Both the position numbers and the translations under genes were made by a program. The notes beneath the pieces are model-generated. The model did not search any database. It worked only from the letters and a program-made list of their open reading frames with translations, and was not told the DNA's origin. A stretch of 35,824 bases of DNA from positions 1 through 35,824 of the forward strand of contig JAKSNC010000020.1 of assembly GCA_024400195.1 (NCBI GenBank), written 5' to 3'. Positions 1 through 35,824 of the stretch are shown here, in pieces (position 1 is the stretch's first letter; every line of letters starts with the position of its first letter). This stretch comes from Bacteroidales bacterium (GTDB lineage Bacteria > Bacteroidota > Bacteroidia > Bacteroidales > F082).

Positions 1-18
1 TAGGTGCCGCCTCCCTCT

Positions 19-55
19 ACGCCGCCGGACGTTAACGCCCGGCGGCGTTTTTTTT
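19..55 (+). terminator. Rho-independent terminator of an upstream gene
   Basis: A perfect 10-bp GC-rich stem (ACGCCGCCGG at 19-28 pairing with CCGGCGGCGT at 39-48) with a 10-nt loop runs straight into eight Ts (48-55). It points rightwards, so it should end a transcript that enters from the left of the window. That gene itself is not visible. The stretch from 56 to 381 holds the next promoter and an AT-rich leader but no gene I can support. Confidence 0.9.
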
Positions 56-106
56 GTATATATACAATATTAAAGACATCTTTTTTCTTTGTAATTCCAC
101 CTTGTT

Positions 107-138
107 TTTGTCGGACATGGAAATTTTTGATATTTTTG
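107..138 (+). promoter_or_regulatory. Bacteroidota-type promoter for the restriction-modification gene
   Basis: A -33 element TTTG (107-110) is followed after 20 nt by a -7 element TATTTTTG (131-138) and a C. This matches the TTTG-N19/20-TAnnTTTG consensus used by the primary sigma factor of Bacteroidota. The predicted start point near 145 leaves a long AT-rich leader of roughly 235 nt before the coding region. Confidence 0.65.
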
Positions 139-381
139 CATTAAATGCTGAAAGCAATTTTTTGTTACTAATCTTAAACAGATAAGAAATTTCTATCAAG
201 CATACTAAAATTAAAATTTAATTTCAATTGAGTTGGTTATAACACCTGTTTGACAGATAAACATCATACAAATTCAATAATAAGAACAGAAAAATAAAAT
301 TTCAACCGACACATTATTAATCACAGCGTTTGCCGGTTATGCCGAAGAAGACAGGTGAGCACTGCAAAAAGAAAGCGACTT

Positions 382-3300
382 ATGAACAACGACATCAAGA
401 TATATGCCGACCAGGTTTCGGCACTTTACCGCACCGGCGTGACGACCGAGCATTCGTTTCGCGGTTCGCTTCAGACTCTCTTGGAAAGCCTCCTGCCAAA
501 ATACAGGGCCGTCAACGAGCCGCAACGAACGGCCTGCGGCGCACCCGACTACGCACTCGTCGGAAAAAACGACAACCTCCCATACGCCTATATCGAGGCT
601 AAAGACTTGTTCGACAACGACCTGCGCGGCATCAACGCCAAAGGCCACAAAGAACAGTTCGACCGCTACAAACAGGCTCTTTCGCGAGTGGCCTTCACCG
701 ACTACCTGTCGTTTTATTTCTACGTTGACGGCGAACTGAAAGACTCCGTGACGCTGCTTGAACAGAACGTCAAAGGCGGTTTCTCGATTACCAACGAAGA
801 CAAATTCGTCAACCTCCTCAACGAATGGGCCGACTGCAGCCTACAGCCCGTTAACAGCGCAACACGCCTCGCACAGATCATGGCGCACAAGGCCAAACTG
901 CTCGCCGACGTCATCTGCAAATCGCTGAAAGACGACGAAAGCACCGAGATACAAGGACAATACGACACTTTCCGCCACGTGCTCATCCACGACCTCACCG
1001 AAGAATCGTTCGCCGACCTCTACGCACAGACCATCGCATACGGCATGTTCGCGGCACGCCTCTACGACAAGACCCCGGAAGACTTCAGCCGACAGGAAGC
1101 CGCCTCGCTCATCCCATCATCCAACCCCTTCCTCCGCAAGATTTTCCAGTCTATCGCGGGCTACGACTTAGACAGCCGCATCGCCTGGATCGTTGACGAC
1201 CTCGCGAAAGCCTTTGCCGTCACCGATATGGACAAAATCATGGGGCGCTACCAACAGAACTCGCTGCACCAGGACCCGCTGATTCACTTCTACGAAGACT
1301 TCCTCGCCGCCTACAACCCCGCCCTGCGCAAATCGTGCGGCGTCTATTACACGCCAAACTCCGTGGTGAGCTTCATCGTCCACGCCATCGACGACATACT
1401 TGTCCGCGACTTCGGTCTTGCCGACGGACTCGCCGACGACGGCAAGATGACGAAAAAAGTCCGCGAACCACAAGGCAGCAAGATGATTGACAAGACCTTC
1501 CACCGCGTGCAGATTCTCGACCCCGCCACCGGAACCGGCACTTTTTTAGCCGAAACGGTGCGCCAAATTTACAAAAAGTTTGAAGGCAACGAGGGAATGT
1601 GGCCCGGTTATGTGGAACAGAGCCTGCGCCCGCGTCTCCACGGATTCGAACTGCTGATGGCACCTTACACCATCACGCACCTCAAACTCGATATGATGCT
1701 CCACGGCGACCAAAACAGCCGACACCGCCTCGGCGTGTATCTCACCAACTCCTTGGAAGAATGCCACCCCGACACCGGAACGCTCTGGGCGCAATGGCTC
1801 AGCGAGGAAAGCACCGCCGCCAACGCCATCAAACGCGACACGCCCGTTATGGTGATGATGGGAAACCCGCCGTATTCCGTCTCGTCGAGCAACAAAGGCG
1901 AATGGATTTCGCATTTAGTTGATGACTATAAAAAAGACCTGAACGAGCGTAATATACAGCCGTTGAGCGACGACTATATAAAGTTCATCCGTCTCGGGCA
2001 ATACTATATCGAGCGCAACGGCTCCGGTATTTTGGGCTATATCAGCAATAATTCTTATTTAGACGGACTGATTCACAGGCAGATGCGCAAAACGCTGCTC
2101 GAAGTTTTCGACGATATTTACATCGTAAACCTGCACGGCAACAGCAAACGCAAGGAGACCGCGCCCGACGGCGGCAAGGACGAAAGCGTGTTCGACATTA
2201 TGGTCGGCACAAACATCGCGCTGTTCGTGAAACATAATGATAAAAAGAAGAAAGGCAAACTTGCGACAGTCCATTATCTTGACCTTTACGGTTTGCGCAA
2301 AAACAAATACGAGGCACTTGACGCGCTTACCATTGAAAATGCCAATTGGCAAATGCTTGAATGTAAGGCCCCGAACTATTTCTTCGTGCCGAAAGATTTC
2401 GGATTGCAGGATGAATATGAGAAAGGTGTGAAAATTGATGAGCTGTTTTCGGTGTTTAATTCAGGAATAAAAACGCAACGTGATGATGCATCTGTTTTCT
2501 TTGACCGTCAAACTAGAGACTTAATGATAGAGGATTTTAATAATCTGTCTGAAATAGATTTAAAAATCAAATATCAATTTAAAGATGTACGTGATTGGCA
2601 GGTTAATACGGCAAAGAATGATGTGATACATAATGCACGTTTGTGTGAATATGTTTCTTATAGACCTTTTGATAATAGATATTGTATTTATACAGGAAAA
2701 ACCAAAGGTGTAATGGGATATCCCAGATATGAAACAATGCGCCACATGCTTAAAGAAAATTGTGGAATAGTAATAATGCGCAAGCAGCAAAACACAGAAA
2801 ATTTTAAGGCTCTTTTTATTTCGAACGAAATAATTGATTTAAATTATTACGGCTTTCAAACTTATTTATTTCCTCTTTACCTCTACGATGCCGACGGCAC
2901 TCGCCGTTACAATATGAAGACGGAGTTGCTTGGCGGCCGCAATCCGGAGGAGTTTTTCGCCTACGCTTACGCAGTGCTGCATTCGCCGGCGTACCGCGAG
3001 AAATATAGGGAGTTCCTCAAGATAGACTTCCCGCGCATTCCATCGCCGGAAGACGAGACTGAGTATCAACGTCTTGTGGTGCTTGGCCAGCAGCTGATAG
3101 ATCTTCACCTGATGCGTGTTCAACAGCCGATGGCGGCATTGCCGAAGTTCCCTATTGCGGGAAGCAATGTCGTGGAGGCCGTTAAATACGAGAACGGCAA
3201 GGTGTTCATAAACACCGCACAATATTTCGACGGCGTGAGTCAGACGGCGTGGGAGTTCTTCATCGGCGGCTACCAGCCGGCACAGAAGTGGCTCAAGGAC

Positions 3301-3399
3301 CGCAAAGGACGCACGTTGAATTTGGACGACATCCGTCATTATCAGCAGGTTGTCGCCATTTTGGACAAGACCGACGCGTTGATGAAGGAGATAGGATAA
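382..3399 (+). CDS. Single-chain restriction-modification enzyme (type ISP-like/IIG, no helicase)
   Basis: Predicted to methylate adenine at a specific site and to cut DNA lacking the mark, in one polypeptide of about 1005 residues. Seen: an N-terminal nuclease of the PD-(D/E)xK type (P55-D56, E72-A-K74); an N6-adenine methyltransferase core with motif I DPATGTGTF (from about residue 380) and catalytic NPPY (495-498); and a C-terminal type ISP-like specificity region (about 620-1005). The helicase domain that separates nuclease from methylase in true type ISP enzymes is absent, as in many Bacteroidota homologues. The frame is open from a GTG at 355, but I chose the ATG at 382 because recognisable homology begins there. 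It stands alone: no separate R, M or S gene is nearby. Codons for about residues 687-833 are far more AT-rich than the rest, suggesting an exchanged recognition domain. The recognition sequence cannot be read from the protein. Confidence 0.9.
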   Translation: MNNDIKIYADQVSALYRTGVTTEHSFRGSLQTLLESLLPKYRAVNEPQRTACGAPDYALVGKNDNLPYAYIEAKDLFDNDLRGINAKGHKEQFDRYKQALSRVAFTDYLSFYFYVDGELKDSVTLLEQNVKGGFSITNEDKFVNLLNEWADCSLQPVNSATRLAQIMAHKAKLLADVICKSLKDDESTEIQGQYDTFRHVLIHDLTEESFADLYAQTIAYGMFAARLYDKTPEDFSRQEAASLIPSSNPFLRKIFQSIAGYDLDSRIAWIVDDLAKAFAVTDMDKIMGRYQQNSLHQDPLIHFYEDFLAAYNPALRKSCGVYYTPNSVVSFIVHAIDDILVRDFGLADGLADDGKMTKKVREPQGSKMIDKTFHRVQILDPATGTGTFLAETVRQIYKKFEGNEGMWPGYVEQSLRPRLHGFELLMAPYTITHLKLDMMLHGDQNSRHRLGVYLTNSLEECHPDTGTLWAQWLSEESTAANAIKRDTPVMVMMGNPPYSVSSSNKGEWISHLVDDYKKDLNERNIQPLSDDYIKFIRLGQYYIERNGSGILGYISNNSYLDGLIHRQMRKTLLEVFDDIYIVNLHGNSKRKETAPDGGKDESVFDIMVGTNIALFVKHNDKKKKGKLATVHYLDLYGLRKNKYEALDALTIENANWQMLECKAPNYFFVPKDFGLQDEYEKGVKIDELFSVFNSGIKTQRDDASVFFDRQTRDLMIEDFNNLSEIDLKIKYQFKDVRDWQVNTAKNDVIHNARLCEYVSYRPFDNRYCIYTGKTKGVMGYPRYETMRHMLKENCGIVIMRKQQNTENFKALFISNEIIDLNYYGFQTYLFPLYLYDADGTRRYNMKTELLGGRNPEEFFAYAYAVLHSPAYREKYREFLKIDFPRIPSPEDETEYQRLVVLGQQLIDLHLMRVQQPMAALPKFPIAGSNVVEAVKYENGKVFINTAQYFDGVSQTAWEFFIGGYQPAQKWLKDRKGRTLNLDDIRHYQQVVAILDKTDALMKEIG

Positions 3400-3410
3400 G
3401 GGGAAAAAGC

Positions 3411-3438
3411 ACAACGGCGAGCCAAGGCTCGCCGTTGT
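3411..3438. terminator. Shared hairpin terminator between convergent genes
   Basis: A perfect 13-bp inverted repeat (ACAACGGCGAGCC at 3411-3423, its complement at 3426-3438) lies between the stop codons of the plus-strand methylase/nuclease and the minus-strand Ig-like lipoprotein. Read on the minus strand it is followed by GCTTTTT, a good U-tract. On the plus strand the tract is poorer (TATTTCCC). It probably serves both transcripts. Confidence 0.8.
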
Positions 3439-3461
3439 TATTTCCCATGAAACTCACGTTT

Positions 3462-5039
3462 CTATTCCGCTGCGGTGTGGAACAGTTCCAAGTGTATGTC
3501 GCTCCTGATGCCGTATTCCTCGTCGAACGAGAAATAGATGAGGTAATAGTCGGTGTTCGCCGAATTACAGTGGTAGTAGCCGTCGGGATGGATCGTGTAG
3601 TCGCCGCTCAACAGTTGGATGTACGAATCCGCCGAGATGATGTCCAACGCCATGTTGAGGAGGTTATCGTTCTCAATCCACCAGTTCACGTAAGTCTTCT
3701 TCTGCATTGACACATAGTATTTCGTGTCGTTGGTGGTGTGGAATGTCGCATCGACGCCGTGGGCGTAGATGTTCTCGATGGTGACGGTGATGTCGTTGCC
3801 CGACGGGTTCATCGGGGCGGTCGTGAACTGCTGAGTGAACACTTCTGACGTTGGCACGCCGCCTTCGTCAAAGCCGTAAACGTAGATCACGAACTCTGTG
3901 TCGTAGCCGATGAAGTTGTTGAAGTCGTAGATCTGGCCGGAGAACATCCCGGTGTGGCAGGCCTCAAGCATTGTGCTGATCCAGTTGTTGCCGTATACGA
4001 ATTGGAACCAGCTCTGTTCGAAGCCGAAGATGCCGAGCTCGCTGTAGGTGCTTTCCTGGTCGAACTTCGACTTTGTCATGCCATAGACGTAATATGTCTT
4101 GGTGTTGTCGTTGGGGATGACCTTGAATTCGGCGTTGTTCGGCGTGATGTTGGAGACCTGGATCTCAAACGCAAGACCTTCCGGCTCGGCGTTCACCTTC
4201 ACGTTGCAGACAGCCTCGACGCCGTCAACGGTGACTTTGATTTCGGCGTTTCCCTCCGCGACCGCCGTGACCAAACCGTTCTCATCGACTGTCGCCACTT
4301 CGGCGTTTGAAGAAGTCCAAGCGACATTCTCATAGACCGCGTCTTGTGGTTCGACCGTGAATGAAAGCTGTGTTGTCTCGCCTTCCATAAGCTCGATTGA
4401 TGTCTCATTCAAAATGACGTTTTCCACGTGAACGGCAGGCTCTTTCACTAACAGGATACATGTCGCCTCAACGTCATCGACCGCGACTTTTATTCCGACG
4501 GCACCTGCCGCGACTGCTGTCACCAAGCCGTTTTCATCAACGGTGGCCTTTGTCTCGTCGGTGCTTGACCACACGACGTTTTCGTACATCGCGTTTTCTG
4601 GCTCGACGGTGAATGTGAGCTGGAACGTCTCGCCTTCAAAAAGCTCAATTGATGTCTCATTCAAAATGACGTTTTCAACATGGATGACTTCCTTGTTGAC
4701 GAACACCTTGCACTCGTCTTCTTTGCCATCGACGGCGATTTTGATCATGGCCTCGCCTTCAGCCACCGCCGTGACAAGTCCGAGCGTATCGACTATCGCG
4801 ACCTCAGCGTCAGAAGAAGTCCAGATGGCCTTATCATATACGGCATCCTGCGGTTCAACGGTGAATGAAAGTTGGAATGTGTCTCCTTCGAGGAGCGCCA
4901 CGATGCTGTCGGACAGATTAACTTTCTCCACGAGAATTTCTGTCGGTTCAACTGGTTTGACGGGGTCGTCTTTCTTGCATGAAATCATCAATGCCACGAA
5001 GCTGAGCATCAATGCGATGAATGTTTTTGTTCTTTTCAT
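3462..5039 (-). CDS. Lipoprotein with three Ig-like (Big_2) repeats
   Basis: A 525-residue probable surface or periplasmic lipoprotein. Residues 1-20 form a signal peptide ending in a lipobox (MISC, lipidated Cys21) followed by KKDD. Three 84-residue Big_2 domains follow (about 37-120, 121-204, 205-288), each with the hallmark block LVTAVAxG.A.IKVxVDG. The last 235 residues contain Fn3-like beta segments (ITPNNAEFKV; a related block near IENIYAHGVDATF) and end in a Tyr-rich unique region with no recognised catalytic motif. Big_2 domains usually act as adhesive or spacer modules. The ligand is unknown. It is monocistronic: it has a private terminator downstream and about 120 bp of AT-rich DNA before the next gene upstream. 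The domains are nearly identical at DNA level, so copy number may vary by recombination. Confidence 0.85.
   Translation of the reverse strand: MKRTKTFIALMLSFVALMISCKKDDPVKPVEPTEILVEKVNLSDSIVALLEGDTFQLSFTVEPQDAVYDKAIWTSSDAEVAIVDTLGLVTAVAEGEAMIKIAVDGKEDECKVFVNKEVIHVENVILNETSIELFEGETFQLTFTVEPENAMYENVVWSSTDETKATVDENGLVTAVAAGAVGIKVAVDDVEATCILLVKEPAVHVENVILNETSIELMEGETTQLSFTVEPQDAVYENVAWTSSNAEVATVDENGLVTAVAEGNAEIKVTVDGVEAVCNVKVNAEPEGLAFEIQVSNITPNNAEFKVIPNDNTKTYYVYGMTKSKFDQESTYSELGIFGFEQSWFQFVYGNNWISTMLEACHTGMFSGQIYDFNNFIGYDTEFVIYVYGFDEGGVPTSEVFTQQFTTAPMNPSGNDITVTIENIYAHGVDATFHTTNDTKYYVSMQKKTYVNWWIENDNLLNMALDIISADSYIQLLSGDYTIHPDGYYHCNSANTDYYLIYFSFDEEYGIRSDIHLELFHTAAE
4176..4931 (-). repeat. Three tandem 252-bp coding repeats (Big_2 domains)
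   Basis: The Ig-like region has an exact period of 252 bp. For example GATGTCTCATTCAAAATGAC starts at 4399 and again at 4651. The two gene-distal copies are more alike than either is to the first, which suggests a recent duplication. Confidence 0.85.
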
Positions 5040-5162
5040 ATTTTACTTATATTATATAAAACGTTAAATATCAGTATTTTATGCTTTTTAAAAATGTATT
5101 TTTCTTTTTATGCCCCTTATTTCGTTGAATTTACAGAACCCACCCGAAGGTTTTGTAATTTC

Positions 5163-6194
5163 TTATTTCTCTTCAAAATAACCGCTCACGAAGGCTTTTA
5201 GCTCGTTGATGTCAGTTGGTTTTGCCACGATGGTTCCGTTTTTGTCGAGGACGACTTGCTGCGGTATGAAGTTGATGAAGTACGTCCTTCCCGCCGCACA
5301 ATCCCAGCCGCGCAAATCGGAAAGATGATTGCTCCACACAAGGCCGTCGTTGGCAATGGCCTCAAGCCAGAGTTCTTTTTTCTTGTCGAAAGAAATGCTG
5401 AGAATATCTAAACCTTTGTCTTTGAACTGGTTATAAAGCAGTACGACTTCCGGGTTGTCTTTTCTGCAGTCTGGACACCACGAAGCCCAGAAGTCAATCA
5501 CGAGAAGTTCGCCCTTTCCAACGAAATCTGAAATTTTAGCTTCGTTGCCGTCAACATCGGGGAGAACGACGTCGGTAAAAGGTTGCCCGATTTGGACGCG
5601 TGCCATCGCCGCTATCATTGCACGCACGTTTTCAACATAAACGCCGTTGTTGCCGTCGAAGCCGCCAATAAGTTCGTTCAGCATATCATAACCTAAAAAA
5701 CGGCGGAATTTGTAGAAGAGATACGCACCAAGTCCGTTATCGCTGTTTTCGCGAATGTTTTTCACTATGCAGTCCAACAGAACTTGTTCATTATCAGAAC
5801 TCATCAACGTTGAAAGTTCTGCGTTGACGGCATCCATCTTTTTGTGCATATCGCTGTCAACAGACGTGTTGGCGATGTTTTCATTATCCATTTTTATTGT
5901 CAAATCGCGATTATCAGTGAAAAACACAAATGGACGACTTGCGGCATCAAAAGCGAGATAGAAAGGCTCCGTATATTTGCCTTTTTCAATTGTAATATTT
6001 GCTTTTCCGTTGGAAATCAACGCACTATCGATGGTTGAAAATTCGTTTTCGGCGACAAGTGCACGGATGTAAACCATTTCGTTTTCGTGACTGTCGTTTT
6101 CAATTTTAACGGAAAAGGAATTTTTATCACTGCACGAGCATAATGTTGCGGCGATAATGGTCAAAACTGCTAAAAAAGATTTTTTGCAATACAT
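5163..6194 (-). CDS. TlpA/ResA-like thiol-disulfide oxidoreductase lipoprotein
   Basis: A 343-residue periplasmic thioredoxin-fold protein. An N-terminal signal with lipobox (LCSC, Cys21) is followed by a beta-rich domain like DUF4369 (about 27-120), a helical linker, and a C-terminal AhpC/TSA-type thioredoxin domain (about 201-343). The redox motif WASWCPDC (Cys240, Cys243) is intact and the cis-proline loop is FIPQQ (Pro311). This architecture is common in Bacteroidota and is used for disulfide reduction, often linked to cytochrome maturation or heme handling. The substrate here is unknown. The start lies only 17 bp after mreD, so it may be transcribed with the mre genes. In many relatives this position is held by the penicillin-binding protein and rodA genes, so the neighbour is unexpected. 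Confidence 0.9.
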   Translation of the reverse strand: MYCKKSFLAVLTIIAATLCSCSDKNSFSVKIENDSHENEMVYIRALVAENEFSTIDSALISNGKANITIEKGKYTEPFYLAFDAASRPFVFFTDNRDLTIKMDNENIANTSVDSDMHKKMDAVNAELSTLMSSDNEQVLLDCIVKNIRENSDNGLGAYLFYKFRRFLGYDMLNELIGGFDGNNGVYVENVRAMIAAMARVQIGQPFTDVVLPDVDGNEAKISDFVGKGELLVIDFWASWCPDCRKDNPEVVLLYNQFKDKGLDILSISFDKKKELWLEAIANDGLVWSNHLSDLRGWDCAAGRTYFINFIPQQVVLDKNGTIVAKPTDINELKAFVSGYFEEK

Positions 6195-6211
6195 ATTTAT
6201 TTGATTTATAA

Positions 6212-6736
6212 TTATTTTAAAATATTTTTTCTTCTCGTGGTGAAGACGGAGGTGATTATCGTAATGAATACGGCTGATGTCGTCACGCCGAGCAGGATTT
6301 GAATCAGTATTATGCCGAAAAGTCTGAAACTGAATGCTTCCAGCAGGAAAAGTACGAAGTTGTGTGCCAAAAGCAGAATCAGCATGTAGATGGTGAAACG
6401 TCCTCTCCCCATTTCGAATGGCGATGGTTCTCCGATGTTTTTGATGTCGTCGCCGACAAACATCGTCTTTATCACAAACGGCCGCACAAAGGCTGAGAAT
6501 GTCGTCGCGGCGGCGTTTAATCCCGGCGTTCCGGCAAAGATGTCAATGACCAAACCGGTGAAAAAACCTATCGTCATCACAAGGCTGTCGCTCATCTTCG
6601 TCGGCAGAAGCATCACAAAAAGCACATAGACGTATGGGTGAATGTATCTTCCGAAACGTATATTGTCAATGACGAGAATCTGCAACAAAACGAGCCCGAT
6701 AAATCTTAATATGTTGATTATCACCTTATTATTCAT
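6212..6736 (-). CDS. mreD: Rod shape-determining protein MreD
   Basis: A 174-residue integral membrane protein with about five hydrophobic segments and the family feature of a short N-terminal helix followed by IRFGRYIHPYVYVLFVMLLP. MreD is the inner-membrane partner of MreC in the elongasome that guides side-wall peptidoglycan synthesis. Its start codon overlaps the end of mreC by 8 bp, which indicates translational coupling. The family is poorly conserved in sequence, so the identification rests on hydrophobicity, length and its fixed place after mreC. Confidence 0.9.
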   Translation of the reverse strand: MNNKVIINILRFIGLVLLQILVIDNIRFGRYIHPYVYVLFVMLLPTKMSDSLVMTIGFFTGLVIDIFAGTPGLNAAATTFSAFVRPFVIKTMFVGDDIKNIGEPSPFEMGRGRFTIYMLILLLAHNFVLFLLEAFSFRLFGIILIQILLGVTTSAVFITIITSVFTTRRKNILK

Positions 6737-7523
6737 CGTTTGTCGTTTTATAGAGTGTTTCTATTTCGTCTGCTTCGCGGTCGCCGACGATGAAGACGTT
6801 ACGGAGCGTGCCGAAATCAGTCGCAAAACGTATCTGCGCCCTGTTGAAGTCTTTCGACGGCGAAGTGTAGAAATTTTCGACGGTTCCTATGAGCATATCC
6901 GCAGGAAATGACGACGAGAAACCGCTTGTCACGATAGTATCGCCTTGTTGCAGAGTGAGATGTGTCGGAATGTCGGTCATCACTCCGAAACGGCTGTTCA
7001 GTCCGTCCCATGTAACCGTTGCTGTATGTCCGCTGTCTTTCAGTCTTGCGCTGATGACAGAATACGGATTCAGCAGGCTGACGACGGTGGAATAATGCGT
7101 TCCCACTTCGGCCACAATACCGACGATGCCATCTGCTCCGAAAACACCCATATCTGGTGATATTCCGTCGATGCTGCCCCTGTTTATGACGATGTAGTTT
7201 TTCTCTCTGTGAATGTCGTTTCTGACGACTTTTGCGCTGAGGAAAAAGTATCTCGCACTGTCGGCAGGCTGCTTTTCTTCAAACTTATTAAGGAGGAAAG
7301 TGTTGTAATTCAGTAACGCTTCGTTTTGTTCTTTCAAGGAAAGATAATCTCCAATCTCTTTTTCCAAAGAAAGCACAGGTCCGGCGATGCTGTTGAACGA
7401 TTTCGCGACGCTTCTGCTATGGAAAGGCTGGCTGTTAATAAACATAAAAACAGCGACACTTTCTAATAACACAAAGAGTATCAGGAAGATATGTTTTTGT
7501 ATGAATGAAAACAGCCCGACCAT
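6729..7523 (-). CDS. mreC: Rod shape-determining protein MreC
   Basis: A 264-residue bitopic membrane protein. It has one transmembrane helix (about 11-29), a short coiled coil (about 50-83), then the beta-barrel periplasmic domain with the conserved stretches NYIVINRGSIDGI, MGVFGADGIVGIV and LQQGDTIVTSGFSSSFPADMLIG. MreC links cytoplasmic MreB filaments to the periplasmic cell-wall synthases. It starts 8 bp after the mreB stop and overlaps mreD by 8 bp, a tight operon. Confidence 0.95.
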   Translation of the reverse strand: MVGLFSFIQKHIFLILFVLLESVAVFMFINSQPFHSRSVAKSFNSIAGPVLSLEKEIGDYLSLKEQNEALLNYNTFLLNKFEEKQPADSARYFFLSAKVVRNDIHREKNYIVINRGSIDGISPDMGVFGADGIVGIVAEVGTHYSTVVSLLNPYSVISARLKDSGHTATVTWDGLNSRFGVMTDIPTHLTLQQGDTIVTSGFSSSFPADMLIGTVENFYTSPSKDFNRAQIRFATDFGTLRNVFIVGDREADEIETLYKTTNDE

Positions 7524-7531
7524 TATCCGGA

Positions 7532-8554
7532 TTATTTAATCAGGAATGGGAATCTGTCGAAGTTTTTAAGAGCGATGCCTGTTCCTCTTGCGACGGCACG
7601 CAGCGGGTCTTCTGCGACGTGAATCGGCAGGTGTGTCTTGGCGTTGAGGCGTTGATCCAAACCTCTTAGCAGCGCGCCGCCTCCGGTGAGGTAGATGCCC
7701 GTATGATAGATGTCGGCTGCAAGTTCCGGCGGGGTCTGTTCGAGTGCCTGAAGAATGGCCGTCTCGATTTTCGACACTGTTTTGTCTAAGCATCCGGCAA
7801 TCTCGGAGTAGTTGACTTCAATTTCCTTCGGAATGCCGGTGAGCAGGTTGCAACCCGACACGACGTAGTTCGCCGGTGGGTTCTCGAGTTCGGTAAGTGC
7901 CGCGCCGACGTGTATCTTGACTTGTTCGGCGGAGCGTTCGCCGATGCTGAGGTTGTGCTCCCTCTTCATAAACTCGATGATGTCGTCGGTGAAGTCGTCG
8001 CCTGCAATGCGGATTGACTTATTGTTGACGATGCCGCCGAGGGCGATGACGGCGATTTCCGAAGTGCCGCCGCCTATATCGACTATCATGTTGCCCATCG
8101 GTTCGAGGACGTCGATGCCGATACCTATTGCCGCCGCCATCGGTTCGTGAATCAGTTTGACTTCTTTTGCTCCGGCTTGTTCTGCCGAATCTTTGACGGC
8201 TCTTTCCTCAACCTCGGTGATGCCAGAAGGTATGCAGATGACCATCTTCAGCGCGGGTGGAAAAAGACTGTTTCCGAATTTTATCTGTTTTATCATCTCG
8301 CGCATCATATATTCCGCAGCCTGAAAATCAGCGATGACGCCGTCGCGCAGCGGCCTGATGGTCTTGATGTTTTCGTGTGTGCGTCCGTGCATCATCATTG
8401 CACGTTTGCCGACAGCCATGATACTGCCTTTGTCTCTGTCTATTGCCACGATGGAAGGCTCGTCAATCACGACTTGATCGTTGTAAATCATAATCGTGTT
8501 GGCTGTTCCGAGGTCGATGGCGAGTTCTTTGTTAAAGAATGAAAATAGTCCCAT
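7532..8554 (-). CDS. mreB: Actin-like cell-shape protein MreB
   Basis: A 340-residue actin-family ATPase forming membrane-associated filaments that orient the elongation machinery. Seen: phosphate-1 loop IDLGTANTIMI near the N terminus, phosphate-2 DIGGGTSEIAVIALGG, adenosine motif LTGGGALLRGLD, and the signature EPMAAAIGIGIDV. Length is normal. It is the first mre gene, 12 bp downstream of purH, the usual order in Bacteroidota. Confidence 0.98.
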   Translation of the reverse strand: MGLFSFFNKELAIDLGTANTIMIYNDQVVIDEPSIVAIDRDKGSIMAVGKRAMMMHGRTHENIKTIRPLRDGVIADFQAAEYMMREMIKQIKFGNSLFPPALKMVICIPSGITEVEERAVKDSAEQAGAKEVKLIHEPMAAAIGIGIDVLEPMGNMIVDIGGGTSEIAVIALGGIVNNKSIRIAGDDFTDDIIEFMKREHNLSIGERSAEQVKIHVGAALTELENPPANYVVSGCNLLTGIPKEIEVNYSEIAGCLDKTVSKIETAILQALEQTPPELAADIYHTGIYLTGGGALLRGLDQRLNAKTHLPIHVAEDPLRAVARGTGIALKNFDRFPFLIK

Positions 8555-8566
8555 GTGAAATATTTT

Positions 8567-10084
8567 TTAGTGTTTGAAATGTCTATATCCGGTGAAGACC
8601 ATTGCGATATTTTTTTCGTTGCAGGCGTCGATGGATTCTTGGTCGCGGATTGAGCCGCCGGGTTGGACGATGGCCGCTATACCGGCTTCGGCGGAGATGT
8701 TCACGCAGTCGGGGAATGGAAAATAAGCGTCCGATGCCAACACTGCGCCGTTAAGGTCGAAGTTGAAGTCGCCGGCTTTCTTGATGGCCTGTTTCAACGA
8801 ATCGACACGTGATGTCTGGCCTATTCCCGACGCGCACAACTGTTTGTTCTTTGCCAAGACGATGGCGTTGGAACGGCTGTGTTTGACAATCTTGTTGGCG
8901 AAGATGAGGTCGTCAACGTATGAATTTTCGACTTCCTTTTTTGTTACTGTTTTGAAGTCGGACGCTGTTTCGGTGTGCATGTCGCGATCTTGGACGAGTA
9001 TTCCGTTGAGTGCTGATCTAACGAGTTTGCATGAAGGTTTGAAGTCTTTTATTTTCAACACAATCCTGTTCTTTTTTGAGAAGAGGATGTCGAGAACGCC
9101 GTTTTCATATTCTGGTGCTACGATGACTTCAAAGAACATTTTGTTAATTTCTTCGGCTGTCATCAGGTCTATTGGGCGGTTGCACACGAAGACGCCGCCG
9201 AAAGCGGAGACGGGATCGCCGGCGAGGGCGTCACGATAGGCTTCAAAGACGGTTTTTCTCGAGGCGATGCCGCACGGGTTGTTATGTTTCAGGATGGCGA
9301 ATGTCGGCTCGTCGAACTCACGCATGAGATTAATGCCTGCATCAAGGTCGAGAATGTTGTTGTACGAGATGTCTTTTCCGTGCAGTTTCTCGAAGATGTC
9401 GTCAATGTCACCGAAGAACGTCGCCTTCTGATGTGGATTTTCGCCGTATCTGAGCGGATATTGCTTATCAACGTGGATGTTGAGGTTTTTCTCTTCCAAA
9501 TCTTTGGCAAACCAATCGTAAATCATGCCGTCGTAGTACGAACTCGTAGCGAAGGCGTAAGTGGCGAAGCGTTTGCGGTCTTCAAGCGAGGTGCAGCCGT
9601 CGTTTTTGGTATATATTTCTACAAATTCACCGTAGTATTTTGATGACGGCACAATAACGCATTCGTTGAAGTTTTTCGCGCCGGCGCGGATGAGGGAGAT
9701 GCCGCCGATGTCAATCTTTTCAATAATCTCAGCAGCGTCGTATGTCTTTTTAACTGTTTCTTCGAAAGGATAGAGGTCAACGATGACGAGGTCGAAGGCC
9801 GGGATTTCGTATTTCTGCATCTCGGCTACGTCGGTAGTGTTGTCGAGACGGCCGAGGATGCCGCCGAACACTTTCGGGTGAAGTGTCTTGACGCGTCCGC
9901 CGAGAATCGACGGGTAGCCGGTCAGCGACTCCACGCTTAGCACTGTGTCGTCGATTTTCCTTATGAAATCCAAGGTGCCGCCCGTAGCGTAAATCTGTAC
10001 GCCGTTAGCCTTGAGCATGGTCACAATCTCATCAAGACCATCTTTATAAAATACTGATATTAAAGCATTTTTAATCTTTTTCAC
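8567..10084 (-). CDS. purH: Bifunctional AICAR transformylase/IMP cyclohydrolase PurH
   Basis: Catalyses the last two steps of purine synthesis: formylation of AICAR using 10-formyl-tetrahydrofolate, then ring closure to IMP. Seen: N-terminal MGS-like cyclohydrolase domain beginning KKIKNALISVFYKDGL, with the ATGGT and GRVKTLHPK motifs, and the C-terminal transformylase with RYGENPHQ and catalytic KHNNPCG, ending in GYRHFKH. The frame is open to an ATG at 10138, but I prefer the GTG at 10084: this gives 505 residues, the usual length, starts exactly where homology starts, and a promoter-like box lies at 10113-10121, inside the longer version. The extra 18 residues include a run encoded by nine or more A/T bases. 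It heads the purH-mreBCD cluster. Confidence 0.95.
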   Translation of the reverse strand: MKKIKNALISVFYKDGLDEIVTMLKANGVQIYATGGTLDFIRKIDDTVLSVESLTGYPSILGGRVKTLHPKVFGGILGRLDNTTDVAEMQKYEIPAFDLVIVDLYPFEETVKKTYDAAEIIEKIDIGGISLIRAGAKNFNECVIVPSSKYYGEFVEIYTKNDGCTSLEDRKRFATYAFATSSYYDGMIYDWFAKDLEEKNLNIHVDKQYPLRYGENPHQKATFFGDIDDIFEKLHGKDISYNNILDLDAGINLMREFDEPTFAILKHNNPCGIASRKTVFEAYRDALAGDPVSAFGGVFVCNRPIDLMTAEEINKMFFEVIVAPEYENGVLDILFSKKNRIVLKIKDFKPSCKLVRSALNGILVQDRDMHTETASDFKTVTKKEVENSYVDDLIFANKIVKHSRSNAIVLAKNKQLCASGIGQTSRVDSLKQAIKKAGDFNFDLNGAVLASDAYFPFPDCVNISAEAGIAAIVQPGGSIRDQESIDACNEKNIAMVFTGYRHFKH

Positions 10085-10112
10085 GGTAATTTTTTTTTGG
10101 TAAAACACAGGT

Positions 10113-10138
10113 GCAATAATATGAAAAATTTTTGACAA
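10113..10138 (-). promoter_or_regulatory. Possible promoter of the purH-mreBCD operon
   Basis: On the minus strand, ATTG-like sequence near 10138 precedes TATTATTGC (10121 down to 10113) by about 17 nt. The box differs from TAnnTTTG at one position. If real, transcription starts near 10106, which supports the GTG start of purH at 10084 over the upstream ATG at 10138. Confidence 0.4.
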
Positions 10139-10165
10139 TTTGACAATTCGATAATTCGATATTTT

Positions 10166-10290
10166 GACGATTTGACGATTTGACGATTTGACGATTTGAC
10201 GATTTGACGATTTGACGATTTGACTTTAGACTTTAGACTTTAGACTTTCGTCCTTAGACCTTAGACTTTCGTCCTTAGACTCTCGACTAA
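10166..10290. repeat. Tandem octamer (GACGATTT)7 followed by heptamer ACTTTAG repeats
   Basis: Seven exact copies of GACGATTT occupy 10166-10221. They are preceded by degenerate TGACAATT/TTCGATAA units and followed by ACTTTAG heptamers and a 14-mer-like TTAGACTTTCGTCC that occurs twice. The array fills the whole gap between the carboxylase stop (10296) and the purH promoter region. It belongs to the same class of short intergenic tandem repeats seen at 17.8, 18.2 and 19.4 kb. Confidence 0.9.
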
Positions 10291-10295
10291 AACCA

Positions 10296-11903
10296 TCACA
10301 TTCTGAACACGCCGAATTGTTGTGACGGGAACGGTCTGTTGAGTGATGTCGCGATACCGAGAGCTAAGCATTTGCGTGTGTCTGCCGGGTCGATGATACC
10401 GTCGTCCCAGAGTCTTGCGGTGCTGTAGAAAGCGGAGCCTTCGTAGTCATATTTGGCGAGAATCTCCTTCTTCAGGTTTTCGATTTCATCTGTCGGAACA
10501 TTCATGCCTTTGTAGCGGTATTGGTCTTCCTTGACGGTGGCGAGCACATTAGCAGCCTGAAGTCCACCCATGACGGAAATCTTGGCGTTAGGCCACATGA
10601 AAAGCAGTCTCGGACTATATGCCCTGCCGGCCATGCCGTAGTTTCCGGCTCCGAACGAACCTCCGAATATGATAGTGAATTTCGGCACGTTGGCGTTGGA
10701 GACAGCGTGAACCATCTTGGCTCCGTCCTTGGCTATGCCGCCCCATTCGTATTGTTTTCCAACCATGAAACCGGTGATGTTCTGCAGGAAAACGAGCGGT
10801 ATATTGCGTTGGCAGCATAACTCGATGAAGTGCGTTGCCTTGAGTGCCGACTCCGAAAAAAGGACTCCGTAGTTGGCGAGTATTCCGACGGGAAATCCCA
10901 TCAGATGGGCGAAACCGCACACTATCGTCGGCGCGTATTTGGCCTTGAACTCCTGAAAACGGCTGCCGTCAACTATGCGCATTATGACTTCGCGCGGATC
11001 GACGATTTTCCTCAAATCGACGGGAGCGATGCCGTAGAGTTCTTCAGGGTCGTACAATGGTGCTTCGACAGGAACGATGTCGAGATGCTGTTTCTGTGTC
11101 TTTTCCAAAGTTTTAAATATGTCGCGGCAGATCTGCATCGCGTGGCAGTCGTCTTCGGCTAAATGGTCGGCGACGCCGGAGACCGATGTGTGCATCTCGG
11201 CTCCGCCTAATTCTTCCGCCGTGACAATCTCGCCGGTAGCGGCCTTCACAAGAGGCGGACCACCGAGATAAATCGTGCCCTGGTTGCGCACAATGATGAC
11301 TTCGTCGCTCATTGCCGGGACGTATGCTCCGCCGGCAGTACACATTCCGAGGACGATTGCTATCTGCGGGATGCCCATCGCCGACATCCTCGCCTGATTG
11401 TAAAAGAAACGCCCGAAATGGTCGCGGTCGGGAAAGACGGTGTCCTGTTCTGGAAGAAACGCACCGCCGCTGTCAACCATATAGACGCACGGAAGGTTGT
11501 TCTCCATGGCAATCTCCTGAGCACGAAGATGTTTCTTTACGGTGTATTGCATATACGTCCCGCCTTTGACGGTGGCATCGTTGGCGACAATCATGGCCTC
11601 ACGCCCCTCAATGATTCCGATGCCCGTCACAATGCCGGCCGACGGAAAATCGTTGTTGTACGTGTCGTAAGCCGCCATCGGTGAAAGTTCGAGAAACGGC
11701 GTGTTCTTATCGATGAGCATGTTGATTCTTTCGCGTGCGAGAAGTTTGTTGCGTTTCTTGTGCTTTTCGACGGCAGTCGCGCCACCACCGTGCATCGAAG
11801 CCGCCATCGCATCACGATAACGCGCCATCAAATCTGAAAACAACCGTTTATTTTCCTGATAATCAGAACTTTTAATGTCGATTTGTGTCTTTAGTGTCTG
11901 CAC
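10296..11903 (-). CDS. Acyl-CoA carboxylase beta subunit, methylcrotonyl-CoA carboxylase type
   Basis: Carboxyltransferase subunit (535 residues) that moves CO2 from biotin to an acyl-CoA. The two crotonase-fold halves are intact. Diagnostic blocks of the methylcrotonyl-CoA (MccB) branch include KLLARERI (53-60), [12 protein letters not shown] (106-117), [12 protein letters not shown] (143-154), [19 protein letters not shown] (157-175), and [14 protein letters not shown] near 188-201. In the second half, oxyanion-hole glycines lie in [11 protein letters not shown]. Such a subunit needs a biotin carboxylase/biotin carrier partner, which is not in this window, so the partner must be encoded elsewhere. 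It probably acts in leucine breakdown or related branched acyl-CoA metabolism, though the exact acyl-CoA cannot be fixed. The start is a GTG. It runs convergently to nothing and divergently from the serine hydrolase gene. Confidence 0.9.
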
Positions 11904-11959
11904 TGTGTTTTGTTAATTTTATTTGCAAAGTTAGTCTTTTTCTTTACAATGAAAATCCT

Positions 11960-11968
11960 TATTTTTGC
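11960..11968 (+). promoter_or_regulatory. -7 promoter box upstream of the serine hydrolase gene
   Basis: TATTTTTGC matches TAnnTTTGC and lies 32 bp before the ATG at 12001. The -33 region (TCTTTT near 11936) is only a partial match. Confidence 0.55.
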
Positions 11969-12000
11969 ACCGCTTGTTTTTTTCTAAATATTTTTTCTAA

Positions 12001-13266
12001 ATGAATAGAGTTTCCGTTTTTTTGTCTTTTTTGTTTATCGTTTTTATTTCGTCGGGATGTTCCAAATCAGATGATTGTAATATCCCAAAAATCGAAGAAA
12101 AATGGCCTGTCGTCAATACCGACAGTATCTTCATCGACTTGAACAACAGCATTTTAGAGAAAAAAAGGAAGCAGATAGACGCACTTGTCGAGAAGACACG
12201 CCGCGCCACAAACCTTAACGGAACGGTTCTTTATGCCGAAAACGGCAGAATCGTTTACGAAAGAGCCATGGGTTACAACGATTTGAGGTATAGGGGAAAG
12301 AAAAAACCACTTAAGATCAACGATGTCTTCCAGATAAGTTCCGATTCCAAGATGTTCACCGCCGAAGCAGTGTTAATGCTTGTGCAACAAGGACTTATCG
12401 ACCTTGATGCAGACATCAGGACGTATATTCCGGAATGGCCTTACGAAGGCATTACGACACGACATCTCCTCAACCACCGCTCCGGCTTGTCGCGTTATGA
12501 GACACTCGCCGACGAAAAATGGAAAGACAGGAAGGTTCCGCTTACAAACGAGTTGATGATAGGTCTTTACGTCAAATACAAGCCGTCGCCGTATTTCAAG
12601 CCTGACAACGGATTTCATTACTGCAACATCAACTACGCTTTGGCGGCTTCCGTTGTAGAGAGGGTGACGAAAAAGAAATTCGGCGATTTTGTCGATGAGA
12701 ACATCTTCAAGCCGCTTTCGATGGATTCTTCATTTGTCTATATGATGAATCCCGATACGACTGTGCCGACATATTTTCCGAGAGGTATTCAGGGACATTA
12801 CATAAGAAAGAGAACACGTTTTGCCGAGAACGAATATCTCAACGGAGTGACTGGCGACAAGATGGTTTTCACCAATGTGGAAGACATGCTGCTGTTCAAC
12901 AACGCCATAGATTACGGCCTTCTGCTGCCTGATTCGACGCAGAAAATGATGTTTGAACCGGGAAGTACTAAGCGGAGGAAAAATGCTGATAATTACGGTC
13001 TTGGCTGGAGAATTTCGGGCAAGCACAAAGGCTGCGCCTTCCATTACGGCTGGTGGAAAGGCTATCGCTCGATGGTCCTTCGCGATAACGTCCACAATAG
13101 GCTTCTCGTCCTGCTTACCAATACCGACAAGGGCGCAAATTCCGAAAATTTCTGGAAGATTTTGTGCGACATCAAGACGGAAATACCGAAATCGTCGGTG
13201 AATATTTCGTATTTGGAGACGAAGAACGGTTGTAGATTTCCGAACAGCGGATATAGAAATCGTTAG
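12001..13266 (+). CDS. Beta-lactamase-fold serine hydrolase lipoprotein
   Basis: A 421-residue member of the class C beta-lactamase/penicillin-binding-protein-like (beta-lactamase) family. The N terminus is a lipoprotein signal (SSGC, Cys20). Catalytic motifs are present: SxxK as S114-D-S-K117, Tyr-x-Asn as Y207-C-N209, and the third motif as H348-Y-G350 followed by WWKGY. Members include D-amino-acid peptidases, esterases and carboxypeptidases. True antibiotic resistance should not be assumed. It probably sits in the periplasm or on the surface, attached by lipid. It has its own promoter box and no obvious operon partners. The 3' flank carries short GAGTC-type repeats and the 18-mer GGTTAAGAAAGTAAAGAG, which recurs at 19524. 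Confidence 0.88.
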   Translation: MNRVSVFLSFLFIVFISSGCSKSDDCNIPKIEEKWPVVNTDSIFIDLNNSILEKKRKQIDALVEKTRRATNLNGTVLYAENGRIVYERAMGYNDLRYRGKKKPLKINDVFQISSDSKMFTAEAVLMLVQQGLIDLDADIRTYIPEWPYEGITTRHLLNHRSGLSRYETLADEKWKDRKVPLTNELMIGLYVKYKPSPYFKPDNGFHYCNINYALAASVVERVTKKKFGDFVDENIFKPLSMDSSFVYMMNPDTTVPTYFPRGIQGHYIRKRTRFAENEYLNGVTGDKMVFTNVEDMLLFNNAIDYGLLLPDSTQKMMFEPGSTKRRKNADNYGLGWRISGKHKGCAFHYGWWKGYRSMVLRDNVHNRLLVLLTNTDKGANSENFWKILCDIKTEIPKSSVNISYLETKNGCRFPNSGYRNR

Positions 13267-13342
13267 TTGTCGAGGGTCGAGAGTCAAGGGTTAAGAAAGT
13301 AAAGAGAGGTTTGAAAGGTGACTTCTGTAAATTGCTTTTTTT

Positions 13343-13374
13343 CTTGACAAAGTAAAATATTGTGTTTAAATTTG
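13343..13374 (+). promoter_or_regulatory. Promoter of the AT-rich lipoprotein cassette
   Basis: CTTG (13343-13346), 20 nt, then TAAATTTG (13367-13374) fits the Bacteroidota promoter. The surrounding sequence (GACAAAGTAAAATATT) resembles that at 33785-33800, so the two leaders may share ancestry. It predicts a leader of about 400 nt before the ATG at 13783. Confidence 0.55.
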
Positions 13375-13454
13375 TAATGATATTTTATTTGCGGTATGAA
13401 CTGTGGATTATCAATAAGAAGTTTTGTCGGATTCTTCATAGAAGAATGTGTAAA

Positions 13455-13518
13455 ACTTGTTGATAATCAGTCAATTACCCCCTCACTTTTTAATTTATTG
13501 ATAATCAATTGTTTACGA
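13455..13518. repeat. TTGATAATCA motif, two copies in the leader
   Basis: ACTTGTTGATAATCAGTC followed by AATTACCCCC (from 13455) and TTATTGATAATCAATTG followed by TTTACGAG (from 13496) are 38 bp apart. A third match, ACTTATTGATAATCAGTC followed by a C9 run, is at 33919 in the other long leader. Function unknown. Confidence 0.7.
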
Positions 13519-13562
13519 GTTGATTATGGTTTTACGTTCTTCAATAGGGATACTGAAAACGG

Positions 13563-13722
13563 CGCATTGTCAGCAATGCGTGATTTTTGTCAGGATGGGA
13601 AAAACAGGTTCATTAGGTCGTTCCTCGCAATTGCCGCGTCTGCCGTTTGCGGGGAAAGATTCAGTCTCAGGCGGTGAGACAGGCACCACGGTTTTGCAAA
13701 CGAATTGCATAATCGGAGACGC
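13563..13722 (+). other. Candidate structured leader RNA
   Basis: Within the 515-bp gap that precedes the lipoprotein gene, several inverted repeats cluster: CGCATTG/CAATGCG with a 4-nt loop (13563-13580) followed by TGATTTTT, resembling an attenuator; CGTTTGC (13644-13650) with GCAAACG (13696-13702), extended by GCAATT (13627-13632) with AATTGC (13703-13708); an enclosed hairpin GTCTCA/TGAGAC (13664-13680); and a possible crossing pairing GCGTCT (13636-13641) with AGACGC (13717-13722). An ORF that crosses 13396-13677 lacks any family features and is not called. No known riboswitch was recognised. Confidence 0.4.
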
Positions 13723-13782
13723 AAAAAAGATATAGCCGGCGGGCTTTTACGCGAAAAATGTTAATTTTAAAAAATAATAATC

Positions 13783-14460
13783 ATGAAAAAGAATAATTAT
13801 AAAATCTTATCGATATTGGTGGTTTTTGCTATTGTTATAATTGGTGTTGTTTTGTTTCAGGCTTGTAAGAATGATAAAGATGTTAATGATTTTGAAAATC
13901 TTCCTGTTTTATCGTCAAATCCATACGATGAGTATGGTGGCAGTGTCAAAACGGTTGTCAAAGAAGTCTTTCAAATTATTAACGACAATCCTAATATTGA
14001 ATACGATAAGTATATGTCATTAGCATCAGACATCATAAGTAGCGCAAAAAATGAGTATCCTGTTATAACAGAAGAACAATTAGTTGGCATAGATTCTGTA
14101 TTAATGTCTCGAATAATAAAAGATTTTATCTCAAATCTTCGTGAATATGGTGTAGAAACGGCAGTTAATGTCTCTTTACAACAAATTTCGCGAATTCAAA
14201 ATTCAAATCATAGAGATGTTTTGCTTAATGTAACATCGCAGTACAAATACACGTACATTGGTATTTTAGAATCTTTAAATAACTCTAAATCGTGGTTTGG
14301 AGATTGGGATGATTGTATGTACAATTATGCAGATGATTTGTTTAACCACGGAACATGGGTTGCTCAAAGCTTATGGATGCTCGGACTTCCCATAAGTTGT
14401 ATTGAATGGGCAGCAGATTGTGCGTGGCAAGCTACGGCAAATCAATGGAACGATGATTGA
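13783..14460 (+). CDS. Small AT-rich lipoprotein with a Trp/Cys-rich C terminus
   Basis: A 225-residue protein of unknown function. A hydrophobic signal of about 27 residues ends in a lipobox (LFQAC) followed by KNDKD, which places it on the periplasmic or outer surface. The middle is helical and charged. The last 50 residues are distinctive: several Trp, three Cys and the stretches WDDCMYNYADDLF and SCIEWAADCAWQA. Local GC is about 30 percent against about 50 percent in the hydrolase gene just upstream, suggesting recent acquisition. It is followed after 27 bp by a small membrane protein, with a strong terminator after that. The pair forms a unit with its own long leader. An effector/immunity or signalling pair is one possible reading, but no sequence motif proves it. 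Confidence 0.75.
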   Translation: MKKNNYKILSILVVFAIVIIGVVLFQACKNDKDVNDFENLPVLSSNPYDEYGGSVKTVVKEVFQIINDNPNIEYDKYMSLASDIISSAKNEYPVITEEQLVGIDSVLMSRIIKDFISNLREYGVETAVNVSLQQISRIQNSNHRDVLLNVTSQYKYTYIGILESLNNSKSWFGDWDDCMYNYADDLFNHGTWVAQSLWMLGLPISCIEWAADCAWQATANQWNDD

Positions 14461-14487
14461 GTAAAAGCAAATGTTAAAAATTAAGAT

Positions 14488-14961
14488 ATGAACAACAATT
14501 TAACAAAAAGGGACATCACGGAGGGCGTATTGCTCTTTGTTAATTTTGCAGTTTTGACAACATTGAGGTATTTAGGCAGACCAGGGCTTGTTGGTTTGGT
14601 TGGTATTTTGATGCTATTCGGAATGACAATTTATTGGATTTGCGGAATTAAAAAGTTCAGTATGATTGAGAATGGTGATGTTAGCGGCACACCAGCCGTT
14701 TTGTTCGGTGTTTCGGTTATCTATAAAATGCTGATTATGACATCTGTCGCGTTCAATTACTGGCATAGTTTTGAAGGCCATGAATCTTTCGAAAACATAT
14801 ATGGTTTGACATATATCATTGGAAAAATAATTCTTCTTGTATTTCTCTTTATCTGCTTGCATAAAAAAGCTACAAAAGAGGTTGTGATTGCAATAATTTA
14901 CGATATATATGCAGTGCTTCTTGTACCATGTAGCATGATTCCTCTTGGAACATCTTTTTGA
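14488..14961 (+). CDS. Small multi-pass membrane protein of unknown function
   Basis: A 157-residue protein with about five hydrophobic segments (about 13-31, 33-53, 70-88, 105-125, 130-150) and short charged loops. No family recognised. It is co-directional and 27 bp downstream of the Trp/Cys-rich lipoprotein, with equally low GC, and it is closed by a good terminator, so the two genes are probably co-transcribed and act together at the envelope. Confidence 0.7.
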   Translation: MNNNLTKRDITEGVLLFVNFAVLTTLRYLGRPGLVGLVGILMLFGMTIYWICGIKKFSMIENGDVSGTPAVLFGVSVIYKMLIMTSVAFNYWHSFEGHESFENIYGLTYIIGKIILLVFLFICLHKKATKEVVIAIIYDIYAVLLVPCSMIPLGTSF

Positions 14962-15040
14962 TTTTATTGCTGTCAAGTAAAATTACTATTTTCATCCACG
15001 ATTATAACTTGTTTTTGTAACAAAGACAAAAGTAACCAAA

Positions 15041-15080
15041 AAGGCTGATACTTCAAAGAGTACCGGCCTTATCTTTTTTT
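15041..15080 (+). terminator. Rho-independent terminator of the lipoprotein/membrane-protein unit
   Basis: AAGGCTGATACT (15041-15052) pairs with AGTACCGGCCTT (15059-15070), 12 positions with one mismatch and one wobble, around a 6-nt loop. A T7 tract follows within ATCTTTTTTT (15071-15080). Confidence 0.85.
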
Positions 15081-15087
15081 GTGTTTA

Positions 15088-15265
15088 AGAAGCTGTTTAG
15101 ATTTCTTACAATGATAATTATATTGTATGTCATTTCGATGCGATTTGCATATCTTTCCGGCATCTTTTCCTCGTTTCACTCCTCGCACTATTCTTCGTCG
15201 CAAAACAAGAAAAATCTGCTCGAAAATATAATGCAAATCCCTATCGAACAAATCAAACAGCTTCT
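15088..15265 (+). mobile_element. MITE-like element, copy A
   Basis: A 178-bp element bounded by terminal inverted repeats AGAAGCTGTTTAGATTT and AAATCAAACAGCTTCT. An inverted copy with nearly the same sequence lies at 33577-33762. Inner sub-repeats (GATTTGCAT and ATGCAAATC) let it fold into a long imperfect hairpin. Short ORFs read through it on both copies, but they contain no start context and are probably incidental. It ends 32 bp before the ATG of the secreted-protein gene and fills most of the gap between 14962 and 15297. No transposase is present, so any mobility would depend on one elsewhere. Confidence 0.8.
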
Positions 15266-15297
15266 AAATCTTGAATAAAATAAAGCACACAATATTC

Positions 15298-16053
15298 ATG
15301 GACAAAATCTTTAAACTCTTGTTTTCGGCGGCACTTCTGTTGTGCTGCATCACGCTCAACGCCCAGCAGCCAAAGGGCGACGGCTCACAAGACAAGACCC
15401 CGCTGTCAATCGACAATGTGGCGTATATCGATGCCGACGGCGTAGAACAAACGGTCACGGCAACCGTAATCACTGACGAGACCTCCACTTTGAATGCGGG
15501 CTGGTATGCGGTTACAGGCAGTGATGTTCAAACTAGAACGCTCACCTGCAACGGTGCGGTCAACCTCATCCTTGCCGACGGAGCCAAACTCACGGTAGCG
15601 GGAGGAGATAGCCAAGCTGGTATCAACGTGTCAGGCAACGGCAACTCCCTCACTATCTACGGTCAGTCCGCTCAATCGGGCCAGCTGATTGCAAATGGAG
15701 GATTCTATGCTGCCGATATCAGCGGCGGATATGAAGGTTCCGGTTCTAACATCAAGGTGGCTGCCTCGCTCACCGTTTACGCTGACAACACGAACCCTCC
15801 GATATTAGAAATTCCACATACCGACGATGATATTGCATCTCATACTGCATTCCGATATGTAGTAGTAAAAGATGTCGTCACCGGCATAAAAGATTCTGCC
15901 ATCGCTGCCATCGCTGCACTTAAATCTGCATATAATTCCGGCCTCGGCGAAATGGGCGAACCTTGCGAGGACTGCCCCGTCGTGGAGGTTACGAAAGGCA
16001 CGAAGACGGTTAAACTTTACAATCCGGAGAACGTGAAGTTCAAGAAGGAATAG
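15298..16053 (+). CDS. Secreted beta-repeat protein with CEDCP C-terminal module
   Basis: A 251-residue exported protein. The signal peptide (about 1-21) ends at LNAQ. A parallel-beta-type repeat region follows, with LILADGAKLTVAGG, GINVSGNGNSLTIYGQ and GQLIANGG, a pattern seen in Bacteroidales surface proteins. Then come a short helical Ala/Ile segment and the tail GEMGEPCEDCP...VTKGTKTVKLYNPE..KFKKE (about residues 213-251). The same tail ends the 18325 gene and the pseudogene at 17453. The frame is open to a TTG at 15271, but the ATG at 15298 gives a proper signal peptide. Function unknown. A surface or secreted role is inferred from the signal peptide and repeats. The CxxC in the tail might form a disulfide or bind metal. 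Confidence 0.8.
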   Translation: MDKIFKLLFSAALLLCCITLNAQQPKGDGSQDKTPLSIDNVAYIDADGVEQTVTATVITDETSTLNAGWYAVTGSDVQTRTLTCNGAVNLILADGAKLTVAGGDSQAGINVSGNGNSLTIYGQSAQSGQLIANGGFYAADISGGYEGSGSNIKVAASLTVYADNTNPPILEIPHTDDDIASHTAFRYVVVKDVVTGIKDSAIAAIAALKSAYNSGLGEMGEPCEDCPVVEVTKGTKTVKLYNPENVKFKKE

Positions 16054-16118
16054 GGTTGAGGGCTTAGGAATAACGGAAAAATTTTTCTGACATTTCCTAC
16101 GTATATGGGAAAATATGG

Positions 16119-16150
16119 TATCTTTGCAAAAAAACTTGTAACAAGTTACA
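16119..16150 (+). promoter_or_regulatory. Promoter P1 with palindromic operator candidate
   Basis: The -7 box TATCTTTGC (16119-16127) is preceded by CGTATATGGGAAAA, which is shared with promoters P2 and P3. Just after the expected start point lie overlapping palindromes AACTTGTAACAAGTT (16133-16147) and TGTAACAAGTTACA (16137-16150), a good candidate binding site for autoregulation of the ATPase gene that starts at 16169. Confidence 0.6.
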
Positions 16151-16168
16151 GAAAAATACAATAGATAC

Positions 16169-17422
16169 ATGGTTTTTGGCCGAAAGAAATATTTAGAACA
16201 ACTCATTTCATTAGAGGGGAATGGTATGATTAAGATTGTCACCGGCATCCGTCGATGCGGTAAATCGTTTTTACTATTCAACCTTTACAAAGACTATTTG
16301 TTAAACAAAGGCATTCGGGCGGATCACATAATAGAGGTGAATTTGGAGAATCGTAGGAATAAAAAACTACGCGACCCTGACATGTTGTTAGAGTATATCG
16401 ACTCCAAAATTCTTGATGAGGCACATTATTATGTACTTTTGGATGAAATACAGTTAGTCCCGGAGTTTGAAGACGTACTCAACTCATACCTCTCAATGCC
16501 AAACGTGGATGTGTACGTTACGGGGTCTAATGCGAAGTTCCTTTCTTCGGATGTGATTACCGAGTTCCGTGGTCGAGGATGGGAGATACGTGTTCATCCT
16601 TTGAGTTTTGCAGAATATTATGAGGCTGTAGGAGGAGATGAACAACGGACACTCAATGACTATTATCTATATGGCGGCCTGCCGGCGGTTGCGTTAATGG
16701 ATTCTGACCAACAAAAACAAGATTATCTTACGGAAGTTTTTGAAACAGTCTATCTGAAAGATATACTGCAACGCAATCACCTGCGGAAAGTCAATGGCTT
16801 GCGGGAATTGGTCCGAATACTTGCATCTTCGATCGGGTCTGGTTTGAATGTGAAAAAAATCGCAAACACGTTTAAGTCTGAAAGTAATATGGATGTCTCC
16901 CCTATTACTATAGCATCCTATTTGGAACATCTTCAAGATGCATTTATTGTCAATGAGGCTATGCGTTATGACGTAAAAGGGCGTAAATATATAGGTACAG
17001 AGACCAAATACTATTTTGAGGATGTCGGTGTCCGTAATGCCATTATCGGTTTCCGTCAGATAGAGATGAATCATTCAATGGAAAATGTGATATACAATGA
17101 ACTACGACATTTAGGATACACCGTAGATGTTGGTATGGTAGAAGTGATGAAACGCGATGCTGAAGGGAAACAGTATAGGACCAGGTTGGAAGTGGATTTT
17201 GTGGTCAATCGTCATGACCAAAGATTATATATTCAGTCTGCGTATCGCATTCCGGATAAAGAAAAGATGGAACAGGAACAAGCGTCATTATTACATATTC
17301 CGGATGCTTTCAGAAAGATTATCATTGATGGTGACCGTTATACATCTAATTATAACAATAACGGCGTCTTGATGATTGGTGTTTGTGACTTTCTCATGCA
17401 TCCTGAAAAAATCAGTTCTTAA
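16169..17422 (+). CDS. AAA_14/DUF4143 ATP-binding protein
   Basis: A 417-residue P-loop ATPase of the AAA_14 plus DUF4143 family. Walker A is GIRRCGKS (26-33) and Walker B LLDEIQ (D92, E93); the sensor stretch VYVTGSNAKFLSS follows. The central region with YLYGGLPAV and TVYLKDILQRN is typical of the family, as is the C-terminal nuclease-like fold, where the site reads LEVDFVV...LYIQSAY, the usual ExK being replaced by QSA as in many relatives. The family is very abundant in Bacteroidota and its cellular role is not settled. The gene lies between two relatives of the CEDCP-tail protein, and the broken copy follows its stop in the same frame. Other members occur at 31515, 32088, and as a remnant at 17998. 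Confidence 0.93.
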   Translation: MVFGRKKYLEQLISLEGNGMIKIVTGIRRCGKSFLLFNLYKDYLLNKGIRADHIIEVNLENRRNKKLRDPDMLLEYIDSKILDEAHYYVLLDEIQLVPEFEDVLNSYLSMPNVDVYVTGSNAKFLSSDVITEFRGRGWEIRVHPLSFAEYYEAVGGDEQRTLNDYYLYGGLPAVALMDSDQQKQDYLTEVFETVYLKDILQRNHLRKVNGLRELVRILASSIGSGLNVKKIANTFKSESNMDVSPITIASYLEHLQDAFIVNEAMRYDVKGRKYIGTETKYYFEDVGVRNAIIGFRQIEMNHSMENVIYNELRHLGYTVDVGMVEVMKRDAEGKQYRTRLEVDFVVNRHDQRLYIQSAYRIPDKEKMEQEQASLLHIPDAFRKIIIDGDRYTSNYNNNGVLMIGVCDFLMHPEKISS

Positions 17423-17452
17423 ACTTTTCACGCGAAATTAGCACTAAAACCC

Positions 17453-17800
17453 GCTATCGGCGGCGGATTTGATGGTTCCGGCTCTGACATCTTCGTAGCT
17501 GCTGCGCTATCAGTTTACGCAAACGACAACACGAACCCTCCGACAATTGAAATATCACATACCGACGATGATATTGTGCCTTATATTGTAGCATTACGAT
17601 ATGTAATAGTGAATAATAATAAGACCAACGCGAAAGAGGCTGCCATCGCTGCCATCGCTTCCGCAAAGGCGATTTACAATTCCGGCCTCGGCGAAATGGG
17701 AGAACCTTGCGAGGACTGCCCCGCCGTGGATGTCACGAAAGGCACAACGACCATCAGGCTCTACAGCCCCGAAAAAGTGGAGTTCAGGAAAATGGAATAA
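17453..17800 (+). pseudogene. 5'-truncated copy of the CEDCP-tail secreted protein
   Basis: From AIGGGFDGSGSD onward the frame matches the 15298 gene (NTNPPTIEI, HTDDDI, AAIAAI, GLGEMGEPCEDCP, VTKGTTTIRLYSPE) to its stop. The signal peptide and most beta repeats are missing. The frame is open from the ATPase stop (17422), and the only starts are internal, such as a GTG at 17576, so secretion would fail. It is best read as a duplicate of the 15298 gene that lost its 5' part where the ATPase gene now lies. Confidence 0.75.
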
Positions 17801-17887
17801 AGTTTTTAGTTTTTAGTCTTTAGTTTTTAGAGTCAACGGACTAACGACTAAAGACTAACGACTAAAGACTAACGACTAAAGACTCAC
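17801..17887. repeat. Heptamer/14-mer tandem repeats able to form a hairpin
   Basis: Runs of TTTTTAGT and GTCTTTAGT (17801-17830) are followed by three exact copies of ACTAACGACTAAAG (17840-17881). The left part is the inverse complement of the right (GTCTTTAGT with ACTAAAGAC), so the transcript can fold back. It lies directly after the pseudogene stop and just before promoter P2, and may act as a terminator-like boundary. Confidence 0.8.
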
Positions 17888-17910
17888 GGAAAACAGAAAT
17901 ATTTCGTTGA

Positions 17911-17973
17911 TTTTTCGTAAGTATATGGAAAAAAGCAGTACTTTTGCAGTCGTTAAAAACGTGTATTTACACG
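17911..17973 (+). promoter_or_regulatory. Promoter P2 with palindrome
   Basis: The cassette TTTTTCGTAAGTATATGG (17911-17928), AAAAAAGCAG and the -7 box TACTTTTGC (17939-17947) nearly repeats promoter P3. A perfect palindrome CGTGTA-TT-TACACG (17960-17973) follows, in the same relative place as the palindrome after P1. It now precedes only a decayed ATPase remnant. Confidence 0.6.
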
Positions 17974-17997
17974 GAATCAACGAATACAATATGCTTT

Positions 17998-18108
17998 TGC
18001 AATGCAGATAAAAAGAGACTGCAACCAACCTATATGAACGATGACGGCTTGTTTATCGTCAACTTAGTGGATTTCCTTATGAATCCGGCAAAATTTATTG
18101 GTGAATAG
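17998..18108 (+). pseudogene. C-terminal remnant of a second AAA_14/DUF4143 ATPase
   Basis: The frame ending at a TAG (18106-18108) reads RLQPTYMNDDGLFIVNLVDF then LMNPAKFIGE. This matches the end of the 16169 ATPase (NYNNNGVLMIGVCDFLMHPE). Walker motifs and everything upstream are gone. An ATG at 17991, at the position expected after P2, is out of frame. This is a gene reduced to its promoter and its last 30 or so codons. The next 200 bp (18109-18324) hold a hairpin repeat and P3, no gene. Confidence 0.65.
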
Positions 18109-18182
18109 TTACAGACTGATAATTCTATTCGACCTCATGGCACTCGGCATCGGCGCTTTTGGCTTCTTGACAAGGTGGAGTT

Positions 18183-18222
18183 TTTTTAGTCTTTAGTTTT
18201 TAGAGACTAACGACTAAAGACA
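18183..18222. repeat. Hairpin repeat upstream of promoter P3
   Basis: GTCTTTAGT (18189-18197) pairs perfectly with ACTAAAGAC (18213-18221) around a 15-nt loop. It is the same unit as in the 17801-17887 array, here as a single hairpin preceded by a T-run. Confidence 0.75.
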
Positions 18223-18241
18223 AACGGAAACATTTCGCTGA

Positions 18242-18305
18242 TTTTTCGTAAGTATGCGGGGAAAAAGCAGTACCTTTGCAGCCGGAATTTTTTACCCTGT
18301 AAAAA
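18242..18305 (+). promoter_or_regulatory. Promoter P3 with inverted repeat in the leader
   Basis: The cassette TTTTTCGTAAGTAT (18242-18255), GGGGAAAAAGCAG and the -7 box TACCTTTGC (18271-18279) is the third copy of the P1/P2 type. Downstream, TTTTTAC (18289-18295) and GTAAAAA (18299-18305) form an inverted repeat with a 3-nt loop. The ATG of the 360-residue surface protein is at 18325. Confidence 0.65.
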
Positions 18306-18324
18306 TATAAACAGACAATAAATC

Positions 18325-19407
18325 ATGCGCAAATTATTTTTCCTTTTCATCGCCCTGACGCTCGGTATCGGAGCATGGGCAACAGCGGTCGGAGACCAAT
18401 TCGAGGACGCCACTTCCAGATTGAAGTTTGAGGTTACTTCTCTTGACCCCAAAACCGTCAAAGTGATTGCCAATGATTATACAGGCTCTTCCTTCACCAT
18501 TCCTGCTACGGTAAGTTATTTGGAAGATGACTATGCTGTAACGGCGATTGGCGAGAACGCCTTCGCCGGTGTGGGTAGTCAGAGCTATCCGGCTGACTTG
18601 CTGTTGCCTGCTGATTGGGAAGGTTCTAAACCTGCGGCTTCCGCAACATTGTGGTATGGCGGTTATTTCGTAGATTATCGCGCAGCCACTATCGCTTATA
18701 TCAAAGCAGCGAGCGATGAGGCAGAAAATTTAATCGAAGAAGCTGCAACGGGTTTTGTAGGGATTGAGGATGTAAAAAAGGCGAAGGCGAATGCCGCTTC
18801 TGCTTTAGCGAATGCACAAGCAACTGCCGACAACACTATTGGCGCGGCTGCCAATATGATTGCTATTGCAAATGCCAAAGATGACGCCATCATTGCAATA
18901 CACTTGGCAACTAACGAAGCCTTGGTAGCTATCGAAGCCGCTATTGCTTCTCTGAAGGGAGATGCTATTGACGAAATTGAATTAGCTATCGTTGGTGTTA
19001 CCGATGAAGCTATCCTTGCTGTCGCCAATAAGGCAATAGAGGACATCAATGATGCTACAACCGCACAGGAAATTGACGCTGTCAAAACTCTTGCCTTAGC
19101 CAAGATTAATGCCCTCGTTCTAATTCAAGTGGCTCGTCAGGGTATTCAGAATACAGAAATCAACGCTATGATTGATGATGCGGTTACTGCTATCAGTAGT
19201 GCTACGAATACGGAACAGATAGAAAAAAACTTATTCGATGCTATTACTGTAATAGATTTATTCCAATCCGGCAAAGAGGAAGGCAAAGCCGAAGCTCTCG
19301 GCGAAATAGGCGAGTTTTGCGAGGACTGCCCGAGCGTGGAAGTTACGAAAGGCACGAAGACGGTTAAACTTTATAACCCGGAGAGCGTGACGTTCAAGAA
19401 AGAGTAG
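18325..19407 (+). CDS. Secreted protein: BspA-like LRR start, Ala-rich helices, CEDCP tail
   Basis: A 360-residue exported protein. The signal peptide (about 1-19) ends at GAWA. Residues 30-115 look like a shortened BspA-type leucine-rich repeat region (FTIPATVSY, AVTAIGENAFAGV, then LLPADWEGSKPAA.ATLWYGGYF). About 120-320 is a long, Ala/Ile-rich helical stretch with recurring AIAAI, DAI and ANA units, likely a coiled coil or helical-bundle stalk. The last 40 residues repeat the module GEIGEFCEDCP...VTKGTKTVKLYNPES. Its last 110 bp are almost identical in DNA to those of the 15298 gene, while the rest differs, so the tail has been spread or homogenised separately. Likely surface-exposed; partner unknown. 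Confidence 0.8.
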   Translation: MRKLFFLFIALTLGIGAWATAVGDQFEDATSRLKFEVTSLDPKTVKVIANDYTGSSFTIPATVSYLEDDYAVTAIGENAFAGVGSQSYPADLLLPADWEGSKPAASATLWYGGYFVDYRAATIAYIKAASDEAENLIEEAATGFVGIEDVKKAKANAASALANAQATADNTIGAAANMIAIANAKDDAIIAIHLATNEALVAIEAAIASLKGDAIDEIELAIVGVTDEAILAVANKAIEDINDATTAQEIDAVKTLALAKINALVLIQVARQGIQNTEINAMIDDAVTAISSATNTEQIEKNLFDAITVIDLFQSGKEEGKAEALGEIGEFCEDCPSVEVTKGTKTVKLYNPESVTFKKE

Positions 19408-19424
19408 GGTTTAGGGTCGAATGT

Positions 19425-19580
19425 GTAATTCGTAATTCGTAATTCGTAATTCGTAATGTTTCTTGACTATAGTCCTTAGTCCTTCGACTTTAGACTTTCG
19501 ACTTTAGACTTTCGACATTAAACGGTTAAGAAAGTAAAGAGGAGTCAAAAAGTCAACAAGTCAACAAGTCAAATTGTCAA
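19425..19580. repeat. Three kinds of heptamer-like tandem repeats
   Basis: GTAATTC repeats (four copies plus a partial, 19425-19457) are followed by GACTTTA/GACTTTC units (about 19470-19516) and AAGTCAAC units (about 19544-19580). The 18-mer GGTTAAGAAAGTAAAGAG (19524-19541) recurs from 13289. The array fills the space between the 18325 gene and the small membrane protein. Confidence 0.85.
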
Positions 19581-19586
19581 TCCAAA

Positions 19587-19802
19587 ATGAAAAAATTATT
19601 ATTACCGGTCTTAGTGATTTGCTGCTTTATTGTAAGTTGGTCGTTTTTTACTTTCCTTTTTGTTTGTGAAAGAATAATGTGTAATGGAACTATTGGAAAG
19701 GATGAGCTTATAAAGATTGCCGTTTCGTGTATTGGTCAGGCGTTAATAATGACAGGTCTATTTGTATTTTTGATGATTAGAGCAAAAAGGAAGAAGTTGT
19801 AA
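19587..19802 (+). CDS. Very small two-helix membrane protein
   Basis: A 71-residue protein with two hydrophobic segments (about 4-26 and 44-63), Cys residues in both, and a basic tail RAKRKKL that would sit in the cytoplasm. The start follows directly after the heptamer repeats. The stop is 6 bp from the convergent DUF362 gene. No family recognised. Composition and topology look natural, so I keep it as a probable gene. Confidence 0.6.
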   Translation: MKKLLLPVLVICCFIVSWSFFTFLFVCERIMCNGTIGKDELIKIAVSCIGQALIMTGLFVFLMIRAKRKKL

Positions 19803-19808
19803 CAGCTT

Positions 19809-20942
19809 CTAAGTCAACTTTATGAGTTCGTAATTTCTGCTGCCGAGGCCTATTTTCTCGCCGTGGATGAGTTGCGTTTCCCACTCCGCCGCCGGCGTCG
19901 TGTTTCTGAAATGATCGTGCAAATCGTTAAAGCCTTCTTGATGCAGATGGTCGCCGAGGACGGAGTTGCGTATGGGTTCGGCTTCGAGGCAGGCATCGAC
20001 GCAGGCCTGGTCGAGGGCTACGGGGTCGAAGGAGGCGAACATACCGATATTCGGCAAAATCGGCGCGTCGTTCTCACCATGACAGTCGCAGTAAGGCGAC
20101 ACATCGACGACGAGCGAGATATGGAAACTTTCGCGGTTGCTCACAACGGCCTTGGTGTATTCAGCCATCTTAGCGTTCAGAATGCTGTTGGCCTGGTCTT
20201 GTGCAAAGCCGATAGCATCGAAGTTGCACGCTCCTAAGCAGCGCCCGCATCCGACGCAGTTCTCGTGATTGACTTGCATTTTCTTGGTTGTTTCATCAAA
20301 AACGAGTCCGTTGTTGGCGCATTCGCGGAGGCATCTTTTACATCCACGGCATTTCTTGCTGTTTATCACCGCTTTTCCAGCGGAATGCTGGTCTTTCTTT
20401 CCGGCACGCGAGCCGCATCCCATTCCGATGTTCTTTATCGCTCCGCCAAAGCCCGTCATCTCGTGTCCCTTGAAATGCGTCAGGCTGATGAACACGTCGG
20501 CATCCATCACGGCACGACCGATGAGGGCTGTTTTGGTGTATTCGCCGTCTTCCACCGGCACGGCAATATCGTCAGTGCCTTTCAGACCGTCGCCAATGAT
20601 GACCGGACAGCCGACAGTCATCGGAGTGAATCCGTTTTCCCAAGCGCAGTAAAGATGTTCGACGGCGTTCTTCCGCGAGCCCGGATACATCGTGTTGCAG
20701 TCGGTGAGGAATGGCTTTCCGCCAAGCTCTTTCACAAGGTCAACGACGGCTTTAGCGTAATTCGGGCGGAGATAGCTTATGTTGCCGAGTTCTCCGAAGT
20801 GCATCTTTATCGCGACGAACTTGCCGTTCATATCAATGTTGCCGATACCAGCCTCACGCGCAAGCCTCTTCAGCTTCGCCGGCAGACTTTCTCCAAAATA
20901 TCCCGTCCTGAAATCAGTGAAATAAACTTTAGATGTATTCAT
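19809..20942 (-). CDS. DUF362 protein with two 4Fe-4S clusters
   Basis: A 377-residue iron-sulfur protein. The DUF362 domain spans most of the chain (KMHFGELGNISYLRP, FISLTHFKGHEMTGFGGAIKNIGMGC, FASFDPVALDQACVD) and is interrupted by a ferredoxin insert with two CxxCxxCxxxC clusters (Cys198/201/204/208 and Cys229/232/235/239). A cytoplasmic electron-transfer or redox role is likely. The substrate of this family is not known, although members often occur in anaerobes. It is probably monocistronic. Confidence 0.92.
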   Translation of the reverse strand: MNTSKVYFTDFRTGYFGESLPAKLKRLAREAGIGNIDMNGKFVAIKMHFGELGNISYLRPNYAKAVVDLVKELGGKPFLTDCNTMYPGSRKNAVEHLYCAWENGFTPMTVGCPVIIGDGLKGTDDIAVPVEDGEYTKTALIGRAVMDADVFISLTHFKGHEMTGFGGAIKNIGMGCGSRAGKKDQHSAGKAVINSKKCRGCKRCLRECANNGLVFDETTKKMQVNHENCVGCGRCLGACNFDAIGFAQDQANSILNAKMAEYTKAVVSNRESFHISLVVDVSPYCDCHGENDAPILPNIGMFASFDPVALDQACVDACLEAEPIRNSVLGDHLHQEGFNDLHDHFRNTTPAAEWETQLIHGEKIGLGSRNYELIKLT

Positions 20943-20985
20943 AATAAAAATTCAATTTTTACGTTGTAATTCGTGGTTTGCGGCT

Positions 20986-20994
20986 GCAAAAATA
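20986..20994 (-). promoter_or_regulatory. -7 promoter box of the DUF362 gene
   Basis: TATTTTTGC on the minus strand matches TAnnTTTGC and lies 43 bp before the ATG. No clear -33 TTTG at the right distance. Confidence 0.5.
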
Positions 20995-21008
20995 TGTATT
21001 TTTTTTTG

Positions 21009-21017
21009 TACCTTTGA
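21009..21017 (+). promoter_or_regulatory. -7 promoter box of the TonB-dependent receptor gene
   Basis: TACCTTTGA matches TAnnTTTG on the plus strand, 45 bp before the ATG at 21063. The -33 element is not obvious. Confidence 0.45.
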
Positions 21018-21062
21018 CCACTTTTCAAATAAAAATAACAAAGTCACCTTTAGCCATTTAAA

Positions 21063-23477
21063 ATGAAGAAGTCAGCATTATTTATTTTGATGTTTTTGTT
21101 CAGCGTCAATGTCGTTTTTGCGCAAAATACAGTCGAAGGAATTTTGGTTGACGGAAAGAGCAACGAGCGTCTCGCCTTCGTCAACATCGGCCTGATTAGG
21201 ACTGCCGACACTGTTCTTGTAACGGGTTCCGCCTCCGATTATAACGGCGTCTTTAAACTTTCCAATGTGCCAAACGGCAGCTACATCCTCAAGGTTTCGG
21301 CTATCGGATACGAGACTTTCAAAAAGGATTTGGAAGTGAATGAAAGCATTGACCTCGGCGTTATTAAGATTATCCCGGGCACGACGCTGCTTGACGACAT
21401 CGTTGTCACAGAATCGAAACCGCTTTTCGTCAACGAGGGCGAGAAGACGCTTTACAACGTGAAGGAAGACCCGACAATCCAGACCGGAACTGTCTCCGAC
21501 GCTCTTCAGAATGCCCCCGGCGTCGAAGTTGACGTCGAAGGAAATATCACACTGCGCGGCGTCTCTTCCGTGGAGATTTGGATAAACGGACAGCCTTCGC
21601 ATCTTAATGAGGAAAACCTTAAGACTTATCTTCAGCAGATGCCGGCCAACTCGTTGGAGAAGATAGAAGTCATCACCAATCCTTCGGCACGCTACGCCTC
21701 TAAAAGCGACGGCGGCATCATCAACATCGTGACGAGCGCGAAGATTCAGAAAAACGAATTCGTCAGCTTCGGAGCACGCGGTTCTTCATCACCCAACATA
21801 TCTCCTTGGGTATCATACGTTTGGGCTAACGACAAGATTACCATCAACGCCTTCGCTAACTTTAATTATTATCATTGGAAAAGCGATGATGACGGCTACG
21901 AAGTCCTATTTAAAGATTCCGACACGACGAGCTACAAGCATTATAGCGGAGATTCCAAAGACAACAACATCGGAACAGGCTTCAACTTCAGCATGGACTA
22001 CAACATCGACACGATGAACACGATGAGCGTCTGGATTGGCGGCTGGCCTCATTGGAAAGACGGTAGCAGCTTCAACGACATGTACCGCTATCAGTACGAC
22101 ACTTTGGGACGCAGCCTTTTTCACTATACCACCGACAAAGATAACGACGGCTATAATATGGGTTACTACGGAGGCGCATATTATCAGCATAAATTCAATA
22201 ACGACGGCCATCAAATCAGTTTTGAGTTGAACGGCGACTTGTACAACGGTTACGATAATAGTTCTTACAAAAAACTTTATCTCGAAGGTAGCCTTCCCAA
22301 CGTCGATTACAAGACGAAGTCGAAATATTTCGATTTGAGTTACGGCGCAAATGTCGATTACACCATTCCCTATATCAAAGACGGCGAAATAGGCGTCGGC
22401 GTTTCGTATTCGCATGATCCCGACAGCCACGATTACACTTACGACACGCTTAACAACGGCACGTATGTCAACGACGAGATAAGGTCGCGCGACAGAAACG
22501 GATACGAGAACAGTTTCGACACGTATTTCACTATCCAACAAAAGTTCGGGAACTTCACGATAAAGCCGGGAATAAGAATGGAATATTCTAAAATCGGTTG
22601 TGACATAACGGGTTACGAAGTCAATAATCACTCAAATGATTATCTCAACTGGCGGCCTTCGCTGCATGTCTCGTACCGAACCAAGTCGATGCACAACTTC
22701 AAACTGAGTTACGCGCGTCGTATCGGAAATCCGCGCAGCCGTTATATGACCGACTTCAGGGAATATGGTGACGAAGACTTCAGCACTGGTAATCTTAATC
22801 TCGAGCCGACGTTTACCAACTCTTTTGAGGCTGGCTGGACGAAATATTGGAACAAATTCGGTTCTGTCGGCGTCACCGTTTATCACCGTAACTCGAAAAA
22901 CACCGTCAACACGTTTTACGAATCCGAATTTGACCCGTTTTTTGGAAGAATCGTCAGTTATTCGTATCCTGTCAATGTCGGGAAGTCGCACAACACGGGA
23001 GCTGAGTTCAACGTCACGTATCGTCCTAACGGAATGTTGAACGTGCGTTTATATGCCAATCTGTATGATTCTTATCTTAAGGAGAACGACCGCGAGAAGG
23101 AGAATGTCACATACAGTCTGCGTCTTAATCTCTGGACCAAGGTCTGGAACAAGTTGGAGATACACGCCTCGAGTTATTACCGTTCGGCATCTGAGGATTT
23201 ATATTCGGAGAGGAAGGCCAACTACGCCGTCAACTGCGGACTGCGTGCCGACTTCTTCGACAAAAAGATGTCACTTCATTTGAATGTCAACGATATTTTC
23301 AATTGGAACAAGCGGGATGGCAATATCAACACGCCGACTATGATTTCGTACAGTTCGTCGAAGTACAACAGCCGAACCGTGAGTCTCGGCGTCGTCTTCC
23401 GTTTCGGCAAGATGGAGCTTGAAAAGAAGGCCAAACAAGGCGGTGAAGAGATGTCGCCCGAAAGTGGCGAAAGGTAA
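21063..23477 (+). CDS. TonB-dependent receptor, outer-membrane beta-barrel family
   Basis: An 804-residue outer-membrane protein. Signal peptide 1-20 (VFAQ). Carboxypeptidase-regulatory-like beta sandwich, about 22-105 (VEGILVDGKSNERLAFVNIGL, GSYILKVSAIGYETF). Plug domain, about 120-225, with NAPGVEVD.EGNITLRGVSSVEIWINGQP and NSLEKIEVITNPSARY. The rest is a beta barrel of the OMP_b-brl_3 type, ending in SLGVVFRFGK plus an unusual charged extension of about 20 residues after the last strand. It has no SusD partner next to it, so it is probably not a SusCD polysaccharide transporter. A role in uptake or export of an unknown ligand, possibly peptide or metal related, is inferred. It meets the helicase gene tail to tail with a 4-bp gap. 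Confidence 0.92.
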   Translation: MKKSALFILMFLFSVNVVFAQNTVEGILVDGKSNERLAFVNIGLIRTADTVLVTGSASDYNGVFKLSNVPNGSYILKVSAIGYETFKKDLEVNESIDLGVIKIIPGTTLLDDIVVTESKPLFVNEGEKTLYNVKEDPTIQTGTVSDALQNAPGVEVDVEGNITLRGVSSVEIWINGQPSHLNEENLKTYLQQMPANSLEKIEVITNPSARYASKSDGGIINIVTSAKIQKNEFVSFGARGSSSPNISPWVSYVWANDKITINAFANFNYYHWKSDDDGYEVLFKDSDTTSYKHYSGDSKDNNIGTGFNFSMDYNIDTMNTMSVWIGGWPHWKDGSSFNDMYRYQYDTLGRSLFHYTTDKDNDGYNMGYYGGAYYQHKFNNDGHQISFELNGDLYNGYDNSSYKKLYLEGSLPNVDYKTKSKYFDLSYGANVDYTIPYIKDGEIGVGVSYSHDPDSHDYTYDTLNNGTYVNDEIRSRDRNGYENSFDTYFTIQQKFGNFTIKPGIRMEYSKIGCDITGYEVNNHSNDYLNWRPSLHVSYRTKSMHNFKLSYARRIGNPRSRYMTDFREYGDEDFSTGNLNLEPTFTNSFEAGWTKYWNKFGSVGVTVYHRNSKNTVNTFYESEFDPFFGRIVSYSYPVNVGKSHNTGAEFNVTYRPNGMLNVRLYANLYDSYLKENDREKENVTYSLRLNLWTKVWNKLEIHASSYYRSASEDLYSERKANYAVNCGLRADFFDKKMSLHLNVNDIFNWNKRDGNINTPTMISYSSSKYNSRTVSLGVVFRFGKMELEKKAKQGGEEMSPESGER

Positions 23478-23481
23478 AAAT

Positions 23482-25977
23482 CTAATCCTCATCATCTTTC
23501 GGCAGATTCTCAAAGAAATTCTCTTTTTCTAATTCGGCTAAAACCATTTTTATTTCACCGAAAGTGAAGTCATCTCCGAGAACATCTTTTGCCGCACTTA
23601 GACTCTTGTCTCCCGTCGATTCAAAATAATCAACGATTTCGTCATATTTCTCCTTGTCGATGAAATCAGAAGCCTGATATTCGCCGTCCTTGATAAAACG
23701 TGCAACATGACCTTCGATGGTTGTCAGGGCAAAGCCGCGCTCCTTGGCAATTTCTTCCAAAGTCATACCTCGACTTAGCAGTTGCCGCGTCAATTCGTAT
23801 GTGTTCTGCTTTGGCTCTTTCTTTGGTTTCGGCTCAGGCTCTTCTTTAACAGACCGTAAGCCGGTGATTTTCAATACGATGTCTATGATTTCGGCACCAT
23901 AGAGTTTGATGCGTTTCTCTCCAAATCCCTTGATTTTTTTCAACGCCGTGCGGTTGGTAGGCATCTCTTGGGCAACAGTTTTGAGCATCGAGTTGAGCGC
24001 AATCGAATATGCTGTGATGCCCAATTCTTCAGCCAAATTATTTCGCCATGCCGACAAGGCCTTGTAGAGCGAACTTTGGTCCATCGTGTCGTCGTTGATG
24101 GTAATTTTCTTCTTGGCATCTTTCTCTGCATCAAGCATTTTATCTAATTTCGTTTCCTGATAAGCTTTCACGCTGAAACCGTCTTTGCAGGCTTCCAAAC
24201 AGCATTCTTTTACAAAAATATCTTCTTTCAGTTGAGATAATATTTCTTTAACATTCTCATTTACAGTTTTATTATCAGTTTTAAAAGGCAAATCGAAAAG
24301 GTCTTTTGAAATATTTTTCAGGTGTTCGCTGAAATAGGCGACGCCTTTTTTCAAGCGTTCCTGCAGAGTCGGATTTTGCTCGCACGAAGAAATTTCAGCG
24401 TGCAATCTCCTTATTTGCGTTTCGAATTTGATTGCGACTCCGCACAATTCTTCGTAAATCTGCGTTCTGCGGTGCGACAAATCCTGAATCATTTTGCTTT
24501 CAAAAAGTGTGTCGTTGGTAAGAATAATCTTGTTTAGTTTACCGAAATTATTGTAAAGTCCCACAAAATCAATCAAGTCGAGCATGCACGACAATTCGTA
24601 TTCGTGGCGCAGACCATCGATTTTTTCCTGTGTCGGCTCCAATTCGGGCATTCTGTTTACGAAATTATCGACGGAATAATCGTTGACAAGGGCATTAGAC
24701 GAGATTTTTGTTTTCAGTACGAGGCCTTCCAACGAGGTGCAGCGGCTCAAAGCGACATAAACCTGACCGTGGGCGAAGGCTTGGCCGGCATCGACGATGA
24801 GTTTGTCGAAAGTCAGTCCCTGGCTTTTATGAATCGTGATGGCCCATGCCAAACGCAAAGGAATCTGCGTGAAACTGCCGATTTCGTTTTCTTCAATCTC
24901 GTTGTTTTCCGGGTTGATGTTATATTCGAAATTCTGCCATTTCACTCGCGAGACTGTGATATTTTCCGAACCACTTTTCACACAAAGCGTTTTTTCGTCC
25001 TCGTCATAACTGATCAAAGTCCCGATTTTTCCATTAAAATAAGCCTTTTCGGGATTCGGGTCGTTTTTCACGAACATCACCTGCGCCCCGATTTTCAGTT
25101 CCAAATCTTCTTTTGTCGGATAAGTGTTTTCGGGAAATTGTCCTTTCACTTCGGCCTTGAAATTCAATGTTTTCCCTTTGAGAGCTGCCAATTTCGAATC
25201 ATTTATCTCATCAGCCTGATAATTGTGCGTGGTTAAAGTGATATAGCCTTCATCATCTTTCGGCTTGAAGTCCGGTTTAAAACGCGAATTCAGAATATTC
25301 AGGCAATCGGCATCTAACTGATTGTTTCTCACTTTGTTAAGAAGAGAAATAAAGTCGATGTCGTGTTGGCGGTAGATGTGTTCTAACTCCACGCAGATGT
25401 AGGAAGTCTTCTGCAGGACGTGACTGCCGAAAAAATACACCGTATTGTAATAAGGCTCAAGGATTTCCCATTCGTCGGGCTTTGCCACGGGTGCTAACTG
25501 ATGCACATCGCCGATCATGAGCAGCTGCACGCCTCCGAAAGGTTTTTGCGAATGGCGCGCCCGACGCAGAACAGCGTCGATGGCATCTAAGACATCGGCA
25601 CGAACCATGCTTATCTCATCAATGACGAGCATTTCGAGGCTGCGCATCAATTTAAGTTTGTTTCTTCTAATCTTTTGAAACTGAGCTGCAAACGATTTTG
25701 AATTAGCGGAATTTGTGTTTTGCGCGGCATCTTCTGGAAGTTGCGGTCCGAAAGGCAGTTGGAAGAACGAGTGAATAGTCTGGCCGCCCGCGTTGATGGC
25801 AGCGACGCCGGTAGGAGCCACGATGACCATACGTTTGGCATTCTTCAGCTGAAGGTTGCGCAAAAAAGTCGTCTTGCCGGTTCCCGCCTTCCCCGTGAGG
25901 AAAATATGCGAATCAGTATATCGAACTAACTCTTCAACAAAATCAAGTTTTTGATTTACAAAGGTTTGCGTTGCCAT
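23482..25977 (-). CDS. PIF1/RecD-like helicase with HRDC and C-terminal helix-turn-helix
   Basis: An 831-residue superfamily 1 DNA helicase. Walker A GKAGTGKT (29-36), motif II VIDEIS (D120, E121), PTGVAAINAGGQTIHSFF (motif Ia), and the late motifs AWAITIHKSQGLTFDKLIVD and YVALSRC are all present. After a linker rich in Lys/Glu come an HRDC-like nucleic-acid-binding domain (about 630-710, KALSAWRNNLAEELGI, KIKGFGEKRIK) and a C-terminal HTH_40-type domain (about 725-810, LTRQLLSRGMTLEEIAKERG). This is a common Bacteroidota arrangement for PIF1-like helicases. The frame extends to a TTG at 26085, but the ATG at 25977 is the better start. Likely role: unwinding at forks or G-rich structures. Confidence 0.92.
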   Translation of the reverse strand: MATQTFVNQKLDFVEELVRYTDSHIFLTGKAGTGKTTFLRNLQLKNAKRMVIVAPTGVAAINAGGQTIHSFFQLPFGPQLPEDAAQNTNSANSKSFAAQFQKIRRNKLKLMRSLEMLVIDEISMVRADVLDAIDAVLRRARHSQKPFGGVQLLMIGDVHQLAPVAKPDEWEILEPYYNTVYFFGSHVLQKTSYICVELEHIYRQHDIDFISLLNKVRNNQLDADCLNILNSRFKPDFKPKDDEGYITLTTHNYQADEINDSKLAALKGKTLNFKAEVKGQFPENTYPTKEDLELKIGAQVMFVKNDPNPEKAYFNGKIGTLISYDEDEKTLCVKSGSENITVSRVKWQNFEYNINPENNEIEENEIGSFTQIPLRLAWAITIHKSQGLTFDKLIVDAGQAFAHGQVYVALSRCTSLEGLVLKTKISSNALVNDYSVDNFVNRMPELEPTQEKIDGLRHEYELSCMLDLIDFVGLYNNFGKLNKIILTNDTLFESKMIQDLSHRRTQIYEELCGVAIKFETQIRRLHAEISSCEQNPTLQERLKKGVAYFSEHLKNISKDLFDLPFKTDNKTVNENVKEILSQLKEDIFVKECCLEACKDGFSVKAYQETKLDKMLDAEKDAKKKITINDDTMDQSSLYKALSAWRNNLAEELGITAYSIALNSMLKTVAQEMPTNRTALKKIKGFGEKRIKLYGAEIIDIVLKITGLRSVKEEPEPKPKKEPKQNTYELTRQLLSRGMTLEEIAKERGFALTTIEGHVARFIKDGEYQASDFIDKEKYDEIVDYFESTGDKSLSAAKDVLGDDFTFGEIKMVLAELEKENFFENLPKDDED

Positions 25978-26091
25978 GGGTTGTTTGGTTTCAGAAGTGC
26001 TAAGATAATACTTTTTGTTGAAAAATCTTAGGCGACAATTCCTCAAGATTTGTATTGTTGGAAAAAGTACCCGCCTTAAGTCCAATAAGAG

Positions 26092-26123
26092 AAAAAAAGG
26101 CTGGAAAAAATTTCCAGCCTTTT
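26092..26123 (-). terminator. Terminator of the T9SS thioredoxin-fold gene
   Basis: AAAAGGCTGGAAA pairs perfectly with TTTCCAGCCTTTT around a short A-rich loop. On the minus strand it ends in a run of seven Ts (the A-run at 26092-26098), 23 bp after the stop at 26146. Confidence 0.88.
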
Positions 26124-26145
26124 GATATTCAAAACTTTATAATTT

Positions 26146-27528
26146 TTAGTGTGCTACAACAAATCTTACTGCCGCGCCGTTGTTGACCTTTACGAAATAA
26201 ATTCCGTTGTCGTAGTTCGAAGTGGCAAGGACAAATTCCGTACCATTCGTAACAAAGTTGTCAACTATCTGTCCCAATGTGTTAAAGACGCTGACGGTGT
26301 TGATTTTTTCACCGGAGATTTTGATGAAGTCGTTGGCCGGATTTGGATAAACTGAGTAGATATTGCTGATTTCAGCGACGCCCGTCATGCTTGTGTAAAG
26401 TTCGACCAATGTTGTCGCGCCCCATTCGTCATTGCCGTTTTTGGCAGTTCCGAGTGCGTAATAATAAGTCTGTGGTTCGAGGTTGGTCCATGTGAAGCTG
26501 CTCGGCTCAAATTCCGGATAGCCGTCTTCGCGTATTATCTGGGCAGCTTCTTCTGCGCCGATTTCATTATAATAATCAACAGTGATGAAGCCATAGTGAT
26601 ATTCGGCTGTTTCGTTGTTTGGCACTGCGTTGATGGTGGCTGAGGTATCTGATATTAACGTAACAGTGAGTTCGACTAAAGCTTCTCCGCCGCCGCCCTG
26701 TGTCGGTGTAGTAACCGTTTGAGTGACAACGTCGTATGTGTTTCCATCGGCATCAGCGGGAACAACGTAGATGGTGTATTCCGTTCCGGGAAGCTGGTCT
26801 GTCCAAGTGTAGCTTTGTGTTCCGGATGCCATGATGCCCCACATCTGGACAAGTTGTTCGATGGTTGCGCTCATCATCTGCTGCCACATCTGCATCTCGC
26901 TTTCAATACCAATCATAAACCAATAGGAAGCGCAGTCGGCATTAGGCGTGAAGGTTGCAGAGACAGTCGTCGGTGTCACGTCGCCGAGAGTGATTTCGAC
27001 ACTTGGCTCTCCGCCGCCGCATTCGTGCTGTTCGACACCTTGTGCCGTCAGAGCGCTGATAACACTATTTGCATTGCTGATGGGCCAAAGGTCTTTGATG
27101 ACGATAGAATGATCCGGTTTGATGAGAATTACCGTGGGGAAAGCAGGAATCTGGTAAGTGTTGCAGATTGAAGCACCTCCGCCATCAGTTCCGATGGTCG
27201 GATACTCGATTCCGTAGTTGTTCACCCAGTTTTGGCATGCCGTATTGTTATCGTAAGGAGTTACCTCCATGTAAAAAACGTCGTGTTGGTTGCAGCCAAA
27301 CGAATAGTACGATTCCGCAATCTTCGGTGTCGCCTGCTGGCATGGACCGCAGGTGGTGTAGAAAAAGTCGAGCAGAACGTATTGTCCGCTGTCGAGAATG
27401 TCGAACAGATGGATTTCCGTTCCGTGACAGTCGGTGGCTGTAAAGTCAACGGCTTGATTAAGAGGACATTGCGCCTTCAGGCCAAAACTGAAGACAACTG
27501 CTGCTAAGAGAAGTAAAAATTTCTTCAT
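26146..27528 (-). CDS. Secreted thioredoxin-fold protein with T9SS sorting domain
   Basis: A 460-residue exported protein. Signal peptide 1-20 (GLKAQ). A thioredoxin-like domain with FYTTCGPCQQ (Cys60, Cys63) covers about 22-170. Two Fn3-like beta domains follow (about 180-275 and 285-380; VEITLGDVTPTTVSATFTPN and VELTVTLISDTSATINAVPN), split by a Gly-rich linker. The C terminus is a type IX sorting domain (IYSVYPNPANDFIKISG, VFNTLGQIV, NYDNGIYFVKVN, final RFVVAH). A redox domain sent to the cell surface or outside is unusual; a role in surface disulfide exchange is inferred. The frame is open to a TTG at 27570, but the ATG at 27528 gives a proper signal. It has its own promoter box and terminator. 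Confidence 0.88.
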   Translation of the reverse strand: MKKFLLLLAAVVFSFGLKAQCPLNQAVDFTATDCHGTEIHLFDILDSGQYVLLDFFYTTCGPCQQATPKIAESYYSFGCNQHDVFYMEVTPYDNNTACQNWVNNYGIEYPTIGTDGGGASICNTYQIPAFPTVILIKPDHSIVIKDLWPISNANSVISALTAQGVEQHECGGGEPSVEITLGDVTPTTVSATFTPNADCASYWFMIGIESEMQMWQQMMSATIEQLVQMWGIMASGTQSYTWTDQLPGTEYTIYVVPADADGNTYDVVTQTVTTPTQGGGGEALVELTVTLISDTSATINAVPNNETAEYHYGFITVDYYNEIGAEEAAQIIREDGYPEFEPSSFTWTNLEPQTYYYALGTAKNGNDEWGATTLVELYTSMTGVAEISNIYSVYPNPANDFIKISGEKINTVSVFNTLGQIVDNFVTNGTEFVLATSNYDNGIYFVKVNNGAAVRFVVAH

Positions 27529-27566
27529 TTGTGAATTTATTTTATTGATTAAACTTGAATTTATCT

Positions 27567-27575
27567 GCAAAGATA
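27567..27575 (-). promoter_or_regulatory. -7 promoter box of the T9SS thioredoxin-fold gene
   Basis: TATCTTTGC on the minus strand matches TAnnTTTGC and sits 38 bp before the ATG at 27528, which supports that start and excludes the TTG at 27570. Confidence 0.55.
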
Positions 27576-27633
27576 ATGCTTTTTTGAGGTGTTCGGCTCT
27601 GAAACTAAATCGACTTGAATAAAAATACTACAT

Positions 27634-28962
27634 TTACCTTTTTGCAACTTGTTCAAAAAGTTCGACATACTGTTTTGCGAGGTTTTTGCGCGAATATTTC
27701 TCCACGGAAACGACTTCTAAATTTTCCAAATCATTATTTTTAAATTTTTTATAAAAATTGATTATCAGCGATTTGATTTTTTCTTCATTATCAAAATCCG
27801 CGATGAATCCGTGTTTTGTCTCGTTGAGGACGGCTGCCGTATCGCCGTCTTCAGGTCCGATGGCTAAGATTGGTCGTCCGGAGGCGAGATATTCGAAAAT
27901 CTTACCTGTCAGAATGCCTTTTGCGTTGGGCGAATTGTTGATAAGGAGGAGAAGCGCCGTCGCCGATGCCTGCTCACGTATAGCTTCTTGATGAGGAACG
28001 TTTTCAATAACAGCCGCGTTATCTGATAAACCGTTGTTTTTCAAGGCATCGGCGACGGCACCGTCAACCTGGCCTATGAGACGTATCCTCAAATCATTTG
28101 CGAAATCGGCATCAGTCTTTACCATTTCACCGAGAACCTTCCACAGCGTCAATGCGTTACGGTCTTTATTCAGAATGCCGATGTGCGACAATGTGAAATA
28201 TTTTCCTTTATCGGAATCATTATTCTTCCAAATATTTTCCTCTATATCGAAATCGAAGCCGTTATGAATGACGTTAATTTTTCTATCAGCCGTTTTTTCC
28301 AGGTTTTCGGCCCAGGTCTTTCCAACCGTCACAACAAGATTGGCTTCCGTAAGTACTTCTTTTTCAAGCCGATGGTGTTTTTTGTCGGCGCATTTCGTGA
28401 GATGAAGGTCTTTATAGAAATCAATATCGGTCCAAGGATCGCGGAAGTCGGCAATCCACGGAATATTGGTTTTCTGATGTATTTTTTTTGCGATGAGGTG
28501 CATTGAATGCGGCGGCCCGGTACTTACAATGACATCAACCGGATGTTGCTTCAGATAACTGAGAAGATATTTCACCGAAGGCCTTATCCACCAACAACGC
28601 GCATCGGGAATGAAGAAGTTGCCGCGAATCCATTGTGAAAGGCTTTCTTTCCACGAAGAAGACTGATTATCACTGCGTTTTTCTCTGATGAAACCAGCCT
28701 TAACCGTCTCGTTTTTCTTCATTCCGAGAAATTTTTTGTAGAAAGAATAAGGCTCAATGATAGGCCGGCGTATCACAACGGCTTCATTATGAACATCTTT
28801 CTCAAGTGACGAATCTAAAACCGGATATTCGGCATTATCAGCAGTGTAGATTATCGGGCGCCATCCGTTTTCGGGAAGATACTTCGACATCTTCAGCCAT
28901 CTCTGCACACCCGAACCACCCGACGGCGGCCAATAATATGTGATAATCAGAATATTATGCAC
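27634..28962 (-). CDS. GT4-family glycosyltransferase
   Basis: A 442-residue glycosyltransferase with GT-B fold. N-terminal glycine-rich start ILIITYYWPPSGGSGVQRW, middle STGPPHSMHLIAKKI and WIADFRDPW, and donor-binding half with HIGILNKDRN and KIFEYLASGRPILAIG. It would transfer a sugar from an activated donor to a lipid-linked or polysaccharide acceptor at the cytoplasmic membrane face; neither is known. It starts 14 bp after the YfhO gene stops, so the two are probably one operon involved in building surface glycans or glycolipids. Confidence 0.92.
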   Translation of the reverse strand: MHNILIITYYWPPSGGSGVQRWLKMSKYLPENGWRPIIYTADNAEYPVLDSSLEKDVHNEAVVIRRPIIEPYSFYKKFLGMKKNETVKAGFIREKRSDNQSSSWKESLSQWIRGNFFIPDARCWWIRPSVKYLLSYLKQHPVDVIVSTGPPHSMHLIAKKIHQKTNIPWIADFRDPWTDIDFYKDLHLTKCADKKHHRLEKEVLTEANLVVTVGKTWAENLEKTADRKINVIHNGFDFDIEENIWKNNDSDKGKYFTLSHIGILNKDRNALTLWKVLGEMVKTDADFANDLRIRLIGQVDGAVADALKNNGLSDNAAVIENVPHQEAIREQASATALLLLINNSPNAKGILTGKIFEYLASGRPILAIGPEDGDTAAVLNETKHGFIADFDNEEKIKSLIINFYKKFKNNDLENLEVVSVEKYSRKNLAKQYVELFEQVAKR

Positions 28963-28976
28963 TTTAAAAAGATGTT

Positions 28977-31487
28977 TTACTGGTTTTTGCAGTGTTTTAT
29001 AATTGAGAAAACGACCATTGCGACGAATCCTAAAATGATGATGAGCGAACTCACGAAAGCGATTTTATTTCCGACATTCCAGATTTTCGGCTCGTAACGC
29101 ATCACGATTTCGTGACTGCCGGATGGAATAAGCGCGGCACGAAGAAGATAATCGGCACGCAGCAAATCGCCTTTTTCACCGTCAATGTAGATGTTCCAAC
29201 TGTGACGAGTCCATATTTCAGAAAAGACCACAAGTTCGTTCTGTCTTGATTCAAAACTGTAAATCAATTCATTAGGACTATATTTTGTCATCATTATAAC
29301 AGATTCCGCATCATGCGAAAGCGGTTGATTCACAAGTTTATCAAATTCTTTATGAAGAATGGCGGTGTTTTTCGTGTCGGTCGTCTTTATCGCGGCCATC
29401 TCATCGCCGGCGTTTTCAACCCATTTGATGTCGTTCACAATCCACGCATTGCCGTAAGCCGCAGTGTTGACAAGCGGAACCGAATTACCGTCGTAGATTA
29501 TGTATTTCGTATTCAACATGTTCAGAACCTTCTGACTTTCAAGTCCTTGACGAAGAAGATTCTCACTTTTCGCATTTTTGAATATTTTTCCGAAGTTTTG
29601 AATCTCATCAGAGAGGTAATTATCTATAACATCTTGATAACGACGCAGTTTTGCTCCGTGATAACCGCCTACCGACTTGTGGAAATACGATGTGCCCGCA
29701 TCATTGAAGATGTTCTTTGTCAAATCAATGACGCGATAATCGAGAGTCTTGTCCTTCAAGATGATTTCATCTGCCTTGCTCATCGCGAAAGGTTTGTCAA
29801 ACTTACTTTTTGAGATGAAGTTATCGTTGTTGAGGTAGCGTTTTGCTATCGGGAACATATCAATCACCACGAGAGTTGCGATAACCCCGACTGCCACACT
29901 TTTCTTTATCTTGTTTCCTACAAAGAGATAGATGAAACCAGCAGCTAACGCGATGAAAATGAAGCTTCTAAGCGTGTCTTTACAGAATATGGCCGTTCGC
30001 ACGTTGATGAGATTTTGCGCGAAATCACGATACATGCTGCCGTCTTTTCCGTTGTAAAGCTGACTGAACTGCGCTAACTCATTTTGACTGAGGAAATTGA
30101 AAAACGTATTCGGTAACAGATAGAAAAGCAGGCACACTCCGGCAGTGATGCCGAATGCTGCATGCAGTTTCCACGCGTTTTTTGCACGCACACAGTCGCT
30201 GTCTCGGATGACCTCCGCGAGGGCGAGGGCCGCAAGGAAAGGCATTGTCACTTCGGCCATAACGAGTATCATTGAGACGGCGCGGAACTTGTCATAACCC
30301 GGAATGTTGTCGATGAAGAAATCGGTTAAGCCCTGGAAATTCTTGCCCCAGCTTAGTACTATCGACAATATTGTGGCAATTAAAAGAGGCCATTTGTATT
30401 CCGGTTTGCACACGAAAAGTCCGAGAACGAACAGGAAACACACTATTGCCCCGACATAGACAGGCCCGCTGGTGTAAGGCTGGTCGCCCCAATAACTGTT
30501 CTGCTGCGCTATCGTTGAGCGGAAGGCCGGAGCCGCGTCTTTGAGAGCATCATTTTTATTCCCGATGACTTGAGTTGCGCCGCCTTTTGCATTGGGAATC
30601 AACAGAGTCCATGTCTCGCCAATGCCATAACTCCATTGCGTGATATATGAACGGTCGAGGCCTTGAGTCTGGTCTTTCGCCTCGTCTTTTGTCTGAGCCT
30701 GAATGACGGGTTTGCCGCGCATTGTGTCTTTGCCGTATTCGTAGTTGGCGTAGAGCGGCACAGAGCACGTCATCACACCGAGAACAGCCGCCACGATGAG
30801 AATCACGCTCGCCTTGAAAAACTCAGGATGTCTTTTTTCTTTAAAAGCCTTCACGCACTCGGCGACCACGAAGCAGATGACGATGAGGAAGAGATAATAC
30901 GTTATCTGTAGATGTCCGGCCCTGACTTCGAGAGCCACAGCCACAGCCGAAAGGATGCCGCCCCACAGGTATTTTCCTCTGTAAGTCAGTATGATACCAG
31001 CGATGACAGGTGCCATATAAGCCATCGCCATCGCCTTGGAGTTGTGCCCCGCCCCGATTACGATAAAGAGATACGACGTGAAGCCGTAGGCCAACGCGCC
31101 GACAAAACTGACGCCGATGTTGCAGCCGAGAACAAGGAGCAGGACGAAGAAACCGACCATCGCGATGAAGACCGCACCGACAGGATGTGGAAATCCGCCA
31201 TTCATAATGCGATTAAAAAATGTCATCAGGTTGCTGTTTTGGTTGACCGAAATATTCCACGCCGGCATTCCGCCGAACATCGAATTTGTCCATAAAGCCT
31301 GTTCGCCGGAGGCTTCACGATAGTCGGAAATCTCCTTCGACATTCCCTTAAACATCTCAATATCATGTTGTTTCAATCTTTTTCCCTCAAGAATAGGGGA
31401 GAAATAAACCAACGTCACCAACGCGAAAACCACAATGCAGCCCGCAATCATGGCAGACTGTCTGTACTTCGTGAAAAAATCTTTCAT
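28977..31487 (-). CDS. YfhO-family polytopic membrane protein
   Basis: An 836-residue membrane protein with a dozen or so hydrophobic segments and the early motif DIEMFKGMSKEISDYREASGE of the Bacteroidota YfhO family. A large extracytoplasmic loop lies near the C terminus, followed by a last transmembrane helix (about 805-830, FVSSLIIILGFVAMVVFSII). In Gram-positives YfhO glycosylates lipoteichoic acid, and the family is treated as GT-C-like. Here the acceptor is unknown. The adjacent GT4 gene supports a shared glycan pathway. A TATTTTTGC box at 31551-31559, inside the truncated ATPase, could serve as its promoter. Confidence 0.9.
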   Translation of the reverse strand: MKDFFTKYRQSAMIAGCIVVFALVTLVYFSPILEGKRLKQHDIEMFKGMSKEISDYREASGEQALWTNSMFGGMPAWNISVNQNSNLMTFFNRIMNGGFPHPVGAVFIAMVGFFVLLLVLGCNIGVSFVGALAYGFTSYLFIVIGAGHNSKAMAMAYMAPVIAGIILTYRGKYLWGGILSAVAVALEVRAGHLQITYYLFLIVICFVVAECVKAFKEKRHPEFFKASVILIVAAVLGVMTCSVPLYANYEYGKDTMRGKPVIQAQTKDEAKDQTQGLDRSYITQWSYGIGETWTLLIPNAKGGATQVIGNKNDALKDAAPAFRSTIAQQNSYWGDQPYTSGPVYVGAIVCFLFVLGLFVCKPEYKWPLLIATILSIVLSWGKNFQGLTDFFIDNIPGYDKFRAVSMILVMAEVTMPFLAALALAEVIRDSDCVRAKNAWKLHAAFGITAGVCLLFYLLPNTFFNFLSQNELAQFSQLYNGKDGSMYRDFAQNLINVRTAIFCKDTLRSFIFIALAAGFIYLFVGNKIKKSVAVGVIATLVVIDMFPIAKRYLNNDNFISKSKFDKPFAMSKADEIILKDKTLDYRVIDLTKNIFNDAGTSYFHKSVGGYHGAKLRRYQDVIDNYLSDEIQNFGKIFKNAKSENLLRQGLESQKVLNMLNTKYIIYDGNSVPLVNTAAYGNAWIVNDIKWVENAGDEMAAIKTTDTKNTAILHKEFDKLVNQPLSHDAESVIMMTKYSPNELIYSFESRQNELVVFSEIWTRHSWNIYIDGEKGDLLRADYLLRAALIPSGSHEIVMRYEPKIWNVGNKIAFVSSLIIILGFVAMVVFSIIKHCKNQ

Positions 31488-31514
31488 AAATGTTCAAAAT
31501 TTGAGACTTCAAAG

Positions 31515-31874
31515 TTAGTGTTTTCTTTTGTCGGTTTCGTCAATCGTTGAGCAAAAATACTTTAGTGAAGCCATGCAGTTGGGCACGTCTTGAACTTCAT
31601 CAAGGAAAATCAAGGTTTTGTTTGGTGTTATAACTTGGTTGGCGTATGCGGCAAGAGAACGTAAAATGCGTTCCATATTGAAATCTTGCTCAAACAACGA
31701 GTTCATAAACACATTGTTATGGCAGTTGATGTAAATCATGTTCTCATATTCCTGCTGTCCGAATGCCTTCAAAATATATGTTTTCCCGACTTGTCTGGCA
31801 CCTTCGAGGACTAATGGCTTGCGGTCTTTACTGTTTTTCCATTCCAACAAATCCTGATAAATCCTTCTTTTCAT
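31515..31874 (-). pseudogene. Truncated AAA_14 ATPase (N-terminal third only)
   Basis: 119 residues with Walker A GARQVGKT (25-32), Walker B LIFLDEVQDVP and the following block ASLKYFC, which should lead into a 270-residue remainder. Instead the frame runs into DETDKRKH and stops. The DUF4143 half is missing, so it cannot be a working family member. It has a good promoter and a 33-bp tandem repeat upstream, so the loss is recent enough for the control region to survive. The break lies about 60 bp before the YfhO start. Confidence 0.85.
31551..31559 (-). promoter_or_regulatory. Possible -7 box for the YfhO-GT4 operon
   Basis: TATTTTTGC on the minus strand, 63 bp before the YfhO ATG. It overlaps codons for KYFC in the truncated ATPase, so it may be a chance match. 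No convincing -33 element. Confidence 0.3.
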
Positions 31875-31892
31875 ATAAAATTATTTTTAAGC

Positions 31893-31924
31893 GCAAAAAT
31901 AATTGTTTTTTTGATATTAACAAT
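31893..31924 (-). promoter_or_regulatory. Promoter of the truncated ATPase
   Basis: Minus strand: ATTG (31924-31921), 19 nt, TATTTTTGC (31901-31893). Good fit to the Bacteroidota consensus. A 33-bp tandem repeat begins 7 bp upstream. Confidence 0.6.
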
Positions 31925-31931
31925 ATTCTTG

Positions 31932-32012
31932 TTACATTTTTCTTGTGGAATGATTATCGGTTTATTACATTTTTCTTGTGGAATAATCGTCGGTTTATTA
32001 CATTTTTCTTGT
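31932..32012. repeat. 33-bp direct tandem repeat, about 2.5 copies
   Basis: Units start at 31932, 31965 and 31998 and begin TTACATTTTTCTTGTGGAAT. Copy two differs from copy one at two bases; the third is partial. The array lies directly upstream of the promoter of the truncated ATPase. The rest of the gap to 32087 is AT-rich with nothing else seen. Confidence 0.9.
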
Positions 32013-32087
32013 ATTAACTTTTTGTACGTTGTACCAGCTTTGTACTAAGTAGATACGTTTTCAGAATTCACTTATCTTGCTCATTTT

Positions 32088-33368
32088 TCAGTCTTTCAGG
32101 CAGCCTAACGGGACGACAAGCACCCCGTCGGGGCGACGAAACGCATACTGGCCTGTGGCGGTCAATACCATGAGGAATGCCGGCTTGTTCATTTTGTCGG
32201 TGTCGATCTTGCTTTCGAGCAGTTTCAAAGTCTTCACACCTTCTTCAATAAGTCTTTCGCCACCTAACTTTATCTCTATCAATCCGTAACGGCCACCACG
32301 GAGACTCACGACGCCATCACATTCAAGGTTGTTTTTGTCGCGGTAATGATAAACATTTCCCGAGAGGGCATCGGCATAAACACGAAGGTCGCGCACGGCC
32401 ATTGTCTCGAAGAAAAGCCCCATGGTTCTGAGGTCGTTCATCAGATTGTGAGGACCGAGTTCAAGAGCCGCAGCAGCAATGGAAGGGTCAACGAAATAAC
32501 GGGTGTCGCTCGAACGGATGGCGGTTTTTGAACGCAGGTTCGGATTCCAAGCCTTCATGTCTTCGATCACGAAAATCTTTTTCAGGGCTTCAACATAATC
32601 GGAAACGGAGATTGACGACAGGGGTTCGATTTCATTCGCGGAGATGTCGTCGGCAAGGGTGTTATACGGGGCTTGCGAGCCTTGATTCCGTGCATACGAG
32701 CGCATCAGCCGACGCGCCCGCTGTTCGTCGCGCGAAACGCCATCGACTCGCGATATATCTCTCCTCACAACAGCTTCATAGTAGTTGGTCGCTATGGCGA
32801 GCGAAGGTCTTTCCCTCAAATTGACGGAGGCTGGCCAACCGCCTCGGCAAATGAGGTAAGCGATGTCTTCCAGTTTCTTGTCGTTCTGACCGAAGATGTC
32901 GGTATCGCCCTCAAACAACGATTTCAGGCTGACCTCGCCCGTCGACTCCTCTGATTCCCAAAGGCTCATCGGCCGCATCATAAGCCACGAGAAGCGCCCT
33001 GTTCCTGTGTGAATGATTTTGCCCGTGTCGGCAGGCACTGCACTTCCGGTGAATATGAACTGCCCCATCTCATGGCGGTGGTCAATCTCAAAACGGGCCG
33101 CATCCCAAAGTTTTGGCGCAAGTTGCCACTCATCTATCAACCGAGGTGTCTTGCCTTCCAGAATGGCTTTCGGACGGGCTTCGGCAAGCGTGAGATTTTG
33201 CTCGATATTTTCAGGGTCGTCCAAAAACAATACGCTTTTTGCCTTCTGTTCGGCTGTGGTAGTCTTTCCGCACCATTTCGGCCCTTCGACAAGCACTGCT
33301 CCTGCACTTTCCAACCGCAAATCAAGAAGGCTGTCTGCTATCCTTTTTTTGTATTTATATTCCCCCAT
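32088..33368 (-). CDS. AAA_14/DUF4143 ATP-binding protein with intact PD-(D/E)xK site
   Basis: A 426-residue P-loop protein: Walker A GPKWCGKT (29-36), Walker B PRLIDEWQ, sensor FIFTGSAVP, then a DUF4143 region (YLICRGGWPASV, YYEAVVRRDISRVDG). The C-terminal nuclease-like part keeps a complete site: LECDGVV, then GLIEIKLGG (ExK). This belongs to a different branch from the 16169 ATPase, which lacks the ExK. Cellular role of the family unsettled. It is preceded by a good promoter and by four 23-bp tandem repeats, a layout shared with the truncated member at 31515. Confidence 0.93.
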   Translation of the reverse strand: MGEYKYKKRIADSLLDLRLESAGAVLVEGPKWCGKTTTAEQKAKSVLFLDDPENIEQNLTLAEARPKAILEGKTPRLIDEWQLAPKLWDAARFEIDHRHEMGQFIFTGSAVPADTGKIIHTGTGRFSWLMMRPMSLWESEESTGEVSLKSLFEGDTDIFGQNDKKLEDIAYLICRGGWPASVNLRERPSLAIATNYYEAVVRRDISRVDGVSRDEQRARRLMRSYARNQGSQAPYNTLADDISANEIEPLSSISVSDYVEALKKIFVIEDMKAWNPNLRSKTAIRSSDTRYFVDPSIAAAALELGPHNLMNDLRTMGLFFETMAVRDLRVYADALSGNVYHYRDKNNLECDGVVSLRGGRYGLIEIKLGGERLIEEGVKTLKLLESKIDTDKMNKPAFLMVLTATGQYAFRRPDGVLVVPLGCLKD

Positions 33369-33390
33369 TTTTCAAGATTTTATGTCCGCT

Positions 33391-33425
33391 GCAAAAATAA
33401 CACAAATATTTGAAATACAAGCAAA
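33391..33425 (-). promoter_or_regulatory. Promoter of the 32088-33368 ATPase
   Basis: Minus strand: TTTG (33425-33422), 22 nt, TATTTTTGC (33399-33391), 23 bp before the ATG. Four 23-bp repeats start 10 bp upstream of the -33 element. Confidence 0.6.
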
Positions 33426-33435
33426 TATTTTTTCC

Positions 33436-33519
33436 ACTTATTCATTTGGCTGTGTTTTACTTATTCATTTGGCTGTGTTTTACTTATTCATTTGGCTATG
33501 TTTTGCTTATTCGTTTGGC
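33436..33519. repeat. 23-bp direct tandem repeat, four copies
   Basis: Units start at 33436, 33459, 33482 and 33505, each beginning ACTTATTCATTTGGCTGTG. The first two are identical, the third has one change, and the last is degenerate (GCTTATTCGTTTGGC). It lies just upstream of the ATPase promoter. Confidence 0.92.
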
Positions 33520-33576
33520 CGAAAGGCTTATCTCACTTTGTACCAGCCTCAAAAAGTAGACATGAAAAAATTTTTT

Positions 33577-33762
33577 AGAAGCTGTTTTGATTTGTTCGAT
33601 AGGGATTTGCATTATATTTTCGAGCAGATTTTTCTTGTTTTGCGACGAAGAATAGTGGACTATTCGAGGAGTGAAACGAGGAAAAGATGCCAGAAAAATA
33701 TGCAAATCGCATCGAAATAACATACAGTATAATTGTCATTGTAAGAAATCAAAACAGCTTCT
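33577..33762 (-). mobile_element. MITE-like element, copy B (inverted relative to copy A)
   Basis: A 186-bp element with perfect 17-bp terminal inverted repeats (AGAAGCTGTTTTGATTT at 33577-33593, its complement at 33746-33762). It aligns along its full length with the inverse complement of 15088-15265, with few substitutions and an 8-bp insertion (near 33657). Its frame encodes the same NKKNLLENIMQIPIEQIK string as copy A, which suggests either constraint or simply recent copying. Confidence 0.8.
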
Positions 33763-33782
33763 TACCAAAAAATTTTTTTTGT

Positions 33783-33814
33783 CTGGACAATAAAATATTT
33801 TATACTTAACTTTG
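33783..33814 (+). promoter_or_regulatory. Promoter of the second T9SS cargo gene
   Basis: TAACTTTG (33807-33814) is a consensus -7 box. The -33 region reads CTGG (33783-33786), 20 nt upstream, weaker. It aligns with the promoter at 13343-13374 and begins 20 bp after the MITE-like element. Confidence 0.5.
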
Positions 33815-34222
33815 TTATGTCGTTTCTCGAACAAGAAAAAGACGACACATTATGACACGTGATATATCAATATCGGCATCATCGGCATTCTTCTGGTGGA
33901 AGATGCAAAAAATAATACAACTTATTGATAATCAGTCGTTTACCCCCCCCCTACACACACATACGCATACGCCGCGCCATATACGCGTGTACACACCACT
34001 TAAAATTCATAGTTTCGAGTCCCACAATAAATAAAAGTGCCGGCTGGTTGTGGGACTGACAAAAAAAAGGAGGCGGAAAAATCACCACACCTCCGTCACT
34101 ACAAGGTAGATGGCCTTGACGGAAAGCACAAAAAACACCGCTTGAGCGGCAGGCGATACGCCGCAGAAAAACAGAAAAAATGAATTTGTATGAAGTTGAA
34201 GACATCTTGCAACAATAACGCT
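33815..34222 (+). other. Long leader with repeats and hairpins
   Basis: About 400 nt between promoter and ATG with no supportable gene. It contains ACTTATTGATAATCAGTC (from 33919), shared with the 13.4-kb leader, a C9 run (33943-33951), an AC-rich tract (33952-34000), and a perfect 10-bp stem AGTCCCACAA/TTGTGGGACT (34018-34027 with 34048-34057) followed by GACAAAAAAAAGG. A small stem CCGCT/AGCGG lies near 34139-34150. It could be a regulatory 5' untranslated region. Confidence 0.4.
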
Positions 34223-35728
34223 ATGAGAAAAATTCTTCTAACATTTGCTGTGCTGTCGGCCGCCTTTGCGGCGACAGCACAGTGCTGGAACATCGAGTCT
34301 GACCGAAAAGGTTGCCTTCTTGGTACTTGTTGCAACGCTGACAACGAGACCATACTCGTGGGCAGATACGACAAAGATAGTTTTAGTGCCCACGCTACCG
34401 CATTTGCGATAAAGATTGATGAGGATGGAAGTTATACAACTTTTCAGGCTGACGATGACGATTATAGTTCCTTCTTTGAGGTTGTTGCACTTGATGACGG
34501 AGGATGTTTTGTTGTGGGTGTTCGCGGAGAAGGTGTTAACGAGCGGTTATGGGTGTTGAAGTTCGACGAAGACCTTGAGGTGGTTAGCGAACACTTCTAC
34601 GATAAAGATGCAGAGTTTGCCGAACTTGAGTTTTGTTGCATGTTAATGACCAAGGATAACGACAGCACCTTCCTCGTGACAGGCTATGTAGGATTTGGAA
34701 GATACATAGGTTATTTCTACAGACTGAATGCCAACGGCGAATGCCTCAATAGCAAGTACATTCATCTTGGTGACTACGATGGCCTTTTTGATTATCACAT
34801 GTACTGGCCTGACTGCATAAGGGAAATGCATGAATGCTCCGACTTCTTGGTAATTGGGGCCGGCCAGGGTGGTAATCCGTCGTTTCTACGCTTCGACTAC
34901 GACTTCAACCTTGTATCGACCAACATCATCAACGATTTGCCCAATCCCAACCATGGTTCGGTAAATGAGGAAGTTACTTTGCTTACGTTTCTTTATTCAG
35001 ACTATTGGATTGACAGCACAAACCTGTTAATATCAGGGTATGCTGGTGAAGATACCGATGACAACTTGTTTATAGATAAACACTATATGTTTTTCGGCAA
35101 AGCCGATATAAATGCCAATATTTACGAGACGGTGTTCGTGGCCAACCAAGACACCCTGCACAGCACTATCCAATATCACAATATGTCGGTGGCTAACGAC
35201 ACCACGATATACATAGTCACAGAAGCTAATGTCGGTAGTTACTTAGGTCCTAGCGTTGTGGATATATACCTTGCCAACAAGGATTTGGAGTTGCTCGGCA
35301 GGCTGCTTCCGGATAACGTCAGTACGGGATACACACCTGTTACAGCTGTTGCCACAAAAGACGGCGGGATCGTAGTCGCCGAAAGTCAACCTTGGGATGA
35401 CGGTATGCGTATCAGGAAGTTCCTCAGAGATGATTTCAGATCGATTCTGTCCGTTTCGGAAGAGTCAGACCTGCTGCACGAATGCCTTGTTTACCCCAAT
35501 CCGGCTGTTGACGCGGTACACATCGACGTGTCGGGTCTCGACGTCGGTGACGGCAGAACCGTTTTCCGCGTCTTCGACGTCCTCGGCAGACAGTGCTTCA
35601 ACCGCACAATCAGCGGAGACGGCAGCGTGCTGACACTCGACGTTTCATTCCTCAAGTCGGGAACGTATTCGTTCCAAGTCATCAGAGACAAGGAAGTCCT
35701 CGTCAGTGACAAATTTATTAAACTTTAA
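34223..35728 (+). CDS. T9SS-exported protein with repeated beta segments
   Basis: A 501-residue secreted protein. Signal peptide about 1-20 (FAATAQ). The body has recurring segments of the type VALDDGGCFVVG, LVTGYVGFGRYIGYFYRLNANGE and VATKDGGIVVAESQ, a pattern seen in beta-propeller-like surface proteins, with Cys in the first half. The C terminus is a type IX sorting domain (CLVYPNPAVDAVHIDVSG, RVFDVLGRQ, FLKSGTYSFQVI, final KFIKL). Enzymatic motifs not seen; it may be adhesive or a structural surface protein. The frame extends to 34190, but the ATG at 34223 gives the signal peptide. The next secreted gene starts 25 bp after its stop. Confidence 0.88.
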   Translation: MRKILLTFAVLSAAFAATAQCWNIESDRKGCLLGTCCNADNETILVGRYDKDSFSAHATAFAIKIDEDGSYTTFQADDDDYSSFFEVVALDDGGCFVVGVRGEGVNERLWVLKFDEDLEVVSEHFYDKDAEFAELEFCCMLMTKDNDSTFLVTGYVGFGRYIGYFYRLNANGECLNSKYIHLGDYDGLFDYHMYWPDCIREMHECSDFLVIGAGQGGNPSFLRFDYDFNLVSTNIINDLPNPNHGSVNEEVTLLTFLYSDYWIDSTNLLISGYAGEDTDDNLFIDKHYMFFGKADINANIYETVFVANQDTLHSTIQYHNMSVANDTTIYIVTEANVGSYLGPSVVDIYLANKDLELLGRLLPDNVSTGYTPVTAVATKDGGIVVAESQPWDDGMRIRKFLRDDFRSILSVSEESDLLHECLVYPNPAVDAVHIDVSGLDVGDGRTVFRVFDVLGRQCFNRTISGDGSVLTLDVSFLKSGTYSFQVIRDKEVLVSDKFIKL

Positions 35729-35753
35729 AAATCGAACATTAAATTTTAAACAC

Positions 35754-35824
35754 ATGAAAAAGACATTATCAATATTCGGTATTATAGTTATCGCCGCCAC
35801 ATTCTCACACAAATTATCGGCACA
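35754..35824 (+). CDS. 5' end of a secreted protein (cut by the window edge)
   Basis: The ATG at 35754 opens a frame that begins with MKKTLSIFGIIVIAATFSHK, a typical signal peptide, and reads to the last base. It lies 25 bp after the T9SS cargo gene and on the same strand, so it is probably in the same operon. Function cannot be judged. Confidence 0.7.
   Translation, partial: MKKTLSIFGIIVIAATFSHKLSA

What the first reader, a model, noticed from the sequence alone, without database searches (positions are those of the whole stretch)
15298..19407. Family of secreted proteins sharing a CEDCP...VTKGTKTVKLYNPE C-terminal module
Two genes and one broken copy end in the same module of about 40 residues, with an invariant CEDCP and a VTKGT.T.(K/R)LY.PE block, on otherwise unrelated N-terminal parts (beta repeats; LRR plus helical stalk). 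At DNA level the tail is much more conserved than the rest. A portable C-terminal tail on secreted proteins could be an undescribed sorting, anchoring or partner-binding signal. It does not look like the T9SS domains seen elsewhere in this window (no YPNP motif).
Basis: partly seen in the sequence, partly recalled or inferred. Interest (0 to 1): 0.8.

Follow-up and report, generated by a model that had tools for sequence, protein, structure and literature searches.

The report
Swappable tail on secreted Bacteroidales proteins
Several secreted proteins of horse-gut Bacteroidales end in the same short tail, which is swapped between otherwise different genes and sits where related proteins carry the signal that exports them to the cell surface, so it may be a new, very short export or anchoring signal.

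Summary
Two genes and one broken copy in the window end in a tail of about 38 residues (LGEMGEPCxxCPxVxVTKGxKxxxLYxPexVxFxK); the genome has seven strong copies. In the genus 8 of 99 genomes carry it. All 43 pattern-selected frames from 13 genomes end 29-37 residues after the first Cys; 25 of 43 have a signal-peptide-like start.

Two results go further. Homologues of the beta-repeat domain that carries the tail end, in 12 of 23 frames of non-carrier relatives, in a T9SS type A-like end and never in the tail; so the tail occupies the slot of a surface-export signal without resembling it. And the tail is an exchangeable ~115-bp cassette: 15 of 820 gene pairs share it between unrelated flanks, while all 7 pairs with near-identical upstream DNA carry different tails (5 of 7 touch contig ends).

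Best reading: a minimal C-terminal export or anchoring signal, perhaps read by T9SS, whose DNA also serves as a recombination joint. Cys-less versions show that CxxCP is not essential. Named public hits come from horse faeces at 23 of 24 loci.

The parts
15298..16053 (+). Tail gene 1 (250 aa from ATG 15298): leader, beta-repeat domain, short helical stretch, tail
   Evidence: no Pfam or NCBIfam family over its cut-off
15418..15804 (+). Beta-repeat domain of gene 1; homologues in non-carrier relatives often end in a T9SS type A CTD
15940..16050 (+). Tail of gene 1: GLGEMGEPCEDCPVVEVTKGTKTVKLYNPENVKFKKE
16169..17422 (+). AAA_14/DUF4143 ATPase between tail gene 1 and the broken copy; relatives of this kind recur at tail loci
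   Evidence: Pfam E 5e-33 and 9e-18; neighbour clustering
17423..17800 (+). Broken copy: open frame without leader; 17451-17744 is 78% identical to part of gene 1
17684..17797 (+). Tail of the broken copy: GLGEMGEPCEDCPAVDVTKGTTTIRLYSPEKVEFRKME; 98% identical in DNA to a tail in genome G085
18325..19407 (+). Tail gene 2 (360 aa): leader, LRR-like part, long helical stalk, tail
   Evidence: weak DUF1542 match E 0.001 in the stalk
18679..19290 (+). Helical stalk of gene 2; the 240 nt before the tail are 98-100% identical to a gene of genome G045 that has another tail
19291..19404 (+). Tail of gene 2: EALGEIGEFCEDCPSVEVTKGTKTVKLYNPESVTFKKE

Best explanation
The tail is a minimal C-terminal export and anchoring signal. 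SHOWN: it is a module of about 38 residues, strictly at the C terminus of proteins with signal-peptide-like starts; its protein sequence is constrained; it stands where homologues of the same domain carry a T9SS type A CTD; its DNA is shared between genes and species almost on its own. INFERRED: the last 24 or so residues form a small beta sheet (VxV, TVxLY, VxFxK) with a Lys near the end. After Sec export and leader cleavage, the outer-membrane export machinery, most likely the T9SS that the carriers have, recognises this sheet and delivers or anchors the protein at the surface. CxxCP would be a turn or disulphide clamp of one tail class; the Cys-less classes use other turns or a second hairpin. 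The conserved DNA at the start of the tail would also be the joint at which recombination swaps N-terminal modules or tails.
For: Always last: 43 of 43 frames; the 19 Cys-less matches also begin within 53 residues of the end of their frames. Signal-peptide-like starts in 25 of 43, 17 of 25 with A or G followed by Q, as in the Bacteroidetes Q-rule (abstract starts seen). Same domain, two endings: 12 of 23 non-carrier frames with the beta-repeat domain have a type A-like end, none the tail; 8 of 10 C-ends scanned match TIGR04183 over its cut-off, seven from non-carriers and one from carrier G090, which has both endings. Precedent: the last 22 residues (two strands) of the HBP35 CTD carry an export signal (passages), and P. 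intermedia has CTDs of 43-55 residues modelled as three strands, with a fixed basic residue in motif E. Median dN/dS of the tail 0.25 over 610 pairs.
Against: No sequence similarity to CTD types A, B or C and no GxY motif D as in the P. intermedia short CTDs. 11 of 23 non-carrier homologues end in neither signal (some are broken frames). The domain homology is modest: 30-47% over 77-143 residues in long modular proteins. SprA in 13 of 13 carriers says nothing, since 187 of 198 genomes of the order have it. The dN/dS of the DNA just upstream is similar (0.32 over 69 pairs). The CxxCP class has no explanation in this model. No fold, export or reader was shown.
Confidence: 0.45

Rival explanations
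1. A partner-binding tag (docking tail): the proteins reach their place by other means and the tail clips them onto a scaffold, receptor or each other. The different tail versions would give specificity, and CxxC would be a disulphide or metal site.
For: Tails occur as several sequence versions that are exchanged between genes. The tail can follow a stalk or an LRR end directly. CxxC is kept in all 38 strong matches of the genus.
Against: It stands in the slot of an export signal, and no tail frame was seen with a TIGR04183 match (partial scans). Without it the proteins have no known way across the outer membrane. None of the six neighbour families shared by three or more genomes looks like a scaffold or shuttle. 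Cys-less classes exist.
Confidence: 0.25
2. No sorting role: the tail is a structural end cap kept by descent, and its spread is a by-product of recombination, the conserved tail DNA being a convenient joint for shuffling surface-protein genes.
For: Upstream and tail have similar dN/dS. Break points lie at the conserved start of the tail. The leader end is shared in DNA between genes too (window 15265-15395 is 94-95% identical to G085 genes).
Against: A cap should match its domain, yet near-identical tails follow unrelated structures (15 pairs) and near-identical stalks carry different tails. Proteins with homologous domains and no tail use an export signal instead.
Confidence: 0.2
3. For the swapping alone: a chimera of metagenome assembly or binning at repeated sequence.
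For: The public relatives are MAGs. Five of the seven pairs with near-identical upstream DNA include a frame at or next to a contig end.
Against: Two pairs lie inside contigs (window gene 2 against L047:1901-2986; L116 against L117), and so does the tandem pair of L059. Tail-only sharing also appears inside contigs and between MAGs. Similarity between genomes is mosaic, not contig-wide, in the stretches compared.
Confidence: 0.2

Closest known systems
T9SS type A CTD (TIGR04183, PF18962)
   Same: C-terminal, on varied proteins with Sec leaders, in the same genomes and after homologous domains; ends in a basic strand
   Different: About 70 residues and seven strands against about 38; motifs B and D absent; no profile similarity
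Short CTDs of Prevotella intermedia (PMC11969387)
   Same: 43-55 residues, modelled as three strands, fixed basic residue near the end, many cargo proteins in one genome
   Different: Those keep GxY/GxN and the other CTD motifs; this tail is shorter, has LYxP and CxxCP, and is patchy and exchanged between genes
T9SS type B and type C CTDs (TIGR04131, NF033708)
   Same: Alternative C-terminal signals in T9SS bacteria; type B uses cognate PorP/SprF shuttles
   Different: About 100 residues with other motifs; no match, and no PorP/SprF-like gene among the shared neighbours
LPXTG and CTERM sorting tails (recalled)
   Same: Short C-terminal region shared by unrelated secreted proteins
   Different: Those have a transmembrane helix and a basic end; this tail has no hydrophobic helix
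Dockerin-like docking modules (recalled)
   Same: Portable C-terminal module on secreted proteins of fibre-degrading gut bacteria
   Different: No repeat or calcium motif, no matching scaffold seen

Membership tests
T9SS type A CTD | Match to the TIGR04183 model | tested here: not met
   No NCBIfam match for 21 tails at E<=10, nor for the three window frames at E<=1; HMMER filters may drop weak matches. hhalign against 8 local CTDs: probability 0.2 percent
T9SS type A CTD | Strictly C-terminal on proteins with a Sec leader | tested here: met
   43 of 43 frames C-terminal; leader-like start in 25 of 43, the rest cut or broken (simple hydrophobicity rule, not SignalP)
T9SS type A CTD | Organism has the T9SS translocon | tested here: met
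   SprA over the cut-off in 13 of 13 carriers, in two pieces in two of them; uninformative, 187 of 198 in the order
T9SS type A CTD | Needed and sufficient for export across the outer membrane | not testable with these tools
   Needs a reporter fusion
Short CTD of the P. intermedia kind | Motif D GxY or GxN, motif B Gly and Tyr, motif E basic residue | tested here: not met
   By eye on alignment A1: a near-invariant Lys at the end, but no GxY or GxN before the last strand; motifs as given
Short CTD of the P. intermedia kind | Three-stranded sheet that fits PorV | not testable with these tools
T9SS type B or C CTD | Match to TIGR04131 or NF033708 | tested here: not met
   No match for 21 tails at E<=10
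LPXTG or CTERM sorting tail | Hydrophobic transmembrane helix before the C-terminal end | tested here: not met
   By eye on the tails
Diversity-generating retroelement target | Reverse transcriptase and template repeat nearby, changes at template A positions | not tested
   No such gene among the Pfam-scanned shared neighbours; no dedicated search

The most novel reading that the evidence does not exclude
A fourth kind of T9SS C-terminal signal and the shortest natural one, existing as several interchangeable versions that hop between surface-protein genes, and between species of the equine hindgut, as a 115-bp cassette, so that cells re-address or re-anchor the same surface protein by swapping its tail.
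Probability: 0.22. Interest if true: 0.85.

Novelty: new variant of a known kind. Interest (0 to 1): 0.58.

Why it matters
How T9SS reads different signals, and whether different signals mean different destinations, are listed as open questions in a 2023 review (PMC10202324, passage). A natural 38-residue stand-in for the 70-residue domain, with Cys and Cys-less versions, would be a compact test object. If it is a signal, cargo lists built on the known CTD models miss whole protein families. The exchange of tails would also show one way in which gut bacteria remodel their surface proteins.

Tried and rejected
Known family by sequence: Pfam and NCBIfam give nothing over a cut-off for the Cys tails (one DUF6767 match at E 0.029 in 1 of 21). 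The PDB profile search lists 14 chains; the best, WD-40 repeat proteins (2ymu, E 8e-10 for the whole chain), add up repeats over nine positions and no single stretch passes; I read them as repeat-summed strand similarity. The Cys-less double-hairpin class gives weak matches to Rib domains (E 0.001-0.09) and to the MiiA motif (best E 6e-5, 22.6 bits against a cut-off of 24). I take these as generic hairpin similarity; none of the ten listed titles for MiiA concerns such a motif.

Only-here hypothesis: rejected. Phage-borne module: the viral scan found no relative. One clade explains the distribution: not on a 28-genome rplB-region tree with 8 carriers and 20 of the 91 non-carriers (4 label changes, 3 forced by starred branches). 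Co-occurrence with SprA: dropped as evidence, base rate 187 of 198. Cysteine-dependent attachment as the general mechanism: unlikely, because Cys-less tails of the same genomes hold the same place. The weak order-wide matches (30 other genomes): ten inspected, one a tail relative (G551), nine in unrelated proteins; the rest not inspected. A profile for the Cys-less classes was not built for a wider search.

Counting notes: one search required 120 nt upstream and 60 nt downstream (820 of 903 pairs kept). Re-counted on all 903 pairs: with upstream identity >=0.95, 7 of 7 pairs have a clearly lower tail; at >=0.90, 7 of 9 (L055/L057 and L049/L054 keep similar tails); at >=0.85, 8 of 13. The seven pairs come from five gene sets (three pairs from one gene in three genomes), so they are not independent.
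Full report
WHAT IS THERE. The window is contig C13 of a 1.84-Mb draft genome (54 contigs, 89.7% complete). Its genus is probably Candidatus Limimorpha: same-genus genome G045 has a 3161-base contig with the match at the same place as JAGHUX010000018.1, titled Candidatus Limimorpha caballi (inference). The frames 15298-16053 and 18325-19407 and the truncated frame 17423-17800 end in the tail. The own genome holds 8 places at E<=10 on three contigs, seven of them strong. With the profile, Cys-less relatives on contig C16 also appear, weakly.

ALWAYS LAST, ON EXPORTED PROTEINS. In 8 same-genus genomes 38 frames match CxxCP...LYxP, and all end 29-37 residues after the first Cys. Five named relatives bring this to 43 of 43. 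25 of 43 begin with a signal-peptide-like segment by a simple hydrophobicity rule. Of the other 18, five are cut at the end of a contig or stretch, three begin next to a contig start, and ten lack an in-frame leader, the broken copy of the window among them. In 17 of 25 leaders A or G is followed by Q, which fits the Bacteroidetes Q-rule for signal peptidase I (PMC5837995, PMC10653852; starts of abstracts in the listing). The parts before the tail include LRR (Pfam LRR_5 in 3 of 28 C-terminal pieces scanned), beta repeats and helical stalks (DUF1542 in 2 of 28). The tail follows either a stalk or an LRR end directly, so it does not need the stalk.

THE CYSTEINES ARE NOT THE CORE. The profile finds 57 matches in 8 of 99 genomes of the genus; the other 91 have none at E<=0.001. 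38 matches are strong and have CxxC. The 19 weaker ones lack it and begin within 53 residues of the end of their frame: for example EEHPGPAVKVTKGDTEVILYLPDKVEYIIRK, TTGPAVRITKQGKSDLILINPDKVEFIKIEE, and a double hairpin VEITNQDDSTVTLYGLKKVEFIKENDTPAVRVTYKDGSTVTYENPKKVEFKKE; a few are pseudogene pieces. The common core is about 24 residues with alternating hydrophobic positions and a basic end, which I read as a small beta sheet.

SAME SLOT AS THE T9SS SIGNAL. The beta-repeat domain of gene 1 (15418-15804) has homologues at E<=1e-8 in 22 of 172 genomes of the family: the 8 carriers and 14 without the tail. I fetched stretches from all 14. Of 23 frames from non-carriers that hold the domain and reach a stop codon, 12 have a type A-like end by pattern, 0 have the tail and 11 have neither; some of these 11 are visibly broken. 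I scanned ten C-ends with NCBIfam: 8 match TIGR04183 over its cut-off, seven from non-carriers and one from carrier G090, which thus has both endings; the two misses are a frame that stops before the CTD and one with another end. So the same kind of domain, in the same genus, ends either in an export signal or in this tail. The homology is modest (30-47% over 77-143 residues). The own genome has SprA and 57 places with TIGR04183. All 13 carriers have SprA, but so have 187 of 198 genomes of the order, so this adds nothing.

A SWAPPABLE CASSETTE. Of 820 pairs of tail frames, 15 share tail DNA at 0.88-0.96 while the 120 nt before and 60 nt after are at or near random level (random mean 0.47). Conversely, over all 903 pairs, 7 have upstream DNA at least 0.95 identical, and all 7 have a clearly different tail (0.68-0.84); downstream identity is 0.48-0.67, at or somewhat above random. 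At upstream >=0.90 this is 7 of 9 pairs, at >=0.85 it is 8 of 13. The change sets in within the first codons of the tail (A-L-G-E-M-G...), a stretch conserved in most copies. Window gene 2 is 98-100% identical to a G045 gene over the 240 nt before its tail, although the two genomes are about 0.5 changes per site apart on the rplB-region tree. Tail loci of the own genome share blocks of 92-97% identity with G045 and G085. The simplest account is homologous recombination in the conserved start of the tail, plus transfer between species. The tail is also constrained as a protein: median dN/dS 0.25 over 610 pairs; the DNA just upstream, where alignable, gives 0.32 over 69 pairs, so the constraint is not special to the tail. 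Caveat: five of the seven pairs involve a frame at or next to a contig end of a MAG.

DISTRIBUTION. In the family 8 of 173 genomes carry it, all in one of 16 genera. The carriers are not one clade on a 28-genome tree. In an order sample of 393 genomes only the own genome has the strong tail; G551 has a Cys-less relative (E 1.7e-5). The scan of one genome for each of 84,980 species, which needs an exact short motif, gave 24 loci. By title or species description 23 are from horse faeces: Limimorpha caballi, Colicola caccequi (PMC8957277, passages) and Horse_feces MAGs labelled Bacteroidales, Bacteroidaceae and Paludibacteraceae; one states no host. Whether sampling explains this I cannot say. 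The host of the window's own genome is unknown to me.

HOW IT PROBABLY WORKS. [quoted passage not shown] PMC11285876; passages). P. intermedia has CTDs of 43-55 residues, modelled as three strands that fit PorV; cleavage and glycosylation were seen for cargo with short and long CTDs (PMC11969387, passages and section 3.5). Type B signals depend on cognate shuttles, and the signal decides the final place (PMC12618676, passages). A 38-residue C-terminal tail with a basic end in the slot of a type A CTD fits this logic. It works like a T9SS signal on this reading, but it is not a member of any CTD family that I could test. No PorP/SprF-like gene is among the six neighbour families shared by three or more carrier genomes, so a shuttle next door is not indicated.

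WHAT IS NEW. Paper searches for further CTD types or similar tails (open-licence PMC only, listings) showed none like this. The review that I saw passages of lists types A, B and C. I rate it a new variant of a known kind, with the bolder reading at 0.22.

Noticed in passing
window 18034-18108: By eye, a short frame MNDDGLFIVNLVDFLMNPAKFIGE* looks like the end of a second DUF4143 ATPase, so tail genes and ATPase genes seem to alternate here, partly decayed.
   Followed up: no
window 17801-17886 and downstream of many tail stops: Directly after the tail's stop codon many copies run into 6-8-base tandem repeats (for example GGTTTAG, GTGAAAG, GACTAAC), the stop codon often being part of the repeat.
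   Followed up: partly
window 15265-15395: The leader region of gene 1 is 94-95% identical in DNA to leaders of long genes in genome G085, so the 5' end is shared between genes as well as the 3' tail.
   Followed up: partly
L118:1-4311 and L213:5468-9778: A long LRR protein gene with the double-hairpin ending is 96.8% identical in G000 and G045; the similarity stops right after the gene's stop codon.
   Followed up: partly
L115:5087-7006, L117:4967-6871: Stalk proteins next to tail genes end in another shared form, GKYIINGQFVIVKDNKMYNAQG, with no NCBIfam match: perhaps one more short C-terminal signal.
   Followed up: partly
L047:4451-6349, L116:291-2123, L117:716-2461, L148:1146-2990: An amidohydrolase (Amidohydro_3) with a lipoprotein-like start recurs at tail loci of four carrier genomes.
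   Followed up: partly
L018:2227-3174, L117:3428-4438, L116:3169-4263: Tail loci also hold a Fic-like gene (by eye), an ORF6N-domain gene and a YhcG-type PDDEXK nuclease gene, a setting typical of exchanged islands.
   Followed up: no
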